Under the pieces are notes generated by a model. The model ran no database searches. It saw nothing but the letters and a program-made list of their open reading frames with translations, and had not been told where the DNA came from. Positions 1-64,000 of a stretch of DNA of 64,000 nucleotides are shown here, piece after piece. Position 1 is the stretch's first letter. The number at the start of each line of letters is the position of its first letter. The translations under genes and the position numbers were made by a program. The stretch comes from an uncultured Gemmatimonadales bacterium (GTDB taxonomy: Bacteria; Gemmatimonadota; Gemmatimonadetes; JACCXV01; JAHWKZ01): contig CAMYLR010000008.1 of the NCBI GenBank assembly GCA_947259315.1, positions 32,781-96,780 of the forward strand. The letters are read 5' to 3'.

Positions 1-422
1 CGGCGTGGTCCGTACGCGTCAGCGGGAAGACCCACCATGTCCAGCAGCGCTCGCGTGCGCTCCTGAATCCGGTCCGGATCCCATCCCAACAACTCCGGAA
101 CCAACCCCACGTTGCTGGCTACCGTCATGTGCGGAAAGAGGCCGATCTCTTGGATCACATAACCGGTGTTGCGGCGTAGCTCCACCGGATCCCAATCCGA
201 GGTCAAACGACCGCCGACGCGCACGACACCCGCCGTCGGATCTAGCAGTCGGTTCACCAACTTCAGTACGGTCGTCTTCCCAGCCCCCGACCGACCGACG
301 AGAACGATTGTCTCTCGCTCGTTGACCGTAAGCGAGAAACGATCGAGAATCGTGTGTCGACTATCGATCGAGTAGGTAACGGCCTCGAATTCGACCGGAA
401 TCGAGGTTGCGTGCGTATTCAC
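1..422 (-). CDS. Osmoprotectant-type ABC transporter ATP-binding protein (partial, N-terminal 140 residues)
   Basis: The reverse strand from a GTG at 422 reads an ABC ATPase that leaves the window before its signature and Walker B motifs. The Walker A GRSGAGKTT and the Q-loop region QEIGLFPHMTVASNV are visible; the latter wording is typical of glycine betaine/choline/carnitine importers (OpuCA/ProV family). It would energise uptake of a compatible solute at the inner membrane. An in-frame TAG lies 15 bases upstream of the GTG, so the start cannot be much earlier. It diverges from egtDB with only 24 bases between the two starts. Substrate is inference; the permease and binding protein would lie off the left edge. 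Confidence 0.85.
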   Translation of the reverse strand, partial: MNTHATSIPVEFEAVTYSIDSRHTILDRFSLTVNERETIVLVGRSGAGKTTVLKLVNRLLDPTAGVVRVGGRLTSDWDPVELRRNTGYVIQEIGLFPHMTVASNVGLVPELLGWDPDRIQERTRALLDMVGLPADAYGPR

Positions 423-446
423 GTTTCGAAACTAATATAGGGAGCC
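423..446. promoter_or_regulatory. Very short divergent intergenic region between the ABC ATPase and egtDB
   Basis: Only 24 bases separate the two start codons. They contain an AT-rich TAATAT/TATATT core at 432-437 that could act as a -10 element on either strand, and a GGGAG ribosome-binding site four bases before the egtDB ATG. No convincing -35 is seen on either side, so promoters may begin inside the neighbouring coding sequence. Confidence 0.3.
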
Positions 447-2804
447 ATGGCGACGGTCACCCAAGCGGTCGAGCTGCTTTTCGCCCGTCCCGGAGCGCCA
501 CCGTTCACCACACGACGGGGTGACGGGTGGGTCGTCCACGTCGACCAAACACCCACGTCCGAAGAAGCCTTCGCCTACAGCGTAGCTCGCGGTCTCTCCG
601 ACCATCCGCGATGGCTTCACTGTCGATACCTCTACGACGAGACCGGCAGTGAGTTGTTCACCAAGATCACCGAGCAACCCGAATACTACCTGACCCAGGC
701 AGAAAACCAGATACTGAAGAAGCAGGCGGATGAAATCCGCGAGGCGGTGGGTCCGCTACCCCTCATGGAACTTGGTGCTGGTACCGCGGTCAAGACGCAG
801 CAACTTCTCAAGGCGTGGCTCGAGACCGATGGGGTTGCTGAGTACTTGCCGCTCGATATCGACCCTTCCGTCCTGACCCAGGCGGCCGAGCGACTCACGA
901 CCGAGCTACCGGGACTATCCGTCACCGGGCTCGCAACATCCTACGAGCGCGGGCTCGATCTGTTGGGCAAGCACCAACCGCTCTGTCTGGTCTTTCTGGG
1001 TTCGTCGATCGGGAACTTCAATCTCGAACAAACAGATATGTTCTTGGCGCGACTTCGAGCGTGCCTCTCGCCCGATGACACATTCCTGCTCGGCGTCGAC
1101 TTGGTCAAGGATATCCCGCAGTTAGAAGCCGCTTACAACGACGCCGAGGGCGTGAGCGAGGCTTTTACCCGCAACCTGTTTCATCGGATGAATCGCGAGC
1201 TGGAGTCCAACGTCCCGGTCGATGCGATCGACCACGTCGCTTTCTGGAACGATCGATTGCAGCGTATCGAGATATACGCCCAATTCCAGGAGGAAGTGCG
1301 GGTCGAGCTTCCGTCGATCGACCGAAGGTTTCGGGTGGCGGCCGGCGAGATGGTCCTCACCGAAATCAGCCGCAAATACCAACTGGCGAAAATCGAGTCC
1401 GACTTGGCGCGGTTCGGTTTCCAGTTGGAGAGAGCGTTCACCGACGATGAGCAACGTTTTGGCTTGCTGCTGTCCCGCCGCATCGCTCCCACCGGCGGAC
1501 CACCGCCATGGACACCTTTTGCAGCCGGGCTCCGTGCAGCGCGCAGTCAGACGCTCAGGCTCCTGAGCAGTCTGAGCGACGACCAGCTCAAGCAACAGGT
1601 TCTCCCGATCTTGAGCCCGATAGCCTGGGACCTGGGTCACATAGCCGAGTTTGAGGAGTTGTGGTTGGTCAACGCGATCGATGGGCTAAGCGAGAACGCT
1701 GACGTGCACGACCGACTCTCCAAAGATTACGATGCGATCGCCACCCCACGTGGAGTTCGTGGGCAGCTCGAGCTCCCGGCAAGCCCCGACATAATGGGTC
1801 AGCTAAGAAACGTGCGGCGCGAGGCCCTGAGGCGCGCCCGCGAGGTAGACCTCGACGTGGACCAACGACTGACGAAGGACGGCTTCGTATACCACATGGT
1901 TGTCCAACACGAGCAACAACATCAGGAGACGATACTCCAGTCCATCGCGCGGATGGAAAACTTCGTGTACGAGCCAGCTTACGGAGAGAGGCCGCCAAAA
2001 ACGACCTTGCCACCAGACACCGAGATGGTCGTTATCCCGTCAGGGTTATTTCCAATGGGCACAGATCGAGAGGCCGATACCTACGACAACGAACGCCCCC
2101 CCCACTGGGTGGACGTCGATGGGTTCTGGATCGATACCGCGCCGGTGACAGCCGGGCAGTTTCTCGAGTTTTTCGACCGCGGGGGTTACCAACGACGTGA
2201 ATGGTGGTCCGAGGAGGGCTGGGCGTGGCGCACAGAGCATGAGATCGAGCGCCCGCTCGGCTGGCGGCGCTCGGAAATCGGCTGGGAGGCGATCGAGTTT
2301 GGACGCATCGAGCCCCTCGTTCCCACACGACCCGTACAGCACATCTCGTGGTACGAGGCATGCGCCTACGCGCGCTCGGTGTCCAAGCGACTGCCAACCG
2401 AAGCCGAGTGGGAGAAGGCTGCTGCCTGGGACCCCGAAGTGCGGCTTACGCGCCGCTTCCCGTGGGGTGACAGCCCACCTGAGTCACATCACGCCAACCT
2501 CGGTGCCGACATCTTTGGTCCCGCCCCCGTCGGCGCTTTTCCCGCCGGTCGTTCCTTCTTTGGCTGTCACCAAATGCTCGGTGACGTCTGGGAATGGACG
2601 GCCAGCGAGATGGAGGCGTACCCTGGCTTTGAGGCCTACCCGTACCCGGAATACTCCCAAGTGCACTTCGGCCAGGGCCACCGGGTTCTTCGCGGAGGGT
2701 CATGGGCCACCGGCCGATCGGTCGCCAGGAATACTTTCCGCAACTGGGATCTCCCCCAGCGGCGCCAAATCTTCGCTGGTTTTCGCTGCGCCCGGGACGC
2801 TTGA
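447..2804 (+). CDS. egtDB: Ergothioneine biosynthesis fusion: EgtD histidine trimethyltransferase + EgtB sulfoxide synthase (fungal Egt1 domain order)
   Basis: The 785-residue protein has an N-terminal SAM methyltransferase of the EgtD family (about 40-345) with ELGAGTA (108-114), LDIDPS (136-141) and GSSIGNF (185-191). EgtD makes hercynine by trimethylating histidine. The C-terminal half (about 355-785) is EgtB-like: a DinB-type iron-binding domain with H398 in WDLGHI and H488/H492 in QHEQQHQE, then a formylglycine-enzyme-like C-type-lectin domain (GDVWEWT 712-718, LRGGSWAT 748-755). EgtB joins a sulfur donor to hercynine using oxygen and iron. Bacteria usually encode these separately; methyltransferase-first matches fungal Egt1, whereas OvoA has the reverse order. 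No EgtA, EgtC or EgtE is nearby. The ATG at 447 has a GGGAG ribosome-binding site. The stop overlaps the next start as TTGA. Confidence 0.93.
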   Translation: MATVTQAVELLFARPGAPPFTTRRGDGWVVHVDQTPTSEEAFAYSVARGLSDHPRWLHCRYLYDETGSELFTKITEQPEYYLTQAENQILKKQADEIREAVGPLPLMELGAGTAVKTQQLLKAWLETDGVAEYLPLDIDPSVLTQAAERLTTELPGLSVTGLATSYERGLDLLGKHQPLCLVFLGSSIGNFNLEQTDMFLARLRACLSPDDTFLLGVDLVKDIPQLEAAYNDAEGVSEAFTRNLFHRMNRELESNVPVDAIDHVAFWNDRLQRIEIYAQFQEEVRVELPSIDRRFRVAAGEMVLTEISRKYQLAKIESDLARFGFQLERAFTDDEQRFGLLLSRRIAPTGGPPPWTPFAAGLRAARSQTLRLLSSLSDDQLKQQVLPILSPIAWDLGHIAEFEELWLVNAIDGLSENADVHDRLSKDYDAIATPRGVRGQLELPASPDIMGQLRNVRREALRRAREVDLDVDQRLTKDGFVYHMVVQHEQQHQETILQSIARMENFVYEPAYGERPPKTTLPPDTEMVVIPSGLFPMGTDREADTYDNERPPHWVDVDGFWIDTAPVTAGQFLEFFDRGGYQRREWWSEEGWAWRTEHEIERPLGWRRSEIGWEAIEFGRIEPLVPTRPVQHISWYEACAYARSVSKRLPTEAEWEKAAAWDPEVRLTRRFPWGDSPPESHHANLGADIFGPAPVGAFPAGRSFFGCHQMLGDVWEWTASEMEAYPGFEAYPYPEYSQVHFGQGHRVLRGGSWATGRSVARNTFRNWDLPQRRQIFAGFRCARDA

Positions 2805-3838
2805 TCGGGCCCGGAGAGCTCGCTAAACGACTGGCAGGGTTGGCGCTCAACATCGATGAGTGTCGGATCGAGGTCGGCTCGGTTCCGACCGTCGGTTATT
2901 ACGATGGAGCGCCCCGACCCACCGGCACGATCTCGTTGATCGGCGGCCATGATGTCGGTCGCGGTGAGAACGTCGATTGGACTCCGGAAGATCAGGCAGC
3001 GTTCAGGGACGCCGTGCAAGACAAGGTTCCCATCGGATCAACAACGGTCGGCGATCTGACCCAGCGACTGGAAGGCGACCTTGTCGCGCATCACCGAGCG
3101 GCGATCGAAGCGGCAGCTATCGACTTGGCGTTACGTCAAGCCGGAAGCAACCCTTTTGTTGTGGCTGGTTTGCCGGCGAAACCGGTGACTTTTTGTTGGT
3201 CGATTGGTCACGATTTGGCAACCACCGCCGGCGGACTGTTACAGGCGGTGCGCGCAACTCTGGAAGCCGAACCAGGCGCGCGCTTCAAGCTCGACGTGCC
3301 GGCTGAAGGTTGGCCCGAGTCGATGTGGTCGGAGCTTGCCACGATTGGCCGGGTGCGGACCGTCGATTTCAAACGCCAAGGCTCACCCGGCTCTGTAGCG
3401 CTTGCGCATCAGTACTTGCCTGAGGCTTGGCTGGAAGACCCACCCTTGGAAGCGCTCGAGGACGACAGCGAACAGTCACACGCGTGGGCCGACCGGGTAG
3501 CCGTCGATGGTTACGTGACGCGAGTCGCCGATTTGGCCGTATTACCCTTTCGACCGACGGCGATCAACGTGAAAGCGCCGCGCATGGGCGGCCCACTCGA
3601 GGCCCTTCGCTGTATAGATCTATGTTGTCAAAGCGGCTGGGCGTGTTACATCGGTGGGATGTTCGAGGTCGGTCCGGGTCGGCTTCAGGCTCGCGTTTTG
3701 GCTTCGCTCTTCAGCAGTAGCCAATGGAACGACCTCGCGCCGATACGCGTCTGTGATTCGGATCCGTATCCGCCAAGTCCGTTACCGATGTCATCCGGTT
3801 TTCGTGGCTTCGGGGAAGCAACCGTTATGGCCGACTAG
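2801..3838 (+). CDS. Enolase-superfamily (mandelate racemase/muconate lactonizing) protein with altered metal site
   Basis: From a TTG at 2801, overlapping the egtDB stop as TTGA, this is 345 residues. A longer frame opens at 2702 inside egtDB, but family alignment favours the TTG. The helix AAIEAAAIDLALRQ (100-113) and the C-terminal barrel segments INVKAPRMGG (255-264) and GGMFEVGPGR (285-294) match the muconate-lactonizing/dipeptide-epimerase/o-succinylbenzoate-synthase group. FKLDV with a following GW (162-171) matches the first metal ligand strand (D165). The usual glutamate of the IEQP strand reads VDFKRQ (188-193), and the ADES strand reads ADRVAVDG (230-237). It may have altered chemistry or none. 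Coupling to egtDB suggests a linked role, but no function is assigned. It ends tail to tail with thrS. Confidence 0.75.
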   Translation: MIGPGELAKRLAGLALNIDECRIEVGSVPTVGYYDGAPRPTGTISLIGGHDVGRGENVDWTPEDQAAFRDAVQDKVPIGSTTVGDLTQRLEGDLVAHHRAAIEAAAIDLALRQAGSNPFVVAGLPAKPVTFCWSIGHDLATTAGGLLQAVRATLEAEPGARFKLDVPAEGWPESMWSELATIGRVRTVDFKRQGSPGSVALAHQYLPEAWLEDPPLEALEDDSEQSHAWADRVAVDGYVTRVADLAVLPFRPTAINVKAPRMGGPLEALRCIDLCCQSGWACYIGGMFEVGPGRLQARVLASLFSSSQWNDLAPIRVCDSDPYPPSPLPMSSGFRGFGEATVMAD

Positions 3839-5778
3839 CTAGTAGTCGCTCCAGGCTGAGGCGCCGCACCCTCGTCCGCTATTCGGCGCGCAAAGTGATC
3901 GATCTCCATCGACCCCAGCTCGCCTTCGGCGTGGGATCGAACGCTCACATGCCCAATTCCCAACTCGCGCTCGCCGACCACGACCATGTAAGGGGTCTTT
4001 TGTGTTTCGGCATCTCGGACCTTGTAGCCCACGCCCTCTCTGCGGTCATCGACGTGCACCCGGATCGCGTGGCGCTTCAGGTGGGCGGCGACCGTCTCGG
4101 CATAATCGTTGAACTGATCGCTGACCGGAATGATGCGCACCTGCTCTGGCGCCAACCAGGTTGGGAAGGCGCCCCCATAGTGCTCGATGAGCACGCCGAG
4201 GAAACGCTCGATCGATCCCAAGATCGTTCGATGGATCACAACCGGTTGCTGCTCGGTTCCATCCGAAGCGGTGTAGTGCAGATCAAACCGCTCGGCCAAG
4301 TTGAAATCCAGCTGGACCGTCGCTAGCTGCCATTGACGACCGAGCGCATCAGTTGCCTGGAAGTCGATCTTCGGGCCGTAGAACGCCCCTTCGCCAACGC
4401 CAATGGTGAAGTCGCGCTCGTTCTCGACCAACGCCTGTTCGAGCACCGCCTCGGCGCGATCCCACATCGCCTCTGTACCGATGAACGTATCTGGGCGAGT
4501 CGACAGCTCGATCGCGATCTCGAAACCGAACACGTCGCCGAGCACGAACTCTATGAGCCCGAGCAACGACGTTACCTCAGCTTGTATCTGATCAGGCGTA
4601 CAGAAGATATGCGCATCGTCTTGAACGAAGGTACGCACTCGCAGGAGACCGCTGATGACGCCCGATTTCTCGTATCGATGTAGTCGACCGAAGTCGGCAT
4701 ATCGGATCGGTAGGTCACGATACGATCGCTTTCGGCTCGCGTACACGAACGTCGATGCCGGACAGTTCATCGGCTTTACCGCCAGCTCGCGATCGTCCGC
4801 CGCCGTGAAGTACATGTGCTCACGGTAGTTGTCGTAGTGCCCCGAGCGGTGCCAGAGCTCGACGTCGTAGATCTGAGGCGTGACGATCTCCTCGTGCGGC
4901 CATTCGGTTTCGAACAGCTCGCGCATAAAGCTCTGCAAGCGATTGTAGATCCAGGCGCCCTTGGGGTGAAAGTATGGGCTGGCTGGCGCGTTGGAATGGA
5001 ACGAGAAAAGGTCCAGCTCGCGCCCAAGCCGCCGATGATCGCGGGCTTTGGCCTCCTCGATCCGCTCCAGGTGTTGCTGCAACTCGGCTTTGTCGAAGAA
5101 AGCTGTCCCATAGATGCGGGTCAGCATCTTGTTTCGCTCGTCGCCACGCCAATAAGCTCCTGCAGTGGACAACAGCCGGAACGTCCCCAGCCTTCCAGTA
5201 GCCGGCACATGCGGGCCGCGACAGAGATCCACCCACTCCCCCTGACGGTACAGCGTCAGCGTCTCACCCGCGGGCAGGTCCTCGATGATCTCGATCTTGT
5301 AGGGCTCATCCAGCTCGCGAAACAAGGCCAATGCTTCATCCCGGGACACGACTTCGCGCTCAATACCCAGGTCCTCCTTGACGATCTTGGCCATCTCGGC
5401 CTCGATCGCCTCGAAGTCTTCAGGCGTGAACGGCGTGTCGCGGTCGAAATCGTAGTAGAACCCGTCAGCTATGACGGGACCGATCGTGACTTTGACTTCG
5501 GGCCACAGCCGCTGCACCGCCTGCGCCATGAGATGCGCCGTGGAGTGTCGGAATATGTCCAGCGCTTCGGGATCACGGCGGGTCAAGATCCGGAGCTTAG
5601 AATCACCCTCCAGCGGTCTACCCAGGTCGTACGGCTGCCCGTCCACCTCGGCGGCCAACGCCGCCCGAGCTAAACCGGCACCGATTCGACTAGCGACGTC
5701 GAGCGGAGTCGAACCGGCAGCTACCTCGAGCGTGGCCCCGTCCGGCAGAGCCACCGTTGTGGTCTTGTTATTGGTCAT
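3835..5778 (-). CDS. thrS: Threonyl-tRNA synthetase
   Basis: This 647-residue class II synthetase charges tRNA-Thr. It shows the N-terminal TGS domain (about 5-65), the editing domain with HSTAHLMAQAV near residue 78 and DLCRGPH, and the catalytic core with MNCP, the motif 2 region FGRLHRYEKSG, the zinc-ligand histidine in QDDAHIF and the later VIHRTILGS. A C-terminal anticodon-binding domain follows. The usual MNCPGH or MNCPMH is MNCPAS here; the zinc cysteine is kept. Length is normal for the family. The stop shares CTAG with the convergent enolase-like gene. The 82-base leader shows no T-box features. Confidence 0.97.
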   Translation of the reverse strand: MTNNKTTTVALPDGATLEVAAGSTPLDVASRIGAGLARAALAAEVDGQPYDLGRPLEGDSKLRILTRRDPEALDIFRHSTAHLMAQAVQRLWPEVKVTIGPVIADGFYYDFDRDTPFTPEDFEAIEAEMAKIVKEDLGIEREVVSRDEALALFRELDEPYKIEIIEDLPAGETLTLYRQGEWVDLCRGPHVPATGRLGTFRLLSTAGAYWRGDERNKMLTRIYGTAFFDKAELQQHLERIEEAKARDHRRLGRELDLFSFHSNAPASPYFHPKGAWIYNRLQSFMRELFETEWPHEEIVTPQIYDVELWHRSGHYDNYREHMYFTAADDRELAVKPMNCPASTFVYASRKRSYRDLPIRYADFGRLHRYEKSGVISGLLRVRTFVQDDAHIFCTPDQIQAEVTSLLGLIEFVLGDVFGFEIAIELSTRPDTFIGTEAMWDRAEAVLEQALVENERDFTIGVGEGAFYGPKIDFQATDALGRQWQLATVQLDFNLAERFDLHYTASDGTEQQPVVIHRTILGSIERFLGVLIEHYGGAFPTWLAPEQVRIIPVSDQFNDYAETVAAHLKRHAIRVHVDDRREGVGYKVRDAETQKTPYMVVVGERELGIGHVSVRSHAEGELGSMEIDHFARRIADEGAAPQPGATTS

Positions 5779-5860
5779 GACTTGGCGAAGCTACGCCGCG
5801 TTTCTGGGACCGGCAAAAACAGTGTTGCGGTTCAGTCGCGCGATCCTCGGCAACGACGGC

Positions 5861-6232
5861 CTAGGTCACGGTTGCGGGTCCAAGCCAGCCCCAGCGCTCG
5901 AGATCAACGCTGCCGTCGGCATCGAACTCGACACCTTCCCGCTCCAGCAGCGCGCGTTGAAGCTCCGGTGGGATTCCGACTTTGCCGATCGAGATCTCCC
6001 CGCGCACGTTGATCACCCGCTGCCACGGAACGTCGGCGTCCTCCGGAAGCGCGTGTAGCGCCCACCCCACCGTCCTTGCCGCTCTGGGCTTGCCGCACAA
6101 CGCGGCTATGTGACCGTAGGTCGCCACTCTCCCCGGCGGAATCCGGCGAACCATCGCGTAAACATCATCGTAGAACGAGGACCCAGATCGCTTGGCTCCG
6201 CCGTGGTCACGTGCCGAAACTGCGCGTCCCAT
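5861..6232 (-). CDS. atl: Alkyltransferase-like DNA repair protein (ATL, MGMT family)
   Basis: This 123-residue protein has the DNA-binding fold of O6-alkylguanine-DNA alkyltransferase, including GRVATYGHIA (34-43) and RTVGWALHALP (53-63). The active-site PCHR is replaced by PWQRVI (69-74), with tryptophan where the acceptor cysteine should be. That is the hallmark of ATL proteins such as E. coli YbaZ and yeast Atl1, which bind O6-alkylguanine and hand it to nucleotide excision repair rather than repairing it directly. The ATG overlaps the upstream dehydrogenase stop by one base (TGATG), so the two are probably co-translated. No other repair gene is adjacent. Confidence 0.9.
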   Translation of the reverse strand: MGRAVSARDHGGAKRSGSSFYDDVYAMVRRIPPGRVATYGHIAALCGKPRAARTVGWALHALPEDADVPWQRVINVRGEISIGKVGIPPELQRALLEREGVEFDADGSVDLERWGWLGPATVT

Positions 6233-7344
6233 CAGCTCGACGCTTGGCCGGCAGCAGCCCCCACGAGCCGAGACACGACCATATCACCCATTTCAGAGGT
6301 CGCGATCCCACTTCGGGCATCGGCCGACGGGACATCTCCGCTCTGCAGCAGGTCACCGACTGCACGTTCGATCCGCTGAGCGCCGCTCGCCTCACCCAGG
6401 AAGTCGAGCATCATAGAGGTCGCCGAGATCGCGCCCAACGGGCAGGCGACGTTCTGCCCCGTGTACTTGGGAGCCGACCCGTGGACAGGCTCGAACATCG
6501 ATGTGCGCCCCGGATGGATATTGCCCGACGCAGCGATACCCATCCCGCCCTGCAGCATCGCTCCCAGGTCGGTGATGATGTCACCGAACAGGTTCGTCGT
6601 AACGATGACATCAAACCACTCCGGGTTCTTCACCATCCACATACAGCACGCATCGACGTAGGCATGGTCGGTCTCGATCTCAGGGAAGTCGCGGGCGACG
6701 TACTCGTACGCTCGGGTCCACAGATCGTGGGGTCGAATCGCATTCGCCTTGTCGACCAGGGTGACACGCGCGGGGCGGTCGGGGTTCCCGGCTGCCTCGC
6801 GATCCCTCCCCCTCTTTCGCGCCAACTCGAAGGCGTACCGGCACGCCCGCTCGCACCCTTTCCACGTATAGAGGCCGTTGACGAGCGCGACCTCGTCGGG
6901 CGTGTCTTTCTTGAGATGACCGCCGATCTGCGCGTAGAGCCCTTCGGTATTCTCCCGCACGACGACGAACTCGATGTCGCTAGGCCCCTTGTCCTTGAGT
7001 GGACATAGATGTTCGGAGTACAGCTTGATCGGTCGCAGATTCACATACAGGTCGAGGCCGAAACGAAGACCGAGAATCACTGAGCGCTCGACCAGTCCCG
7101 GCTCGACGTCGGGGTGACCGATCGCACCGAGGAGCACCGCGTCCAGCCCGCGCCACTCCTCGATCACCGATTCGGGTACGAGCTCGCCTGTCTTCAGGTA
7201 GTGATCACTGCCGTACTCGTACTCGACGAGCTCGGTCTGGAACCCCTCGAGCTCGGCCGAAGCGGTGAGGACCTTTACGCCCTCCGCCGCCACTTCGGGG
7301 CCGATCCCATCACCGGGAATCACGCCGATTCTGTATGTGGTCAT
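6232..7344 (-). CDS. leuB: 3-isopropylmalate/isocitrate-type beta-decarboxylating dehydrogenase
   Basis: This is 370 residues from an ATG at 7344; a GTG at 7359 in the same frame is an alternative start with a G-rich stretch upstream. It begins with YRIGVIPGDGIGPEV and carries the substrate arginine in NLRPIKLY, VRENTEGLY, VDKANAIR, the metal aspartates around LFGDIITDLGA, and the NAD site EPVHGSAPKYTG. The family oxidatively decarboxylates (2R,3S)-3-isopropylmalate, homoisocitrate, isocitrate or tartrate. The RENTEGLY wording is shared by non-classical LeuB and homoisocitrate enzymes, so the substrate is not certain. No leuA, leuC or leuD is in the window. Confidence 0.8.
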   Translation of the reverse strand: MTTYRIGVIPGDGIGPEVAAEGVKVLTASAELEGFQTELVEYEYGSDHYLKTGELVPESVIEEWRGLDAVLLGAIGHPDVEPGLVERSVILGLRFGLDLYVNLRPIKLYSEHLCPLKDKGPSDIEFVVVRENTEGLYAQIGGHLKKDTPDEVALVNGLYTWKGCERACRYAFELARKRGRDREAAGNPDRPARVTLVDKANAIRPHDLWTRAYEYVARDFPEIETDHAYVDACCMWMVKNPEWFDVIVTTNLFGDIITDLGAMLQGGMGIAASGNIHPGRTSMFEPVHGSAPKYTGQNVACPLGAISATSMMLDFLGEASGAQRIERAVGDLLQSGDVPSADARSGIATSEMGDMVVSRLVGAAAGQASS

Positions 7345-7423
7345 CGCAGCATCTCGCACACCCCCACGCTACGGAGTGCCCGTCGTTTCTGCCCATCTTA
7401 TTGCGGGACGAAAGATTGAGAGT

Positions 7424-7499
7424 TGGTGGAGCTGATCGGAATCGAACCGACGACCTCCTGAGTGCGATTCAGGCGCTCTCCCAGCTGAGCTACAGCCCC
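7424..7499 (-). tRNA. tRNA-Ala (anticodon CGC)
   Basis: The 76-base reverse-strand cloverleaf has acceptor GGGGCTG pairing with CAGCTCC, including the G3:U70 identity pair of alanine tRNAs. The D arm is GCTCAGCTGGGAGAGC, the anticodon stem is CCTGA/TCAGG with loop ATCGCAC, and the T-loop is GTTCGAATC. The 3' CCA is encoded. The anticodon CGC reads GCG codons. Confidence 0.96.
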
Positions 7500-7553
7500 A
7501 ACCTGGCTCGAATATACCCGTCGACTGTCAGCGCGTCGACGCAAAACGGCACA

Positions 7554-8591
7554 CTAGCCGGTCAGTAAACCCTCACCAACTTCGGTCCACTGCTTCAGGT
7601 AATACTCCATCGTCTCCCGAAGGGTGTCCCGCAGATTGTACTCCGGTTCCCAGCCTAGCGAGCGGATCTTCGTGATGTCGGGGACTAATCGATCCGAGTC
7701 CTCGTAGCCTTCGCCGTAGAACTCTTCGCCATCCACATCAACGACGTCACTGCGCGACGTCTCACCTGTAAGCTCCTCGTACAACTCGATCATCAGGCTC
7801 GCTAGATCGCGAATCGTGATGTTGTTGTCTGGATTGCCGACGTTGAAGATCTGGTTGCGGGTCGCGCTCGGGTTATCGAGAATCGTTTGGAACGCGCGGT
7901 TGGCATCCCAAACATGCAGGAACGATCGATGCGCGTCACCTCCGTCAACCAGCTGTATGCGCCCACCGGTCAGGAGAGCCGACATGAAATGGGCAAAGAC
8001 CCTTGGCCCACCCTGGCTGTTGGCGGGCACCAGGTAGTCGATCCGACTCCCACAGAAGTTGAACGGCCGGATTATGGTGTATTCGATATTTCCGGCGGTC
8101 CCGTGCCCGTGGATGACCCTCTCAAGCAACACTTTCGATGTGGCGTAAATCCACCGCTGTTTGTCCACTGGCCCAAAGACGCTGTCAGACTCGTCCTCGT
8201 AGTAGCGCTCCCCCTCTGTCAGCTTCCCGTAGACCTCAGCTGAAGAGTATTGAACGAGCTTCACGCCTTCGTTCTCCAGGCACATCCGAAGGACTTTCAT
8301 GTTCTGATAGAAATTGAGATCAAAAACCTCTAGGGGTGTCGTGTTGTACAGACTGGGGTTCGCGTAAGCGACCAGATCCACGACCAGATCTGCGTCACCG
8401 ATAAGCCCTCGTACGGGCTCATCATCTTGGCGTACGTCCATTTCATGAAAAATGAAATTCTCGCCCTCGATTCCAGCCAACTTCTCGTGGGTGATGTCGA
8501 CACCAACGACGTCGTGCTCCCCCATCGAAATCAGGTGCTCAACCATGTGGGAGCCGATGAACCCCCCGGCTCCTAGAATCAGTATTTTCAA
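7554..8591 (-). CDS. ArnA-dehydrogenase-like NAD-dependent sugar epimerase/decarboxylase
   Basis: This 345-residue extended short-chain dehydrogenase has the NAD motif GAGGFIGSH at 7-15, SSAEVYGK, the YATSK catalytic pair, and RPFNFCGSRIDYL. Across its length it resembles the C-terminal domain of ArnA, which oxidises and decarboxylates UDP-glucuronate to UDP-4-keto-pentose on the route to L-Ara4N; related enzymes make UDP-xylose. The formyltransferase half of ArnA is absent, so it is a stand-alone enzyme. The start is TTG at 8591 with GGGAG eight bases upstream. Its place at the end of a lipid A gene run suggests a cell-surface sugar. The substrate is inferred. Confidence 0.82.
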   Translation of the reverse strand: MKILILGAGGFIGSHMVEHLISMGEHDVVGVDITHEKLAGIEGENFIFHEMDVRQDDEPVRGLIGDADLVVDLVAYANPSLYNTTPLEVFDLNFYQNMKVLRMCLENEGVKLVQYSSAEVYGKLTEGERYYEDESDSVFGPVDKQRWIYATSKVLLERVIHGHGTAGNIEYTIIRPFNFCGSRIDYLVPANSQGGPRVFAHFMSALLTGGRIQLVDGGDAHRSFLHVWDANRAFQTILDNPSATRNQIFNVGNPDNNITIRDLASLMIELYEELTGETSRSDVVDVDGEEFYGEGYEDSDRLVPDITKIRSLGWEPEYNLRDTLRETMEYYLKQWTEVGEGLLTG

Positions 8592-8691
8592 TTGATTGCT
8601 CCCTTCACAGCCTGCGTTGTATTCGAGATTGCCCAGCGGATACCCACAATCTGCACTCTCACCCCGTCTTCAGGTAGACCTCTAGTAGGTG

Positions 8692-9156
8692 TCAATGATG
8701 GTAGGGCTCACCGCGCACGATCGTCCAAGCGCGATAGAGCTGCTCAACCAGCACGACCTGTGCCAACTCGTGAGCGAGGGTCTGCGGTCCCAGCGCGATT
8801 CTGCGGTCGGCGGCCGCAGTCACCGCTGGCGACAGCCCATCCGCCCCACCAACCACAAAAACCGCGCGCCCGATCCCATCCGCGCGCCACTCGTCGAGCA
8901 GATTCGCCCAACCCTCCGAGGCCAGCGACTCGGCCTGCGGTGTAAGCGCCACCAACCGGTCGCGCGGTCCGATCGCAGCGGTCTTGAGAAGGCGTTGGCC
9001 TTCCTCGTCCAGCGCCTCCGCACCGGCTTTCTTTGAAGGCTTGACGTGCTTCCACTGGACTCGACAGTAACGCTCGACTCGAGCCAAGTAATCGGCAACC
9101 CCGGATCGCGCCCAATCGCTCCTGAGCTTGTCGACGGCGATGATTTCGATTTCCAC
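8692..9156 (-). CDS. rlmH: 23S rRNA pseudouridine-1915 N3-methyltransferase RlmH
   Basis: This 154-residue SPOUT methyltransferase spans the whole RlmH family length. The C-terminal knot is clear: VFVVGGADGLSP, the ALGPQTLAHELAQVVLVEQLYRAW region and a terminal EPYHH. RlmH uses SAM to methylate the pseudouridine at position 1915 in helix 69 of 23S rRNA on assembled ribosomes. It starts six bases after the nadB stop. Confidence 0.96.
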   Translation of the reverse strand: MEIEIIAVDKLRSDWARSGVADYLARVERYCRVQWKHVKPSKKAGAEALDEEGQRLLKTAAIGPRDRLVALTPQAESLASEGWANLLDEWRADGIGRAVFVVGGADGLSPAVTAAADRRIALGPQTLAHELAQVVLVEQLYRAWTIVRGEPYHH

Positions 9157-9162
9157 GTACTC

Positions 9163-10755
9163 TTAGCCGACCGGGGATTCGACCTCTCGAACCAGTACCG
9201 TATCGCGCTGCTGGGCGGGATCGGTCTCGGGGTAGGTGAGCGTATGATGGAGGCCACGACTCTCATGACGCCGGCGCGCCGATTCCACGATCAGCTGGGC
9301 AACCTGGAACAAGTTCACCGTCTCTCCCATTTCCGGGACCGCAGAAAAGCTCGGTACACGACGTCCTAGTTCCTCCAGCTGACCCGCGGCTCGTGCCAAC
9401 CCGTCGTCATCCCTGACGATACCGGCCCCATCCCACAAGATCTTGCCGATCTCCGTCCGTAACTCAACCGCCGAGTTCTCGACCGGTGGCGTCGGTGCCA
9501 TGATCGGTGGCTCTTCCGCACCCGGGCTACGCTCAGCCAGTAGATCCTGGGTTACCTCGGCCGCCCGCTCACCGAATACGACCGCCTCCAAGAGAGAATT
9601 CGATGCCAGCCGGTTGGCGCCGTGCACCCCTGTGCACGCCACCTCACCCACGGCGAGAAGAGCATGAATTGCGGTACGCCCCCAATGATCGGTCTGAATC
9701 CCCCCACACAAGTAATGCGCGGCTGGAACGACCGGGAGCATATCCTCCGGCGGGTCGAACCCTCGCTCCCGACAGGTAGCGAGGATGTTCGGGAATCGTT
9801 CCTCGAACCGCTCGCGCGAGATCGGGCTGCAATCCAGCCAAACATGGCTCGCCCCGGTGTTGCGCATCTCGGCGTCGATGGCTCGTGCCACCTCGTCTCT
9901 GGGCGCCAACTCGGCCGTGCCGTGATTTTGCATGAACGGCTGCCGGTCGAGATTGCGTAGGATCGCCCCCTCGCCTCGAACCGTCTCGCTGATCAGAAAC
10001 GGCCTTCCCTCAACGGGATACAGCCCTGTCGGGTGAAACTGGATGAACTCCATGTTGGCGATCGCCGCGCCAGCTCGATACGCCATTGCAATGCCGTCGC
10101 CGGTGGCGATCGATGGGTTGGTCGTAAAGCGATACGCCTGACCGCACCCACCGGTGGCCACATAGGTCACACGGGCGTGGACAGCCACTAACTCCCCTCC
10201 GTGGCGATCGACGACCACCGCGCCCGCGCAGCGCGGGCCGCGGTCCGACTCCACCACCCACAGGTCGAGGGCGAAATAGTGCTCGTGAATCCGTACACCT
10301 GCACGGTCTGCGGCATCGAGAAGCCCGGCCTCAATCGCTCGCCCGGTGAGATCATCTGCGCGCACGATTCGTCGCGCTGAGTGGCCACCTTCCCGAGCTA
10401 GCGAAAGCTCTTTTGGATCGTCCGTCGAGTAGCTAAAGCGAACTCCGTAGTCTATGAGCTCGCGTACTCTCGCAGGGCCTTCCTCGACCAGAAGGCGCAC
10501 CGCATCCACGTCGCACAAGCCGTCACCGGCCTGCAACGTATCAGCGATGTGCGCATCAAATGAGTCGGTCGGGTCCATGACCGCAGCGATGCCCCCCTGC
10601 GCGTAGTTCGTGTTCGCCTCGGAGTCTTCCTTCTTCGTGATTACCGTTACAGTCCCGTACGCCGCGGCTTTGATGGCATACGAAAGACCGGCGATGCCGC
10701 TACCGAGAACCAGAACGTCAGTCTCCACAACTCGGTCCGTCGCGCGAGTGCTCAT
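9163..10755 (-). CDS. nadB: L-aspartate oxidase
   Basis: This 530-residue flavoprotein catalyses oxidation of L-aspartate to iminoaspartate, the first step of NAD biosynthesis. The N-terminal FAD site is VLGSGIAGLSYAIKAA (about 16-31), with the conserved NTNYAQGGIAA, the EGGHSARRIVRADDLTG region, QFHPTGLYP, and HYLCGGIQTDHWGRTAI. It belongs to the succinate dehydrogenase/fumarate reductase flavoprotein family, but the length and motifs match NadB and no iron-sulfur partner is nearby. nadA and nadC are not in the window. Its ATG overlaps the lpxK stop as ATGA. Confidence 0.94.
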   Translation of the reverse strand: MSTRATDRVVETDVLVLGSGIAGLSYAIKAAAYGTVTVITKKEDSEANTNYAQGGIAAVMDPTDSFDAHIADTLQAGDGLCDVDAVRLLVEEGPARVRELIDYGVRFSYSTDDPKELSLAREGGHSARRIVRADDLTGRAIEAGLLDAADRAGVRIHEHYFALDLWVVESDRGPRCAGAVVVDRHGGELVAVHARVTYVATGGCGQAYRFTTNPSIATGDGIAMAYRAGAAIANMEFIQFHPTGLYPVEGRPFLISETVRGEGAILRNLDRQPFMQNHGTAELAPRDEVARAIDAEMRNTGASHVWLDCSPISRERFEERFPNILATCRERGFDPPEDMLPVVPAAHYLCGGIQTDHWGRTAIHALLAVGEVACTGVHGANRLASNSLLEAVVFGERAAEVTQDLLAERSPGAEEPPIMAPTPPVENSAVELRTEIGKILWDGAGIVRDDDGLARAAGQLEELGRRVPSFSAVPEMGETVNLFQVAQLIVESARRRHESRGLHHTLTYPETDPAQQRDTVLVREVESPVG

Positions 10756-11900
10756 CGGGGGCTCGAAACCAACACGTCTGAAACGAGCTCGGTCAACAAT
10801 CCGGCCTCTGAGGGTTGCAAGCGTCGCCGAAGAACGCCGACCGGCCGATCATTGAACCACTCGGCCTGACACTTGATAGCATCTTTCTCTGTGGCCACGA
10901 ATGGCACGTTGGGGTGCTTAGCCACGAGTGCGGTTATTTCGCGCTGAGAGAAGCGGTAGTGATCAGGGAAAGCGATCACCTTTGTCGGGGACCAACCGGC
11001 TTCCTCGGCAAATCGAACGACCGAGGCCGGATCCGCCACGCCCGCGATGACGGTGACCCTGCGATCGTCGACCTCAAACCGTACCGGGCTCCCGGTCAAC
11101 CATCCGGCCAAATCAACGGTCCCTGCATCTCGCCACTGGGCCACCGTTCCGGGTATGTGCTCCCACCACGACGCGAGCGCTCGGCCGATCGACCCCGCCG
11201 GCCAAGTGCGTGATCGAGGATCGACACCGCTGACCACCCAGGCCCCGCTGGGCGGCTGCCATGATGATCGTTGGCGGAGCGGCCCCGAGGGCAAACACTT
11301 GGCCGGTGCCATCAAATCTCGGGTAGTAAATGCGATCAGGTCCAGCTGGCGGGCGACCTTCCGATGTTGCAGCCCGTCATCGAGCAGAAACAGGTCAACG
11401 TCGGTCACAGCTAAAACCGCTCGAGCGGCAGCCGAGCGATCCGCGCCCACGCCAACCCACGCGCCGGCTCTCGCCAGCAACGCCGGTTCATCTCCGACCG
11501 CAGCGACGTCCACCGATGCCGCCGCGGGCGCTATCACCGTTGTGTCGTTGGCGCTGCGTCCGTATCCGCGTGAAAGCACCGCCACCCGCGTTCCGCTCGG
11601 TACCCCTTCGGTGATCAACCAATGGACCAGCGATGTCTTTCCGCCACCGCCAATAGTGACATTCCCGATGCTTATCGTAGGGGCACCCAGATGGATCGCG
11701 CTCGCGTCACGTCTCAGGCGACGATCGGCGACGATAGCCCAACCGGAAGCGATCGGAGCCGCCAGCCCGCGAAACGCAGCACTCAACGCGCCACCGTTGC
11801 CGTAGACGGTCCGACGTGCCCAACCATACGCGGCCGCGCGCTCGACGACCGTTGACCCGCCGCTTGCGTGGGGGTCCGATCGCTCTGCTCTAGCGATCAT
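10752..11900 (-). CDS. lpxK: Tetraacyldisaccharide 4'-kinase (lipid A kinase)
   Basis: This 382-residue kinase phosphorylates the 4' position of the lipid A disaccharide at the inner membrane. The LpxK P-loop variant SIGNVTIGGGGKTSLVHWL is near residues 79-97, followed by VLSRGYGR and the LLDDGLQHRKVARQLDL segment that is highly conserved in LpxK. The first ~35 residues form a variable lead-in with little hydrophobic character. The ATG overlaps the acyltransferase stop by four bases (ATGA), and the stop overlaps the nadB start. lpxB and kdtA are absent from the window. Confidence 0.95.
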   Translation of the reverse strand: MIARAERSDPHASGGSTVVERAAAYGWARRTVYGNGGALSAAFRGLAAPIASGWAIVADRRLRRDASAIHLGAPTISIGNVTIGGGGKTSLVHWLITEGVPSGTRVAVLSRGYGRSANDTTVIAPAAASVDVAAVGDEPALLARAGAWVGVGADRSAAARAVLAVTDVDLFLLDDGLQHRKVARQLDLIAFTTRDLMAPAKCLPSGPLRQRSSWQPPSGAWVVSGVDPRSRTWPAGSIGRALASWWEHIPGTVAQWRDAGTVDLAGWLTGSPVRFEVDDRRVTVIAGVADPASVVRFAEEAGWSPTKVIAFPDHYRFSQREITALVAKHPNVPFVATEKDAIKCQAEWFNDRPVGVLRRRLQPSEAGLLTELVSDVLVSSPR

Positions 11901-12598
11901 CCCGAAAGGGTCGCTCGACGCCGCCGCTCCACTCGGCGCGGCTGCTCGGTGAGCTCGCTCTCAAGCTGCCTATGGAGGATGCACAACCGTTTCCCCAGCT
12001 CCTGACTCGCGCTCGCGATCAGTCGCTCGTCGGCAGCCTTCGCAATCCACACCGCAGATCCGTAGCGGATCTTCACCCGAGCCCCGGGCCACGGTATCTC
12101 AAACCGATCCCACGACTCCACTCGCTTACAGGGCCGAGCGGCGGCGGCAACTGGCACCAGCGCGTGGCCGGTTCTGCGCGCGAGCGCAACGGCACCGGGC
12201 AACACGCTATGAATGTCCGTATGAGCGTCGGGGGTAATCGCCAAGTCCCCTCCGGCAGCTGCGTGACGCATCATAGCGCGAAACCCAGCCACCGGTGTCC
12301 GGCGCCGGGAGCCGCGAATCGGGACATATCCGAGCGGGTCAACGATTTTGGCTGCCATTACGCCATCTGGGTGACTGGATACCAGCACGCCGACCTCTTT
12401 GCCGGCGTGGAGAGCTGCCAGCTCCAGCATCCGCCCATGCCAGAAGCAAAAGATGACGCCGCAGTGCTCGTCTCGCACCGCTTGGAGGTGTTCGAGACCC
12501 GTCACGTCTGCGCGCCATGTGCTGGACAGCGCCTTCACGAACCGAGCTACGAGCCAACCACTATTACTGGCGAGAAACCGAAGACGAGGACGGCTCAC
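11897..12598 (-). CDS. Lysophospholipid acyltransferase family protein (DUF374 group)
   Basis: From a GTG at 12598 the protein is 233 residues. GGGAGG lies five bases upstream and the GTG overlaps the stop of the 44-residue peptide as GTGA, so an ATG at 12658 in the same frame is less likely. Motifs are GVIFCFWHGRMLELA near the N terminus (the acyltransferase histidine block), YVPIRGSRRRTPVAGFRAMM, and AITPDAHTDIHSVLPGAVALAR, which replaces the usual TPDGPRGP. DUF374 proteins sit next to lipid A genes in several diderm phyla and probably add an acyl chain to a lipid A precursor. The exact substrate is inferred from neighbours. The C terminus is arginine-rich. Confidence 0.82.
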   Translation of the reverse strand: MSRPRLRFLASNSGWLVARFVKALSSTWRADVTGLEHLQAVRDEHCGVIFCFWHGRMLELAALHAGKEVGVLVSSHPDGVMAAKIVDPLGYVPIRGSRRRTPVAGFRAMMRHAAAGGDLAITPDAHTDIHSVLPGAVALARRTGHALVPVAAAARPCKRVESWDRFEIPWPGARVKIRYGSAVWIAKAADERLIASASQELGKRLCILHRQLESELTEQPRRVERRRRATLSG

Positions 12599-12729
12599 TG
12601 GATCCTCCCGAGCATCCAAGTGGCGAGGATTACCGCGGCAAGTACGACCACCATCCACCGCGTTCTCACTCGCCTAGGTCTGTGTGGCGAGACGGCCTGG
12701 CGCTCCTTCCAGGCCTTGATGAGGACCAT
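12595..12729 (-). CDS. 44-residue single-pass membrane peptide between lpxA and the acyltransferase
   Basis: A short frame starts at ATG 12729, one base after the lpxA stop, and ends by a GTGA overlap with the acyltransferase start. A GGGGAG motif inside the lpxA end serves as ribosome-binding site. Residues 1-24 are strongly basic (KAWKER, HRPRRVRTR), followed by a 16-18-residue hydrophobic segment from W25 to about L40 and a short tail GRIQ. That predicts one membrane helix with a basic cytoplasmic N terminus. It fills the space between two lipid A genes exactly and has start and stop overlaps on both sides, which argues for a real gene. No family is recognised. Confidence 0.6.
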   Translation of the reverse strand: MVLIKAWKERQAVSPHRPRRVRTRWMVVVLAAVILATWMLGRIQ

Positions 12730-12730
12730 C

Positions 12731-13516
12731 CTAGACTGTTACTCCCCGCTCGCTCTCACTTATAAACGTGATAAAGCGGACAATCTCCGGGTACGGATGA
12801 AGCTCGTCCTTGGCTCGAGCAAGCGCCTGCGTGATGTTGAGCTTGGAGTTGAAGAAAAGCCGGTAGGCTCGCTTGAGCTCACTCTTGACGTTCTCTGGGA
12901 AACCCCTTCGGTCCAGGCCGACTGAGTTGAGCCCAAACAGTGCCGCTGGATCACCTGCCGCCTTGACGTATGGTGGAACATCCTTCTGGATGCGAGAGCA
13001 GCCGCCGATAAAAGCATGCGCGCCGATACGGACGAATTGATGCACCGGTGTCATCCCACCGATGATGGCGTTTTCGTCGACGCTGACGTGTCCCGCCAGG
13101 TTCACCGCATTTGACAGGATGACGCCGTCGCCGACCAGGCAATCGTGCGCTACATGGACGTACGCCATGAGCAAACACGCGTCACCGATGCTCGTGTACC
13201 CCTGGGCAAGTGTACCGCGGTTCACCGTCGCGTACTCGCGAATCACTGTGCCGTCGCCGATCACGCACGTGGTCGGCTCGCCCTGGTACTTCAGATCTTG
13301 AGGATCGCTCCCCACGACGGCCCCGTAGTGGATCTTGCACCGTTCCCCGATCGTAGTGTCACGCTCGATGACCGCGTGTGCCGCTATGCGTGTGCCAGCG
13401 CCGATCGTCACGCCAGGACCGATGATCGCATACGGGCCGACGGAAACATCGGCACCGATCTGTGCCCCTTCGTCGACGATCGCAGTCGTGTGGATGCTCT
13501 CCGTGATCGACTTCAT
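12731..13516 (-). CDS. lpxA: UDP-N-acetylglucosamine acyltransferase
   Basis: From ATG 13516, overlapping the lpxC-fabZ stop as ATGA, it is 261 residues, normal for LpxA. A longer frame to 13594 lies inside fabZ and is not credible. The N-terminal two-thirds is a left-handed beta helix of hexapeptide repeats (IHTTAIVDEGAQIGADVSVGP onward). The catalytic histidine lies in HVAHDCLVGDGVILSN, and GGMTPVHQFVRIGAHAFIGG is the conserved cofactor region. It transfers a 3-hydroxyacyl chain from ACP to UDP-GlcNAc, the first committed partner step before LpxC. The C-terminal helical domain is complete. Confidence 0.96.
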   Translation of the reverse strand: MKSITESIHTTAIVDEGAQIGADVSVGPYAIIGPGVTIGAGTRIAAHAVIERDTTIGERCKIHYGAVVGSDPQDLKYQGEPTTCVIGDGTVIREYATVNRGTLAQGYTSIGDACLLMAYVHVAHDCLVGDGVILSNAVNLAGHVSVDENAIIGGMTPVHQFVRIGAHAFIGGCSRIQKDVPPYVKAAGDPAALFGLNSVGLDRRGFPENVKSELKRAYRLFFNSKLNITQALARAKDELHPYPEIVRFITFISESERGVTV

Positions 13517-14865
13517 TTTTCGACCAATGTTGCCATCAGATCCGCTTCGGCTACAACGGTACCGTCGACGCGAGCCAAACCACGCATCTTGCAATGCGCG
13601 CCTCGCCGTCGCACCATCTCGAGTTCGCAGACCAGCTGATCCCCAGGTCGAACCGGATGTCTGAACCTGACGTTGTCTAAGCCGGTGAAGTAGACGACCT
13701 TTTCCTCGCCTGCATCTACCGAACTCATCAAAAGCAAACCGCCAACTTGGCCCATGGCCTCGACGATCAGCACCCCCGGCATCACCGGATGACCCGGGAA
13801 ATGACCCTGGAAGAACGGCTCGCTTATCGTCACGTTCTTGATGCCGACGACGCGTTCTCCGTCTTCCATCTCGATGACTCGATCAACGAGCAGGAACGGA
13901 TAGCGATGTGGGATCGTGTCCAGGATCTGTGACACGTCGAGCACGGTCTTCGAAGGCTGATGCTCCGAGACCGCTACTTCTGACTGCCTACCGACATGCG
14001 GGCTCGCGTTGTTGCCGTTCTCGCCGGCCATTCGTCGCTTTAGGATCTGCACCAGCGCCAGGTGGGTCCGGTGGCCGGACCTATGAGCGATAATGTGAGC
14101 CTGAATGTCGACGTTTAGAACTTTCAAATCGCCGAGCAAATCCAGGATCTTGTGACGGACCAGCTCGGTTGGGAATCGGAGTCGTTCTTCACTCAGGATC
14201 TCGTCGTCACCGATCACGATCGCATTGCGGAGATTGCCACCGCGAATTAGACCAGCTTCTCTCAGCTGTTCGATCTCGCCCAGGAACCCGAATGTCCGAG
14301 CGGGCGCGATTTCTTTTTCAAACGTGTCCGGCGTGATCTCAAACGACTCGAACTGATGTTGGACTAGCGGGTGATCAAAATCGATCGAGAATGAGACTTG
14401 TAACCGATCCGAGGGCAGCAGGGTAATCTCGACACCACCGTCCTCATAGAAGATCGGTTCCTCGACACGATAACGCTTGCGCTCCGCGTCGAGCTCCGTG
14501 AGTCCCGCCTCTTGCAACGCCTTCCAAAACGGCAAGCTGGATCCGTCTCCTACAGGTGGCTCACTGGAATCGAGTTCAATCCGCAGATTGTCTATGCCTC
14601 GCACCGCAAGCGCAGCAAGGACGTGCTCGATCGTGTGGACTTTGCTACCGTCGATCCCAATCGACGTCCCTCGTTCCACGCCAATTACGTGGTCGGGCTC
14701 CACGACGATCTCCGGATGCCCTTCCAGATCGATGCGAACAAACCGGATACCAGTGTTCGCCTCCGCGGGAAGAAACGTCATGTGACACTGATTCCCGGTG
14801 TGGAGTCCAACTCCGCTATAGGTCACAGGACGCGCAATGGTGAGTTGCCGCTCGTTACTCGTCAT
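13513..14865 (-). CDS. lpxC-fabZ: Bifunctional LpxC deacetylase / FabZ 3-hydroxyacyl-ACP dehydratase
   Basis: The 450-residue fusion carries LpxC in residues 1-280: TYSGVGLHTG, zinc histidine in HTIEHVLAAL, and the HKILDLLGDL zinc/catalytic block. FabZ fills about 305-450: ILDTIPHRYPFLLVDRV, then the catalytic EPFFQGHFPGHPVMPG and EAMGQVGG. LpxC removes the acetyl group from UDP-3-O-acyl-GlcNAc; FabZ dehydrates 3-hydroxyacyl-ACP. The fusion puts competing uses of 3-hydroxyacyl-ACP on one polypeptide. Such fusions are known in Bacteroidota and relatives. It lies between lpxD and lpxA with no strong ribosome-binding site visible. Confidence 0.96.
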   Translation of the reverse strand: MTSNERQLTIARPVTYSGVGLHTGNQCHMTFLPAEANTGIRFVRIDLEGHPEIVVEPDHVIGVERGTSIGIDGSKVHTIEHVLAALAVRGIDNLRIELDSSEPPVGDGSSLPFWKALQEAGLTELDAERKRYRVEEPIFYEDGGVEITLLPSDRLQVSFSIDFDHPLVQHQFESFEITPDTFEKEIAPARTFGFLGEIEQLREAGLIRGGNLRNAIVIGDDEILSEERLRFPTELVRHKILDLLGDLKVLNVDIQAHIIAHRSGHRTHLALVQILKRRMAGENGNNASPHVGRQSEVAVSEHQPSKTVLDVSQILDTIPHRYPFLLVDRVIEMEDGERVVGIKNVTISEPFFQGHFPGHPVMPGVLIVEAMGQVGGLLLMSSVDAGEEKVVYFTGLDNVRFRHPVRPGDQLVCELEMVRRRGAHCKMRGLARVDGTVVAEADLMATLVEK

Positions 14866-14893
14866 ATCGTTTTCGTGAGTTACCGGAGGTCCT

Positions 14894-15916
14894 CTAAGAT
14901 TTGGATCTCACCCTGCGCTCCAACGCCTTGACACGCTGGAACAGCTCGGGGAGTCGGGAGAAAAGCGCGTGTGCGCGCATTTGTTCTCGATGAGATCGCG
15001 CCGGATAGCCTGAGTACTCGGCGTCTGCTGGGATGTCGCCAATCACCCCTCCCTGAGCGCCAACCCTGGCGCGGGCACCGATCTTCACGTGGCCTACGAT
15101 CCCTACCTGACCCGCTAACATAGCGCTCTCGCCCACCTCTGTGCTGCCTGCGATACCGACTTGAGCAACTATGACAGCGTTTTTACCTATTTGAACATTA
15201 TGAGCAATGTGGACCAGGTTGTCAATCTTGACCCCAGACTCGATGATCGTCTCTCCGGCCGACCCACGATCGATCGTGACGTTGGCACCAATCTCGACGT
15301 CATCGCCGATCGACAAACCTCCCCGCTGGGGAACCTTGTAGTGCTGTCCGAGCTTGTCGGTCGCATAGCCGAAACCGTCGGAGCCTAGCACAGCCCCGCT
15401 CTGAACGATGCAGCTTTTTCCGAGGTGGGTACCCCGATGCACCGTCACACGCGAGAAGAGTTGACTATTGTCGCCGATCTCGGTGCCCTCTTCGATGACG
15501 CAGAGCGGACCGATCACAACGCCTGATCCCACTACCACGCCTGGGCCGATGATGCAGCCAGCGCCAATCGAGACGTCGTCCGGCAGTGTCGTCGCTGAAT
15601 CCACGATCGCCGATTCATGAACACCAAACTCGACCGCAGGCGGGGGTAGCAACAGATCCACGGCGCGTGCGAATGACAGATAGGGGTTTTCGCTTCGCAG
15701 CACATTCTGGCCATTGGCCTGATAATCCTCGTCAACGACCAGCGCTCCGGCGGACGATGCCAGAGCTGCTTCCAAGTACTTGGGGTTTGCGAGGAAGGAG
15801 AGGTCTTCCGGGCCGGCCCCATCTAGCGGGGCGACACCGCTGACCTCGACCAGAGGGTCACCATCCAGTCGGGCGTCGATCGCCCTCGCCAGCTCACCTA
15901 GCGAGTACGATGGCAT
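14894..15916 (-). CDS. lpxD: UDP-3-O-(3-hydroxyacyl)glucosamine N-acyltransferase
   Basis: This 340-residue enzyme adds the second hydroxyacyl chain to the lipid A precursor. It has the N-terminal uridine-binding domain (SYSLGELARAIDARLDGDP, then LSFLANPKY) and a long hexapeptide-repeat helix from about residue 100. The catalytic region is KIDNLVHIAHNVQIGKNAVI. A strong GGAGGT ribosome-binding site precedes the ATG. It lies in the order skp-lpxD-lpxC/fabZ-lpxA, a conserved diderm arrangement. Confidence 0.96.
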   Translation of the reverse strand: MPSYSLGELARAIDARLDGDPLVEVSGVAPLDGAGPEDLSFLANPKYLEAALASSAGALVVDEDYQANGQNVLRSENPYLSFARAVDLLLPPPAVEFGVHESAIVDSATTLPDDVSIGAGCIIGPGVVVGSGVVIGPLCVIEEGTEIGDNSQLFSRVTVHRGTHLGKSCIVQSGAVLGSDGFGYATDKLGQHYKVPQRGGLSIGDDVEIGANVTIDRGSAGETIIESGVKIDNLVHIAHNVQIGKNAVIVAQVGIAGSTEVGESAMLAGQVGIVGHVKIGARARVGAQGGVIGDIPADAEYSGYPARSHREQMRAHALFSRLPELFQRVKALERRVRSKS

Positions 15917-15946
15917 GCGACCTCCAGGTCAACCGGTGGAGTTTCG

Positions 15947-16495
15947 TTAGTTCGAAGACGGTGCAACAGGCTCCGAAGCCCGGAGCTTCTGAATGACCTC
16001 CTCGGTGATGTTGAGCGCTGGGTCTCCGGCGACTAGGGCGCCGTCGTTCAGATCGAATATCAACGAGTATTGCCCCTCTCGCCTGGTCTGATCGATTACT
16101 CGATTCACACGCTCAATAATCGGTTGCATGAGTTCGGCTTGACGTGTTCCAGCCTCCCCTTCAGGCCCGAACTTGCTCTGGAAATACTCCTGCATCTCAC
16201 GCTCGAGTCTGAGCATCTCTTCTTGACGCTCGGTCTTTTTCTCGGGCGACAGAATCACCTCCTGCCGCTTGTATTCCTCGAACAGCTCTTGCAGCTCAGT
16301 CTGTCTCTGAGCCAGCGAATCGCGCCACTCATTAGCGGTTCGATTGAACTCCTCATTGGCCTCCGTGTAGCCGGGCGCTTGCTTGATGACCGCATCCGAG
16401 TCCACGTAGGCGATTTTTAACTCGCCATCCTGCGCCAGCGCGACACCGGGTAGAACAGCCAGCAAGAGAGCCGCGACAACGATCCTTCCGGACAT
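15947..16495 (-). CDS. skp: OmpH/Skp-family periplasmic chaperone
   Basis: From ATG 16495 with AGGAGGGA upstream, the protein is 182 residues; a longer frame to 16525 is less likely. An N-terminal signal peptide (GRIVVAALLLAVLPGVALAQ) is followed by the Skp start KIAYVDSDAVIKQAPGY. The middle is a long charged coiled coil rich in Q, E and R (about 50-135), forming the tentacles that hold unfolded outer-membrane proteins. It sits next to bamA, where it would deliver clients. Confidence 0.9.
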   Translation of the reverse strand: MSGRIVVAALLLAVLPGVALAQDGELKIAYVDSDAVIKQAPGYTEANEEFNRTANEWRDSLAQRQTELQELFEEYKRQEVILSPEKKTERQEEMLRLEREMQEYFQSKFGPEGEAGTRQAELMQPIIERVNRVIDQTRREGQYSLIFDLNDGALVAGDPALNITEEVIQKLRASEPVAPSSN

Positions 16496-16585
16496 GATGG
16501 ATTCCCTCCTCATAGGTATTGTCACCAGCCAGATAATTTAGCTCGTACGCCCCAAATCTGCTGCCTGACACGCGGGACCCAGGAC

Positions 16586-18931
16586 TCAGCGCTGCAGCAT
16601 GCCAAACCGGAAATGCAACTCCCACCCCGGATCCGGGTTACCCAAGACGTCCCGCCGATCAAACCCATACCCATAGTCGAGCCCCAACGGTCCAACCCCG
16701 GGTAGCTCGACGGACACCCCAATACCCGCGCCACGCTTCAGGTCGGCAAACGTCATGTCACGAAACTCCCGGAACACGTCTCCAGCATCGTAGAAAACAG
16801 AGGCATATATCGTATCCGAGATCTTGAAGAAGTGCTCAGCCGTCAGGAGCAGGAAGGCGTTTCCACGATCACTGCCGCAGGAATCACCCTCCGGCGAGCC
16901 TGAATTCAATAACCCAACGCAGTTATCCTGATAGCCACGAAGCCCTTCGGCGGGGAACTGCACCCCTCCCAAGACAAACTGCTCGGTGATCGGGACGAAG
17001 CCGGTGGCATTGATCCCCCCGGTCTTGAACTTCAGGTTTATCGTCGTCCGATCGTTGAACGTGGACGCAAACCAGGAGCTCTCGAACTCATACTTCTGGA
17101 ACCCGACGTTCCCGCCCAGTGGTCCACCTGCCAAGTCGACATTTAGCGCGTGCCGGGCACCTTGAATAGGGTGGCGGCGAGGGAGCCGGGTGTCTCGAAC
17201 CAACCCGAGCGTGAGGCTCGACTCGGTACGTGGGTACTCTTCTTCGAACGACTCGTTGGTGCCGGTTGTGTCTTCCAGGTCAACCCGCTGCCACTTGTAG
17301 CCGTAGAATACTCGTGACGCGTTGTCAAACGGCAGTGGCGTACCAAACCGGACGCTCGCACCAAGCGCGTCTTGACGAAAGGTCTGGTTTGTAAACCGGC
17401 GGTCGAAACTAAAGAACGAGGTCGAAAGAGAGGTTCGGGTACCCAGGAACACCGGTTCGGTGTACCCCAACTCGATATTCTGGTTACGGCTGCCGAACTC
17501 CCACCGGATGCGACCCACTTTTGCCTGCCCGAACAGGTTTGGCTGCTCGTAGCCGATAAACCCGGACAAACCAGTCCCCCCTCCCACGGCAGCGCCCAAC
17601 GAGAGCGATCCCGTGCGGCGCTCTGTCAGCTCAAAGGACAGGTCGATGTCGCCCGTCTCTTGATCTACGACGCGTGTGGTCGGAATGATCCCGGGCTCGA
17701 AGAACCCAAGCCCTTCTAACGCGAGCAGGCTATTGCGAACGTCGGTCCGGCGAAAACGTCCTCCCGGCTGGACGAAGAGTTGCCTTCGAATGACTGATTC
17801 GTGGGTTACGGTGTTGCCCTTGATCGACACGCGTTGCACGTGGGCCGGCGTGCCCTCGCGGATCTGCCAAGTGAGATCGACCACGGCGGTATCGGGGCGC
17901 ACCCTGCGAATCGGTTGCACCTGAGCGTAGATGAACCCGTCGTCGGCGTACAGGTTCAACAGGTCGGCCTGGGTCTGCTGAACCGCCTCGGTATCAAACA
18001 CGCGACCTGACTCGACCTTGACAAACCCCCGGAGGTCGGCTCGAGAGAAACGGGTGTTACCCTCGATCTCGATGTTGCCGGTTCGGTAGCGGGTACCTTC
18101 CTCGACGGTCGCAAAGAGTCGCATCTTGCCTTCGGTTTCGTCGACTTGCAGCGAGTCCGAGACTACCCGCATGTCCAGATACCCATGTCGCCCGTAGAAT
18201 GATGGAAGCACTTGGCTCAGATCGGCCCGCCATTTGGCCTCATCGAACTCGCCGTCCTTCCAAAACCAGAAGCCCTCTGGCTCTGTCTCGAGCTCTTTCC
18301 GCAGTTTCTTGTCGGAGAACGCTTCGTTTCCGTCAAACTCGATCGTCTTGATCGCTACTTTCCGGCCTTCGTTGACGGTGACGGAGACCGCCGTCGAATC
18401 CGCGGCTGGCGCTTTAGCTTCTATTCTCACGTCGGCGAGATAGAAACCTCTGACCTGATACAACTCCCTTACGTCTAACTCTGCCTGGTGAACGCGACTG
18501 TCAACCAAGCGATCACCGGGTCGCAGTTTGAGCGCCTCCTCGACATCACGCTCACTCACTTCGTCCACGCCATCGAACGCCAGGGCGGTGACAACGGGCG
18601 CCTCTTCCACCCTCAGCACGAGAGTGACGCCTCCATCGGCCGGGCGCGTATCGATCTGGATGTCGTTGAAGAGATACGTCTTCCAAAGGGTACGGATCGC
18701 TTGCTGCATCACGCGCGGCGTGAGCAGCGCGTCACGTCGCAGTCCGGAAAGAGCGCCGACCCGCTGGGGATCGATCGTCTGTGTTCCCTCGACGACGATT
18801 TCCGATATCCGCACGCCAACAGCTTGGGGATACGACGGCTGTGCGGCGAGCAGTATTGCGGCAACTACCAGGCTGAGGGGCAGCGCGAAGCGCGCTAGCG
18901 CGCGGGCGGGGGCAGCCCGCGACGCCGTCAA
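16586..18931 (-). CDS. bamA: Outer-membrane protein assembly factor BamA
   Basis: This 781-residue protein has a signal peptide ([23 protein letters not shown]), five POTRA domains (about 40-425, each with VxxIxxxGN-like strands such as IEIEGNTRF and VSIKGNTVT), and a C-terminal Omp85 beta barrel. The barrel contains the lid-loop motif [15 protein letters not shown] (about 660-675) and ends in HFRFGMLQR. BamA inserts beta-barrel proteins into the outer membrane. The TTG start at 18931 overlaps the clpC stop as TTGA and has AGGAAGAGG upstream. Confidence 0.96.
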
Positions 18932-21420
18932 CCGACCTCTTCCTGGATCGACCCGGCTCCCTCCGGCTTGCGGGGACTGTCGACAACGAAGACCAGCTTG
19001 TCGTTCTCGTCGTCCACGTTGACGACCACCTCATCACCGGCAGCGAAGGTGCCCTGGAGCAACTCCTCCGAAAATGGATCTTCCAAGTAACGCTGCATCG
19101 CTCGTTTCAGGGGACGGGCTCCAAACTTCTCATCGAACCCCTTCTCGGCGAGGAAATGCTTCGCTTCGTCGGACAGTACGAGAGTGAGCTCTCTCTCACC
19201 CAACCGCTCCAGGACGTCACGGAACAGGATATCAACGATCTCCACGATGTGTTGCTCGGAGAGCGGATGGAAGACGATGATCTCATCCAGCCGGTTCAAG
19301 AACTCCGGATTGAAGGTGTTGTCGATCTCATCTTTGACCGCTTCCTCGATCTGCATTGCGCGCGACGACTCGGTTGGCTTGTGAAAACCAAGTGCCTTGC
19401 CACCCGTGATCCGTCGTGCACCGATGTTCGAGGTCATGATCACGACCGTGTTCTTGAAGTCGATCTTCCGTCCGTAGTTATCCGTGATGTGTCCCTCGTC
19501 CAAGATCTGAAGCAGGATGTTGAAGACATCCGGATGGGCCTTCTCGATCTCGTCCAACAGAACCACCGAGTACGGTTTCCGGCGGACTTCCTTGGTCAGA
19601 TAGCCAGAGTCCTCGTAGCCGACATAACCCGGCGGCGCGCCGAGAAGACGGCTGACCGTGAACTTCTCCATGTACTCCGACATATCGATCCGAATGAGCG
19701 AGTTCGGGTCCGCGAACAGGAACCGGGCCAGCGCTCGAGCTAGCTCTGTCTTTCCAACACCCGTTGGACCGGAGAAAATGAACGATCCAATAGGTCGACG
19801 GGGGTCCTTGAGACCAGCCCGGGTTCTCCGAATCGCCTTGGAGATCGCCTCGATGGCCGGGTTCTGACCGACGATGAACTTGTGCAGCTCATCCTCCATC
19901 TGCAGCAGGCGCTCCGTCTCCTCCTCCTTGAGACGAACGACTGGGACTCCCGTCCAGCGACTCACGATGAACGCTACGTCCTCCGTGCTCAGGGCCGGGC
20001 GTTCAGCATTCGAACCGCGCTCCCACTCCAGCTTCTTGCGTTTGATCGTGGATTTCAGCTCACGCTCACTATCGCGGAGTTTGGCGGCGGTCTCGTAATC
20101 TTGAGCCTTGATCGCCTGATCCTTGCGGACGACGATCTCCTGTACCTCTTCTTCCAGTGCCAATAGCTCTGGTGGTGGTACCTGAGTCGCCAGGTGCACA
20201 CGCGCGCATGCTTCATCGATCACATCGATCGCCTTGTCTGGCAGGAAACGATCAGTGATGTAGCGCTCGGAGAGTCGAGCTGCCGTTTCGAGCGTGTCAT
20301 CCGGGATATCGACGTTGTGGTGCTCTGAATACCGCGGACGCAAGCCTTGGAGGATCTCGACCGTTTCATCGATCGTCGGCGGATCTACGACTACCGGCTG
20401 AAAACGGCGCTCCAGCGCTCCGTCCTTTTCGATGTACTTGCGATACTCGTTCAACGTGGATGCGCCGACACACTGAAGTTCGCCACGGGCCAAAGCGGGC
20501 TTCAACATGTTGGATGCGTCGATCGCACCTTCCGCTGCCCCGGCCCCGACCAGTGTGTGCAGCTCATCGATAAACAGGATCACGTTCTGTGACTGCTTGA
20601 TTTCGTTGATGACCGCTTTGAGTCGCTCTTCGAACTGACCGCGATACTTCGTGCCGGCAATCACGGCCGCCATATCGAGAGAAAGGACCCGATGATCCCG
20701 GAGGCTATGGACGATCTCGCCGTTCGTTATGCGCTGCGCGAGGCCCTCCACGATGGCGGTCTTGCCCACACCCGGTTCACCGATCAGTACGGGGTTGTTC
20801 TTCTTCCGGCGTGAGAGGACCTCGATAACACGCTCGATCTCCTTGTGCCGGCCGATCGTCGGATCGAGTTCTCCGTCGCGCGCCAGATCCGTCAGATCCC
20901 GACAGAAGTGGTCTAGCGCCGGTGTCTTGGACTTTTTGTCGCTCGTCTTGGACGTCTGGCCTCCGCTCTCCATAGAGCTCAGCTCCCCTCCGAGCAGGCG
21001 AATCGTCTCGTTACGGGCTACGTCGATCGTGACTCCAACATCATCCAAAACTTGGGCTGCCACGCCCTTTTCCTCTCGCAACAGGCCGAGCAAGAGATGC
21101 TCGGTGCCCACGTATGAGTGCTTGAGACTCCGTGCTTCCGCAACCGAAAACTCGAGCACCTTCTTGGCCCGGGTCGTGTACGGAACCTCGTCTGCCGTCA
21201 TGTCACTCTTTCCGAGCTCGACCCGCTCCTCGATCCGCTCTCGCAACTCATCGAGGTCAGCGTTCAGGTTCGTCAGGATCGCCGCCGCGACGCCCTCGCC
21301 TTCTCGGATGAGTCCCAGCAGAATATGCTCGGTGCCCACGTAGTCGTGATGCAGGCGGGTCGCCTCTTCGCGTGCCATCGAAAGGACTTTGCGCACTCGA
21401 TCGGTGAAATTGCTATTCAT
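18928..21420 (-). CDS. clpC: AAA+ unfoldase ClpC
   Basis: From ATG 21420 the protein is 830 residues; GGAGGAAGGA upstream rules against the longer frame to 21474. It has two N-terminal Clp repeats ([33 protein letters not shown] and a second copy), Walker A motifs GEPGVGKT and GPTGVGKTE, and a UVR-like middle segment ([18 protein letters not shown]), which binds McsB or McsA adaptors. ClpC unfolds substrates for ClpP and, with McsB, degrades phosphoarginine-tagged proteins. It follows mcsB with an eight-base overlap and runs into bamA by TTGA. Confidence 0.95.
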
Positions 21421-22495
21421 CGGTATCCTGTCCTTCCTCCGCCAGCATTTCTCGCACCAAGGAAGCCCGCTCAATCTCGCGCTCCCGCTTGTCGAGCTTG
21501 CGACCAGCGCGCTTCTCCAGATGGGCTATCTGGGTCCACAATAATAGTTGATTGAGCGTGGATACCCCGATCCGAGGCAGCAGTTTCATGCTCACGCCTA
21601 GACGTACGGCGGACAGCAGATTCATCATCTCGTCGAACGAAAGCGAGCGGGCGCAAGTCATCAGACCGTACGCTCGCCACACCTTGTCCTCGATTTCGTC
21701 CAGTGCGTCCCGAACAAGAACCTGGCGCGCGTTCTCCTCGTACTCGATCACCTGACGGGTGATCTGACCCAGGTGATCAACCAACTCATCCTCACTCTTG
21801 CCAAGCGTGGTTTGGTTAGAGATCTGAAAGTAGTTCCCGATAACGTCAGACCCTTCGCCATAAAGTCCACGGAACGTTAGACCGATTTGAGCCAAACCCT
21901 GAAGCACCTTGGCGATCTCGCGTGTCAGAACGAGTGCCGGCAAATGAGCCAACACGGAGGCCCGCAGACCGGTGCCAGTGTTTGTCGGGCAGCTAGTCAG
22001 AAAGCCGAATCGATGATGATAGGCGAAGCGCAACTGGCTGCGCAGCGTTTCATCAGTTCGGCTGGCGATTTGCCACGAGGTTTCGATCTGCAGACCTGGC
22101 GTCAGCGCCTGTATGCGCACATGGTCCTCTTCGTTGATCAAAAGGGCCAAACGGCCCCCGTCCCCCACCAAAAGACCGCTCGCCTCACGGAACTTCACCA
22201 TCTCACGGCTGACCAGGTGTCGTTCGAGAAGCACTGTCAGATCGGTCTCGGGCAAATCCGCCAACCGTACGAACTGGCGCATATCGTTACTCGTCGACTC
22301 GAAGGCCTCGACGATCTCCTCCATGACCAGCTCCTGCTGGCTCCCGCTTATCGTCTCCCGGAACGGATATCGCTCCAGGTTGCGCGCCAATCGGATGCGC
22401 GTCGACAGAATCACACCCGCATGCGGGCCGTCTCCAGTGATCCAAGCCAACCCACCTTCAACAGGTTGCAGGAGATCGTCACTGGGCAGGTTCAC
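21413..22495 (-). CDS. mcsB: Protein-arginine kinase McsB
   Basis: This 360-residue protein of the ATP:guanido phosphotransferase family phosphorylates arginine side chains, marking proteins for ClpCP. Visible motifs are [17 protein letters not shown] (nucleotide-binding arginines), [12 protein letters not shown], and [20 protein letters not shown] around the active site. Length matches McsB rather than creatine kinases. GTG at 22495 overlaps the mcsA stop as GTGA. Its partner genes mcsA and clpC flank it, but no ctsR repressor is present. Confidence 0.95.
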
Positions 22496-23049
22496 TCCTG
22501 TACCCCTCCTACGTCTTCCACTCCTGATTGTGCATCCGCTGAAACTGTGATCGCCTGGTCTGATTCCAACTCCACGATCGCGTCGCGCAACTCGGCGGCC
22601 CGCTCGTACTCCTCGTTATCGACCGCCTGTCGGAGCTCGCGGCGCAGGGATGCCAGTTTGGCTTCTGGGCCAGACGGTAGTTGTACGCCTTCATCCTCAC
22701 AGATGCCAACATGCTCGTTGGAGCCATGGATTCTCCTCAGCAGCGCGCTCATTTCTTGCTCAAAGGTAGAGTAGCATCGAGAGCACCCGAGCCTGCCGGT
22801 CTTTCGGAATTGCCGAAAAGTACACCCGCACCGGGGGCAAGCCGCGTTCGTATTTGTCGCACTGGTGAAGATCGGCGCGCCCATCTCGGACAGGAAATCC
22901 GACAACGGCGCTTGGGATCCCGGCAGCGGAGTCTTGAGTCCGCGCTCCTCTGCGCACGACTGGCACAGATGCAGGGTCTCGGTCTCGTCGTTCACTATCT
23001 GGGTGAAGTGAACGCTGGCCGGGTTTTCGTGGCAATCTTCACACAGCAT
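22492..23049 (-). CDS. mcsA: McsA zinc-finger activator of McsB
   Basis: From ATG 23049 the protein is 185 residues; a TTG at 23067 is an alternative start. Four CXXC-type pairs are visible (CEDC, CQSC, CPRC, CSRC), arranged as two zinc fingers as in Bacillus McsA. A UVR motif (NEEYERAAELRDAIVELES) sits near the C terminus. McsA activates the McsB kinase and helps couple it to ClpC. A glutamate/valine-rich tail ([10 protein letters not shown]) leads into the GTGA overlap with mcsB. Confidence 0.92.
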   Translation of the reverse strand: MLCEDCHENPASVHFTQIVNDETETLHLCQSCAEERGLKTPLPGSQAPLSDFLSEMGAPIFTSATNTNAACPRCGCTFRQFRKTGRLGCSRCYSTFEQEMSALLRRIHGSNEHVGICEDEGVQLPSGPEAKLASLRRELRQAVDNEEYERAAELRDAIVELESDQAITVSADAQSGVEDVGGVQE

Positions 23050-23103
23050 AACTGCAATCCTGGTCAAAGAGATTCACTACCAGCACCTAGAAGGTAATTG
23101 CAC

Positions 23104-23137
23104 CGCCACATCGAGTAAAACGCGCCTCTGTGTGGCG
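23104..23137. repeat. Inverted repeat upstream of mcsA
   Basis: CGCCACA (23104-23110) and TGTGGCG (23131-23137) are perfect arms around a 20-base spacer, inside the 92-base gap between lolD and mcsA. It could be a stem-loop in the leader of mcsA mRNA or an operator. There is no T-run for a terminator. Confidence 0.35.
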
Positions 23138-23141
23138 ATGT

Positions 23142-23891
23142 TCAAACCCCCGTTGGGTCCGACCACCCCTCGGGAGCCACACCAGCGGTGACCGGCGCCA
23201 CGACTCCGTCGTCCAAACGCAAGAGACGGTCCGTCCTACCGGCGAGGCGCTCGTCATGGGTCGCTACCACAAACGCCACCCGCTTCTCTCGCGCCAAGCT
23301 GAACATCAGGTCGTGCAGGTGCTCGCTGTTGGCGCGATCCAGATTGCCTGATGGCTCATCAGCCAGGATCACCATTGGCTCGTGAACCAGTGCCCGCGCA
23401 AACGCGACTCGCTGCTGCTCGCCGCCGGACAGCGCGCTTGGCCGATGGGTCAAGCGTTCGCCCAAACCAACTTCTTCCAACACCGCACGAGCCTTACTCC
23501 GTGCGGTGTCGTCGTCGACCCCTTGGATACGAAGCGGCAGGGTTACGTTCTCCAGCGCCGAGAACTCCATCAGTAGATGATGAAACTGGAAGACAAACCC
23601 CAACAGCTTACTGCGGACTCTGGACAACTCGCTGTCAGACAACTGGCTGAGGTGCTGACCAGCCAGCACAACCCGCCCTCGAGTCGGTCGATCGAGGCCC
23701 CCCAAGAGGTGCAGGAGGGTGCTCTTGCCGGCTCCCGAAGCGCCAACAACGCCCACCGTCTCGCCGGGTTGCACCTCCAAATCTACACCCCGCAACACCA
23801 CCAATGGGCCCCCACCGCTTGGGTACTCCTTGTGCAGACGGTGCCCTACCAGCACTGGACCGTCGGCTTCGTAGTCCCGTCGATCACTCAT
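23142..23891 (-). CDS. lolD: Lipoprotein-export ABC transporter ATPase LolD
   Basis: This 249-residue ABC ATPase has Walker A VGASGAGKSTLL, the signature LSGGEQQRVAFARAL and Walker B ILADEPSGNLD, with the spacing of the MacB/LolD branch. Paired with the FtsX-type permease immediately upstream (eight-base overlap), it would extract lipoproteins from the inner membrane for transfer to the outer membrane. The first ~10 residues ([10 protein letters not shown]) are an unconserved extension. MacB/FtsE-type efflux is a less likely alternative. Confidence 0.88.
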   Translation of the reverse strand: MSDRRDYEADGPVLVGHRLHKEYPSGGGPLVVLRGVDLEVQPGETVGVVGASGAGKSTLLHLLGGLDRPTRGRVVLAGQHLSQLSDSELSRVRSKLLGFVFQFHHLLMEFSALENVTLPLRIQGVDDDTARSKARAVLEEVGLGERLTHRPSALSGGEQQRVAFARALVHEPMVILADEPSGNLDRANSEHLHDLMFSLAREKRVAFVVATHDERLAGRTDRLLRLDDGVVAPVTAGVAPEGWSDPTGV

Positions 23892-25122
23892 ACCGAATGG
23901 CGTCGACCGGTGCCATGCGCGCAGCCTGCGAAGCCGGATACCACGTGGCCACGAGGCTGATTAACAAGCTGGCACCCACGATCAGCGCTACCCCAAGTGG
24001 TTCCACTTCCACCGGCAAGGTGTCGATGAAGTAAACGTCGCCGGGCAGTGAGATGAATCGATAGCGGGCCAGCAGGAAAGCGGCAACGAGTCCGACCACA
24101 GTGCCAAGACCCGTACCGACGACGCCGATCAGGGCACCTTGGTAGACGAAAACTCTTCGAACCGATCGGCCCTCTAGCCCCATCGAGCGCAAGATCCCGA
24201 TCTCTTTCGTCTTGTCCATCACGATCATCGTCAGCGTGCTGATGATGTTGAACGCGGCCACCAGCACGATGAGAACCAGTATAATGAACATGGCTCTCTT
24301 CTCTAGTTTCAGCGCCGCGAACAAGGGCTGATTTAGCTCGATCCAGGTTGTCACGTAAAACGGGCCCTCGAGCTGATCGACGACCCGCTCGCCGACGTCA
24401 CTCGCCTGCCAAATATCAGCCACCCTGGCGGCCACGCCGTAAGCGATATCCCCCGATTGCAGATACTGTTGCATCGACTCGAGAGACGCATAAACGAACT
24501 TCGAATCGTACTCGAAGAGGCCGCTCTTGAACGTCCCTGCGAGGATGAACTTCTGGAGCTTGGGTACCGTGCCGTAGAGGGGAGAGACGGCGGCCACTTC
24601 AGGTGTAGTCAGGGTCAACGTATCGCCAGGGAATGCTCCCAACCGATCGGCCAACAGATAGCCGACAACGACCTTTGGGTAGGGCTCGTCCGGAGCCTGC
24701 CGCAGCTCATAGCGGCCCGACAAGATCTGGTTCTTGGTGTCGGCGACTTGAGACTCGAGATCCGGATCTACGCCCCGGATCACCGCTCCCTCGTTGCGGC
24801 CCCGACCGTGACCGATGATCCCTTCGGTGTAGATGAATGGAGCCGCGCCCTCTACACCGGGTGTAGCGGCGATTTCCTCCAGCACATCCCGGTACTCTGT
24901 GAGCGGCTCGGAGTTGTACTTCTGCACGATGAGGTGTGGCGTGTTGGTGAGGATCTTGTCTCTCAGATCGCGCTGCAAACCACTCATAACGCTCATCACT
25001 ATGACCAACGCCGCGACCCCGACGAACACGCCTCCGATCGCAATCAGACCGATCACCGAGATCACCCCCGATCGGCGCTTGGACGTCAAGTAACGCAGCG
25101 CGATTTGCCACTCCAGACTCAC
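23884..25122 (-). CDS. lolC: LolC/LolE-type permease
   Basis: This 412-residue membrane protein has one N-terminal helix ([29 protein letters not shown]), a large periplasmic domain (about 50-265) and three C-terminal helices starting at [34 protein letters not shown] is the coupling-helix motif of LolC/LolE. A single gene rather than a lolC/lolE pair suggests a homodimer or LolF-like form. Its ATG overlaps the lysS stop as ATGA. Confidence 0.88.
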
Positions 25123-26639
25123 GACTCACCCTCGTTTTCAACCCGACCCTCCTCGGGACGCAGTGCCGGGAATAGGATGACATCCCTGATGGCCGGTTGA
25201 TCGGTCAAGAACATCACTAGGCGGTCAATGCCGATCCCCATACCGGCAGTTGGCGGCATGCCGTACTCAAGAGCTCTCAAGAAATCTTCGTCTACGACGT
25301 TCGGCGCCTCCAGGTCACCAGCCGCAGCGAGCTCGGCTTGATCCTCTAACCGGCGCCGCTGGTCGCGAGGATCATTAAGCTCACTAAAAGCGTTTGCCCA
25401 TTCGCGCCCAAACAGGTAGGCCTCGAATCGTTCCACCAGCCGGGGATCGCGTGGGTGAGCCTTGGCCAAGGGCGACGTCAACCGCGGGTGATCAATCACG
25501 AACACCGGCCCTTCGAGAGTCGGCTCGACGAGATGATCGAAGAGCGCCTCTAGGATCTTGCCCTCTCGCTCTTGTTCCGAGATCTCGATTTCGTGTTGCG
25601 CCGCCTCCGCGACCAGAGCTGTCCGTGACAGATCGTCGACCGCTACACCGTGGTCGGCTAACGCATTCAAGAAACCGAGCCGTGGCCACGGTGGCGTGAC
25701 GTCTACGCTCCGACCTTGGTACGTAATCTCGGCACCACCGGTCACTTCTCCTACCAGACCGACCAAAAGCTCTTCCGCCAGCACCATGAAATCCTCGTAA
25801 TCGGCGTACGCCTGATAGAACTCGAGCATCGTGAACTCAGGACTGTGAAACCGATCAATGCCTTCATTGCGGAAGTCCTTGGCCACCTCGTAGACACGCT
25901 CGAGCCCCCCAACGATGCACCTTTTCAGATACAACTCATCGGCGATACGCAAATACAACGGAACGCCCAGCGCTTGGTGATGGGTCACGAACGGGCGCGC
26001 GGTGGCGCCACCATACACCGGTTGCAGAACGGGCGTCTCGACCTCGAGAAAACCGCGGTTTTCGAGCTCGTCTCTCAGATATCGGATGATCTGTGACCGA
26101 CGCTCAAAAACTCCCCTGGCCTCCGGCCGGACGGCAAGGTCGGCGTAGCGCTGCCGATAACGAAATTCGCGATCGACCACGCGGTGGTACGCCCGATCTC
26201 CGTCCTCTGATTCCACGAGCTTCCCAAACGGCAGCGGCCGCAGAGCCTTCGCCAGCAGCACCGCCTCGCGTACCCGCACGGTGATCTCCCCCGTCCGCGT
26301 ACGAAATAGATGGCCCGCAACTCCGACAAAGTCCCCTATATCCAGGTGATCAACCAGACGGTACGCGTCGCCAAGCTCGTCTTGCCGCAGATATGCCTGG
26401 ACGCGACCTGACCGGTCAGCCACATGAAAGAACGTCGTCTTCCCGTGCCGGCGAACGGTCACGACTCGACCCGCGATTCGGCATTCGATGTCCTCCCCTT
26501 CGTCCTCGAAGGCCTCGACCAGATCCGCAGCCGAATCGGTCACCTCCCAGGACGACGGATACGGATCGACACCGATTCGCTCGAGGTCGATCAGTTTCGA
26601 CAGTCGAACCGATTGAGGATCAGTTTCTCGGTCAGGCAT
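25119..26639 (-). CDS. lysS: Lysyl-tRNA synthetase, class II
   Basis: This 506-residue enzyme charges tRNA-Lys. An N-terminal OB-fold anticodon domain (CRIAGRVVTVRRHGKTTFFHVADRSGRVQAYL, about 52-140) precedes the class II core. The core contains FLEVETPVLQPVYGGATARPF (motif 1), RNEGIDRFHSPEFTMLEFYQAYADY (motif 2) and GMGIGIDRLVMFLTDQPAIRDVILFP (motif 3). Length is normal. The ATG overlaps the prfB stop by one base (TGATG), pairing two translation genes as in E. coli, where prfB precedes lysS. Confidence 0.97.
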   Translation of the reverse strand: MPDRETDPQSVRLSKLIDLERIGVDPYPSSWEVTDSAADLVEAFEDEGEDIECRIAGRVVTVRRHGKTTFFHVADRSGRVQAYLRQDELGDAYRLVDHLDIGDFVGVAGHLFRTRTGEITVRVREAVLLAKALRPLPFGKLVESEDGDRAYHRVVDREFRYRQRYADLAVRPEARGVFERRSQIIRYLRDELENRGFLEVETPVLQPVYGGATARPFVTHHQALGVPLYLRIADELYLKRCIVGGLERVYEVAKDFRNEGIDRFHSPEFTMLEFYQAYADYEDFMVLAEELLVGLVGEVTGGAEITYQGRSVDVTPPWPRLGFLNALADHGVAVDDLSRTALVAEAAQHEIEISEQEREGKILEALFDHLVEPTLEGPVFVIDHPRLTSPLAKAHPRDPRLVERFEAYLFGREWANAFSELNDPRDQRRRLEDQAELAAAGDLEAPNVVDEDFLRALEYGMPPTAGMGIGIDRLVMFLTDQPAIRDVILFPALRPEEGRVENEGES

Positions 26640-27755
26640 CAGCTGCTGCTACCGGCTGTCTGCTTCAGATACGCCTCCATGAACTCGATCAGATGTTGCC
26701 CCTGGAGCACACCCTCGACATCCGACATCTCATACCCCGTTCGGTGGTCCTTGACCATCGTGTATGGATGCAGCACGTACGACCTGATCTGGCTGCCGAA
26801 CGCGATCTCCTTCTTCTCCGCCTCCAGCTCCTCGCGTGACTTCTCACGCTCGGCCTTGAGGTACTGGTGTAGCCTCGATCTCAACAGGCGCATGGCGGTC
26901 TCACGATTCCGATGTTGACTGCGCTCAGCTTGACTCTGAACGACGATGCCTGTCGGGAGGTGAGTGATCCGCACCGCACTGTCCGTCTTGTTCACATGTT
27001 GTCCGCCTGCACCGCTGGCGCGATACGTGTCGATCTTCAAGTCCTTGTCTACGACCTCTACGTTGATCTCGTCCGCCACATCCGGATAGACAAACACCGA
27101 GGCGAAGGAGGTGTGCCGCCGGGCGGCAGAATCAAACGGGCTTATGCGCACTAGCCGATGCACGCCTTTCTCCGCTTTGAGGTAGCCGTAGGCGTGGTCA
27201 CCCTTGACCTCGATCGTGACGCGGTCGATCCCCGCCTCTTCGCCTTCCTGAATATCGATGATCTGATAAGCGTAGCCGTTGCTCTCAAACCATCGCGTGT
27301 ACATGCGCATGAGCATCGAGGCCCAATCCTGGCTCTCAGTGCCACCTGCACCAGGGTGAATGGTGAGGATTGCGTCGCGAGAATCGTCCGCATCGCTCAG
27401 CATGCCTCTCAGTTCGAGGCGAGCCAGCCGATCGGCGATGCCTCCCTCGAGCGCACCAAACTCGTCCCAAAGAGCAGCCTCTTCCTCACCCTCGAGCAGA
27501 GACAGCATCTCACCGGCTTCGTCGACCTCGACTCGGAGTGCATCGTACTCTCCGACCCACGACTGGTGTTGCTTGATCTCGGCTAGTATCGCCCGCGCGC
27601 GCTCATTATCAACCCAGAAATCCGGCGCCGCGGACTCCGTCTCGAGCGCGGCTATCCGCTCTCGCTTGGAAGGCAGGTCAAAGATAGCTCCCGAGGAGCT
27701 CGAGCCGCTCCTCTAGTTGCGACAATCGGCGGCGGTGGTCTCGTACGTCACTCAT
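26639..27755 (-). CDS. prfB: Peptide chain release factor 2 (requires +1 programmed frameshift)
   Basis: RF2 ends translation at UGA and UAA. Translation starts at ATG 27755 and reads 25 codons to an in-frame TGA (27680-27678). A +1 shift at CTT-TGA-C continues in frame to 26639, giving about 371 residues. After the shift the protein reads DLPSKRERIAALE, the conserved RF2 start. Later motifs are the SPF anticodon tripeptide in RISPFDSAARRHTSFA and the GGQ loop in SGAGGQHVNKTDSAVRI. The open frame from the ATG at 27508 alone would lack the N-terminal coiled coil. lysS follows directly. Confidence 0.95.
27677..27692 (-). promoter_or_regulatory. prfB programmed +1 frameshift site
   Basis: The minus strand reads GGGAG (27692-27688), CTAT, then CTTTGAC (27683-27677). 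This matches the classic RF2 element: an internal Shine-Dalgarno-like sequence a few bases before CUU-UGA-C. Low RF2 lets the ribosome pause at UGA and slip from CUU to UUU, so the factor controls its own synthesis. Confidence 0.93.
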
Positions 27756-27776
27756 ACAATCTTGTAAGATAGCGTA

Positions 27777-28760
27777 TCATGTTTGCCCTTGCTCAGTTAT
27801 CATGGGGCCGGCGACCGAGGTCTGATGCTCACTCATGTCGCCCCGGCGATCGACTACGTACAGTGATCCCTTGAATGACTTGGCGTAGTGCTTCATCTCG
27901 GTTGCCAACTCGCTCACTTTCGCGGGGTGCGTGAACTGGCGCCGCACGTTGGTGACACAACCAATCGACAACGTCATCAACGGTATCTCGCGAACACGCC
28001 CCTGCCGGTCTTCGGCGATGTAGAAGCCACGCTGTCGATCCTGGTCGGGATACTGCAGTGGCATCAGCGTATCGAACGTCTCGATGACTGCGTTGGATAC
28101 TCGAGCTAAGTCTTCGAACGGCACGGTGTAAATAAAGTCGTCCCCACCAATGTGACCCACGAAGCCGCTTGACGATAGCCGCCGCACTATGTCCCGGAGG
28201 ATCAGGGAGAGGATCCAAATCACCTTGTCACCGCGCGGATACGAGTAGACGTCGTTGAATTCCTTGAACGAGTCGATGTCAGCGTAGCACACCGCGAACC
28301 GCTCACCGCCGGCGATCCTGCGCTCGATCTCATGCTGAATGATCTTTGTGCCGGGCAACATCGTGGATGGGTGGACCGCTACATCCCGGGCAACCCGTTT
28401 TAGCACCATCCTGAGCCGTAGCCGCTGCTCACGGCCAGAGTGGGTGCCGCTCAAGAACTCATCTGCCCCGCTCTGGAAGCCGTTGGCGATCTGTTCGACT
28501 TGATGCTCGCGCGACATGAACACGATCGGGACGACCGAGTTGAACGGATCCGCCTTGAGTCGCTCGCACAGCTCCGAGGCGATCGCGAAATTGTCATCGG
28601 CGTCAAGCACGACGAGATCCACGATCCCCCGATCGAGCGCCTGTCGGACCTCAACGGCGGTCTCGAGCGGGACGATGTCGCCGCCTTCTTCCTCGACAAA
28701 TCGCTCCAGCGACTCGGGCGTGCGCAACGCATGCGACAGATAGAGCACCCTGAGGCTCAT
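27777..28760 (-). CDS. Receiver-GGDEF-like regulatory protein with GGDDF signature
   Basis: This 327-residue protein has a receiver-like N-terminal domain (1-120). D53 lies at the usual phospho-acceptor place (VVLDADD) and S83 matches the switch serine, but the conserved lysine of the final strand is missing (GADEFLSGTHSG). A GGDEF-fold domain follows (about 135-310) with an intact DIDSFKEFND (161-170), yet the signature is GGDDF (205-209) instead of GGDEF/GGEEF, and no RXXD inhibitory site precedes it. It may be a weak cyclase or a nucleotide-binding regulator. It sits between a FecA-like receptor and prfB. No DNA-binding domain is seen. Confidence 0.75.
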   Translation of the reverse strand: MSLRVLYLSHALRTPESLERFVEEEGGDIVPLETAVEVRQALDRGIVDLVVLDADDNFAIASELCERLKADPFNSVVPIVFMSREHQVEQIANGFQSGADEFLSGTHSGREQRLRLRMVLKRVARDVAVHPSTMLPGTKIIQHEIERRIAGGERFAVCYADIDSFKEFNDVYSYPRGDKVIWILSLILRDIVRRLSSSGFVGHIGGDDFIYTVPFEDLARVSNAVIETFDTLMPLQYPDQDRQRGFYIAEDRQGRVREIPLMTLSIGCVTNVRRQFTHPAKVSELATEMKHYAKSFKGSLYVVDRRGDMSEHQTSVAGPMITEQGQT

Positions 28761-28807
28761 GACTTCTCCAAGCTGTGGGGTTGTCAGGGATGGCGCAACC
28801 GTGTCCC

Positions 28808-28824
28808 ATCCCGATGATCGGGAT
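28808..28824. repeat. Palindrome directly after the receptor stop codon
   Basis: ATCCCGA and TCGGGAT form perfect seven-base arms around a three-base loop, beginning at the last base of the TonB-receptor stop codon. There is no following T-run, so it is a possible attenuator, mRNA-end hairpin or operator for the GGDEF-like gene rather than a standard terminator. Confidence 0.35.
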
Positions 28825-31313
28825 CAGTTGCTGATCCGGATTCCTGCCAGCGCGGTACGAGGTAGGCCGGGCCGCGCGCCAGCCGGCCGGCGAGCGACCA
28901 CGTACTCTGCGGCAGTGAGGTTCTGTACCCCTGCAAACAGCGTCGCCCGCGGCGACAGGGTGTACTCGCTACCCACGCTCCAAACGGTGTAATCATCCGT
29001 CCCTTGTCCAGGGGGAATCGCACCACGGCCGGCCTGTGTTCGAGCGACGCTAACGTGATCGGCCGTGAGCTCGATCATCCAAACCGGGTGGGCGATACCG
29101 ATCGCTGCATGCAATTGATGGCGCGGGACGTAGGGTAGCTCGTCGCCTTTTTCGACCGCGCCCCACGGTGGGAACGAGCTTTCAAAGCTGGCCCCAAACT
29201 CGGTCGAGGTATAGGTGTAAGCCAACCGGACGGGCGCTGACCATCGCTGGCTGGAGCCAAGCGGCTGATCACTGTTTAGCGCCAACTCGATGCCGGACAC
29301 GCGCGCGGCGCCACCGTTGAACAATTCCCCCTCGCCGGTGTCATCGCCCACCGCCAGCGTGGCTTGGCCGAGGATGTTCTCGTAGTCGTTGTAGAACACG
29401 GTGGCTTGTGCTTCTGTGTGTGACCCGGTCAGTCGCAACCCAAGCTCGTAATTGAGGCTTCTCTCGGCTTCCGTGTCGTCGTCGGCTCCCGGTCCCGGCG
29501 GACCAAATCCGCGGTGCACACCACCAAAGAGATCGATTCCCGCGTCAACCTCGTACCCGACCCCGAGACCGGGGATCCACGCGTCGACGTGCGTCTCCCT
29601 CACCCTCTCCGGCGCAATCCGCGTCGGATCGTCTACCGCGTAATCGGTACGTGAAAAGTCTATCGATTCGTAACGGACGCCGGGGGTCAGGCTCCACCGG
29701 CCGATCTCGACGCGATCCTGAAAGAACACGGCTTGCGCGGTTGCTTCACTAACTCGATTGGATTGGCTACCTGGCGATCCAGCGCTTGTCCGCGCCATCT
29801 CGCCCGCCAACATCTGGAAGCCATCCTCGTGTTGGAATCGATCTTCTTCATCTCTGTGGTATCGGATGCCAACCTCTATCTCGTGCTCGCTGAAACCAGC
29901 CTCAGCCACCAACCCGATCACGGATTGCACCCCGGTCGATGCGTAGTCGCGGTTGTTGGCTCGCACAGCCAACGCGTCCACGTCGCTGTCGCTTCCGCGT
30001 AACACAGCCAACGCGCCCAAATGCTGGTCGGGATCGCTCAGGACATCAGCGATCGCAACGCCATTGACTCTCTCCAGCTTGTACCAGTTCCTGCCAAAAT
30101 CGTTGTGATACACAACCGTGTTCACATCCGGTCCGGCCGGAAACCGTATCGCGTGTCGTAGCTGGAACTGTCGGTGATCGGCACGCATTACGTCCTCACT
30201 CGAGGCCCGATACCGACGAAACGGTTGACTCCGGAAGTCGGCCTCCGTCAGCCCGAGGTACGTCTCGTTCGACGTCTCGTCATAGACTCCGAGCTTTAAC
30301 TCCAGCTGCTGGTACAAATGGGCTTCACGGTCGGTGTTGATCCGCAGCTTCAACCGATAGTCGTGAACATCAAAGCCCGTGTCACCCCCCCCGTCGAGCT
30401 CTTTGAAACCGCCGGTCCGAATCTGGTACGTCTCCGCCAACCAACCGAAGTGATCGCGTGCATCGCCGATTCCGACCCACGCTTTCCCCGTCTCGTCAGC
30501 GCCAGCCTCGAAGTCGCCAAACCATTCCAGTTGATCGGGAATCGGGGTAGAGACAAAGTTGATCGCCCCCCCGATGGTGTGCGGTCCGTACTTGATCTGG
30601 CTCGAGCCCTTGCGGATCTCGATGGCGTTCATCCGGCCTGCCACCGGGGCGTAGTAGGCGGCTGGCGCAGCGTACGGAGCCGGAGCGATCAACACGCCAT
30701 CTTCCATGAGCGTGATCTTCGAGCTGCGCTCTGAGCCGGTGCCGCGGATCCCGATATTGGGTCGCAGCCCATAACCCTCTTCTTCTTGGATGTTGACCCC
30801 AGGGATCTCGCGCAGAAAGGCGTTCACATCGTCATAGAGCAGTTTGCGCCGATTGAGCTCCTCCGGCCCCAAGTAGTGTGCTGAGCCGTGAATGCGACCC
30901 AAACCGTCCTTGCCACCCACCACGCTGAAGCGGTTGAGAACAACCTCGATCGGCGGGGCACGCAGCGCACCGGGTCCAAGTGCAACCTCAGTTGTCCGCT
31001 GTTCGCCAGCCGCGAGCTCTACCGTCAAGCGCTGGGTTTGCCAGCCCAATGCCCTGACCTCGACCTGCACTCGTCCGGCCGGCAGTCGATCCAATACCGC
31101 CCAGCCCCCACTGTCCGACACCGCTATCCGATCGACGGTCGGGACTTCGACCCGTGCGCCGGCGATCGGATCTCCAGCCTCAGACATGACCCGGGTCTTG
31201 AGCTGGCCAGTGCCCTGAGCAAAGGCGCCAGGTCCCACCAGCAGCAGGCTTGCACCCAGCACACAAAGCGCCGCGCCTATTCGTTGAGATCGATTCTCAA
31301 TCATCGGCTTCAC
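28824..31313 (-). CDS. FecA-like TonB-dependent outer-membrane receptor
   Basis: Up to 829 residues from GTG 31313; an ATG at 31304 (826 residues) may be the true start because a promoter -10 overlaps the GTG. A signal peptide (IGAALCVLGASLLLVGPGAFAQ) is followed by a carboxypeptidase-regulatory-like domain (about 37-110), a plug with FLREIPGVNIQEEEGYGLRPNIGIRG, then EDGVLIAPAPYAAPAAYY and KGSSQIKYGPHTIGGAINFVSTP, wording typical of ferric-citrate receptors of the FecA type. A 22-strand barrel fills the rest. The last residues (GIRISN) lack the usual terminal aromatic. The substrate is probably a ferric chelate, by family only. Confidence 0.88.
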   Translation of the reverse strand: MKPMIENRSQRIGAALCVLGASLLLVGPGAFAQGTGQLKTRVMSEAGDPIAGARVEVPTVDRIAVSDSGGWAVLDRLPAGRVQVEVRALGWQTQRLTVELAAGEQRTTEVALGPGALRAPPIEVVLNRFSVVGGKDGLGRIHGSAHYLGPEELNRRKLLYDDVNAFLREIPGVNIQEEEGYGLRPNIGIRGTGSERSSKITLMEDGVLIAPAPYAAPAAYYAPVAGRMNAIEIRKGSSQIKYGPHTIGGAINFVSTPIPDQLEWFGDFEAGADETGKAWVGIGDARDHFGWLAETYQIRTGGFKELDGGGDTGFDVHDYRLKLRINTDREAHLYQQLELKLGVYDETSNETYLGLTEADFRSQPFRRYRASSEDVMRADHRQFQLRHAIRFPAGPDVNTVVYHNDFGRNWYKLERVNGVAIADVLSDPDQHLGALAVLRGSDSDVDALAVRANNRDYASTGVQSVIGLVAEAGFSEHEIEVGIRYHRDEEDRFQHEDGFQMLAGEMARTSAGSPGSQSNRVSEATAQAVFFQDRVEIGRWSLTPGVRYESIDFSRTDYAVDDPTRIAPERVRETHVDAWIPGLGVGYEVDAGIDLFGGVHRGFGPPGPGADDDTEAERSLNYELGLRLTGSHTEAQATVFYNDYENILGQATLAVGDDTGEGELFNGGAARVSGIELALNSDQPLGSSQRWSAPVRLAYTYTSTEFGASFESSFPPWGAVEKGDELPYVPRHQLHAAIGIAHPVWMIELTADHVSVARTQAGRGAIPPGQGTDDYTVWSVGSEYTLSPRATLFAGVQNLTAAEYVVARRPAGARPGLPRTALAGIRISN
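31284..31300. promoter_or_regulatory. Operator-like inverted repeat at the receptor start
   Basis: TTGAGA (31284-31289) and TCTCAA (31295-31300) are perfect six-base arms around five bases. They fall about 5-21 bases downstream of the predicted transcription start and inside codons of the signal peptide. The sequence partly resembles a Fur box (TGAGAAT-C-GATCTCA against TGATAAT-N-ATTATCA), but several positions differ. Confidence 0.4.
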
Positions 31314-31339
31314 GATACCGCCAAAAGCGGACCTGTCAA
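31312..31339 (-). promoter_or_regulatory. Candidate sigma-70 promoter of the TonB-dependent receptor
   Basis: TTGACA (31339-31334) and TATCGT (31317-31312) are separated by 16 bases. The -10 overlaps the GTG at 31313, so transcription would begin near 31305, immediately before the ATG at 31304. That predicts a leaderless or nearly leaderless mRNA. Confidence 0.5.
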
Positions 31340-31381
31340 GTCTGTTTTTTGGTAACGATTATCGAATGGGGATCGTTGGTG

Positions 31382-32230
31382 CTACGGCTCGATTAGCCTG
31401 AGGTGACTCTGCTGCTCGATCTCGATCGATCGGCGCGCAACCAAACCGTCTTCAACTATGACCCGCGTGATCTCAGCCTCGGCGTTGGTCTCCACTCGGA
31501 TTGTCTGGCCCCGTTCGTGAGCGAAGTACATCCGCCCTCGCACCCGAATTCGCTCTTCGGCCGAGACGGCGCCGGAATCGTCGTCCTTCTCGGGGGCAGT
31601 AGGCAGATAGACGTCACCGTCGAAGGCGATGATCGCGATCGGTTCACCGTCCTCCTCGGTTAGATCCTCGAGGACGTAGTTGGACGTCGTGACGACCGGT
31701 TCGGCCTCTGGCGAGAGCACCTTGACCTGCTGAGTCCAACTGTCACCGATCTTGAGCGCTCGTTGGGGGAAAACCGGTTGTGTCTGCTCCAAGTAGGTGC
31801 GGAAATCCATATCGTGGAACAGGGTCTTCGCGGTCTCGAGGTTGGTGACGTCGATGATCCTGCCCTGAGGGCTGATCTCGAGGTTGATCGTGAAGTCGCC
31901 GGGTTCTGACTCCTCTTCGTCTTCGACCCTGGCGGGTAGGTGATAGGTCCATGCCAGCAGATAGTTGCCGCTCGGGGTTAGATCGGTCGCGACTTCGTCA
32001 ACGCGCAGGCGCCGCTCATACGTTCTCGTGGTCTTGTCTGCGGTGACCGTATCGGGATAAGTCGCGGTACCGTTGGCGGTGTACTCGTAGTAGAGGGTGT
32101 CTCCCACTTGGTAGTGGAGTCGCAGCGCTACCTGGGGCTCGTCGGGGGCCTCTCGACAGCCGGTCAGGCACAAAGCGGCCAGCAGCAGCGGAAGCAGCTG
32201 CCTCTTTCTATCCGGGTTTAGGGAGTTCAT
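31382..32230 (-). CDS. Outer-membrane-type lipoprotein of unknown function downstream of an ECF sigma module
   Basis: From ATG 32230, overlapping the anti-sigma stop as ATGA, the protein is 282 residues. The N terminus is a lipoprotein signal with lipobox LTGC at C25 (RKRQLLPLLLAALCLTGC). The mature part is mainly beta-rich: repeated short strands such as LRLHYQVGDTLYYEYTANGTATY and GRMYFAHERGQTIRVETNAEAEITRV, with an acidic middle. No enzyme motif is recognised. The DFTINLEISPQGRIIDVTN and IGDSWTQQVKV stretches resemble cell-surface proteins annotated only as hypothetical. The frame stays open upstream to 32635, but that part is an anti-sigma shadow. Confidence 0.75.
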   Translation of the reverse strand: MNSLNPDRKRQLLPLLLAALCLTGCREAPDEPQVALRLHYQVGDTLYYEYTANGTATYPDTVTADKTTRTYERRLRVDEVATDLTPSGNYLLAWTYHLPARVEDEEESEPGDFTINLEISPQGRIIDVTNLETAKTLFHDMDFRTYLEQTQPVFPQRALKIGDSWTQQVKVLSPEAEPVVTTSNYVLEDLTEEDGEPIAIIAFDGDVYLPTAPEKDDDSGAVSAEERIRVRGRMYFAHERGQTIRVETNAEAEITRVIVEDGLVARRSIEIEQQSHLRLIEP

Positions 32231-32712
32231 GGCGCTTCGGCGAGACTCGCCAGGATGACGCCCTTGGACAGTGGATCGACGCTGCCGACGGCAACCGTGG
32301 CTCGCTCGAAGAACTCGTAATCGTCCTCCCATCCACTGTCGAAAGCGACCGCCGGAACCGGCGGTTCCGATTCCATGGGCTCGCTGCGGGCTCCCCACCA
32401 CACGCCGATCAATAGCACGATCGAAGCCGCCATACCGAGAGCCGGAGCCATCCAACGCGTCGCTCGTGGCGCGCTGCGAGCAACGAACGGCCACCGCGCC
32501 CAAAAGGAGTCCCAGTACCCGATCGGCGGCCGTGGCGGATCGGCACCATACCAGCGGAGCGAACTCAACAACGCGCCACACTCCTCGTGCTGCATCCGGC
32601 AGGCCTCGCACCTCCATAGATGCACCTCGGCACACCGCGCGCGGGCGGGATCGAGCCGTCCGTCCAGCAGTTCGTACAGCGTCTCCCTATCGAGGTGCTG
32701 GGTTTGACTCAT
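32227..32712 (-). CDS. Zinc-finger anti-sigma factor
   Basis: From ATG 32712, with GGAGGA upstream, it is 161 residues; ATG 32742 is the alternative. The anti-sigma zinc motif HXXXCXXC is H31, C35, C38 (HLWRCEAC), preceded by LLDGRLDPARARCAEVH. One membrane helix lies at about 90-107 (PALGMAASIVLLIGVWWGA), with an acidic periplasmic tail. It should hold the neighbouring ECF sigma factor inactive at the membrane. It is 95 bases after the sigma gene and overlaps the lipoprotein start. Confidence 0.85.
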   Translation of the reverse strand: MSQTQHLDRETLYELLDGRLDPARARCAEVHLWRCEACRMQHEECGALLSSLRWYGADPPRPPIGYWDSFWARWPFVARSAPRATRWMAPALGMAASIVLLIGVWWGARSEPMESEPPVPAVAFDSGWEDDYEFFERATVAVGSVDPLSKGVILASLAEAP

Positions 32713-32807
32713 GCGTCGCGATTCCTCCATTTCGGACTCCATTACCTAGACGCAAACCCCGAGCCGATGTTCAAGCGCATCATCGTGACCCGCCCCGGCG
32801 AACCACC

Positions 32808-33413
32808 TCAGCGGTGCTTGGAGAGAATGCGGCGCAGTTTCTCACGCCCGTAAAACAGGTTGGATCGAACCGTCGCCGTCGGGCAACCGCACTTCCGAGC
32901 CACCTCTTCAGTCGACAACCCCTCGATATCGTGAAGTACCACGATCTCCCGCTGCCGCGGCGGCAGCACAGCAATCGCCCGCTCGAGCTTCAACAGGAAC
33001 TCCCGATGCTCGACCCGCTGGTCGGGCGATTCGGAGCGGTGATCGGCAAAGCCTTCCTCGAACCCCTCGGGTGATTGAGACTCGACCGCAGTCGACCGCT
33101 GGCGGCGACGTAGATGGTCCAAAGCGGTGTTGACGATGATCCTCCGGGCCCACGGGAAGAACGCCTCCGGTCGTGATAGCCGGGCGAGGTTTTGATACAC
33201 CTTCACGAACCCCTCTTGCAGCACGTCGTTGGCATCCTCATGCGATCCCGTGTACCTCCGGGCCAACGCGTAGAAAGCGTCTTGATATGCCGATATGAGA
33301 TCGCGAAAGGCGCGTGCGTCATGACCCGCGGCTCGAGCGACCAAATCGGCCAAGCGCTCGTCCACGGCCGCCGTTGTTGAGGTTTGTCTGATTGAGGTCG
33401 TCGAGTCTGTCAT
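32808..33413 (-). CDS. ECF-type RNA polymerase sigma factor
   Basis: This 201-residue sigma-70 family protein has region 2 (about 25-95: ARAFRDLISAYQDAFYALARRYTGSHEDANDVLQEGFVKVYQNL, FPWARRIIVNTALDHLRRR) and region 4 (about 140-198: AVLPPRQREIVVLHDIEGLSTEEVARKCGCPTATVRSNLFYGREKLRRIL). It lacks regions 1 and 3. With the membrane anti-sigma factor it forms a signal-transduction pair. Its ATG overlaps the stop of the upstream Rossmann protein (ATGA). The regulon is unknown; the coupled lipoprotein and receptor are candidates. Confidence 0.93.
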   Translation of the reverse strand: MTDSTTSIRQTSTTAAVDERLADLVARAAGHDARAFRDLISAYQDAFYALARRYTGSHEDANDVLQEGFVKVYQNLARLSRPEAFFPWARRIIVNTALDHLRRRQRSTAVESQSPEGFEEGFADHRSESPDQRVEHREFLLKLERAIAVLPPRQREIVVLHDIEGLSTEEVARKCGCPTATVRSNLFYGREKLRRILSKHR

Positions 33414-35131
33414 AGCGCCTTTCCGCGCGTGCCCTGCTCCTCAACACCTAAGATCCAAGCTGCGACCCGGCCGATCGGAAGGTCGTCTCCGGGCGTCCAA
33501 TACGCACGATCCTCAAACACTTCGGACGAGGTATCGGCTGGTTGGCCTTCGATCTCACTGATGATCAACCGAGCTCGCTCACGCCATCGCTCGAGGTTGG
33601 CCGGTTGCAGGTCAACCCAGCCCGCATCAGCCCAGCGCTCGATGCTCTCCGGCGTCAGCTCCTCGCGCGCCTCTTCGAAATACACCGGAATCTTCATCTC
33701 GGGACCCCTGATCAACCGGCCGCTCGGCAATCGGATCGGAAGCCCGATCGATAGAATGTGCGATCTCAGCTTCGTATCCTGGGTGACGATCTCAGCGCAC
33801 GCGGCGCTCATTTCTTCTGGATCACTGTTTGCCACCGCCTCGAGACTGCCCCGCGCGCGCCTCAGCAGAGCGGCCTCGTAGAGGAGCTTCGACAAACGCG
33901 GTGGACCGAGCATTTCGAACGCCACCGACTCGAAACCGGTATCGGCTTCCAGCTCCCGCATCTGCTCAAGTGCTCGGTGGCGCATGACACCCGCTCGATA
34001 CGTTGGTCCAAGCGTCGAACCGTCCAGCGCGGCGACCACCTCACGGCCCGTGGTGCCACCCTTGATCTCAGCGATTACGTCGGCGGCGATCTCTTCAGGC
34101 GTGACGAACTCCATCTGCCCAAGCGCGGTCACCGTCTCGAACTCCTCGCAAGAGAAGACCCCGTTCTCCCCGGTATCGATAAAAACCGACTCCAGCAGCG
34201 CCTGCCCTCCCTCACTGCCCTGCACCGGCGCCCAACCGGTTGCATCGTCGGCTATCGCCGCACCCACCTCCACGGCGCGCTCAGTCTCGCAGTCGTAGAG
34301 CGGTATCGGGCGTCCACCCACGGTGACCGGACCAGCCCCGATTTCTTTCCAGGCGATCGCCGCGCTCGGCTTGATCTCCTTCACGATCGGGGCGTCCGGC
34401 GTACGAGCCAACAGGTAGAGCAGCATCGAGTGAGCGCCCGCGATCGACGACTTGGTTAGCAGGACGCGGCTCGGTTTCTCCTCGGAGTGCGTGTACGGGA
34501 TGTTCAACCCCATGCCCCCCGAACCAGTGGTGCCCACTTTCAGATAGAAAGACGCCCCGGCTGCTTTGAGCGACGCCCTGAGAACCTGGACGTGCCGGAT
34601 CAATTGCGGGAGCGAGAGCGTCGTCAGGTGTTGTTCGATGACGTCAGACAACTCCTGAGCGCCAGCCGTGCCGGCGTCGACGCGGGCCACAACGTTCTGC
34701 ACTCGGCGAACGCTGTAAAAAACATCCTGGTATGCGAATGCCGTTGCGGTGTTAATGCAGTCGATGACCACGTGGGGGCGTGAGTCAGTTAACAACCGAT
34801 ACAAGTATGCCTCGGACAAGATCTCGCTGCTGAGCTCCTTCATTGTGTCGTCAATGATCTCGCGGCGCGTGGATCGGTCCACGAGCAGCACGGTGCGGTT
34901 CTCGTCCTTCAGCGAGTCACGTACGAACACATTGCCCCAGGCGGGTTCGAACCCAACGCCTTCGGACGAGAATCTCTCCCTAAGTGCTGCTACAGCTTCC
35001 TCGGCCTCGTTTCGCCGAAGCGAATGGATCACAACCGCCTCTGGCGCCTCCGGGATCAACGCCCTGGCGATCGCTCTCCCAACCAATCCCCATCCGCCGA
35101 GGATGAGCACCCTGCGATCCCTAAGATCCAT
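33410..35131 (-). CDS. Uncharacterised Rossmann-fold (short-chain-dehydrogenase-like) protein, 573 residues
   Basis: The N terminus has a dinucleotide-binding glycine motif LILGGWGLVGRAIARAL (9-25), and HVVIDCINTATAFAYQDV (about 120-137) resembles the epimerase strand-4 region. The middle holds KVGTTGSGGMGLNIPYTHSEEKPSR and VLLTKSSIAGAHSMLLYLLAR, placed like the active-site region of extended dehydrogenases, but the YXXXK pair is not obvious. The C-terminal 250 residues match nothing I recognise. It is much longer than typical members of the family. It overlaps rluB by 11 bases and the sigma gene by four, so the Rossmann protein and the sigma factor are co-translated. No function is assigned. 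Confidence 0.6.
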   Translation of the reverse strand: MDLRDRRVLILGGWGLVGRAIARALIPEAPEAVVIHSLRRNEAEEAVAALRERFSSEGVGFEPAWGNVFVRDSLKDENRTVLLVDRSTRREIIDDTMKELSSEILSEAYLYRLLTDSRPHVVIDCINTATAFAYQDVFYSVRRVQNVVARVDAGTAGAQELSDVIEQHLTTLSLPQLIRHVQVLRASLKAAGASFYLKVGTTGSGGMGLNIPYTHSEEKPSRVLLTKSSIAGAHSMLLYLLARTPDAPIVKEIKPSAAIAWKEIGAGPVTVGGRPIPLYDCETERAVEVGAAIADDATGWAPVQGSEGGQALLESVFIDTGENGVFSCEEFETVTALGQMEFVTPEEIAADVIAEIKGGTTGREVVAALDGSTLGPTYRAGVMRHRALEQMRELEADTGFESVAFEMLGPPRLSKLLYEAALLRRARGSLEAVANSDPEEMSAACAEIVTQDTKLRSHILSIGLPIRLPSGRLIRGPEMKIPVYFEEAREELTPESIERWADAGWVDLQPANLERWRERARLIISEIEGQPADTSSEVFEDRAYWTPGDDLPIGRVAAWILGVEEQGTRGKAL

Positions 35132-35918
35132 CCTGCCCCGTCCTTAGATTCTCCTCGCCGCGACCCAAACCAACCAACGCCATCAGTTCCTCCACCTCTC
35201 CTCGTTCCAACCAACGCCACTGGCCCGCTGACAGATCCGTCGCCTCCAGGAACGCGTACCGAGTGCGCACGAGTCGCTCCACGTAACCTCCACAGGCAGC
35301 GATAATACGTCGCACCTCACGCTTCCGGCCCTCCGACAACTCCAGCTCTATCATCCAGTGATCGGTCGTCGTCGATCGACTGCGGTCGAGGCACCGAAAC
35401 CGATAGGGCCCAGTCATGCCATCATCCAATTCGAGTCCTCGCTCCGATCCTGCAGCCAGCCGATCCATGTCGAATCGCCCCGTCACATCGACTCGATAGA
35501 CACGTTTGACACCCCATCTTGGATGAGTCAATCGGTGCGACAACTCACCGTCAGTCGTGAACAACAGAACACCTTCCGTGTCGCGATCCAATCGACCCAC
35601 GTAGATCAGTCGACCTCGATCGGGCTCGGGGATGAATCCGTACACCGTTTTGCCACCCCGAGGATCTCGGCGGGTGGTCAGCACCCCAGCCGGCTTGTTG
35701 AACAACAGACACTCCGGCATAGATCGCGTGCCGTTCCCAAACTCGGCCTCCACGATCTCGCCTCGATAGGTGACCCGGTCCGAGGGCCCAACGACAGTCC
35801 CCGGCTGCGTAACGACACAACCGTTCACAGCTACCAGCCCGGCCGCGATCAAGTCCTCGCATTTGCGGCGGGACGCAATCCCGGCTTGAGCGAGATAACG
35901 CTGCAGTCGAACGGTCAC
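35121..35918 (-). CDS. rluB: RluB/RsuA-family rRNA pseudouridine synthase
   Basis: This 265-residue enzyme has an N-terminal S4 RNA-binding domain (RLQRYLAQAGIASRRKCEDLIAAG) and the catalytic core with YVGRLDRDTEGVLLFT, where the aspartate is the nucleophile, and EGRKREVRRI. It isomerises a uridine in ribosomal RNA (position 2605 of 23S for RluB, 516 of 16S for RsuA). Its neighbour scpB makes RluB the better choice, as in many bacteria. The GTG overlaps the scpB stop as GTGA. Confidence 0.92.
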   Translation of the reverse strand: MTVRLQRYLAQAGIASRRKCEDLIAAGLVAVNGCVVTQPGTVVGPSDRVTYRGEIVEAEFGNGTRSMPECLLFNKPAGVLTTRRDPRGGKTVYGFIPEPDRGRLIYVGRLDRDTEGVLLFTTDGELSHRLTHPRWGVKRVYRVDVTGRFDMDRLAAGSERGLELDDGMTGPYRFRCLDRSRSTTTDHWMIELELSEGRKREVRRIIAACGGYVERLVRTRYAFLEATDLSAGQWRWLERGEVEELMALVGLGRGEENLRTGQDGS

Positions 35919-36535
35919 TCACTTTCCTCGGCGACCGCGTCCCCGGAGTCGAACTCCAACTCCTCCTGGCGCTCACGATCGGCGAAGAGAACCTCCAGCT
36001 CTTCCGGCTTGGGAAGCGCGTCGAGGCCCGGCAAACCGAAGTACTCGAGAAAGTGGCCCGTAGTGCGGTACAGGAGCGGCCGACCGAGCCCCTCTCCCCG
36101 ACCGGCGACCTGTACCAGACCGCGTTCCAGAAGCGTCCTCAGAACGGCGTCCACCGACACGCCACGGATCGACTCGAGCTCGACTCTGGCTACTGGCTGC
36201 TTGTAAGCGATGATCGCGAGCGTCTCTAGCGCGGGGCGAGACAGCCGCGGACGCGGTGCGGCCGCACGGAGCCGCTCGATCCAAGCCGCATAATCCGACC
36301 GGGTGACGATTTGAAACCCATCGGCGATGCGTTTGATTCCGAATGCTCTGCGCTGCAGAGCGTAGTCCGTCTGCAGGTCGCGGACGATGTCTTCGATCAT
36401 CGCCGGCGTCGTCTCCCCGATCAAACCCGCCAGCTGCCCCGAGGTGAGTGGCTCGTCGGCAGCGAATAACAGCGCTTCGACGATGTGCTTGGTATCGAGA
36501 ACCGCCCCGGTGGGAGCAGCGTTTGCATCAGTCAT
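35915..36535 (-). CDS. scpB: Segregation and condensation protein B
   Basis: From ATG 36535, overlapping the scpA stop as ATGA, it is 206 residues; a frame reaching 36649 lies inside scpA. Two winged-helix domains are visible: HIVEALLFAADEPLTSGQLAGLIGE and the second with LSRPALETLAIIAYKQPVARVELESIRGV, then GLGRPLLYRTTGHFLEYFGL. ScpB dimers bind ScpA and regulate the SMC chromosome-condensing ring. Confidence 0.93.
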   Translation of the reverse strand: MTDANAAPTGAVLDTKHIVEALLFAADEPLTSGQLAGLIGETTPAMIEDIVRDLQTDYALQRRAFGIKRIADGFQIVTRSDYAAWIERLRAAAPRPRLSRPALETLAIIAYKQPVARVELESIRGVSVDAVLRTLLERGLVQVAGRGEGLGRPLLYRTTGHFLEYFGLPGLDALPKPEELEVLFADRERQEELEFDSGDAVAEESE

Positions 36536-37284
36536 TTCTTGAATCCCTCGCCTACGAAGACGTTGATATCGCCGAACCGCTCGGCCTGCCGCAACCGAAT
36601 CTCGCCCTCGCGAGCCATCTCCAGCAGAGCTACAAAGGTCACGATCCAATGGGAGCGGGGTTCACCCACCACGAATAGCTCGCGGAAAGAACTCCGACCA
36701 TCTCGCTTCAATCGACTGCGAATGAAATCGACCTTCTCCTCGATCGTGACCGCGAGCGGCTCCAGATGGTGGACCCGATCCCGGGCTGCTTGCTCCATAA
36801 CGTCGGCAAAAGCCCGCAATAGATCGCCGAGTGTGGCCCGATTGGCGGGTTCCTCCTCGGCTCTCGCTTCGTCCTCCGCCAGCCACTCCCGGTATCCTCT
36901 GCTGAACAACAGTCGACGCGACGATTCATGGTCCCGGAGGTGTTCGGCGATCTCCTTGAACTGCTGGTACTCGATGATCTTCAGCACCAGCTCTCGCCGC
37001 GGATCCTCCAGCTCCTCGTCGTCCAAATCCGGCTGCGGGAGCAGCATCTGAGCCTTTATCCGCATCAACGTCGCTGCCATCAACAAGAACTCGCCGGCAC
37101 TCTCGAGTTTTTCACGCGTCATCGCCTCGACGTATTCGAGAAACTGCTCGGTGATCAGCGCTATCGGTATGTCATAGATGTCCACCTCGTTCTTCTTGAC
37201 GAGGTAGACCAAGAGGTCGAGTGGGCCCTCGAAGTCGAGGGTCTCGAGCTTTACGCTGTGACCGGTCGATTCGACGTCTGCCAT
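36532..37284 (-). CDS. scpA: Segregation and condensation protein A (SMC kleisin)
   Basis: This 250-residue kleisin has the ScpA N terminus LETLDFEGPLDLLVYLVKKNEVDIYDIPIALI, which contacts the SMC neck, an acidic linker with EDEARAEEEPAN, and a C-terminal winged helix (FRELFVVGEPRSHWIVTFVALLEMAREGEI). It bridges SMC heads and binds ScpB. The ATG at 37284 lies inside the end of trpS, giving a 34-base overlap, longer than other overlaps here; no later start codon is available in its first 20 codons. Confidence 0.93.
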   Translation of the reverse strand: MADVESTGHSVKLETLDFEGPLDLLVYLVKKNEVDIYDIPIALITEQFLEYVEAMTREKLESAGEFLLMAATLMRIKAQMLLPQPDLDDEELEDPRRELVLKIIEYQQFKEIAEHLRDHESSRRLLFSRGYREWLAEDEARAEEEPANRATLGDLLRAFADVMEQAARDRVHHLEPLAVTIEEKVDFIRSRLKRDGRSSFRELFVVGEPRSHWIVTFVALLEMAREGEIRLRQAERFGDINVFVGEGFKK

Positions 37285-38282
37285 AGGCCGATCGCCTCAC
37301 GTACTTCGCGCATCGTTTCTCGGGCCACCTTCTGAGCTGCCTCACGTCCAGTGGCGAGTATTTCGGCCAGCTGATTCGGGTCGGATCGCAACTCAGCCGC
37401 TCGCTCCCGCATCGGTGCAAACGTCTCGCTCAACACATCAGCCATTAGCATCTTGTCTTCGTAACAGCCGATCTCGGCGCTTCGGCACTGTTGTTCGACC
37501 CGATCGATCGTGGTCGAATCGGAAAAGTACCCGTGCCACGCGAACACGTTACACACCTCGGGCCGACCAGGGTCCTCGCGACGTTTGCGTTGTGGGTCGG
37601 TAAACGCAGTCGCCATCCGCTCCCGGATCTGCTCCGGCGATTCGAGTATCCCGATGTGGTTTCCCTTGGTCTTGGACATCTTGCTCTGGCCGTCGAGACC
37701 CAGCACCCGCGGGGTCTCGGTCAGCAGAACCTGAGGTTCCGGAAATGTCTCGCCGAATGCGTTGTTGAAACGCCGGGCCAACATGCGGGCCAGCTCGAGG
37801 TGCTGCGACTGGTCCTCCCCGACCGGAACACGATCGGCCTTGTAGAGCAAAATGTCTGCCGACTGGAGCACGGGGTACATGAGGAGCCCGGCGTTGACCG
37901 CTTCTCCGCCGCCGGCAGTCTTGTCCTTGAACTGGGTCATTCTTTGCAGCTGTCCAAGCGGTGCGAGCGATGTCAGGATCCAAGCCAACTCGGTGTGCTC
38001 GGGAACTTCAGACTGGATGAACATGTGACTCTTGTCAGGATCCAGACCGGCGGCGATCAGTGAAACCAACATGTCCTCGGTCAGCTTCCGGAGTTCCCGG
38101 GGATCGAACGGACTGGCGATAGCATGGTAGTCTACGATCGGGTAGAAGCACTCGTACTCGTCCTGCAACCGGACCCAGTTCCGAACCGCACCCAGGTAGT
38201 TCCCGATGTGCAGCTCGCCTGTCGGCTGGATGCCGCTGAGGACGCGGGGCTTTACCGCCGCGGGTTCACTCGACGTACTCAC
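37251..38282 (-). CDS. trpS: Tryptophanyl-tRNA synthetase
   Basis: From GTG 38282, overlapping the M50 protease stop as GTGA, it is 343 residues; the frame is open further upstream but that part is antisense-like shadow of the protease. It shows the class I HIGH variant PTGELHIGNYLGA near residue 22, VDYHAIASPFD, the tryptophan-binding QSADILLYKADRVPVGEDQSQHLEL, and KMSKTKGN. It charges tRNA-Trp. Length is normal for bacterial TrpRS. Confidence 0.96.
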   Translation of the reverse strand: MSTSSEPAAVKPRVLSGIQPTGELHIGNYLGAVRNWVRLQDEYECFYPIVDYHAIASPFDPRELRKLTEDMLVSLIAAGLDPDKSHMFIQSEVPEHTELAWILTSLAPLGQLQRMTQFKDKTAGGGEAVNAGLLMYPVLQSADILLYKADRVPVGEDQSQHLELARMLARRFNNAFGETFPEPQVLLTETPRVLGLDGQSKMSKTKGNHIGILESPEQIRERMATAFTDPQRKRREDPGRPEVCNVFAWHGYFSDSTTIDRVEQQCRSAEIGCYEDKMLMADVLSETFAPMRERAAELRSDPNQLAEILATGREAAQKVARETMREVREAIGLWQTSNRPVTA

Positions 38283-38920
38283 CCGATCCCCAGCGCGAGG
38301 CGCACCATCGTCCAGGTCCATATGCGGGTCACGCCAAACACGACGCCCCCAACCGGTGTGAACACAAGAAGCAGCAGGACGATGATCAAGCCGTAACGAC
38401 CCGTTGACTGATACGAATAGGCCATCGGACGCGGCAGGAAGTTGGCTACCACGTGCGAGCCGTCCAGCGGGGGCACAGGCAGCATATTGAACACCGCCAG
38501 GATGAAATTGATGAAGATCCCGTACTCGCAAAGCAACTGAATCCCCGGCGATATAGCCCCGCCAGAGATAACCCGAGTGACAAACAGAGCGGCAGCAAAC
38601 GCGAATGCCAGCAGGATGTTCGACGCCGGACCCGCCAACGATACGGTAATATCTCCCCACTTGCGGTCGCGGAAGTTCTCCAGCGTGACCGGTACCGGCT
38701 TGGCCCAACCAAACAGTATGCTCGAGCCACTCAATAACAGGAACAGCGGCACCAGAATCGAGCCAAAGAGGTCGATGTGTGGGACCGGGTTTAGGGTCAG
38801 CCGCCCGAGCATCCGTGCCGTGGGATCCCCCCACCACTCAGCCACGTACCCGTGAGCGTACTCATGCACGATCACCGAAAAGAGCAGAACCGGCAGCAGG
38901 AAAACAAGCGATTCGTTCAT
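38279..38920 (-). CDS. Site-2 protease family zinc metalloprotease (M50)
   Basis: This 213-residue integral membrane protease has the zinc motif H19-E20-XX-H23 in the first helix (FSVIVHEYAHGYVAEWWGDPTA) and the third ligand D153 in NMLPVPPLDGSH. Four to five hydrophobic segments are visible. It lacks a PDZ domain, so it belongs to the short M50 group rather than RseP. Substrates are unknown. It heads the long minus-strand gene run and diverges from rpsT. Confidence 0.85.
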   Translation of the reverse strand: MNESLVFLLPVLLFSVIVHEYAHGYVAEWWGDPTARMLGRLTLNPVPHIDLFGSILVPLFLLLSGSSILFGWAKPVPVTLENFRDRKWGDITVSLAGPASNILLAFAFAAALFVTRVISGGAISPGIQLLCEYGIFINFILAVFNMLPVPPLDGSHVVANFLPRPMAYSYQSTGRYGLIIVLLLLVFTPVGGVVFGVTRIWTWTMVRLALGIG

Positions 38921-39114
38921 GACATCGGAGAGTTAAGGTGTGATGGGCCCAGAGAGTCGCACGCGCGCGGCAACTGCGAGTACCTTAACCTATGCTTGCT
39001 TGGAGCGAGGTGTCAAAACGGCTGGCCAGGGTCCCGTTGCCGAACCGTCCACGGCGGTCTATCTTGCTGACCCACTTTGGATTACGTTTTCAAATATTAT
39101 TTCTGCGAGGAACC
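38921..39114. promoter_or_regulatory. Divergent intergenic region between the M50 protease and rpsT, with a candidate rpsT promoter
   Basis: On the plus strand, TTGCCG (39037-39042) and TATCTT (39060-39065) are 17 bases apart, giving a start near 39072 and a ~43-base rpsT leader. An inverted repeat, GTTAAGGT (38932-38939) and ACCTTAAC (38982-38989), sits near the protease start and may be regulatory for it. No coding frame is supported here. Confidence 0.4.
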
Positions 39115-39375
39115 ATGCCGAACGTGAAGTCTGCCGCCAAACGCGCCCGTACAAACGACCGGCGTCGCCTGCAAAACCGCGATGCCCGCTCGCGTCTTCG
39201 TACCGCCATCAAGAAGGTCCGTCAGGCCGGCTCGAGCGAAGACGCCAGGTCGGCTCTTCGAGATGCGGAGAGCCTGCTCGACCGCTTGACCGGTCGGGGA
39301 ATCATCCACAAGAACGCCGCCGCCCGGCACAAATCTCGTCTAAGCGCGCACGTAGCCAAGCTCGAAGCGCGCTAG
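39115..39375 (+). CDS. rpsT: 30S ribosomal protein S20
   Basis: This 86-residue, lysine/arginine-rich helical protein begins with the S20 signature PNVKSAAKRARTNDRRRLQNRDARSRLRT and ends with GIIHKNAAARHKSRLSAHVAKLEA. It binds 16S rRNA helices early in 30S assembly. GAGG lies six bases before the ATG at 39115. It is one of only three plus-strand genes here and overlaps the convergent aldolase stop by CTAG. Confidence 0.96.
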   Translation: MPNVKSAAKRARTNDRRRLQNRDARSRLRTAIKKVRQAGSSEDARSALRDAESLLDRLTGRGIIHKNAAARHKSRLSAHVAKLEAR

Positions 39376-40169
39376 CGATCCCCTTCGCCGTTGAGCGTGT
39401 CGCGCACGATCTCGGCGATTCCACGTCGTACCTCAGCGCTCCCCGAGGCGAGCCCACCAGGGTAATCACGCTCGGCCAAAGGCTCGATATCGGTGACTGC
39501 ACAACCCGGATTTTGAACCCCCGAGCCATATGCATCCAGCGTCATCAGCTGGTCGACCTCCTGGCGCGACAATCGATTGACGTTCCCGAGCAGGTGCGCG
39601 ACCAATAGTGATCGCGCCGCCTGTTCGAGAGACTCCATGACGTTGATCGAAACCGCCAACGAACTCCCGTAGGCAACCGCCCCGTGGTTGGCGAGCAGAA
39701 GCGCGTCGTGGGCTCTGACGTACGGTGCCAGCTGTTCCGCCAGCTCATCGGTGGACGGTGTCCCGTACGGGACGATCGGTACCCAACCCAGTGTGGCGAT
39801 GATCTCCGGAATAACGCACTCGTTGAGGGATTGACCCGCAATGGCAAAACCGGTCGCGATGGGTGGATGGGCGTGGACGATCGCTGCAACGTCACTACGC
39901 AGTTCGTAGATCTTCAGATGCATCTTCAACTCACTCGATGGTCGACCGGTCCCCGCTAACCGCTGGCCGGCCATGTCGGTAACCACCAGCGACTCGGGTG
40001 CGAGAAACCCCTTGCTGACCCCGGACGGGGTGGCTAGCACCCTCGCCTTGTCTAACCGGACTGATATGTTGCCCTCCGCACCGCCCACTAATCCGCGCCC
40101 ATACAGCCGACGTCCAACCTCGACCATCTCGGCTCGCGTCCGTTCCAGGGTCTCGGCTGGATTCGCCAT
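39372..40169 (-). CDS. Class II aldolase/adducin family protein
   Basis: This 265-residue protein has GLVGGAEGNISVRL (28-41), the substrate-site TPSGVSKG, the zinc histidines in IVHAHPPIATGFA (about 98-110), and LLANHGAVAYG. The family includes fuculose-1-phosphate aldolase, ribulose-phosphate epimerases and related lyases; the exact substrate cannot be read off. The ATG shares its first base with the rtcB stop (TAATG). Confidence 0.85.
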   Translation of the reverse strand: MANPAETLERTRAEMVEVGRRLYGRGLVGGAEGNISVRLDKARVLATPSGVSKGFLAPESLVVTDMAGQRLAGTGRPSSELKMHLKIYELRSDVAAIVHAHPPIATGFAIAGQSLNECVIPEIIATLGWVPIVPYGTPSTDELAEQLAPYVRAHDALLLANHGAVAYGSSLAVSINVMESLEQAARSLLVAHLLGNVNRLSRQEVDQLMTLDAYGSGVQNPGCAVTDIEPLAERDYPGGLASGSAEVRRGIAEIVRDTLNGEGDR

Positions 40170-41617
40170 TATCCCTTTACAACCCCAATCGGCTTGAGCT
40201 CAGCCACGCGGCGGCTCACTCCAGCCGCCTCCATCACCTCGACCACGTCCGCAACGTCCTTATACGCATGCGGCATCTCCTCAGCCACCGTTCGCATGCC
40301 CGTCGCCCTGACCACGACCCCCTTGGCCTCCATTTCCCCGATCAAATCACGTCCACGAGAGCGTTTCTTGGACTGTGTACGACTCATCTTACGACCGGCG
40401 CCATGACACGTGGAGCCGAAGGTCTTCTCCATCGCACCGGCCGCCCCCGCACAGACGTAGGAGTAGTTACCCATGCTACCCGGTACCAACACGGGTTGCC
40501 CAACGTCGCGGTACGCTGGCGGTACCTCTGCATGTCCTGCTGGGAACGCTCGCGTTGCGCCTTTCCGGTGAACGCACACTGACATTCTCCGTCCATCGAG
40601 CTCGTGCTCCTCGATCTTGGCGATGTTGTGACAGACATCGTAGACGAGCCGCATGCCCAGCCTAGCCGCGGGAAGGCGAAAGATCTCTTGAAAAGCTTCG
40701 CGGACCTTGTGCAACATGACCTGTCGGTTGCACCAAGCGTAGTTGGCCGCACACCTCATGGCGCCCAAATAAGAGCGACCGTCGGGTGAGTCGAGCGGCG
40801 CTGCAGCGAGCTGAACATCGGGCAGCCGATAGCCGAAGTCCGCGAGCCGGGGCCGAATTCTCTTGAGTGAGTCATCACAAACCTGATAGCCCAACCCCCG
40901 CGACCCGGAGTGGATCATTACCACGATTTGATCCGGAAACAGCCCATAGGCGTTAGCCAGGGTGGTGTCAAACAATCGAGCCACCCGCTGCACCTCGAGA
41001 AAGTGGTTGCCGGATCCCAGCGTGCCAACCTGCCCGAGCCCGCGCTTCTTGGCACGATCAGAGACGCAGTCGGGATCGGCGCCGCCCAGACGACCTCCGG
41101 CCTCTGTGTGTTCGAGATCGAGCGTGTCTCCATAACCCTGCTCGATGGCCCACCGGGATCCGTTCACGAGCACGTTTTCCAGGTCGCCCCGAGATAGCTT
41201 GCGGATAGCACCCGATGCTCCAACGCCACTGGGCACGAGTTGATACAACCGATCGATGAGCGATCGACGCACCGTGTCATCGAGATCAGCGAACACCAGA
41301 TCGCTGCGCGCCAAACGAACGCCGCAATTGATGTCGTATCCCACACCACCGGGTGAAATGGCACCACTTCGCGCGTCGGTGGCGGCGACACCACCGATCG
41401 GAAATCCGTAGCCCCAGTGGATATCGGGCATCGCCAGCGACCACCCGACGACACCCGGCAGGCAGGCGACATTGCGGACCTGCTCGAGGCTATGATCGGT
41501 CCGAATCGCGGCCATGAGCTCTTCGGATGCGAATATTCGTCCCGGTACATGCATCTCACCGGTCTTTGGGATCTCCCAGAGATAGGGTTCGATCTTTTTG
41601 ACTTCGATTTCGTTCAT
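40169..41617 (-). CDS. rtcB: RNA ligase RtcB (3'-phosphate/5'-hydroxyl)
   Basis: This 482-residue enzyme joins RNA ends with 2',3'-cyclic phosphate or 3'-phosphate to 5'-OH, using GTP and manganese. Motifs are GGVGYDINCGVRL (metal cysteine), GTLGSGNHFLEVQ, MIHSGSRGLGYQV, VPGSMGNYSYVC and the guanylylated histidine region CHGAGRKMSR. No intein interrupts it. The archease cofactor gene lies 17 bases upstream in the same direction. Confidence 0.96.
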   Translation of the reverse strand: MNEIEVKKIEPYLWEIPKTGEMHVPGRIFASEELMAAIRTDHSLEQVRNVACLPGVVGWSLAMPDIHWGYGFPIGGVAATDARSGAISPGGVGYDINCGVRLARSDLVFADLDDTVRRSLIDRLYQLVPSGVGASGAIRKLSRGDLENVLVNGSRWAIEQGYGDTLDLEHTEAGGRLGGADPDCVSDRAKKRGLGQVGTLGSGNHFLEVQRVARLFDTTLANAYGLFPDQIVVMIHSGSRGLGYQVCDDSLKRIRPRLADFGYRLPDVQLAAAPLDSPDGRSYLGAMRCAANYAWCNRQVMLHKVREAFQEIFRLPAARLGMRLVYDVCHNIAKIEEHELDGRRMSVCVHRKGATRAFPAGHAEVPPAYRDVGQPVLVPGSMGNYSYVCAGAAGAMEKTFGSTCHGAGRKMSRTQSKKRSRGRDLIGEMEAKGVVVRATGMRTVAEEMPHAYKDVADVVEVMEAAGVSRRVAELKPIGVVKG

Positions 41618-41634
41618 GCGGTTAGAAATTGGCG

Positions 41635-42072
41635 CTACACGTCGAAAATGACCCGTGCCCTCCAGAGCACGTTCCCAGCAGTCTCCTTGTGGTCAAAGGC
41701 GAGTTGATGATACGTCACGGCTTTGAGTTCACTCGCCTCGGCTAAACGCTCGGCCGACACCGAGACTCCCTTCACCAACCCGACGCACCCCTCGGGATCG
41801 ACCGCGGAGACTTGGGACTCGAGCGCCACGAAGCTCTCTTCCTCGAGCAGTCGATAGAGTTCCTCACACCACGCTTTGAGCAAATCCGGGTAGCCGTCAG
41901 CGGTCACCACGACCGCGCGCTCTGCATCGGATACGAGATCTGAGGTGTCGGCCATCAGCAGGCAGGTCAGACCGCGCTGGGCAGCCTCCAGCACCTCGGC
42001 CGGAGACTCTCCCTCCAAGTCGAGGCCGACGTCAGCCGTGTGGTCGATCTCGACGAACTTGCCGGGTGTCAC
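41635..42072 (-). CDS. Archease, RtcB activator
   Basis: This 145-residue protein has the archease signature FVEIDHTADVGLDLEGESPAEVLEAAQRGL and the C-terminal LKAVTYHQLAFD and ARVIFDV, with acidic residues that bind calcium/metal. Archease speeds RtcB guanylylation and multiple turnover. GTG start at 42072. The pairing with rtcB is common. Confidence 0.93.
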   Translation of the reverse strand: MTPGKFVEIDHTADVGLDLEGESPAEVLEAAQRGLTCLLMADTSDLVSDAERAVVVTADGYPDLLKAWCEELYRLLEEESFVALESQVSAVDPEGCVGLVKGVSVSAERLAEASELKAVTYHQLAFDHKETAGNVLWRARVIFDV

Positions 42073-42140
42073 ACTGGCATGTTAGGGGTGGAAACGGTCG
42101 GCAGCAACCGCGATGTGGTGTGGGGCACGTAGTCTAGCGA

Positions 42141-43184
42141 TTAGACGATTCGCAGCTTCTCGCCATGGCCAGGGGGATCTTCGTGATCACCCAGATGCAG
42201 CGATTCGAGATTGGCACCCAACGACCGGTAGCAACGCCGGGCTTCGCGCCACGCCTCGAGTGCTTCTTGGCTTCTGTCCTGCCCAATTAGAAGCTCTCCC
42301 AACTCCGCCCAAGCCTCGGCTTCACAGTTTGGCGCGCGACCATCGGCGCACATCTCGAGGGCCCGTTTCAGGCTTTTCTCGGCTTCGGCGAACTCTCCCA
42401 TTCGACCAGCGATCGACCCTAGCACGAACACCGTCTCGGCCTCGAGCGAGTTGCTGCTAAACCACTCGCAAAAGGATTGCACTGTCTTAGCCAACGTGTG
42501 GGCGCGAATCAAATCCCCTTGATCGAGCGCCAACCGGGCGCGATTCAGCATGACTTTCGCCCCCAGGTAGAGATCGAGGCGCCGTTTGCACTTGTCCACT
42601 GCGCGATCGAATAGCGCGTCCGCCTCATCGATCCGCCCCAGACCCGCCAACACGGTCCCCATGTTGCTGAGCAATCGCGGTCCGCAATTGTCGTAGTCCA
42701 ACTCCTCAAAACGGGATAGCGCCCAATCGAGCGACTCCGTTGCGCGCTGACGATCTCCAAGTGCCGTCCACAGCAGACCCTCGTTGGTTTCGATCTCGAC
42801 CAGCAAACGCTCGTCACCAATCGTTCCCGCATGCTCCCTGGCGACACCGTAGCGCCGGCTCGCTTCGTGCCAGTTGCCGCGCTCGTACTCGATCACCCCG
42901 AGCAGATTCTCGGCCTCGGCCAACAGCCGCTCATCGCCGAGGTTCGCCGCCACGTCTCGACTCGCGAGAACGTCCTCGACAGCTCGATCCCACTGACCGA
43001 GTCGCATCCGAATCTCGGCCGCCTCACGCCAAGCATTGGAGCACGTTTGTTCGCAATCCGGCACTTTGGCTGCCATCTCGGCGGCGGCGGTAAACTCTGA
43101 CAGCGCCTCGTTCAGCCGCCGACGACTGATCGCCGCGCGCGCCCTTTCCATCGCTTGAGTGGCTGCATCTCGTGTGGGTACCAT
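42141..43184 (-). CDS. Cytoplasmic TPR-repeat protein
   Basis: The 347-residue protein has about seven TPR units: ALSEFTAAAEMAAKV, WDRAVEDVLASRDVAANLGDERLLAEAENLLGVIEYERGNWHEASRRYGVAREHAGTIGDERLL, DRQRATESLDWALSRFEEL and further copies to FAEAEKSLKRAL and SQEALEAWREARRCYRSLG. There is no signal peptide or extra domain. Such arrays resemble those in LuxR/MalT-type regulators or sigma-54 activators but here stand alone. Partners are unknown. The ATG follows an operator-like palindrome pair. Confidence 0.7.
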   Translation of the reverse strand: MVPTRDAATQAMERARAAISRRRLNEALSEFTAAAEMAAKVPDCEQTCSNAWREAAEIRMRLGQWDRAVEDVLASRDVAANLGDERLLAEAENLLGVIEYERGNWHEASRRYGVAREHAGTIGDERLLVEIETNEGLLWTALGDRQRATESLDWALSRFEELDYDNCGPRLLSNMGTVLAGLGRIDEADALFDRAVDKCKRRLDLYLGAKVMLNRARLALDQGDLIRAHTLAKTVQSFCEWFSSNSLEAETVFVLGSIAGRMGEFAEAEKSLKRALEMCADGRAPNCEAEAWAELGELLIGQDRSQEALEAWREARRCYRSLGANLESLHLGDHEDPPGHGEKLRIV

Positions 43185-43200
43185 GTGAAGCCTTCATCCG

Positions 43201-43226
43201 TTGACCGGGGGTCAAAGGGGGTACCC
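43201..43226. promoter_or_regulatory. Two adjacent palindromes before the TPR gene
   Basis: TTGACC-GGG-GGTCAA (43201-43215) is a perfect six-base inverted repeat, and GGGTACCC (43219-43226) is an eight-base palindrome four bases further. They lie 17-42 bases upstream of the TPR-gene ATG, where an operator would block transcription or translation. Confidence 0.4.
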
Positions 43227-43249
43227 GGGAAACGTCGCAACCCTTGTGC

Positions 43250-43280
43250 CAGCCTCTCTCGAAAACGCGCTAAGAGGCTG
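43250..43280. repeat. Stem-loop between the Fis-type regulator and the TPR gene
   Basis: CAGCCTCT (43250-43257) and AGAGGCTG (43273-43280) form a perfect eight-base stem with a 15-base loop in the 210-base gap. No T-run follows on the minus strand, so a classical terminator is uncertain. Apart from this and the palindromes, the gap holds nothing recognisable. Confidence 0.4.
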
Positions 43281-43394
43281 ATCCGTAGCAGTATAACTGA
43301 AGCAGATCAAGCATCGATTGAGATGCCGGCACGCAGGGTGTGCTGGATTGTGCCGGGACGAGACGTGCTGGCCCGGCTCACCGCGTCAGGGACG

Positions 43395-43982
43395 TCAGGA
43401 GCGGCGGAGATCGTACTTCTCGATCTTCCGCTTGAGACGTGGTCGGCTGATACCGAGTTCGCGCGCAGCGGCGGTGCGGTTCCAATCGTTTCTCTGGAGC
43501 GCGAAAGCGATAATGCGCTTCTCGTACTCATCAAATCGAAGACCACCGGGTGGAACGGCGACAGTGAAGCTATTGGTCTCACTCACTGATCTGGTCGCAT
43601 TGGACCACCCGGTATGCAGATCGTCGATCGCGGCGGTCAGACGGCCACGATCATGCGGCAACGCGAAATAGTCCTTAGCCCCACCGGTGAGCGCTTGCAC
43701 CGCCGAATCGGCGGTCGGTTGCCGGGTAACCGCGAGCACCGCTGGTTGTGGTGTTCTGCCAACGATATCTGCGAGTATCTGGCCCGAGTACTCACCGACA
43801 AAGTCGAGGTCTAGGACTACCAGATCAACCTCCGGGGGGAGCGAACCACTGCCTCCCGCCTTGTGAAACACGCATTGGAGATTTGGCGCTCGGGGCACCA
43901 GCTCAGCGTACTCGGTCGCTGCGCCGTAGACCGCAACGCGGTAGGGCGGTGGAACGCTGTTGCTCAGCTCACCCCGAGCCAC
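43395..43982 (-). CDS. Receiver-like + Fis-type HTH transcriptional regulator
   Basis: The 195-residue protein has a receiver-like domain (about 14-122) with D58/D60 in VVLDLD and T86, but the usual KP is LP (GAKDYFALPHD, 101-111), so the lysine is absent. A linker leads to a Fis-type helix-turn-helix (150-192: RTAAARELGISRPRLKRKIEKYDL). There is no AAA+ domain, so it resembles ActR/RegA-type regulators. No histidine kinase is adjacent. GTG start at 43982 overlaps the preceding small gene by 19 bases. Confidence 0.75.
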   Translation of the reverse strand: MARGELSNSVPPPYRVAVYGAATEYAELVPRAPNLQCVFHKAGGSGSLPPEVDLVVLDLDFVGEYSGQILADIVGRTPQPAVLAVTRQPTADSAVQALTGGAKDYFALPHDRGRLTAAIDDLHTGWSNATRSVSETNSFTVAVPPGGLRFDEYEKRIIAFALQRNDWNRTAAARELGISRPRLKRKIEKYDLRRS

Positions 43983-44206
43983 AACTGGGCATGAGCCTGA
44001 ACCTGACCGCCGATCGGCAGTGCCGGGTCCAGCACACGACGATCTACATCCGTCTCCAGCCTGACTGCGGCAGATTTCGGCAGATCGTGCGCCAGGTAAA
44101 AGGCTACGCGCCTAGCAACATCGCCGGCGGATAGGTCGTGATCGACAACATCGGAGATTGCACGCTCGCCAAATCGAACCACGAGCGGCAACGGTGGACG
44201 GCTCAC
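43964..44206 (-). CDS. Small hypothetical protein, 80 residues
   Basis: An 80-residue soluble protein (LPLVVRFGERAISDVVDHDL, then AHDLPKSAAVRLETDVDRRVLDP). It starts by a four-base overlap with the YtxH-like gene and overlaps the regulator by 19 bases, so it appears to be translated as part of that set. There is no signal, membrane segment or motif I recognise. Predicted alternation of strands and one helix suggests a small alpha/beta fold. Function unknown. Confidence 0.5.
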   Translation of the reverse strand: MSRPPLPLVVRFGERAISDVVDHDLSAGDVARRVAFYLAHDLPKSAAVRLETDVDRRVLDPALPIGGQVQAHAQLWLGVS

Positions 44207-44445
44207 GCCGGCTTTTCGTCGACCAATGTCTCTGTTTCCGATTCGATGTCGGGTTCGGTTGCCGAGTACTGCTCGGTCCGCCGTTCATCGAGCTCAGATT
44301 CCAAGTTGTCGATCCGTTCCCCACCGAGCTCGAACAACTCACTGATCTTCTCGAGCACCAACTGGCGAGTTTCTCTGCCCGCCAGAGGGGCCACGAAGAT
44401 CCCGACCCCGACCCCAACAACGAACGCTTTCACTCTCGCAAACAT
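44203..44445 (-). CDS. YtxH-domain small membrane protein
   Basis: This 80-residue protein begins VKAFVVGVGVGIFVAPLAGRETRQ, matching YtxH proteins: one glycine-rich hydrophobic segment followed by APXXGXXXR. The rest is an acidic helix (ISELFELGGERIDNLESELDERR). YtxH proteins are linked to stress and envelope in Bacillus, with no known mechanism. GGAG precedes the ATG. It follows mscL. Confidence 0.75.
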   Translation of the reverse strand: MFARVKAFVVGVGVGIFVAPLAGRETRQLVLEKISELFELGGERIDNLESELDERRTEQYSATEPDIESETETLVDEKPA

Positions 44446-44476
44446 GACTGCTCCTTCAGTGCGCCGAGCTTCGGCG

Positions 44477-44899
44477 CTACGACCTGGTCTTCAATAAGTC
44501 GCGGATTTCACCCAGCAAGACCTCCTGCTTGGGCGGCTCCGCCGGTGCCTCTTCTTCCTTCTTCTTGGCCCGATTGACATTCCGGATCACGAGGAAGACC
44601 GAGAACGCGACGATGACAAACGTGATGATGTGGTTGACGAACATCCCCCAGTTGAGGGTTACCGCGCCCGCTTCGTGTGCCGCTTCGACGGTCGCGTAAG
44701 GCCCCGCCGGCGAGCCCTGGCTCAGGACTGCGAAGAAGTTGGCGAAATCGACCCCGCCAAGCGCCAATCCAATCGGCGGCATGAGCACGTCCGCGACCAA
44801 AGAGCCGATCACCGTCGCAAACGCCGCGCCGATGATGATACCAACCGCCATATCGAGCATGCTGCCCTTCATGGCGAACTCCTTAAACTCGTTTAGCAC
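44477..44899 (-). CDS. mscL: Large-conductance mechanosensitive channel MscL
   Basis: From GTG 44899, with GGAGGAC upstream, the protein is 140 residues; a frame open to 44968 runs into tRNA-Leu and is rejected. It has the MscL pore helix FAMKGSMLDMAVGIIIGAAFATVIGSLVADVLMPPIG, the second helix NHIITFVIVAFSVFLVIRNVNR, and a KKKEEEAPAEPPKQEVLLGEIRDLL C-terminal bundle. It opens under membrane tension to release solutes after osmotic downshock. Confidence 0.95.
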   Translation of the reverse strand: MLNEFKEFAMKGSMLDMAVGIIIGAAFATVIGSLVADVLMPPIGLALGGVDFANFFAVLSQGSPAGPYATVEAAHEAGAVTLNWGMFVNHIITFVIVAFSVFLVIRNVNRAKKKEEEAPAEPPKQEVLLGEIRDLLKTRS

Positions 44900-44938
44900 G
44901 GTGTCCTCCAGGCTGGTGAAGAGATTACGTGAATCGAT

Positions 44939-45025
44939 TGGTGCCCAAGGGGAGATTCGAACTCCCACGGCCTTTCGGCCACTGCCCCCTCAAGACAGCG
45001 TGTCTACCAATTCCACCACTTGGGC
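44939..45025 (-). tRNA. tRNA-Leu (anticodon GAG)
   Basis: An 87-base class II tRNA on the reverse strand: acceptor GCCCAAG with CTTGGGC, anticodon stem CTGTC/GGCAG around TTGAGGG, a long variable arm (TGGCCGAAAGGCCG) as in leucine tRNAs, T-loop GTTCGAATC, and encoded CCA. The anticodon GAG reads CUC/CUU codons. It lies 15 bases after secG and 39 bases before mscL. Confidence 0.96.
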
Positions 45026-45040
45026 CAGCTTGGTGTTTCT

Positions 45041-45472
45041 CTACTCGCCGGCGGGGGCCGCGCCCTCGTCTGCGGTGGGCGGAGGATTCGCCTCGCTCGG
45101 AGCCGCCGCACCCTCAGCGGCCGGAGCGGCGGCCTCGCCACCGAGAATACCTTGCAGATCGGTCGGGGTTTGAGGCTCCGTCACCGGGGCCTGACCCTCG
45201 CCTTGGAGCTCGCGCTCGATCAGGCTCGTCGGCCGGGTCCCACGCACCGTCAGCAGCGAGATCGCCAAACAGATGACCAGAAACGCCCCCCCAAGCCACT
45301 TCGTCGCATTGTGGAGAAACGTTGCCGTCTGACGGCTGCCCATCATCTCCATGCCGGTACCGGCTCCACCAAACCCGGCTGCCAGCCCGCCCCCCTTCCC
45401 CGACTGCAGGAGCACGACCACGACCAACGCCAGGCAATCCAGCATCAATAGAATTATAAGTGCACTGTACAT
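45041..45472 (-). CDS. secG: Preprotein translocase subunit SecG
   Basis: The 143-residue protein has two membrane helices: MYSALIILLMLDCLALVVVVLLQ (1-23) and WLGGAFLVICLAISLLTV (about 58-75). Between them is the SecG motif QSGKGGGLAAGFGGAGTG followed by GSRQTATFLHNATKW. The C-terminal 50 residues are a low-complexity tail rich in A, P, E and Q. SecG assists SecYEG in protein export. It follows tpiA, a common genome arrangement. Confidence 0.93.
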   Translation of the reverse strand: MYSALIILLMLDCLALVVVVLLQSGKGGGLAAGFGGAGTGMEMMGSRQTATFLHNATKWLGGAFLVICLAISLLTVRGTRPTSLIERELQGEGQAPVTEPQTPTDLQGILGGEAAAPAAEGAAAPSEANPPPTADEGAAPAGE

Positions 45473-45506
45473 AGAGGTTTACAATCTACCCCGACCTACG
45501 AACTCG

Positions 45507-46286
45507 TCAAGCAGCGACTTCGGCGGCGGCCGCGGCGATCACGGCGAAATCGTGCGCGTCTAGACTCGCTCCACCGACCAAGGCGCCATCGATGTCGGGT
45601 TGGCCCAGCAGCTCAGCCGCATTGTCAGGCTTCACGCTGCCGCCATACAAAATCGGCATCGCCGATGCGATCGATGGTGACGCGATCGAAGCAACGGCGT
45701 CGCGTATCGTCGCGTGCATCTGCTGCGCATCCGCGGGAGCAGCCGTGCGCCCCGTGCCGATCGCCCAAACCGGCTCGTATGCCAGCGCGAGACGGCTGTA
45801 TTCATCGCGCGATAGTCCGTCGATCGCTCGCGAGAGCTGGCCAAGCACGACCGCTTGCTGCCGGCCGGCTTCCCTCTCTTCGAGAGTCTCACCGACACAC
45901 AACATCGGATCGAGGCCGGCACTCAATACGGCAACGACCTTTTTCGCGCACTGTGCGTCCGTCTCGCCACAAAGCTGACGACGCTCCGAATGACCGACCA
46001 GGACCAACTCCGCGCCAGCTGCAGCTAGCATCCTGGGGGCAACCTCGCCGGTGTAAGCGCCCTCCGATTCCCAATGACAGTTCTGGCCCCCTACCTGAGC
46101 CCGCTTGGCGACCGCCTCTACCACCGCGGGGATCAACACCGCAGCCGGAAAGAACACCAGCCGAACGCCGGTGCCCGCGTCCGGCAGCGCGTCATAGAAG
46201 GAGCTCATATACGTACCCACATCGGCGATCGTCTTGTACATCTTCCAGTTGGCGGCGACGATGGTGGGCCGGCTTGACGCGCTCAC
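45507..46286 (-). CDS. tpiA: Triosephosphate isomerase
   Basis: This 259-residue enzyme interconverts dihydroxyacetone phosphate and glyceraldehyde 3-phosphate. Signatures are ANWKMYKT (catalytic lysine), LVLVGHSERRQL (catalytic histidine), LAYEPVWAIGTGRTA (catalytic glutamate and lid), and ILYGGSVKPDNAAELL. GTG start at 46286 overlaps the pgk stop as GTGA, with AGGAG upstream. Confidence 0.97.
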   Translation of the reverse strand: MSASSRPTIVAANWKMYKTIADVGTYMSSFYDALPDAGTGVRLVFFPAAVLIPAVVEAVAKRAQVGGQNCHWESEGAYTGEVAPRMLAAAGAELVLVGHSERRQLCGETDAQCAKKVVAVLSAGLDPMLCVGETLEEREAGRQQAVVLGQLSRAIDGLSRDEYSRLALAYEPVWAIGTGRTAAPADAQQMHATIRDAVASIASPSIASAMPILYGGSVKPDNAAELLGQPDIDGALVGGASLDAHDFAVIAAAAAEVAA

Positions 46287-47515
46287 GCGGCGCTCCTTTC
46301 GGTCGCTGGGTCCAACACCTCGATCCCCGGTAAGGTGGCCCCAGAAACAAGCTTGAGCGCTGCTCCGCCACCCGTCGAGACGTGACTGACACTACCCGCT
46401 AGACCGCCGCGCTCGAGTGCCGCGATCGAGTCACCACCACCAATGACCGTATAAGCCCCACGAGAGGTGACATCAGCCAGCCCCTTCGCCACCGCCAACG
46501 TCCCGGCATCAAATGGTGGTGTTTCGAAGACTCCCAGCGGACCGTTCCAGAAGACGGTACGCGCTCCCTTCAGCGCATTGACAATCGCCCCAACCGAGGC
46601 GGGGCCGATATCAAGAATCTTGCGATCCGGTGGCACCGCGTCTGAAGACACGGTTTCGCGTTTCGCATTCGCGTCCAAGTCGGCCGCCACGACCGCGTCG
46701 GCTGGCAACAGCAGCACGTCCGGGTATCGATCCAGGATCTGGCGTGCCGACTCGACACGGTCGGGCTCAACCAATGAGTCACCGACTTCTGCACCGGTAG
46801 CGAGCAGGAACGTGTTCGCCATTCCGCCGCCCAGGCAGACGCAGTCGCATCTGTCGGCGAGCTCGTCAACGATCTCCAGCTTGCCAGCGATCTTGGCCCC
46901 GCCGAGTACCGCCACGAATGGCCGTTCTGGCTCCAGCAGTCGATGAAATGCGTTCAGCTCGCGCTCAACGAGTTGACCCGCAACCCGCGGGCTCAGATGG
47001 TCGGTGACCCCAACCGTTGAGGCGTGCGCGCGGTGGCAAGTCCCAAAGGCGTCCTGGACGAAAAGCTGGCCAAAACGCGCCAGAAGGGCGGCAAAACCGG
47101 AATCATTGGCGGTCTCACCGGATTCGAAACGAAGGTTCTCGAGCAGGAACACGTCACCGGGTTGACCCATGCGGACCAGCTTCAGGGCGCGCTCGTCGAA
47201 CGGCTCCGAGAGAAAAATGATGCGTCGTCCGAGCAACTCCTCGAGGCATCGCGCCACCGGAGCCAACGACAGCTCAGCTCGCCGTTCGCCACCCGGTCGT
47301 CCCAAATGACTGACCAGTACAACCGTCGCGCCGCGCTGGGTGAGTTCGGTCACCGTCGGCAGAGTAGCTCGAATTCGAGCGTCGCTAGCCACTCGCAGGT
47401 TGTCGCCCTGACCCTCCAGCGGAACGTTGAAGTCGACTCGTACCAGCGCTCGCCGACCGTTCACTTCCTCGGGCTTGAGGTCACCAACCGTGCGGCGTGT
47501 CAGGACGGTACCCAC
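46283..47515 (-). CDS. pgk: Phosphoglycerate kinase
   Basis: This 410-residue glycolytic kinase transfers phosphate from 1,3-bisphosphoglycerate to ADP. Motifs are RRALVRVDFNVPLEG near residue 21, SHLGRPGGERRAELSL, VQDAFGTCHRAHASTVG, FVAVLGGAKIAGKLE, WNGPLGVFETPPFDAGT and GGGDSIAALER. GTG start at 47515 with AGGA upstream. It lies between gap and tpiA. Confidence 0.97.
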   Translation of the reverse strand: MGTVLTRRTVGDLKPEEVNGRRALVRVDFNVPLEGQGDNLRVASDARIRATLPTVTELTQRGATVVLVSHLGRPGGERRAELSLAPVARCLEELLGRRIIFLSEPFDERALKLVRMGQPGDVFLLENLRFESGETANDSGFAALLARFGQLFVQDAFGTCHRAHASTVGVTDHLSPRVAGQLVERELNAFHRLLEPERPFVAVLGGAKIAGKLEIVDELADRCDCVCLGGGMANTFLLATGAEVGDSLVEPDRVESARQILDRYPDVLLLPADAVVAADLDANAKRETVSSDAVPPDRKILDIGPASVGAIVNALKGARTVFWNGPLGVFETPPFDAGTLAVAKGLADVTSRGAYTVIGGGDSIAALERGGLAGSVSHVSTGGGAALKLVSGATLPGIEVLDPATERSAA

Positions 47516-47523
47516 GTTCGATC

Positions 47524-48522
47524 CTAGAGAAACTTGCCGAGGTACCGGGCCAAATCGACAAGCCGCGTGGCGTAACCCATCTCGTTGTCATACCAGGCCA
47601 ACACTTTGAGCAGCGTCCCATCAATCACCGACGTTGACAGCGCGTCCACGGTCGCCGACTCGGTCGTCGATACGTAGTCGACCGAAACCAGTGGCTCGTC
47701 ACTGACCTTCAGCACGCCGGCCAACCGACCCTTTGCTGCTTCGCGGAAGGCGGCGTTGATCTGCTCCGCATCGGTCGCACGTTCGACCTCGACGGTCAAG
47801 TCGACCAGCGACACGTCCGGGGTCGGGACACGGATCGCCATACCGTCGATCTTCCCCGTCAACTCGGGAAGCACTATCGCCGCCGCCTTGGCTGCGCCGG
47901 TTGTCGTCGGGATCATCGAGAGCGCCCCGGCGCGCGCCCGTCGCAGATCTTTGCTGGGGGTATCGAGCATGTTCTGGCTGGCCGTGTAGGCGTGGGTCGT
48001 CGTCATCAATCCGTGTACCCAACCCGCCGTATCCATGATCACCTTGGCAACCGGGCTCACACAGTTAGTGGTGCACGACGCGTTCGAGATCACGTCGTGG
48101 CTGGCTTCGAGACGATCCTCGTTGACGCCCATCACAACCATGATGTCGCAATCCTTACCCGGCGCGGAGATGATCACCTTCCGGGCGCCGGCCGCTAGAT
48201 GTTGGACAGCCTTGTCGCGATCGCGGAAGAGACCGGTCGATTCGATCACCACGTCGACCCCCATATCACCCCACGGCAACTTGGCCGGGTCTGGCTCCGA
48301 AACGACCTCGATTACGTCGTCTCCGACATGAAGCTTCCCATTTTCGGCCCGAGCATCAACGCCAAGCCGACCGTGAACCGAATCGTATTTCAGCAAGTGA
48401 GCTAGCGTGGTGGCGTCAGTCAGATCGTTGACCGCCACCAGATCGAGATCTCGCTCAGTTCGTCGCAGTGACCGATACGCGATGCGGCCAATACGGCCGA
48501 ACCCGTTGATGGCGAGACGCAT
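47524..48522 (-). CDS. gap: Glyceraldehyde-3-phosphate dehydrogenase
   Basis: This 332-residue enzyme oxidises glyceraldehyde 3-phosphate using NAD. NAD site AINGFGRIGRIAYRSL; catalytic ISNASCTTNCVSPVAKV; then KDLRRARAGALSMIPTTTGAAKA and the C-terminal WYDNEMGYATRLVDL. A strong GGAGGT site precedes ATG 48522. The gap-pgk-tpiA order is a compact lower-glycolysis operon. Confidence 0.97.
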   Translation of the reverse strand: MRLAINGFGRIGRIAYRSLRRTERDLDLVAVNDLTDATTLAHLLKYDSVHGRLGVDARAENGKLHVGDDVIEVVSEPDPAKLPWGDMGVDVVIESTGLFRDRDKAVQHLAAGARKVIISAPGKDCDIMVVMGVNEDRLEASHDVISNASCTTNCVSPVAKVIMDTAGWVHGLMTTTHAYTASQNMLDTPSKDLRRARAGALSMIPTTTGAAKAAAIVLPELTGKIDGMAIRVPTPDVSLVDLTVEVERATDAEQINAAFREAAKGRLAGVLKVSDEPLVSVDYVSTTESATVDALSTSVIDGTLLKVLAWYDNEMGYATRLVDLARYLGKFL

Positions 48523-48592
48523 CCTGGACCTCCGTGTGATTGGGGATCGATGACATCAGAACGAAATCTAGAAAGGTGTGACCGGCCGTAAG

Positions 48593-49315
48593 TTATCCGG
48601 CGTTTCGATCGGTGGCGAGGGCGAACGTCACGCCGACGACACGGCCAGTGCCGCCGACGATCAGCGCACTGGCAGCGGCGTGGAGCGTGGCTCCGCTCGT
48701 GGCGACGTCATCGATCAGACCAACCGTCGCACTCGACTCGAACGACCTTCGGCGCGCGAACGCGCCGCTCACGTTGGCAACGCGATCGGCCCGGCCAAGC
48801 CCAACCTGTGGCGGCGTTGTTCGCGATCTCTCGAGCGCGTTGACGACCGGACGATCGATCCTCATCGCCAACCGGTCGGCGATCAGCCGAGCTTGGTTGA
48901 ACCCGCGTTCACGGTACCTGAGGGGATGAAGCGGCACCGGCACGAGGAGGTCGGGTTGGTGACCTCGAAGTCGGATCGTGTCGGCCATCTTCTCGGCGCA
49001 TATGTCCGCCAGGTGACGCCAGCCGCCATACTTGATCGCCCGCACGATCGCTTCCGCCACGCCCTGATAGCGAACGGCAGCGACCGCGGTGAGCTCCGCC
49101 GGCCAGTCGCTACACCGCCAGCAGACCATCGCTCGATGCGCCAGGACCAACCCGCAGCGGGCGCAACGTGGATCCCCGAGCGGTTCCAGCCGCGAAATGC
49201 ACAGGCTGCACACGGCGGGACGGGCGAATGCGAGGCGATCGTCACAGTGAACGCACCGCGGGGGCAACAGCAAGTCCGTGGCGAACTCGACGACCCCCGC
49301 TAAGATGTTGTCCAA
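48593..49315 (-). CDS. comF: ComF-family phosphoribosyltransferase-like protein
   Basis: This 240-residue protein has an N-terminal zinc ribbon (CVHC, CSLC, CARC, CWRC pairs in residues 20-70), then AIVRAIKYGGWRHLA, LLVPVPLHPLRYRERGFNQARLIADRLA, and the PRPP-loop SSATVGLIDDVATSGATLHAA. ComF is needed for DNA uptake during competence in several bacteria. The TTG at 49315 is the likely start. No other competence gene is close. Confidence 0.9.
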   Translation of the reverse strand: MDNILAGVVEFATDLLLPPRCVHCDDRLAFARPAVCSLCISRLEPLGDPRCARCGLVLAHRAMVCWRCSDWPAELTAVAAVRYQGVAEAIVRAIKYGGWRHLADICAEKMADTIRLRGHQPDLLVPVPLHPLRYRERGFNQARLIADRLAMRIDRPVVNALERSRTTPPQVGLGRADRVANVSGAFARRRSFESSATVGLIDDVATSGATLHAAASALIVGGTGRVVGVTFALATDRNAG

Positions 49316-49360
49316 TAAGGGTATCCCCCGCCTCAGATGGGAGGGGTTTTTGACTGACGA

Positions 49361-49828
49361 CTAGCTGCCGGGGAGGGTCAGACGGGGGAATTGGCTGGAG
49401 AGCGTGGCCAGATAGCGACTGCGCTCATCGCCGCTCAGGATCGAAACCAGCCTTTCGAGCCAGTGCTCCGCAGCCTCCATCCGCTCGGTGAAGTAGTTGG
49501 CCGCTACCAACCCCAAGTACGCGAGACGGATCCCATCGTCCAACTCGATCGCCCGCTCGAACGCTCCGATCGCGTTTCCGTAGTCACCGAGGTGCAAGTA
49601 CGAGCCACCGAGTAGCGCGTGCGCGTTGCCGTGTTGAGGCTTGAGCTCGACGACGCGACGAAAAAGCGGAACTGCGTCCTCGTACCGCCCTTCCACATAC
49701 AGCTCGCCAGCCAACACGTACAACGAATCCGCTTCGTCGGTGAAGACGGTTTCGGCACCTGCCGCGGAGTGCGTGGCAAACAGCATGCCGATAACGATCA
49801 ACCCTAAAGATGCAATCCGAACTGGCAA
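49361..49828 (-). CDS. Exported TPR-repeat protein
   Basis: This 155-residue protein has a signal peptide (IASLGLIVIGMLFATHSAAGAE) followed by three TPR units: LYVEGRYEDAVPLFRRVVELKP, LGDYGNAIGAFERAIELDD, and the weaker MEAAEHWLERLVSIL. It is probably periplasmic and mediates protein contacts. TTG start at 49828 with GAGGA eight bases upstream. It sits between the phosphatase gene and comF. Confidence 0.75.
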   Translation of the reverse strand: MPVRIASLGLIVIGMLFATHSAAGAETVFTDEADSLYVLAGELYVEGRYEDAVPLFRRVVELKPQHGNAHALLGGSYLHLGDYGNAIGAFERAIELDDGIRLAYLGLVAANYFTERMEAAEHWLERLVSILSGDERSRYLATLSSQFPRLTLPGS

Positions 49829-49887
49829 AGAATCGGTCCTCGAGATTGTGAGTTTGGGGAGTTGGGGTACTGGATTTGTAACACTGA

Positions 49888-49916
49888 ACCTTAACTAATT
49901 GTGCTCGATTCGTCAA
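49888..49916 (-). promoter_or_regulatory. Candidate promoter of the exported TPR gene and comF
   Basis: TTGACG (49916-49911) and TAAGGT (49893-49888) are separated by 17 bases in the 84-base gap after the phosphatase gene. The -35 is good and the -10 weak. Confidence 0.3.
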
Positions 49917-50392
49917 CCGTTCGACAACCGTCGAAGATGCTTCTCCACAAAGCTTTCGAGGCAAACCCGGATCTCTTCAAATGCAATCTCGTAAGCTCTG
50001 CGACCCCACCCAATGGGATCCCCGACACCATGACCGATCTGACCGGTGGGATCGAATTCCGTTATCACTCGAGCATCTGCGGTGTCGTCGAGCGCCAGTA
50101 CACGCGCCACATGGCCGTGCGACATGCCAAGGACAATGTCAGCCCACTGGACGAGCTCGACGGTTAGCGGGCGTGCTTGGTGACCCGACAAGTCGAGTCC
50201 CGCTTCCGCGGCGATCGCTTGCGATTCCGGATGTGCTGGCCAGCCAGCAGTGGCGTGGGTACCGGCTGAACCAACCTCGATATCGATCCCCGCTTCCTGG
50301 GTCAGACGACTCAGCAGGGCCTCGGCTATAGGCGTTCGGCAGGTATTGCCGGTGCACACAACCAGCACACGATAAGGACGCGACGCAGTCAT
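49913..50392 (-). CDS. Low-molecular-weight protein-tyrosine-phosphatase family protein
   Basis: This 159-residue protein has the catalytic loop C13-TGNTC-R19 (VVCTGNTCRTPIAEALL) and the acid DP in GVGDPIGWG, with SAGTHATAGWPAHPESQAIA between. It could dephosphorylate tyrosines, for example on polysaccharide-export kinases, or arginine: the McsB antagonist YwlE belongs to this family and has a TGNTCRT loop like this one. That is notable because mcsAB lie in the window. Arsenate reductase is a less likely alternative. Confidence 0.88.
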   Translation of the reverse strand: MTASRPYRVLVVCTGNTCRTPIAEALLSRLTQEAGIDIEVGSAGTHATAGWPAHPESQAIAAEAGLDLSGHQARPLTVELVQWADIVLGMSHGHVARVLALDDTADARVITEFDPTGQIGHGVGDPIGWGRRAYEIAFEEIRVCLESFVEKHLRRLSNG

Positions 50393-50450
50393 CGAACTAA
50401 GGTCGCCCGCCTCCGGCCGCTCTGCAATACTCGCACCAGTTGTTCCTCAC

Positions 50451-51110
50451 CTACACTCGAATGTCCGGCCGGATGGCGCGGAGTTCGGTTACGCCGATCG
50501 CACCCTCGCGCACGAGACGTGGTAGCTCCTCGGTAACGTCCACGATCGAAGACGGATCAACCGTGACGGATTGAACAGTCTCCGGTCGTGTCGCTGTCAA
50601 CGCGACCCCGATCGCACTGGCTCGGGGCGCCTTCGACAGTTGCTGTACCGCGACCTCAACGGACGTTGACGGCGGTACACCGCGACGATTGGCGCTAGTC
50701 GAGAACAGCGGTCCGCCCCAGGCGGTGACCAGCCGTCGTGACACCGGATCGACGGCCGGTCGCATCGCCAGTTTGTCGTCGACCGTGACCGCAGCGGGCG
50801 CACCCTCCGCGGCGACCACGATCAACGTCAGCGGACCAGGCCACAGGGCTGTGGCTAGCTCTTCTGCTGCGGCGTTCCACGCTGCCGCCGACGATCGGGC
50901 GGTTGCCGCGTCTTTCACCAGGCACACGAAGGGACGCGGTTTGCGGTAGCCTTTGATCCGGCGCGCCGCATCAACGGCTCCGGTATGGTGGGGATCGCCG
51001 CTGAGACTGGTGACTGTCTCCGTGGGATGGATGACGAGCCGGCCCTCGCCCAGCACTCGAGTCGCCGCCGCGATCCCGTCGTCATCCGCCGGTTCTATCG
51101 CGATCGTCAA
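50451..51110 (-). CDS. tsaC: L-threonylcarbamoyladenylate synthase (Sua5/YrdC/TsaC family)
   Basis: This 219-residue protein makes threonylcarbamoyl-AMP for the t6A37 modification of ANN-decoding tRNAs. Motifs include VIHPTETVTSLSGDPHH, AARRIKGYRKPRPFVCLVKD (KXR), WPGPLTLIVVA, AMRPAVDP and FSTSANRRGVPP. It has the short TsaC length without the Sua5 C-terminal domain. TTG start at 51110. tsaB, tsaD and tsaE are not in the window. Confidence 0.92.
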   Translation of the reverse strand: MTIAIEPADDDGIAAATRVLGEGRLVIHPTETVTSLSGDPHHTGAVDAARRIKGYRKPRPFVCLVKDAATARSSAAAWNAAAEELATALWPGPLTLIVVAAEGAPAAVTVDDKLAMRPAVDPVSRRLVTAWGGPLFSTSANRRGVPPSTSVEVAVQQLSKAPRASAIGVALTATRPETVQSVTVDPSSIVDVTEELPRLVREGAIGVTELRAIRPDIRV

Positions 51111-51122
51111 TCGATGTGAGGG

Positions 51123-52580
51123 TCAAACACGGACATCATCCGCCATCTCCAGCTCTCCCGGATACGACTCGAGTCGTGGCCGAACGACCTCCCGAACGAA
51201 GCGCCGCGTCTGCTCCGGCGCTCGTCCAACCAGGGCTGCAGGGTCGGAAGCAGCCTGCCACGCCGCAGACGGCAACTCGGCAAAACCCTGTTCGCTCGCC
51301 AATCGCGTCAAGAGATCGTTCGCACCTCCCACCGCCACCTGATCGGCCGCCTCGCGCGCAAGAACCCGAATTCGTTCGTGAAGCGCCTGACGATCACCAC
51401 CCGCAGCGACCGCCGCCATCAACAGATTCTCGCTCGCCATCGCCGGGATCTCATCAGCCAGATGACGGGCGATTACCGTTTCCGAGACCTCGAGGCCCGT
51501 AGCCACGCTGTAGTAAAGAACCAGCAACGCATCGATCGCCAGGTATAACTCCGGTATCGCGATCCGCTTGTTGGCGGAATCGTCGAGCGAGCGCTCGAGC
51601 CATTGCGTTGCCGCCGTATGAGCGAGGTTGGCTCCGGTTTGGATGGCCAGTCTCGATAATCCGCTGATGCGCTCGGCTCGCATCGGGTTTCGCTTGTACG
51701 CCATCGCCGATGACCCAACCTGTCGCTCCCCGAACGGCTCGAGGACCTCGCCGAGATGCTGCAGGAGCCGCATGTCGTAACTGAACTTGCTCGCGGATTG
51801 AGCGACCCCGGTCAGCGTGGCGGCCCACGCCGAGTCGACTCGTCGAGAGTACGTCTGCCCAGTGATTGGAAACGCGCCTGCCGCGTCGAGCTTTTCCACG
51901 ACCGCGTTTTCGAGCGCGTCAACTTTGTCCGCGTCGCCACCGGTCAGCGCCAGAAACGAGGCTTGAGTCCCGGTGGTCCCCTTGATGCCCCGGAGTCGAA
52001 AGCTGTCCAGCCGATACCCGATCTCGTCGAGATCGAACATGAGGTCGGCGATCCACATGCACGCACGCTTTCCGACGGTCGTCGGCTGAGCGGGCTGGAA
52101 GTGAGTCCACGACAGCGTAGGTCGATCGGCGTGTGTCTCCGCGAATTCTGCCAGTGCTTTGACAACGCAGAGCGTTTTCCGCTCGACCACACGCAGCGCT
52201 TCGCGCATGATCAGCAAGTCACCATTGTCGACCACGAAAGCGCTGGTCGCACCCAGGTGTATCACCCCTGCCGCTTGTGGGGCTGCCTCCCCATAGGTAT
52301 GAACGTGAGCCATCACGTCGTGACGCAGCTCTCGCTCGAGATCGCCAGCGCGATCGAAATCGATGCGGTCGATCGCCTCTTTCAAGGCGACAACCTGCTC
52401 GGTGGTGACACCGCCGACACCGAGCTCGGCCTGAGACTCGGCAAGCGCGATCCAGATCTGCCGCCACGTCCGGACCCGGCGGCGAGCAGAGAAGAGAGCC
52501 GCCATCTCGTCGCTCGCATACCGTTCGAGAAGTGGGTGCTCGAACCGGCTCCCCTGATCCTGGGGCGTAGAACTGCTCAA
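51123..52580 (-). CDS. purB: Adenylosuccinate lyase
   Basis: This 485-residue enzyme of the fumarase/aspartase superfamily cleaves SAICAR and adenylosuccinate in purine synthesis. The signature GSSAMAYKRNPMRAERISGL is complete, with HLGATSAFVVDNGDLL (catalytic-site region) and GTTGTQASFLALTGG. It follows purE by a four-base overlap. Confidence 0.94.
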   Translation of the reverse strand: MSSSTPQDQGSRFEHPLLERYASDEMAALFSARRRVRTWRQIWIALAESQAELGVGGVTTEQVVALKEAIDRIDFDRAGDLERELRHDVMAHVHTYGEAAPQAAGVIHLGATSAFVVDNGDLLIMREALRVVERKTLCVVKALAEFAETHADRPTLSWTHFQPAQPTTVGKRACMWIADLMFDLDEIGYRLDSFRLRGIKGTTGTQASFLALTGGDADKVDALENAVVEKLDAAGAFPITGQTYSRRVDSAWAATLTGVAQSASKFSYDMRLLQHLGEVLEPFGERQVGSSAMAYKRNPMRAERISGLSRLAIQTGANLAHTAATQWLERSLDDSANKRIAIPELYLAIDALLVLYYSVATGLEVSETVIARHLADEIPAMASENLLMAAVAAGGDRQALHERIRVLAREAADQVAVGGANDLLTRLASEQGFAELPSAAWQAASDPAALVGRAPEQTRRFVREVVRPRLESYPGELEMADDVRV

Positions 52581-53026
52581 GCGCCGGGTGGTTTGGAGGC
52601 CCGACCCAGAATTCTCAACGCGAGATGAGCGGCGTTGGCTCCGTTGTCGATCCCCACCGTAGCGACCGGCACGCCGGGCGGCATCATGGCGATCGCCAAC
52701 AGTGCATCCGCTCCACGCAGTGGACCTGCGCCGACTGGTAGTCCGATGACCGGCAGTGTGGTGTGTGCAGCCACGACACCGGGTAACGCCGCCGCCAGGC
52801 CCGCAGCTGCGATAACGACCCGAAAACCATCCTCGGCGGCGCGACCGGCCAGGTCGGCGACACGGTCCGGATTGCGGTGAGCTGAGGCGATCTCGAAACG
52901 GTACCCCACGTTCGCTGCCTGCAGAACCTTTTCGGCCTTGGCAACGATATCGCGATCGGACTCCGACCCGGCCAGGATCAACACTTCAGGATTATCTGCG
53001 TTCGTTCCGCTGGCCATCGCCATCAA
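52577..53026 (-). CDS. purE: N5-carboxyaminoimidazole ribonucleotide mutase
   Basis: This 149-residue enzyme rearranges N5-CAIR to CAIR. Motifs: LILAGSESDRDIVAKA, the conserved SAHRNPDRV, GLAAALPGVVAAHTTLPVIGLPVGAG and LLAIAMMPPGVPVATVGIDNGANAAHLALRIL. The class I mutase form would require a PurK partner, which is not in the window. The start overlaps the phosphorylase stop. Confidence 0.95.
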   Translation of the reverse strand: MMAMASGTNADNPEVLILAGSESDRDIVAKAEKVLQAANVGYRFEIASAHRNPDRVADLAGRAAEDGFRVVIAAAGLAAALPGVVAAHTTLPVIGLPVGAGPLRGADALLAIAMMPPGVPVATVGIDNGANAAHLALRILGRASKPPGA

Positions 53027-53919
53027 TCAATCCACTCGTGAAAGTCGTCTCCGATGACGCCGCGTTGCTTGTAGCGCAACATGGCGTCCTGACAAGAGCA
53101 GGCAAAGGGAGTGTCCGGAATGGCGTCAAGCAGACTCCACGTGATTTCTGGAATCCGGTTGACGGCTTCATCCGACCGCTTCCGACGTTCCGTATCATCT
53201 ACCTCGCCGCCCACCCCCTCGGCGAAAGCCGTCACGTAAGCGATCGGGTGGTAACAGATCTCTAGCTCGCGTGCCAGGAATGCTTCTGGCGCCAGCGTCA
53301 TACCAACCAGCTCCGCTCCCAGTTGGCGCAGCATCTTCACCTCCGCCGGTGTCTCCAGCCGCGGGCCTTCCATCACCGCGTACACGGCTCCACTCGCTAC
53401 AGGCGTTCCATACTCTCCTAACACGCTTTCGGAGGCTTTCTCCAGCGTCGGGCAAAAGACGGGTTCTTGCCTTAGCAAACCGATGCCCTTGTTCTCAAAG
53501 AACGTGCGCGAACGATTCCGCGTCATGTCGAGCAAGTCGCCCGGAAGCACGAAATCTCCGATCTCCAGACTCGGAGTAAGCGACCCGGGACCCGTCCAAG
53601 CGATGATCCTCCGCACGCCCAACTCCTTCAGCGCCCACACGTTGGCGCGGTAGTTCACAAACGGCGCCGACACCCTGTACTGCCCCTCCCCATGCCGTGG
53701 CAGCACGTAGAACCGCCGGCCCTGATGCTCCATGAACAGAATCGGCATCGAGCACCCGAACGGGGTTTCCTTGACCAACATGTCGGTAATAGTCCCCAAC
53801 CGCTGCCGCGCGAGTCGGTACACCTTACCGCCAGCGATAAACGCGATCTCGCTGTGTTGCTCTTCGTATGCGCGGGAAAGCAGTTGCGGGAAAGCATCGG
53901 GCTTTGACTCGGGTGTCAC
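53023..53919 (-). CDS. mtnP: Methylthioadenosine/purine nucleoside phosphorylase
   Basis: This 298-residue PNP-family enzyme has FMEHQGRRFYVLPRHGEGQYRVSAPFVNYRANVWALKELGV, AVMEGPRLETPAEVKMLRQLGAELVGMTLAPEAFLARELEICY and a central DFVLPGDLLDMT. It would release adenine or another base from methylthioadenosine using phosphate. The usual aspartate-containing TDYD motif is TAFAEG here, so specificity may differ. The C terminus has FACSCQDAML, an unusual cysteine pair. GTG start at 53919 overlaps the rnc stop. Confidence 0.85.
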   Translation of the reverse strand: MTPESKPDAFPQLLSRAYEEQHSEIAFIAGGKVYRLARQRLGTITDMLVKETPFGCSMPILFMEHQGRRFYVLPRHGEGQYRVSAPFVNYRANVWALKELGVRRIIAWTGPGSLTPSLEIGDFVLPGDLLDMTRNRSRTFFENKGIGLLRQEPVFCPTLEKASESVLGEYGTPVASGAVYAVMEGPRLETPAEVKMLRQLGAELVGMTLAPEAFLARELEICYHPIAYVTAFAEGVGGEVDDTERRKRSDEAVNRIPEITWSLLDAIPDTPFACSCQDAMLRYKQRGVIGDDFHEWID

Positions 53920-54716
53920 ACGCCGTCAGTGCGCGATGTGTCGCGACCCAGCATGCTGGCCTCGACTCCAGCCAGCCGGTCGAGCGCGTCAAGCGCTGCC
54001 TCCTTTTCAGCTTCCTTTTTCGTACGACCCCAACCGGATCCCAACGGCTCTCCTTCGAGCCAAACTTGACACCGGAAGTTTATATCCGCGCGATCGCTGC
54101 CTGGAGCGGCTTGAGCACGGTTTGTACGGTAGGTCAGTTGACCCCGACCGAGCTCGTGAATCATCTCCTGGAGCCGGTTCTTGGCGGTGTGGAATCCGCC
54201 TTCGAACTCGATGTCCCGCGACAGGATGCTCTGCTCGATGAAACGCTTGGCGACCCCGAAGCCGCCATCCAAGTATAGCGCGCCGATCACCGATTCCAGT
54301 GAATCTGCCGCGATCTTCCGACGCCCACCACCTTCGAGGAGGTTCTGGTCATCGCCGGTCTGTACGCAATCAGGCAACCCGATCGCCTCAGAAGCTCGCG
54401 CCAGAAACCGCCTCGAGATGATGTGCGCTCGCTGCTGCGACAGCATTCCTTCCTGGGCTTCAGGGTGACGTGCGAACAGCCAGTCGCTGACGACCAGGTT
54501 CAGGACCGAGTCACCGAGAAATTCCATCCGCTCGTACGACTCGCCACGACTATCCGAATTCAGCAAGAACGATGGGTGTGTTGTGGCTCGACCCAACAAA
54601 TCTCGATTCTTGAACTCGTGGTCGAGCACGTGTTCAAGCAGTCTGAGCCGGTCCTCGCGCTCCTTCGACCGTGCGAAACCGCCCAAGAATCGACGGATCC
54701 GGCCGCGCAGCCTCAC
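53916..54716 (-). CDS. rnc: Ribonuclease III
   Basis: This 266-residue enzyme cleaves double-stranded RNA, including rRNA precursors. The N-terminal endonuclease domain has the signature ERMEFLGDSVLNLVV and the metal-binding DSLESVIGALYLDGGF. A C-terminal double-stranded-RNA-binding domain (about 180-252: NRLQEMIHELGRGQLTYR to SGWGRTKKEAEKEAALDAL) follows. It starts with GTG three bases after the fabF stop, the usual fabF-rnc neighbourhood. Confidence 0.96.
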   Translation of the reverse strand: MRLRGRIRRFLGGFARSKEREDRLRLLEHVLDHEFKNRDLLGRATTHPSFLLNSDSRGESYERMEFLGDSVLNLVVSDWLFARHPEAQEGMLSQQRAHIISRRFLARASEAIGLPDCVQTGDDQNLLEGGGRRKIAADSLESVIGALYLDGGFGVAKRFIEQSILSRDIEFEGGFHTAKNRLQEMIHELGRGQLTYRTNRAQAAPGSDRADINFRCQVWLEGEPLGSGWGRTKKEAEKEAALDALDRLAGVEASMLGRDTSRTDGV

Positions 54717-54719
54717 GAG

Positions 54720-55961
54720 CTATTCCTCGAAGCGCTTGACTGCGAGGGTTGCGTTGTGACCTCCAAAGCCAAAGGAGTTGGTCAACGCCCCTATCACACT
54801 GGCCTCGCGCATCTCGTTAGGGACGTAATCGAGATCACACTCGGGGTCCGGAAACTCATAGTTGATGGTCGGGGGAACTTTGCCGGTCGCCAACACCATC
54901 GTGGTGACCACGAACTCGAGTCCGCCGGCCCCTCCCAGAAGATGCCCTGTCATCGACTTCGTTGAACCGACCAGAATCTCCAAAGCGTGGTCGCCAAAGA
55001 CCGTCTTGATGGCTTGTGTTTCGTACGCGTCGTTGAGCGGCGTAGATGTGCCATGAGCGTTGATATAGCCGATTTCGGTGGGATCCAGACCGGCTTCATC
55101 GATCGCGCGCTTCATCGCCCGAGCGGCGCCCTCACCTTGCGGCGCCGGAGCGGTTATGTGGTGTGCGTCAGCGGTCATCCCAACGCCGACAACCTCACCG
55201 TAGATACGAGCTCCGCGGTCGCGCGCGTGGTCCAGCTCTTCGAGAATCGCCATCCCTGCGCCTTCACCGAGCACGAATCCATCTCTTTCCGCATCAAATG
55301 GCCGGCATGCGCGCTCGGGCTCGTCGTTTCTGGTCGACATCGCCTTCATGGCCGCGAACCCACCGATCGACATCTCCGTCACCGCGGCCTCTGACCCACC
55401 CGCAATCATGATCTCGCCGTCGCCATGTTTGATCAGACGGAACGCATCGCCGATCGCGTGCGCGCTGGATGCACATGCAGAGACGGTACAGTAGTTCGGT
55501 CCTTTGGCCCCATAACGCATAGAGACAACGCCGCTGGCCATGTCTGGAATCATCATCGGGATATAGAACGGGCTTATTCTCGAAGGCCCCCCCTCGAGAT
55601 AGCGGCGGTTTTGAGTTTCATGCGTAGCGATCCCCCCGATTCCCGACCCGATGATCACGCCGACACGCGTCTGATCCTCGGTGTTCATGTCGATACCACT
55701 ATCGGCCAGCGCCATATCCGAAGTCGCTACAGCGAGCTGAGTAAACAGGTCTTGCCGGCGGATCTCTTTTTTATGAATGAACGCCTCAGGATCGAAATCC
55801 TGGACCTCGGCTGCTATCTGGGTGGCAAAAAGACCTGGATCGAACCGGGTAATACGGCGCACTCCACCCTGGCCCCGCAGGAGTGCGTCCCACGACGACT
55901 CCAGGTCATTGCCCAGCGCCGTGACAAGCCCCATTCCGGTGACGACCACACGGCGTCCCAT
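54720..55961 (-). CDS. fabF: Beta-ketoacyl-ACP synthase II
   Basis: This 413-residue condensing enzyme elongates acyl-ACP. It has RRVVVTGMGLVTALGND, the catalytic cysteine in CTVSACASSAHAIGDAF, and the two histidines in INAHGTSTPLND and STKSMTGHLLGGAGGLE. It matches FabF length and motifs rather than FabB. It follows acpP by 34 bases. Confidence 0.97.
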   Translation of the reverse strand: MGRRVVVTGMGLVTALGNDLESSWDALLRGQGGVRRITRFDPGLFATQIAAEVQDFDPEAFIHKKEIRRQDLFTQLAVATSDMALADSGIDMNTEDQTRVGVIIGSGIGGIATHETQNRRYLEGGPSRISPFYIPMMIPDMASGVVSMRYGAKGPNYCTVSACASSAHAIGDAFRLIKHGDGEIMIAGGSEAAVTEMSIGGFAAMKAMSTRNDEPERACRPFDAERDGFVLGEGAGMAILEELDHARDRGARIYGEVVGVGMTADAHHITAPAPQGEGAARAMKRAIDEAGLDPTEIGYINAHGTSTPLNDAYETQAIKTVFGDHALEILVGSTKSMTGHLLGGAGGLEFVVTTMVLATGKVPPTINYEFPDPECDLDYVPNEMREASVIGALTNSFGFGGHNATLAVKRFEE

Positions 55962-55995
55962 CAGGATACGGTGTCTCGATCTAAGGTGAGGTTTG

Positions 55996-56232
55996 CTACT
56001 CTTCGGTCTTGTTCTTTAAGTACGAAGTCGCTTCCCCAACAGTGGTGAGCTTCTCAGCGTCTTCATCTGGAATCTCGATGTCGAACTCCTCCTCGAATGC
56101 CATAACCAGCTCGACGGTGTCAAGCGAGTCAGCGCCCAGATCTTCGACAAAGGACGCATCAGCACTCACTTTCTCGCCGTCTACACCGAGGTTCTCGACG
56201 ATGATCTCTTTCACCCGTGCCTCGACGGTCAT
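55996..56232 (-). CDS. acpP: Acyl carrier protein
   Basis: This 78-residue acidic helical protein has the phosphopantetheine serine S36 in [20 protein letters not shown]. It carries growing acyl chains for FabD/H/G/F and donors for LpxA/LpxD. Strong GGAGG precedes ATG 56232. It lies in the order fabG-acpP-fabF. Confidence 0.98.
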
Positions 56233-56289
56233 CCAATCTCCTCCCTATACAGGTTGATCAGCTGCTTCGAAAGAATGAAGAGAGCGGTC

Positions 56290-57048
56290 TCAGCGTGTTA
56301 GACCTCCATCCACGCAGATAACCTGGCCCGTAATATAGTCGCTCATCGGTGAGGCGAGGAACAACGCCAGATTGGCCACGTCGTCGGGGAGTCCCAACCG
56401 ACCCAGCGGGATTCGACCGAGAAACTCCTCTCGTGCTCCATCGCCGAGCGCCGCGGTCATTTCGGTCTCGACAAAACCCGGCGCAATGACGTTAACGGTC
56501 ACGTTTCGGGACGCTAGCTCCTCGGCCAGTGACTTCGAGAACCCGATTAGCCCAGCCTTGGAGGCGGCGTAATTGGATTGGCCGGCGTTTCCGGTGACAC
56601 CAACGATTGAAGCGATGTTAATGATACGGCCCTCTTTCTGACGTATCATCCGCTTGGCCGCCAATCTGCACCAGTGATAAGCGCCATAAAGATTGGTCTC
56701 GAGCACACTGCGCCACTCCTCGGGTTTCATCCTGAGCAGCAGGTTATCACGAGTTATGCCGGCATTGTTGACCAGCACATCGAGCTGGCCAAACTCGTCT
56801 TGGTAGGTGCCCCAGGCGTGCTCGACCTGTTCCTGGTCAGCCACATCACCGGTGAGCTCGAGGCTGGCCACGCCTTTCTGCCGCAGTGCGTTCGCCGTTT
56901 CGGCCACTGTGTCCGCGTTGCGCGCAAAAACCGCCACGTCGGCGCCAGCCGCGGCCAGACCCTCGGCGATAGCACGACCGATTCCTCGATTGCCGCCGGT
57001 GACCAGGGCTTTTCTGCCGCTGAGATCTATGCTGGTCGTGATACCGAT
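56290..57048 (-). CDS. fabG: 3-oxoacyl-ACP reductase FabG with non-canonical start
   Basis: The body is unmistakable FabG: Rossmann ALVTGGNRGIGRAIAEGL, DVLVNNAGITRDNLLLRMKPEEW, catalytic NIASIVGVTGNAGQSNYAASKAGLIG, and the C-terminal SDYITGQVICVDGG. It reduces 3-ketoacyl-ACP with NADPH. No ATG, GTG or TTG lies in frame before the Rossmann motif; the first is a GTG at 56937, which would delete the cofactor site. A GGAGG at 57056-57060 points to ATC 57048 (252 residues), with ATC 57042, ACG 57039 and ATA 57030 as alternatives. The 5' end overlaps fabD by about 22 bases. Confidence 0.85.
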   Translation of the reverse strand: MGITTSIDLSGRKALVTGGNRGIGRAIAEGLAAAGADVAVFARNADTVAETANALRQKGVASLELTGDVADQEQVEHAWGTYQDEFGQLDVLVNNAGITRDNLLLRMKPEEWRSVLETNLYGAYHWCRLAAKRMIRQKEGRIINIASIVGVTGNAGQSNYAASKAGLIGFSKSLAEELASRNVTVNVIAPGFVETEMTAALGDGAREEFLGRIPLGRLGLPDDVANLALFLASPMSDYITGQVICVDGGLTR

Positions 57049-57974
57049 CGCGATGCCTCCTCGATGATCTGTTCCTCGGTGTCGATCGGGCGCCCCGCAA
57101 GTGACCGGTCGATCCGTCTCAAGAGCCCAGTTAGCACTTTGCCGGGACCGACCTCGAGAAACACGGTAGCTCCGAGATCGCGGAGCCGGTTCACGCAGTC
57201 GACCCAGCGCACCGGCGCTGTCAATTGCCCGAGTAGCCGCGCGCGAATCGCGTCCGGTTCGGTCACGGGTTCCGCGTCTACGTTCGCCACCACCGGACAG
57301 ATCGCTGTGCGGACATCGACGGCATCGAGAACGGCTCCAAGCTCACGCGCCGCTGGCGCCATGAGCGCTGAATGAAAAGCGCCCGAGACATTTAGCTCGA
57401 CCGCTTTACGCGCACCCCATTCTGGGGCCACCTCGATCGCTCGCCTAACGGCGCTCACTGATCCCGACACGACGATCTGTCCAGGAGCGTTGAAGTTGGC
57501 CGGTGTCAGCACTTCATCAGATCCCCGAACCGCGTCGCAAAGTGCCACCACGTCGGCGCTATCCATGCCGATCAGTGCGGCCATCGTGCCCGGTCGGTCG
57601 CGCCCAGTCGCGGCCATCGCCTCCCCACGTGCCCGAACCAGCCGGAGCCCATCCGAGAACGAGAGGCTACCAGCTACGACATGAGCCGAGAACTCGCCGA
57701 GGCTATGGCCTGCGGCCGACTCCGGTTCTATGCCTTCGGCTGCGAGCACCCGCGCCACCGCTACCGAATGCGTGAGGAGCGCCGGCTGGGCGTTCTCCGT
57801 CGCGCGCAGCTCTTCCTCTGGGCCATCCCAACACAACCTCGACAACGCCACGCCGAGTAAGTCGTCGGCCTGCTCAAACGTCTGCTTGGCCTCAGCCCGC
57901 GCGGCTGCCAAATCAGCACCCATTCCAACGAACTGGCTTCCCTGTCCGGGGAACTGGAACGCGATCGACGACAA
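57027..57974 (-). CDS. fabD: Malonyl-CoA:ACP transacylase
   Basis: This is about 315 residues from TTG 57974, three bases after the fabH stop; a GTG at 58004 in the same frame is inside fabH. Motifs: FQFPGQGSQFVGMG near the N terminus, the nucleophile serine in AGHSLGEFSA, GTMAALIGM, and the catalytic histidine in VSGAFHSALM. It loads malonyl groups onto ACP. Confidence 0.94.
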   Translation of the reverse strand: MSSIAFQFPGQGSQFVGMGADLAAARAEAKQTFEQADDLLGVALSRLCWDGPEEELRATENAQPALLTHSVAVARVLAAEGIEPESAAGHSLGEFSAHVVAGSLSFSDGLRLVRARGEAMAATGRDRPGTMAALIGMDSADVVALCDAVRGSDEVLTPANFNAPGQIVVSGSVSAVRRAIEVAPEWGARKAVELNVSGAFHSALMAPAARELGAVLDAVDVRTAICPVVANVDAEPVTEPDAIRARLLGQLTAPVRWVDCVNRLRDLGATVFLEVGPGKVLTGLLRRIDRSLAGRPIDTEEQIIEEASRSVSRPA

Positions 57975-57976
57975 CG

Positions 57977-59014
57977 CTAGAGGCGAAGCACGGCCGAGCC
58001 CCACGCGAGCCCGCCACCAAAGGCGGTCATCAGGACGGTACCGCCGGGCGGCACCATCTCGTTGCGTCGGACTTCGTCGAGCGCAATCGGTATCGATGCC
58101 GAGCTCGTGTTTCCATACCGATCGATGTTGATGTACAAACGCTCGCGATCGACACCGAGCCGCTTGGCGAGCGACTCGATGATCCGGATGTTGGCCTGGT
58201 GCGGAATGACCAGGTCGATGTCGTCTATCGTCATCCCCGCTTTCCCAAGAACGATCCGACTCGATTCTTCCATCGCCAGCACAGCGCGCTTGAAAACGTC
58301 ACGCCCTTCTTGTTTCACGAACTCGAGTCGTTCACTCTGCGTCTCGGAAGTTGAAGGCATGGCCGCTCCGCCAGCTGGTCGCCACAGCATCTGGGCGCAA
58401 CGCCCATCGGTCTGCATGTGGGTCGCCAAAAGACCGGTGCCGCCATTGGCCACGTCACCACCGGACCCGAGCAGCGCCGCACCTGCCCCATCACCAAACA
58501 AGACGCACGTCGATCGATCGGTGTAGTCGATGATAGCGGACATCTTCTCCGCTCCGATAACGAGCGCGTTCTCGAACAGCTCGGCTTTCAACAGACCGTC
58601 GGCGATTGCCACGCCGTAGAGCCAGCCCGCGCACGCCGCGCTCACGTCAAACGCGGCAGCGCGGTGAGCCCCGAGTCGGGCCTGGGTCTCACACGCGGTA
58701 GACGGGAGCAAGTGGTCCGGGGTAGCGGTGGACAGAACGATGAGGTCGACGTCTATCGGCTCGACTCCGGCGTCCGACAGTGCCTTTGAGCCAGCCCTGG
58801 CAGCGAGATCAGCCGTGTCTTCTCCATCGGCACAGATGCGCCTTTCCCGGATCCCGGATCGAGTTCTGATCCACTCGTCCGATGTATCGACCATCTTCTC
58901 GAGCTCGGCGTTGGTGAGCACGCGATCTGGAACCGCCAATCCGGTACCCCGAATGAAACCCTGCCGTTGAGCCTGCTTCTGGTCGCTGATAATGCCCGCT
59001 GCCTGGCTTCTCAT
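57977..59014 (-). CDS. fabH: Beta-ketoacyl-ACP synthase III
   Basis: This 345-residue enzyme starts fatty-acid synthesis by condensing acetyl-CoA with malonyl-ACP. The catalytic triad is visible: cysteine in FDVSAACAGWLYG, histidine in VIPHQANIRI, asparagine in YGNTSSASIP. The N terminus has an extra ~18 residues (RSQAAGIISDQKQAQRQGF) before the family start. The ATG overlaps the plsX stop. Confidence 0.96.
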   Translation of the reverse strand: MRSQAAGIISDQKQAQRQGFIRGTGLAVPDRVLTNAELEKMVDTSDEWIRTRSGIRERRICADGEDTADLAARAGSKALSDAGVEPIDVDLIVLSTATPDHLLPSTACETQARLGAHRAAAFDVSAACAGWLYGVAIADGLLKAELFENALVIGAEKMSAIIDYTDRSTCVLFGDGAGAALLGSGGDVANGGTGLLATHMQTDGRCAQMLWRPAGGAAMPSTSETQSERLEFVKQEGRDVFKRAVLAMEESSRIVLGKAGMTIDDIDLVIPHQANIRIIESLAKRLGVDRERLYINIDRYGNTSSASIPIALDEVRRNEMVPPGGTVLMTAFGGGLAWGSAVLRL

Positions 59015-60048
59015 GCGCCCTCCTTCAGCTTTTCGTCAGTGGCTGTCGCGGCCACGAACTCGCTGACCGCCTCTTCGATGTGGCGGTTTAGTTTTCGCGC
59101 TGCGGCTGTTTTCGCCACGTCGATGGCGTTCCGAAACGCTTTTACGCTGGAACCACCGTGGCCGATGACCACGATGCCGTTCACTCCCAGCAGTGGGGCA
59201 CCACCGTACTCCGCGTAATCGATCTTCCTTCGCACCGAATCGAAAGCGGGCCGCATGAGCAAGGCCCCCAACCCGGCCAGGCGGCTCTTGCTCACTTCGT
59301 CCCGAACCGAGTCGGCGAGAAAATCGATAAATGACTCGCCGAACTTCAGTAGCACATTGCCTACAAAACCGTCACACACGACCACATCCGCCGCCCCCCT
59401 TAGCACATCGCGTCCCTCGACATTACCGATGAAGTTCAAATCGCTGACCCTCAATAGCTGGTGTGTGGCCACGGTGAGGTCGTTTCCCTTGCTTGGCTCC
59501 TCGCCGATCGACAATAGCCCCACCCGGGGTCGGTCGCGGCCCAAGACATCGATCGCATAGATGTGACCCATGATAGCAAACTGAACGAGGTGCTCAGGCC
59601 GACACTCGGCGTTGGCTCCGACGTCGAGCACCAGGCAGGGTAAACCCTGAGTTGGGAAGATCGTCACAATCGCAGGTCTCGAGATGCCCACGATGCGCCC
59701 CAACGTCAACAGCGCCCCGGCCATGACCGCCCCAGTGTTCCCAGCCGAAATAAACGCGTCGGCGCGACCAGACTTCTGTAATTCGAGTCCCACCGCGATC
59801 GAGGAATCCCTTTTGCGACGCAAAGCTGCAGACGGGGCGTCGTGCATCTCGATCACTTGGGGGGCGTGTCGAATCCGCAGCCGGTCGCCCGCGTAGGGCT
59901 GACCTTCTAAACACTGCGAGATCCTTCGCTCGTCGCCCGTCAGCACGATCTCGAGCGGCTCCTCGCATTCCTCGATAGCCGCCAGCGCAGCCGTCACCGG
60001 ATACTCTGGAGCGTGATCTCCTCCCATGGCGTCGAGCACGATTCGCAT
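59011..60048 (-). CDS. plsX: Phosphate acyltransferase PlsX
   Basis: From ATG 60048 (345 residues; TTG 60072 is an alternative) it begins MRIVLDAMGGDHAPEYPV, the PlsX signature. It makes acyl-phosphate from acyl-ACP for the PlsY route of phospholipid synthesis. Other blocks: VGLLSIGEEPSKGNDL, NVEGRDVLRGAADVVVCDGFVGNVLLK and YGGAPLLGVNGIVVIGHGGSS. It follows rpmF in the classical cluster. Confidence 0.96.
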   Translation of the reverse strand: MRIVLDAMGGDHAPEYPVTAALAAIEECEEPLEIVLTGDERRISQCLEGQPYAGDRLRIRHAPQVIEMHDAPSAALRRKRDSSIAVGLELQKSGRADAFISAGNTGAVMAGALLTLGRIVGISRPAIVTIFPTQGLPCLVLDVGANAECRPEHLVQFAIMGHIYAIDVLGRDRPRVGLLSIGEEPSKGNDLTVATHQLLRVSDLNFIGNVEGRDVLRGAADVVVCDGFVGNVLLKFGESFIDFLADSVRDEVSKSRLAGLGALLMRPAFDSVRRKIDYAEYGGAPLLGVNGIVVIGHGGSSVKAFRNAIDVAKTAAARKLNRHIEEAVSEFVAATATDEKLKEGA

Positions 60049-60088
60049 CGCTCGTGTTTCACCTCTGGCCAACAGGCCTTGGAGGTGT

Positions 60089-60271
60089 CTAGAACTCCTC
60101 CACGTCGACGATGTGGCGTCCCGCGTAGTGGCCGCAGTGCGGACAGACCCGATGCGGGAGCTTGGGCTGCAAACATTTGTCGCACTTGATCACGGTCGGC
60201 GCGGCCACTTTCTTGTGGGTCCGACGATTGCGTCGCCGCGTTTTGCTGATCCTTCGTTTTGGTACTGCCAT
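60089..60271 (-). CDS. rpmF: 50S ribosomal protein L32
   Basis: This 60-residue protein begins AVPKRRISKTRRRNRRTHKK and has the zinc-binding CDKC and CPHC pairs (VIKCDKCLQPKLPHRVCPHC). It binds the 50S subunit. It sits between yceD and plsX. Confidence 0.98.
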   Translation of the reverse strand: MAVPKRRISKTRRRNRRTHKKVAAPTVIKCDKCLQPKLPHRVCPHCGHYAGRHIVDVEEF

Positions 60272-60301
60272 CGGTATTGGTCTCCGAGATACAGGTTGTC
60301 T

Positions 60302-60814
60302 TCAATCATCGAATCGGAGCGCGCTCAAAGCGCCCCAGCGTTCGTCAGTTTCGTCCCTTTCGCAGTCGCACTCTTTTTGGTTCAAGTTCTGACCACATTG
60401 CGGGCACATTCCAGCACATCGCTTATCACACAACGGAAATCGATTGCGTTCCAAAAACAGCCACTCGCGCACCGGCTCATCGATCTCGATCTCCGTCGCC
60501 TTGGGGTCGATCGGAATAACGTCCGCGTCCCCAATCTCATCGTCCGCACTCTTGGATTGCTGGTAAACAACCCAAAAACGATCGTCGATCGTGACTTTCA
60601 CGGGCTCCAGGCATCTTCGGCACGAACCCACGGACGAGCCGAGGACGTTAACCGTTACGACGTACATCCCTCCGGTCGCGTTGGTTACCTCGACATCCAG
60701 CTGGATCGGCTCGGTGATCTGACTTCCGTAGCCATCCAGCATGGGATCGTCTGGCGCGATCGTGAAGCCGGTCTTTAGCCGGCCCCCTGAAAGACGCGAG
60801 AGATCAACGATCAT
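60302..60814 (-). CDS. yceD: YceD/DUF177 family protein
   Basis: The 170-residue protein matches the DUF177 family next to rpmF: a central GSCRRCLEPVKVTIDDRFWV and an acidic EIEIDEPVREWLFLE, then a cysteine cluster CDKRCAGMCPQCGQNLNQKECDC like the conserved C-terminal CXXCG part. Relatives in bacteria and chloroplasts are linked to 23S rRNA accumulation. Possible zinc binding is inferred from the cysteines. Confidence 0.9.
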   Translation of the reverse strand: MIVDLSRLSGGRLKTGFTIAPDDPMLDGYGSQITEPIQLDVEVTNATGGMYVVTVNVLGSSVGSCRRCLEPVKVTIDDRFWVVYQQSKSADDEIGDADVIPIDPKATEIEIDEPVREWLFLERNRFPLCDKRCAGMCPQCGQNLNQKECDCERDETDERWGALSALRFDD

Positions 60815-60870
60815 AACCGTATAAGTATATTCTCGATAGCTACTTGGAACAACGTGGTAAGGTCACGCGC

Positions 60871-61278
60871 CTACTCCCCGAAGAAGAACCCTATCTCAAC
60901 GGTTGCGTTCTCCGGGGAGTCCGACGCGTGGATGGCGTTGCGCTCAACCGACTCGGCGTACAGGCGCCGAACCGTGCCTTCGTCGGCCTCGCTCGGATCG
61001 GTCGCTCCGATCGATCGCCTGAGTCCAGCGACGGCGTCCTCGCGCTCCAACACCATCGGCACACACGGGCCGCTGGTCATGAAATCCACCAGACTCTCGA
61101 AGAATGGCCGCTCCGCGTGTATCGCGTAGAAGTCGCGCGCACGCTCGCCAGTCAAGGTTTGCATGCGCATCTCACGGATTACGAAACCGTCCGCCTCGAG
61201 GTGGGCCAGAACGGCGCCGATCAGGTTCTTCCCGACCGCGTCTGGCTTGATGATCGCAAGGGTCCGCTCGGTTGGCAT
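60871..61278 (-). CDS. ndk: Nucleoside diphosphate kinase
   Basis: This 135-residue kinase balances nucleoside triphosphate pools. It begins [18 protein letters not shown] and has the active histidine in [16 protein letters not shown]. The final FFFGE is slightly unusual. The start shares one base with the stop of the EIIA-CBS gene, so it is co-translated with the sucCD operon end. Confidence 0.96.
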
Positions 61279-62177
61279 CAGAACTGTAGCAACTTTCGAA
61301 TAAGGGAACGACGACTAATCAATCCGACCCACTTCCCGTCCTTTGTCAACGGCAACGGGTCAGCGTTCTTGTTGACTATGATCGAAGCTGCCTCGCTGAT
61401 GCTGGCCTCGACCGGCAAGCAGAGGACCGCTTTCGACATGACATCCCGAACCGAAGGATCGGCTTCCTCCCGAGTCGCCAAATCTGACGGGCTTTCGAAC
61501 ACCCGTAGGTAACCCGGAAGGAAATCCCGGATCAGATCCTTCTCCGAGATCATACCGACGATCTCATCTCTCTTGTTTACTACTGGCAGTCCAGTGTACT
61601 CCCCACGCGTCATTAACCGAGCCGCCTCGCGCAGAGGCATCTCCGGATAGATCCGCTGCGATGCGGGCTGCATGACATCGATGACCGAGAACTTCTGAAC
61701 TCGCGGCGCGTTGCGAACTGCCGGGAGATCGACGATCGATTGAGCGTCGGGGGCAGAGAGCACCGCGTCGAGCACGCCTTCTTCGCGCAGCAGCGCCGCC
61801 AGAGTAGCAACCGTCTCTAGATAGGCGCCTGACTCTCCGGGCGGCGCAGCGACGAGCACCAACAGCCGGCCCCGGGTCTCGCCACCCGTCTCGGCGGGTA
61901 CCCTCAGCGGCCGCTCGACGATGCCGACCGAAACCACGATCCGGTCGATGGCGTCCGACCAAAGGTGCGAGATAAACGCGCCGGCACCAACGCCCATGGT
62001 GTCCTCGGCACCCAGTGTACTGACTTCTCGCAAGAACCGTTCGCCGTCGACGACGCCGGGTTGGCTGGCAGCAAAAGCCGCCAGCTCATCCAACGCCTCG
62101 GCATAGGAGGTGGCAGCGAGCCGCGGCGCTACCTGACCGACCGAGAGGATCGGTTTCGTTCGAGTCGCCTCAGCCAA
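61278..62177 (-). CDS. PTS EIIA (PtsN-like) domain fused to a CBS pair
   Basis: Residues 1-155 resemble the fructose/nitrogen-type EIIA domain: [31 protein letters not shown] puts H71 where PtsN carries its phospho-histidine, but the usual GVAIPH is GAFISH. Residues 165-299 form two CBS motifs ([50 protein letters not shown]), which bind adenine nucleotides. A phosphorylation switch joined to an energy sensor would fit its place between sucD and ndk. No PTS EI or HPr is in the window. TTG start overlaps the sucD stop. Confidence 0.78.
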
Positions 62178-63042
62178 GAGCGTCCTCGATCAGTCCGACG
62201 ATATCCGCTGGACGCTCGGCCACGGCGATCCCGTGATCCCGAAAAGCCGTCATTTTCTCAGCAGCCGTGCCCTCACTGCCCGAAATAATCGCACCAGCGT
62301 GCCCCATGCGCCGGCCGGGTGGGGCGGTCTGGCCGGCGATGAACCCTACCACGGGCGTGCGCATCTCGCCGTCCACGTAGCGAGCAGCCTCTTGCTCGTC
62401 TGTGCCGCCGATCTCACCGATCATGACAACCGCCTTCGTGTCGGGGTCGGTGTCGAACTGCTCCAAACAATCGATAAACGATGTGCCAACGATCGGATCA
62501 CCACCAATGCCGACACACGTCGATTGGCCCAGTCCATTGGTCGTCAAATGATGGATCACTTCGTAGGTCAGCGTACCGCTCCTTGAGACGACACCAACCT
62601 TACCCGGCGCACAGATGTTGCCTGGAAGGATACCGATCTTCGATTCGCCCGGCGTTATCAGACCTGGACAGTTGGGACCCACGATTCGCGTCCCTCGCTC
62701 GCGCACAAACGCCATCACGCGCATCATTTCGAGAACCGGGATCCCCTCGGTAATAGCCACGATGAGCTCGATCCCCGCATCGGCTGCCTCGTAAATCGCA
62801 TCCGCGGCGAACCGCGGCGGCACGTAGATCACCGACGCATTTGCACCTGTCTCTTGAACTGCCGCCGCAACCGTGTCAAAGACCGGGATCGAGTCGTCAA
62901 AAAGCTGACCGCCCTTGCCCGGAACCACCCCCGCGACCACCTGCGTCCCGTAGTCACGCATACGCCGGGCGTGGAAAGACCCGTCGCGACCTGTAATCCC
63001 TTGCACCGCGAGCTTGGTCGAGCGATCGATCAGGATACTCAC
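62170..63042 (-). CDS. sucD: Succinyl-CoA ligase subunit alpha
   Basis: This 290-residue subunit has the N-terminal CoA-binding fold ([21 protein letters not shown]), [19 protein letters not shown], and the phospho-histidine region [13 protein letters not shown]. With SucC it converts succinyl-CoA to succinate with nucleotide triphosphate formation in the TCA cycle. GTG start at 63042 overlaps the sucC stop as GTGA. Confidence 0.97.
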
Positions 63043-64000
63043 CGTGGCCCCCCCGCCGGGGTCTTCGCGGCAGCCAACTCGATCGCCTTGCGGACCACCT
63101 CGTCCATCGAGTTCGTAGCCGGCAGGTTGACCGACTCGAGGATCTCGAGGGCCTCTTTTTCGTTGGTCCCGGTCAAGCGGATGACGATCGGCACTTCGAC
63201 ATCCATCTGGTCGAGCGCCTGAACGATCCCATTGGCGACGTCGTCACAGCGCGTGATGCCACCAAAAATGTTGAACAGAATCGCGTCCACGTTGGGGTCG
63301 GATAGAATGATCCGCATCGCAGCGACAACCTTCTCGGGGTTCGAGCTCCCACCGATATCGAGAAAGTTGGCCGGCTCCGCACCGTAATACTTGATCAAGT
63401 CCATGGTCGCCATCGCCAACCCGGCACCGTTGACGATGCACCCGATCGATCCATCGAGCTTGACATACGACAGCCCCTTCTCGCGGGCTTCGGTCTCGGC
63501 CGGCTCCTCGGCAGAGGGATCGCGCAGCTCCGCTAACTCAGGGTGTCTGAAGAGTGCGTTGTCGTCGACATTGACCTTGGCATCGATCGCCTCGAGGGTG
63601 CCATCCGGTAGGGCGATCAGCGGGTTGATCTCCGCGAGCGACGCGTCGACAGCGATAAACGCCGTGTAGAGGCGACGAAAGATCCCCGCCGCCTGACGAA
63701 CCTGCTGGAGATCTTTGTAGAGCGCAAAACCGAGTTCCATCGCCTGATGGTTGAGCAGTCCGTAGCGTGGATCGATGGCGACTTTGTGGATCTTCTCGGG
63801 AGTTTCGCGGGCCACCTCTTCGATATCCACACCGCCCGCGGCGCTGACCATCATGACCGGGCGCTGGCTCGCTCGGTCGACGACGATCCCGGCATACGCC
63901 TCGCTGGCGATATCGACCGCCGGCGCGAGCAGGACCTTTCCGACCGTGAGACCCTTGAGGTCCATTCCGAGGATGGCGGCGGCAACCTCTCGCGCTTCCT
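63039..64000 (-). CDS. sucC: Succinyl-CoA ligase subunit beta (partial, 5' end beyond the window)
   Basis: The frame is open to the right edge; the visible 319 residues are the C-terminal part. They include [62 protein letters not shown] and [17 protein letters not shown], all standard SucC blocks. The ATP-grasp N terminus lies outside. Confidence 0.96.

Follow-up and report, generated by a model that had tools for sequence, protein, structure and literature searches.

Where does translation of fabG begin when its reading frame offers no ordinary start codon ahead of the cofactor-binding site? The question arises in a window of 64,000 nucleotides, the whole stretch of DNA analysed here, which belongs to a draft genome of 2.4 Mb; the closest relatives that carry a name are Gemmatimonadota. 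The minus strand of the window carries plsX, fabH, fabD, fabG, acpP and fabF in this order (open reading frames, with names assigned from sequence). The protein encoded by the fourth of these scored 322.9 bits against TIGR01830, an equivalog model with a curated cut-off of 297.75, and its translation contains both the NADP motif TGGNRGIG and the active-site YAASK (YxxxK). By its position in the fab operon, the score above the cut-off and the presence of both motifs, the gene is identified from its sequence as FabG (3-oxoacyl-ACP reductase), an enzyme essential to fatty-acid synthesis.

The FabG frame, which stops at 56290, is open upstream as far as a TGA at 57345 on the minus strand, and no ATG, GTG or TTG occurs in it between this TGA and the NADP motif. 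The first standard in-frame start is GTG 56937, located 37 codons past ATC 57048 and beyond the motif. This bears out the preliminary description, which had claimed that fabG has no usable ATG, GTG or TTG start, and a sibling species likewise has none nearby. Also as described there, GGAGG (57060-57056) is well placed for ATC (57048-57046), at a distance of 7 nt, and the ATC is in the FabG frame. Further near-cognate codons in frame, which the description had passed over, are ATC 57042, ACG 57039 and ATA 57030; the last of these forms AUAG together with the fabD stop. The features are listed in Table 1.

Table 1. Features at the fabD-fabG junction and their positions in the window.
Feature	Position	Strand	Basis
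fabG, 3-oxoacyl-ACP reductase	56290..57048	-	drawn from best-spaced candidate start, ATC 57048
fabD, malonyl-CoA:ACP transacylase	57027..57974	-	ORF; stop TAG 57029-57027
fabD start TTG, proposed	57974	-	picked by eye from FQFPGQGSQ motif
acpP, acyl carrier protein, next gene	55996..56232	-	ORF, ATG start; name from sequence
GGAGG Shine-Dalgarno, within end of fabD	57056..57060	-	sequence; also in sibling G001, L010, L011
ATC, candidate start 1, 7 nt after GGAGG	57046..57048	-	spacing in genome's 4-7 nt mode; sibling has same
ATC, candidate start 2, 13 nt after GGAGG	57040..57042	-	aligns with L010, L011 ATG; sibling has same
ATA, candidate start 3, AUAG overlap with fabD stop	57028..57030	-	sequence; sibling has same

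The start region was compared with that of the sibling G001, the only other species of the genus in the comparison, whose FabG is 91% identical. The window species reads CGA GGA GGC ATC GCG ATC GGT ATC ACG ACC AGC ATA GAT CTC and G001 reads CGA GGA GGT TTC GCA ATC TGT ATC ACG ACT AGC ATA GAT CTG, with the series ATC, ATC, ACG, ATA common to both. No ATG, GTG or TTG is present near the fabG start of G001; upstream, within the reach of its contig, the sole standard codon is a TTG 52 codons away, which the window species does not have. A base error, as feared in the preliminary description, might be suspected in a draft genome, where sequencing or assembly could have removed an ATG or GTG. Since G001 shares the absence of a standard start, the error would need to have occurred in both genomes, and this independent genome carries the same codon series amid other, mostly synonymous, differences. 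An error of this kind is therefore very unlikely.

The differences between the two genomes also locate the onset of constraint on the FabG frame. Over the 36 codons from 57048 to 56938 there were 12 synonymous differences and a single non-synonymous one, the latter at 57045 between the two ATCs, whereas further upstream 94 codons of this frame contained 6 synonymous and 36 non-synonymous differences (Fisher test, 12/1 versus 6/36, p about 5e-7). The constraint thus begins at 57048 or 57042, which indicates that the FabG protein begins at or very near one of these codons. Solved FabG structures match the protein read from ATC, beginning roughly at its residue 7-9. The onset also excludes starts far upstream as well as GTG 56937, the first standard in-frame start and the one that a standard gene finder would call. 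The codons ahead of this GTG show protein-level constraint and encode TGGNRGIG, which binds the cofactor, leaving a start there with a negligible probability; if only ATG, GTG and TTG were accepted in gene finding, FabG would lose its NADP site both here and in the sibling.

Part of the constrained stretch, 57048-57027, doubles as coding sequence for the end of FabD, and the ATC codons could persist in both species because they are part of the FabD coding sequence too. Between 57042 and the fabD stop the two species differ once, by ACC/ACT at 57036; this difference is silent in FabG and alters FabD, in keeping with constraint on FabG in that stretch. Relative to fabD, FabG is read in the -1 frame, which is open far upstream, an arrangement that would allow a FabD-FabG fusion through a -1 frameshift before the fabD stop. 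Such a fusion seems highly improbable, as the upstream FabG frame is unconstrained, no slippery heptamer was seen by eye in the last fabD codons, and relatives have ATG or GTG starts.

The start codon was compared in relatives, as the preliminary description had recommended: G001 keeps the ATCs and three family relatives have ATG, ATG and GTG, which places the change to ATC within the genus. In the start-region comparison across loci, which rests on correctly oriented rows, the family relatives L010 and L011 have ATG at the place of ATC 57042, counted as four codons ahead of Ile-Asp-Leu, and 10 nt from their own GGAGG. In L012, also of the family, a GTG is found one codon later than this ATG. 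The leader of the window fabG is one codon longer than in L010 and L011. A scan of genome contigs yielded no relative closer than the two already known, and no further copies turned up in a scan of viral contigs. In a survey of the best FabG match per genome, irrespective of a position beside fabD, nearly all other readable fabGs have a standard start, in most cases 10-19 codons ahead of the motif. The one exception is in another genome of the class (L029, G043:C37:171795-172526), where the nearest standard fabG start lies 46 codons before the NADP motif, which may reflect either a long leader or another non-canonical start.

The two ATC codons are favoured by different kinds of evidence. Over 687 kb of the genome there are 57 GGAGG-ATG pairs, of which 36 are spaced by 4-7 nt and only one by 13 nt, so that Shine-Dalgarno spacing favours ATC 57048 over ATC 57042, whereas homology favours ATC 57042. 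ATC 57048 is near-cognate, in frame with FabG, 7 nt from GGAGG and present in the one sibling species compared. By our judgement it is the start with slightly better than even probability, and ATC 57042 is a less likely but serious candidate. The start at ATC 57048 put forward in the preliminary description is plausible and the best spaced, with ATC 57042 as its main rival. RNA folding around the fabG start gave nothing beyond shuffled sequence (z 0.55; 1.61 for the sibling stretch).

Translation might instead start at ATA 57030 by termination-reinitiation, with the ribosome at the fabD UAG stepping back one base within AUAG. The AUAG overlap is present in both species, and the protein would begin level with several members of the class, e.g., L019 and L025. 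However, GGAGG is 25 nt away, leaving no Shine-Dalgarno at a usable distance, the ATA corresponds to an internal Ile in family relatives that have ATG further up, and non-synonymous change is likewise absent from codons 57042-57031, albeit over a short stretch. We judge a start at this ATA to be improbable, with other codons sharing the remainder.

An AUC start would have to be used by the initiation machinery of this organism. Its initiator tRNA is of the usual kind (CAU anticodon, three G-C pairs in the stem), and among the tRNAs typed, all but a few, no initiator with another anticodon was found. Initiation factor 3 (IF3), the product of infC and the protein that checks start codons, shows no obvious loss in this family when aligned with its counterparts in the class. 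With an ordinary CAU initiator, AUC would be read with a third-base mismatch, and complexes of this kind are destabilised by IF3. An in vitro survey reports that weak third-base pairs are excluded by IF3 (PMC10158994). IF3 represses infC (AUU start in E. coli, AUC in Streptomyces) as well as the GTC-started sigR (PMC5472188), and reinitiation drops when IF3 is in excess, an effect that a Shine-Dalgarno lessens (PMC2268962).

The explanation that we consider probable as a whole is that the ordinary initiator tRNA begins translation of fabG at AUC, at 57048 or else at 57042, and that fabG would be sensitive to IF3. The missing standard start, its conservation in two species, the point at which protein constraint sets in and the ATC start of infC were observed directly; to these we add by inference the use of AUC itself, the coupling to fabD and the control of fabG by IF3. 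The standard fabG start would have been lost within the genus, with a weak AUC in its place. The GGAGG in the end of fabD would guide the initiator tRNA to the AUC, and ribosomes finishing fabD a few codons downstream probably help fabG by translational coupling. Because IF3 rejects AUC starts, fabG output would be held down and, like that of infC, would increase at low IF3. Such control would have good precedents in infC and Streptomyces sigR, and if it is true, a start codon alone would connect the synthesis of lipids with the machinery of translation.

The window gene is not the only one in this genome with a weak start. Stretches totalling 687 kb (29% of the genome, 624 predicted genes) were surveyed, and few other genes showed strong coding signal ahead of all their standard starts. 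The infC gene (L118, G000:C8:18837-19385, minus strand, outside the window) has an ATC start in the context AAGGAGG TTCAC ATC AGC AAT. The ATC is also found in the sibling, and other family members and many class members have ATA or ATC; one genus has GTG. In recG (L224, G000:C24:52860-54932, plus strand; L225, L226, L227), a CTG overlapping TGA (CTGA) is common to four family species, with no standard start between this CTG and the RecG N-terminus in these four, and CTG is probably the start. The ispD genes of three species (L193, G000:C4:175455-176165, minus strand; L194, L196) keep CTG ATC at the expected start. The only nearby standard start of ispD is an in-frame GTG a few codons later that would leave a very short N-terminus, and ispD perhaps has a weak CTG start as well.

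The probable CTG of recG and perhaps that of ispD suggest that weak starts are generally tolerated at gene overlaps in this family. By this reasoning, the AUC of fabG may be merely tolerated, the strong GGAGG and the overlap with fabD having made the loss of ATG nearly neutral, with no regulation by IF3. That a costly start has outlasted the divergence of two species points to some benefit, or else to a low cost, and does not tell the two apart. Simple tolerance accounts for the sequence equally well as IF3 sensitivity does, and we give it an even chance. It concerns the regulatory step only and is compatible with an AUC start, so that the likelihoods given to the two are not exclusive. In the opposite direction, a more far-reaching reading would treat infC, fabG, recG and perhaps ispD as a set of housekeeping genes in this Gemmatimonadota family. 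Through their weak but conserved starts (AUC, AUA, CUG), the making of membrane lipids, among other functions, would follow the IF3 level and with it the capacity for translation; this we regard as unlikely.

Among known systems, infC of E. coli (AUU) and Streptomyces (AUC) resembles fabG in that a good Shine-Dalgarno precedes an AUN codon, other than AUG, as the start or probable start. The infC parallel drawn in the preliminary description fits well, since infC of the same genome shares the codon AUC with the proposed fabG start. Unlike fabG, infC encodes the factor that rejects its own start, giving autoregulation, whereas fabG is an enzyme gene without such a loop and overlaps the preceding gene. 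The E. coli pcnB gene, grouped with infC and sigR as having a non-canonical start that IF3 discriminates against, has an AUU start, and is similar to fabG as an AUN start on a gene unrelated to translation, with another codon, gene and organism. To our knowledge, very few bacterial genes besides infC start at AUN other than AUG, and fabG, a core gene of fatty-acid synthesis, would join those few through its conserved AUC. Streptomyces sigR (PMC5472188) is like fabG in having a conserved non-canonical start, outside the translation genes, that standard annotation overlooks; its codon and gene are different, and its IF3 dependence is experimental, whereas that of fabG is deduced. We regard the absence of a standard fabG start as real and not an artefact, and the probable AUC start as a new example, conserved in two species, among the known non-canonical starts.

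Several top candidates of the survey were dismissed because they looked antisense by eye or lay at contig ends or beside N runs. The prfB gene for release factor 2 (window 26639-27700, minus strand) was also set aside as a weak-start candidate, as it carries CTT TGA C, the usual programmed +1 frameshift site of RF2. A serB-like (phosphoserine-phosphatase-like) gene at L221 (G000:C3:18099 onward, plus strand), for which the sibling match begins only at residue 29 and leaves the start unconfirmed, has a possible ATC start behind AAGGGGGG.
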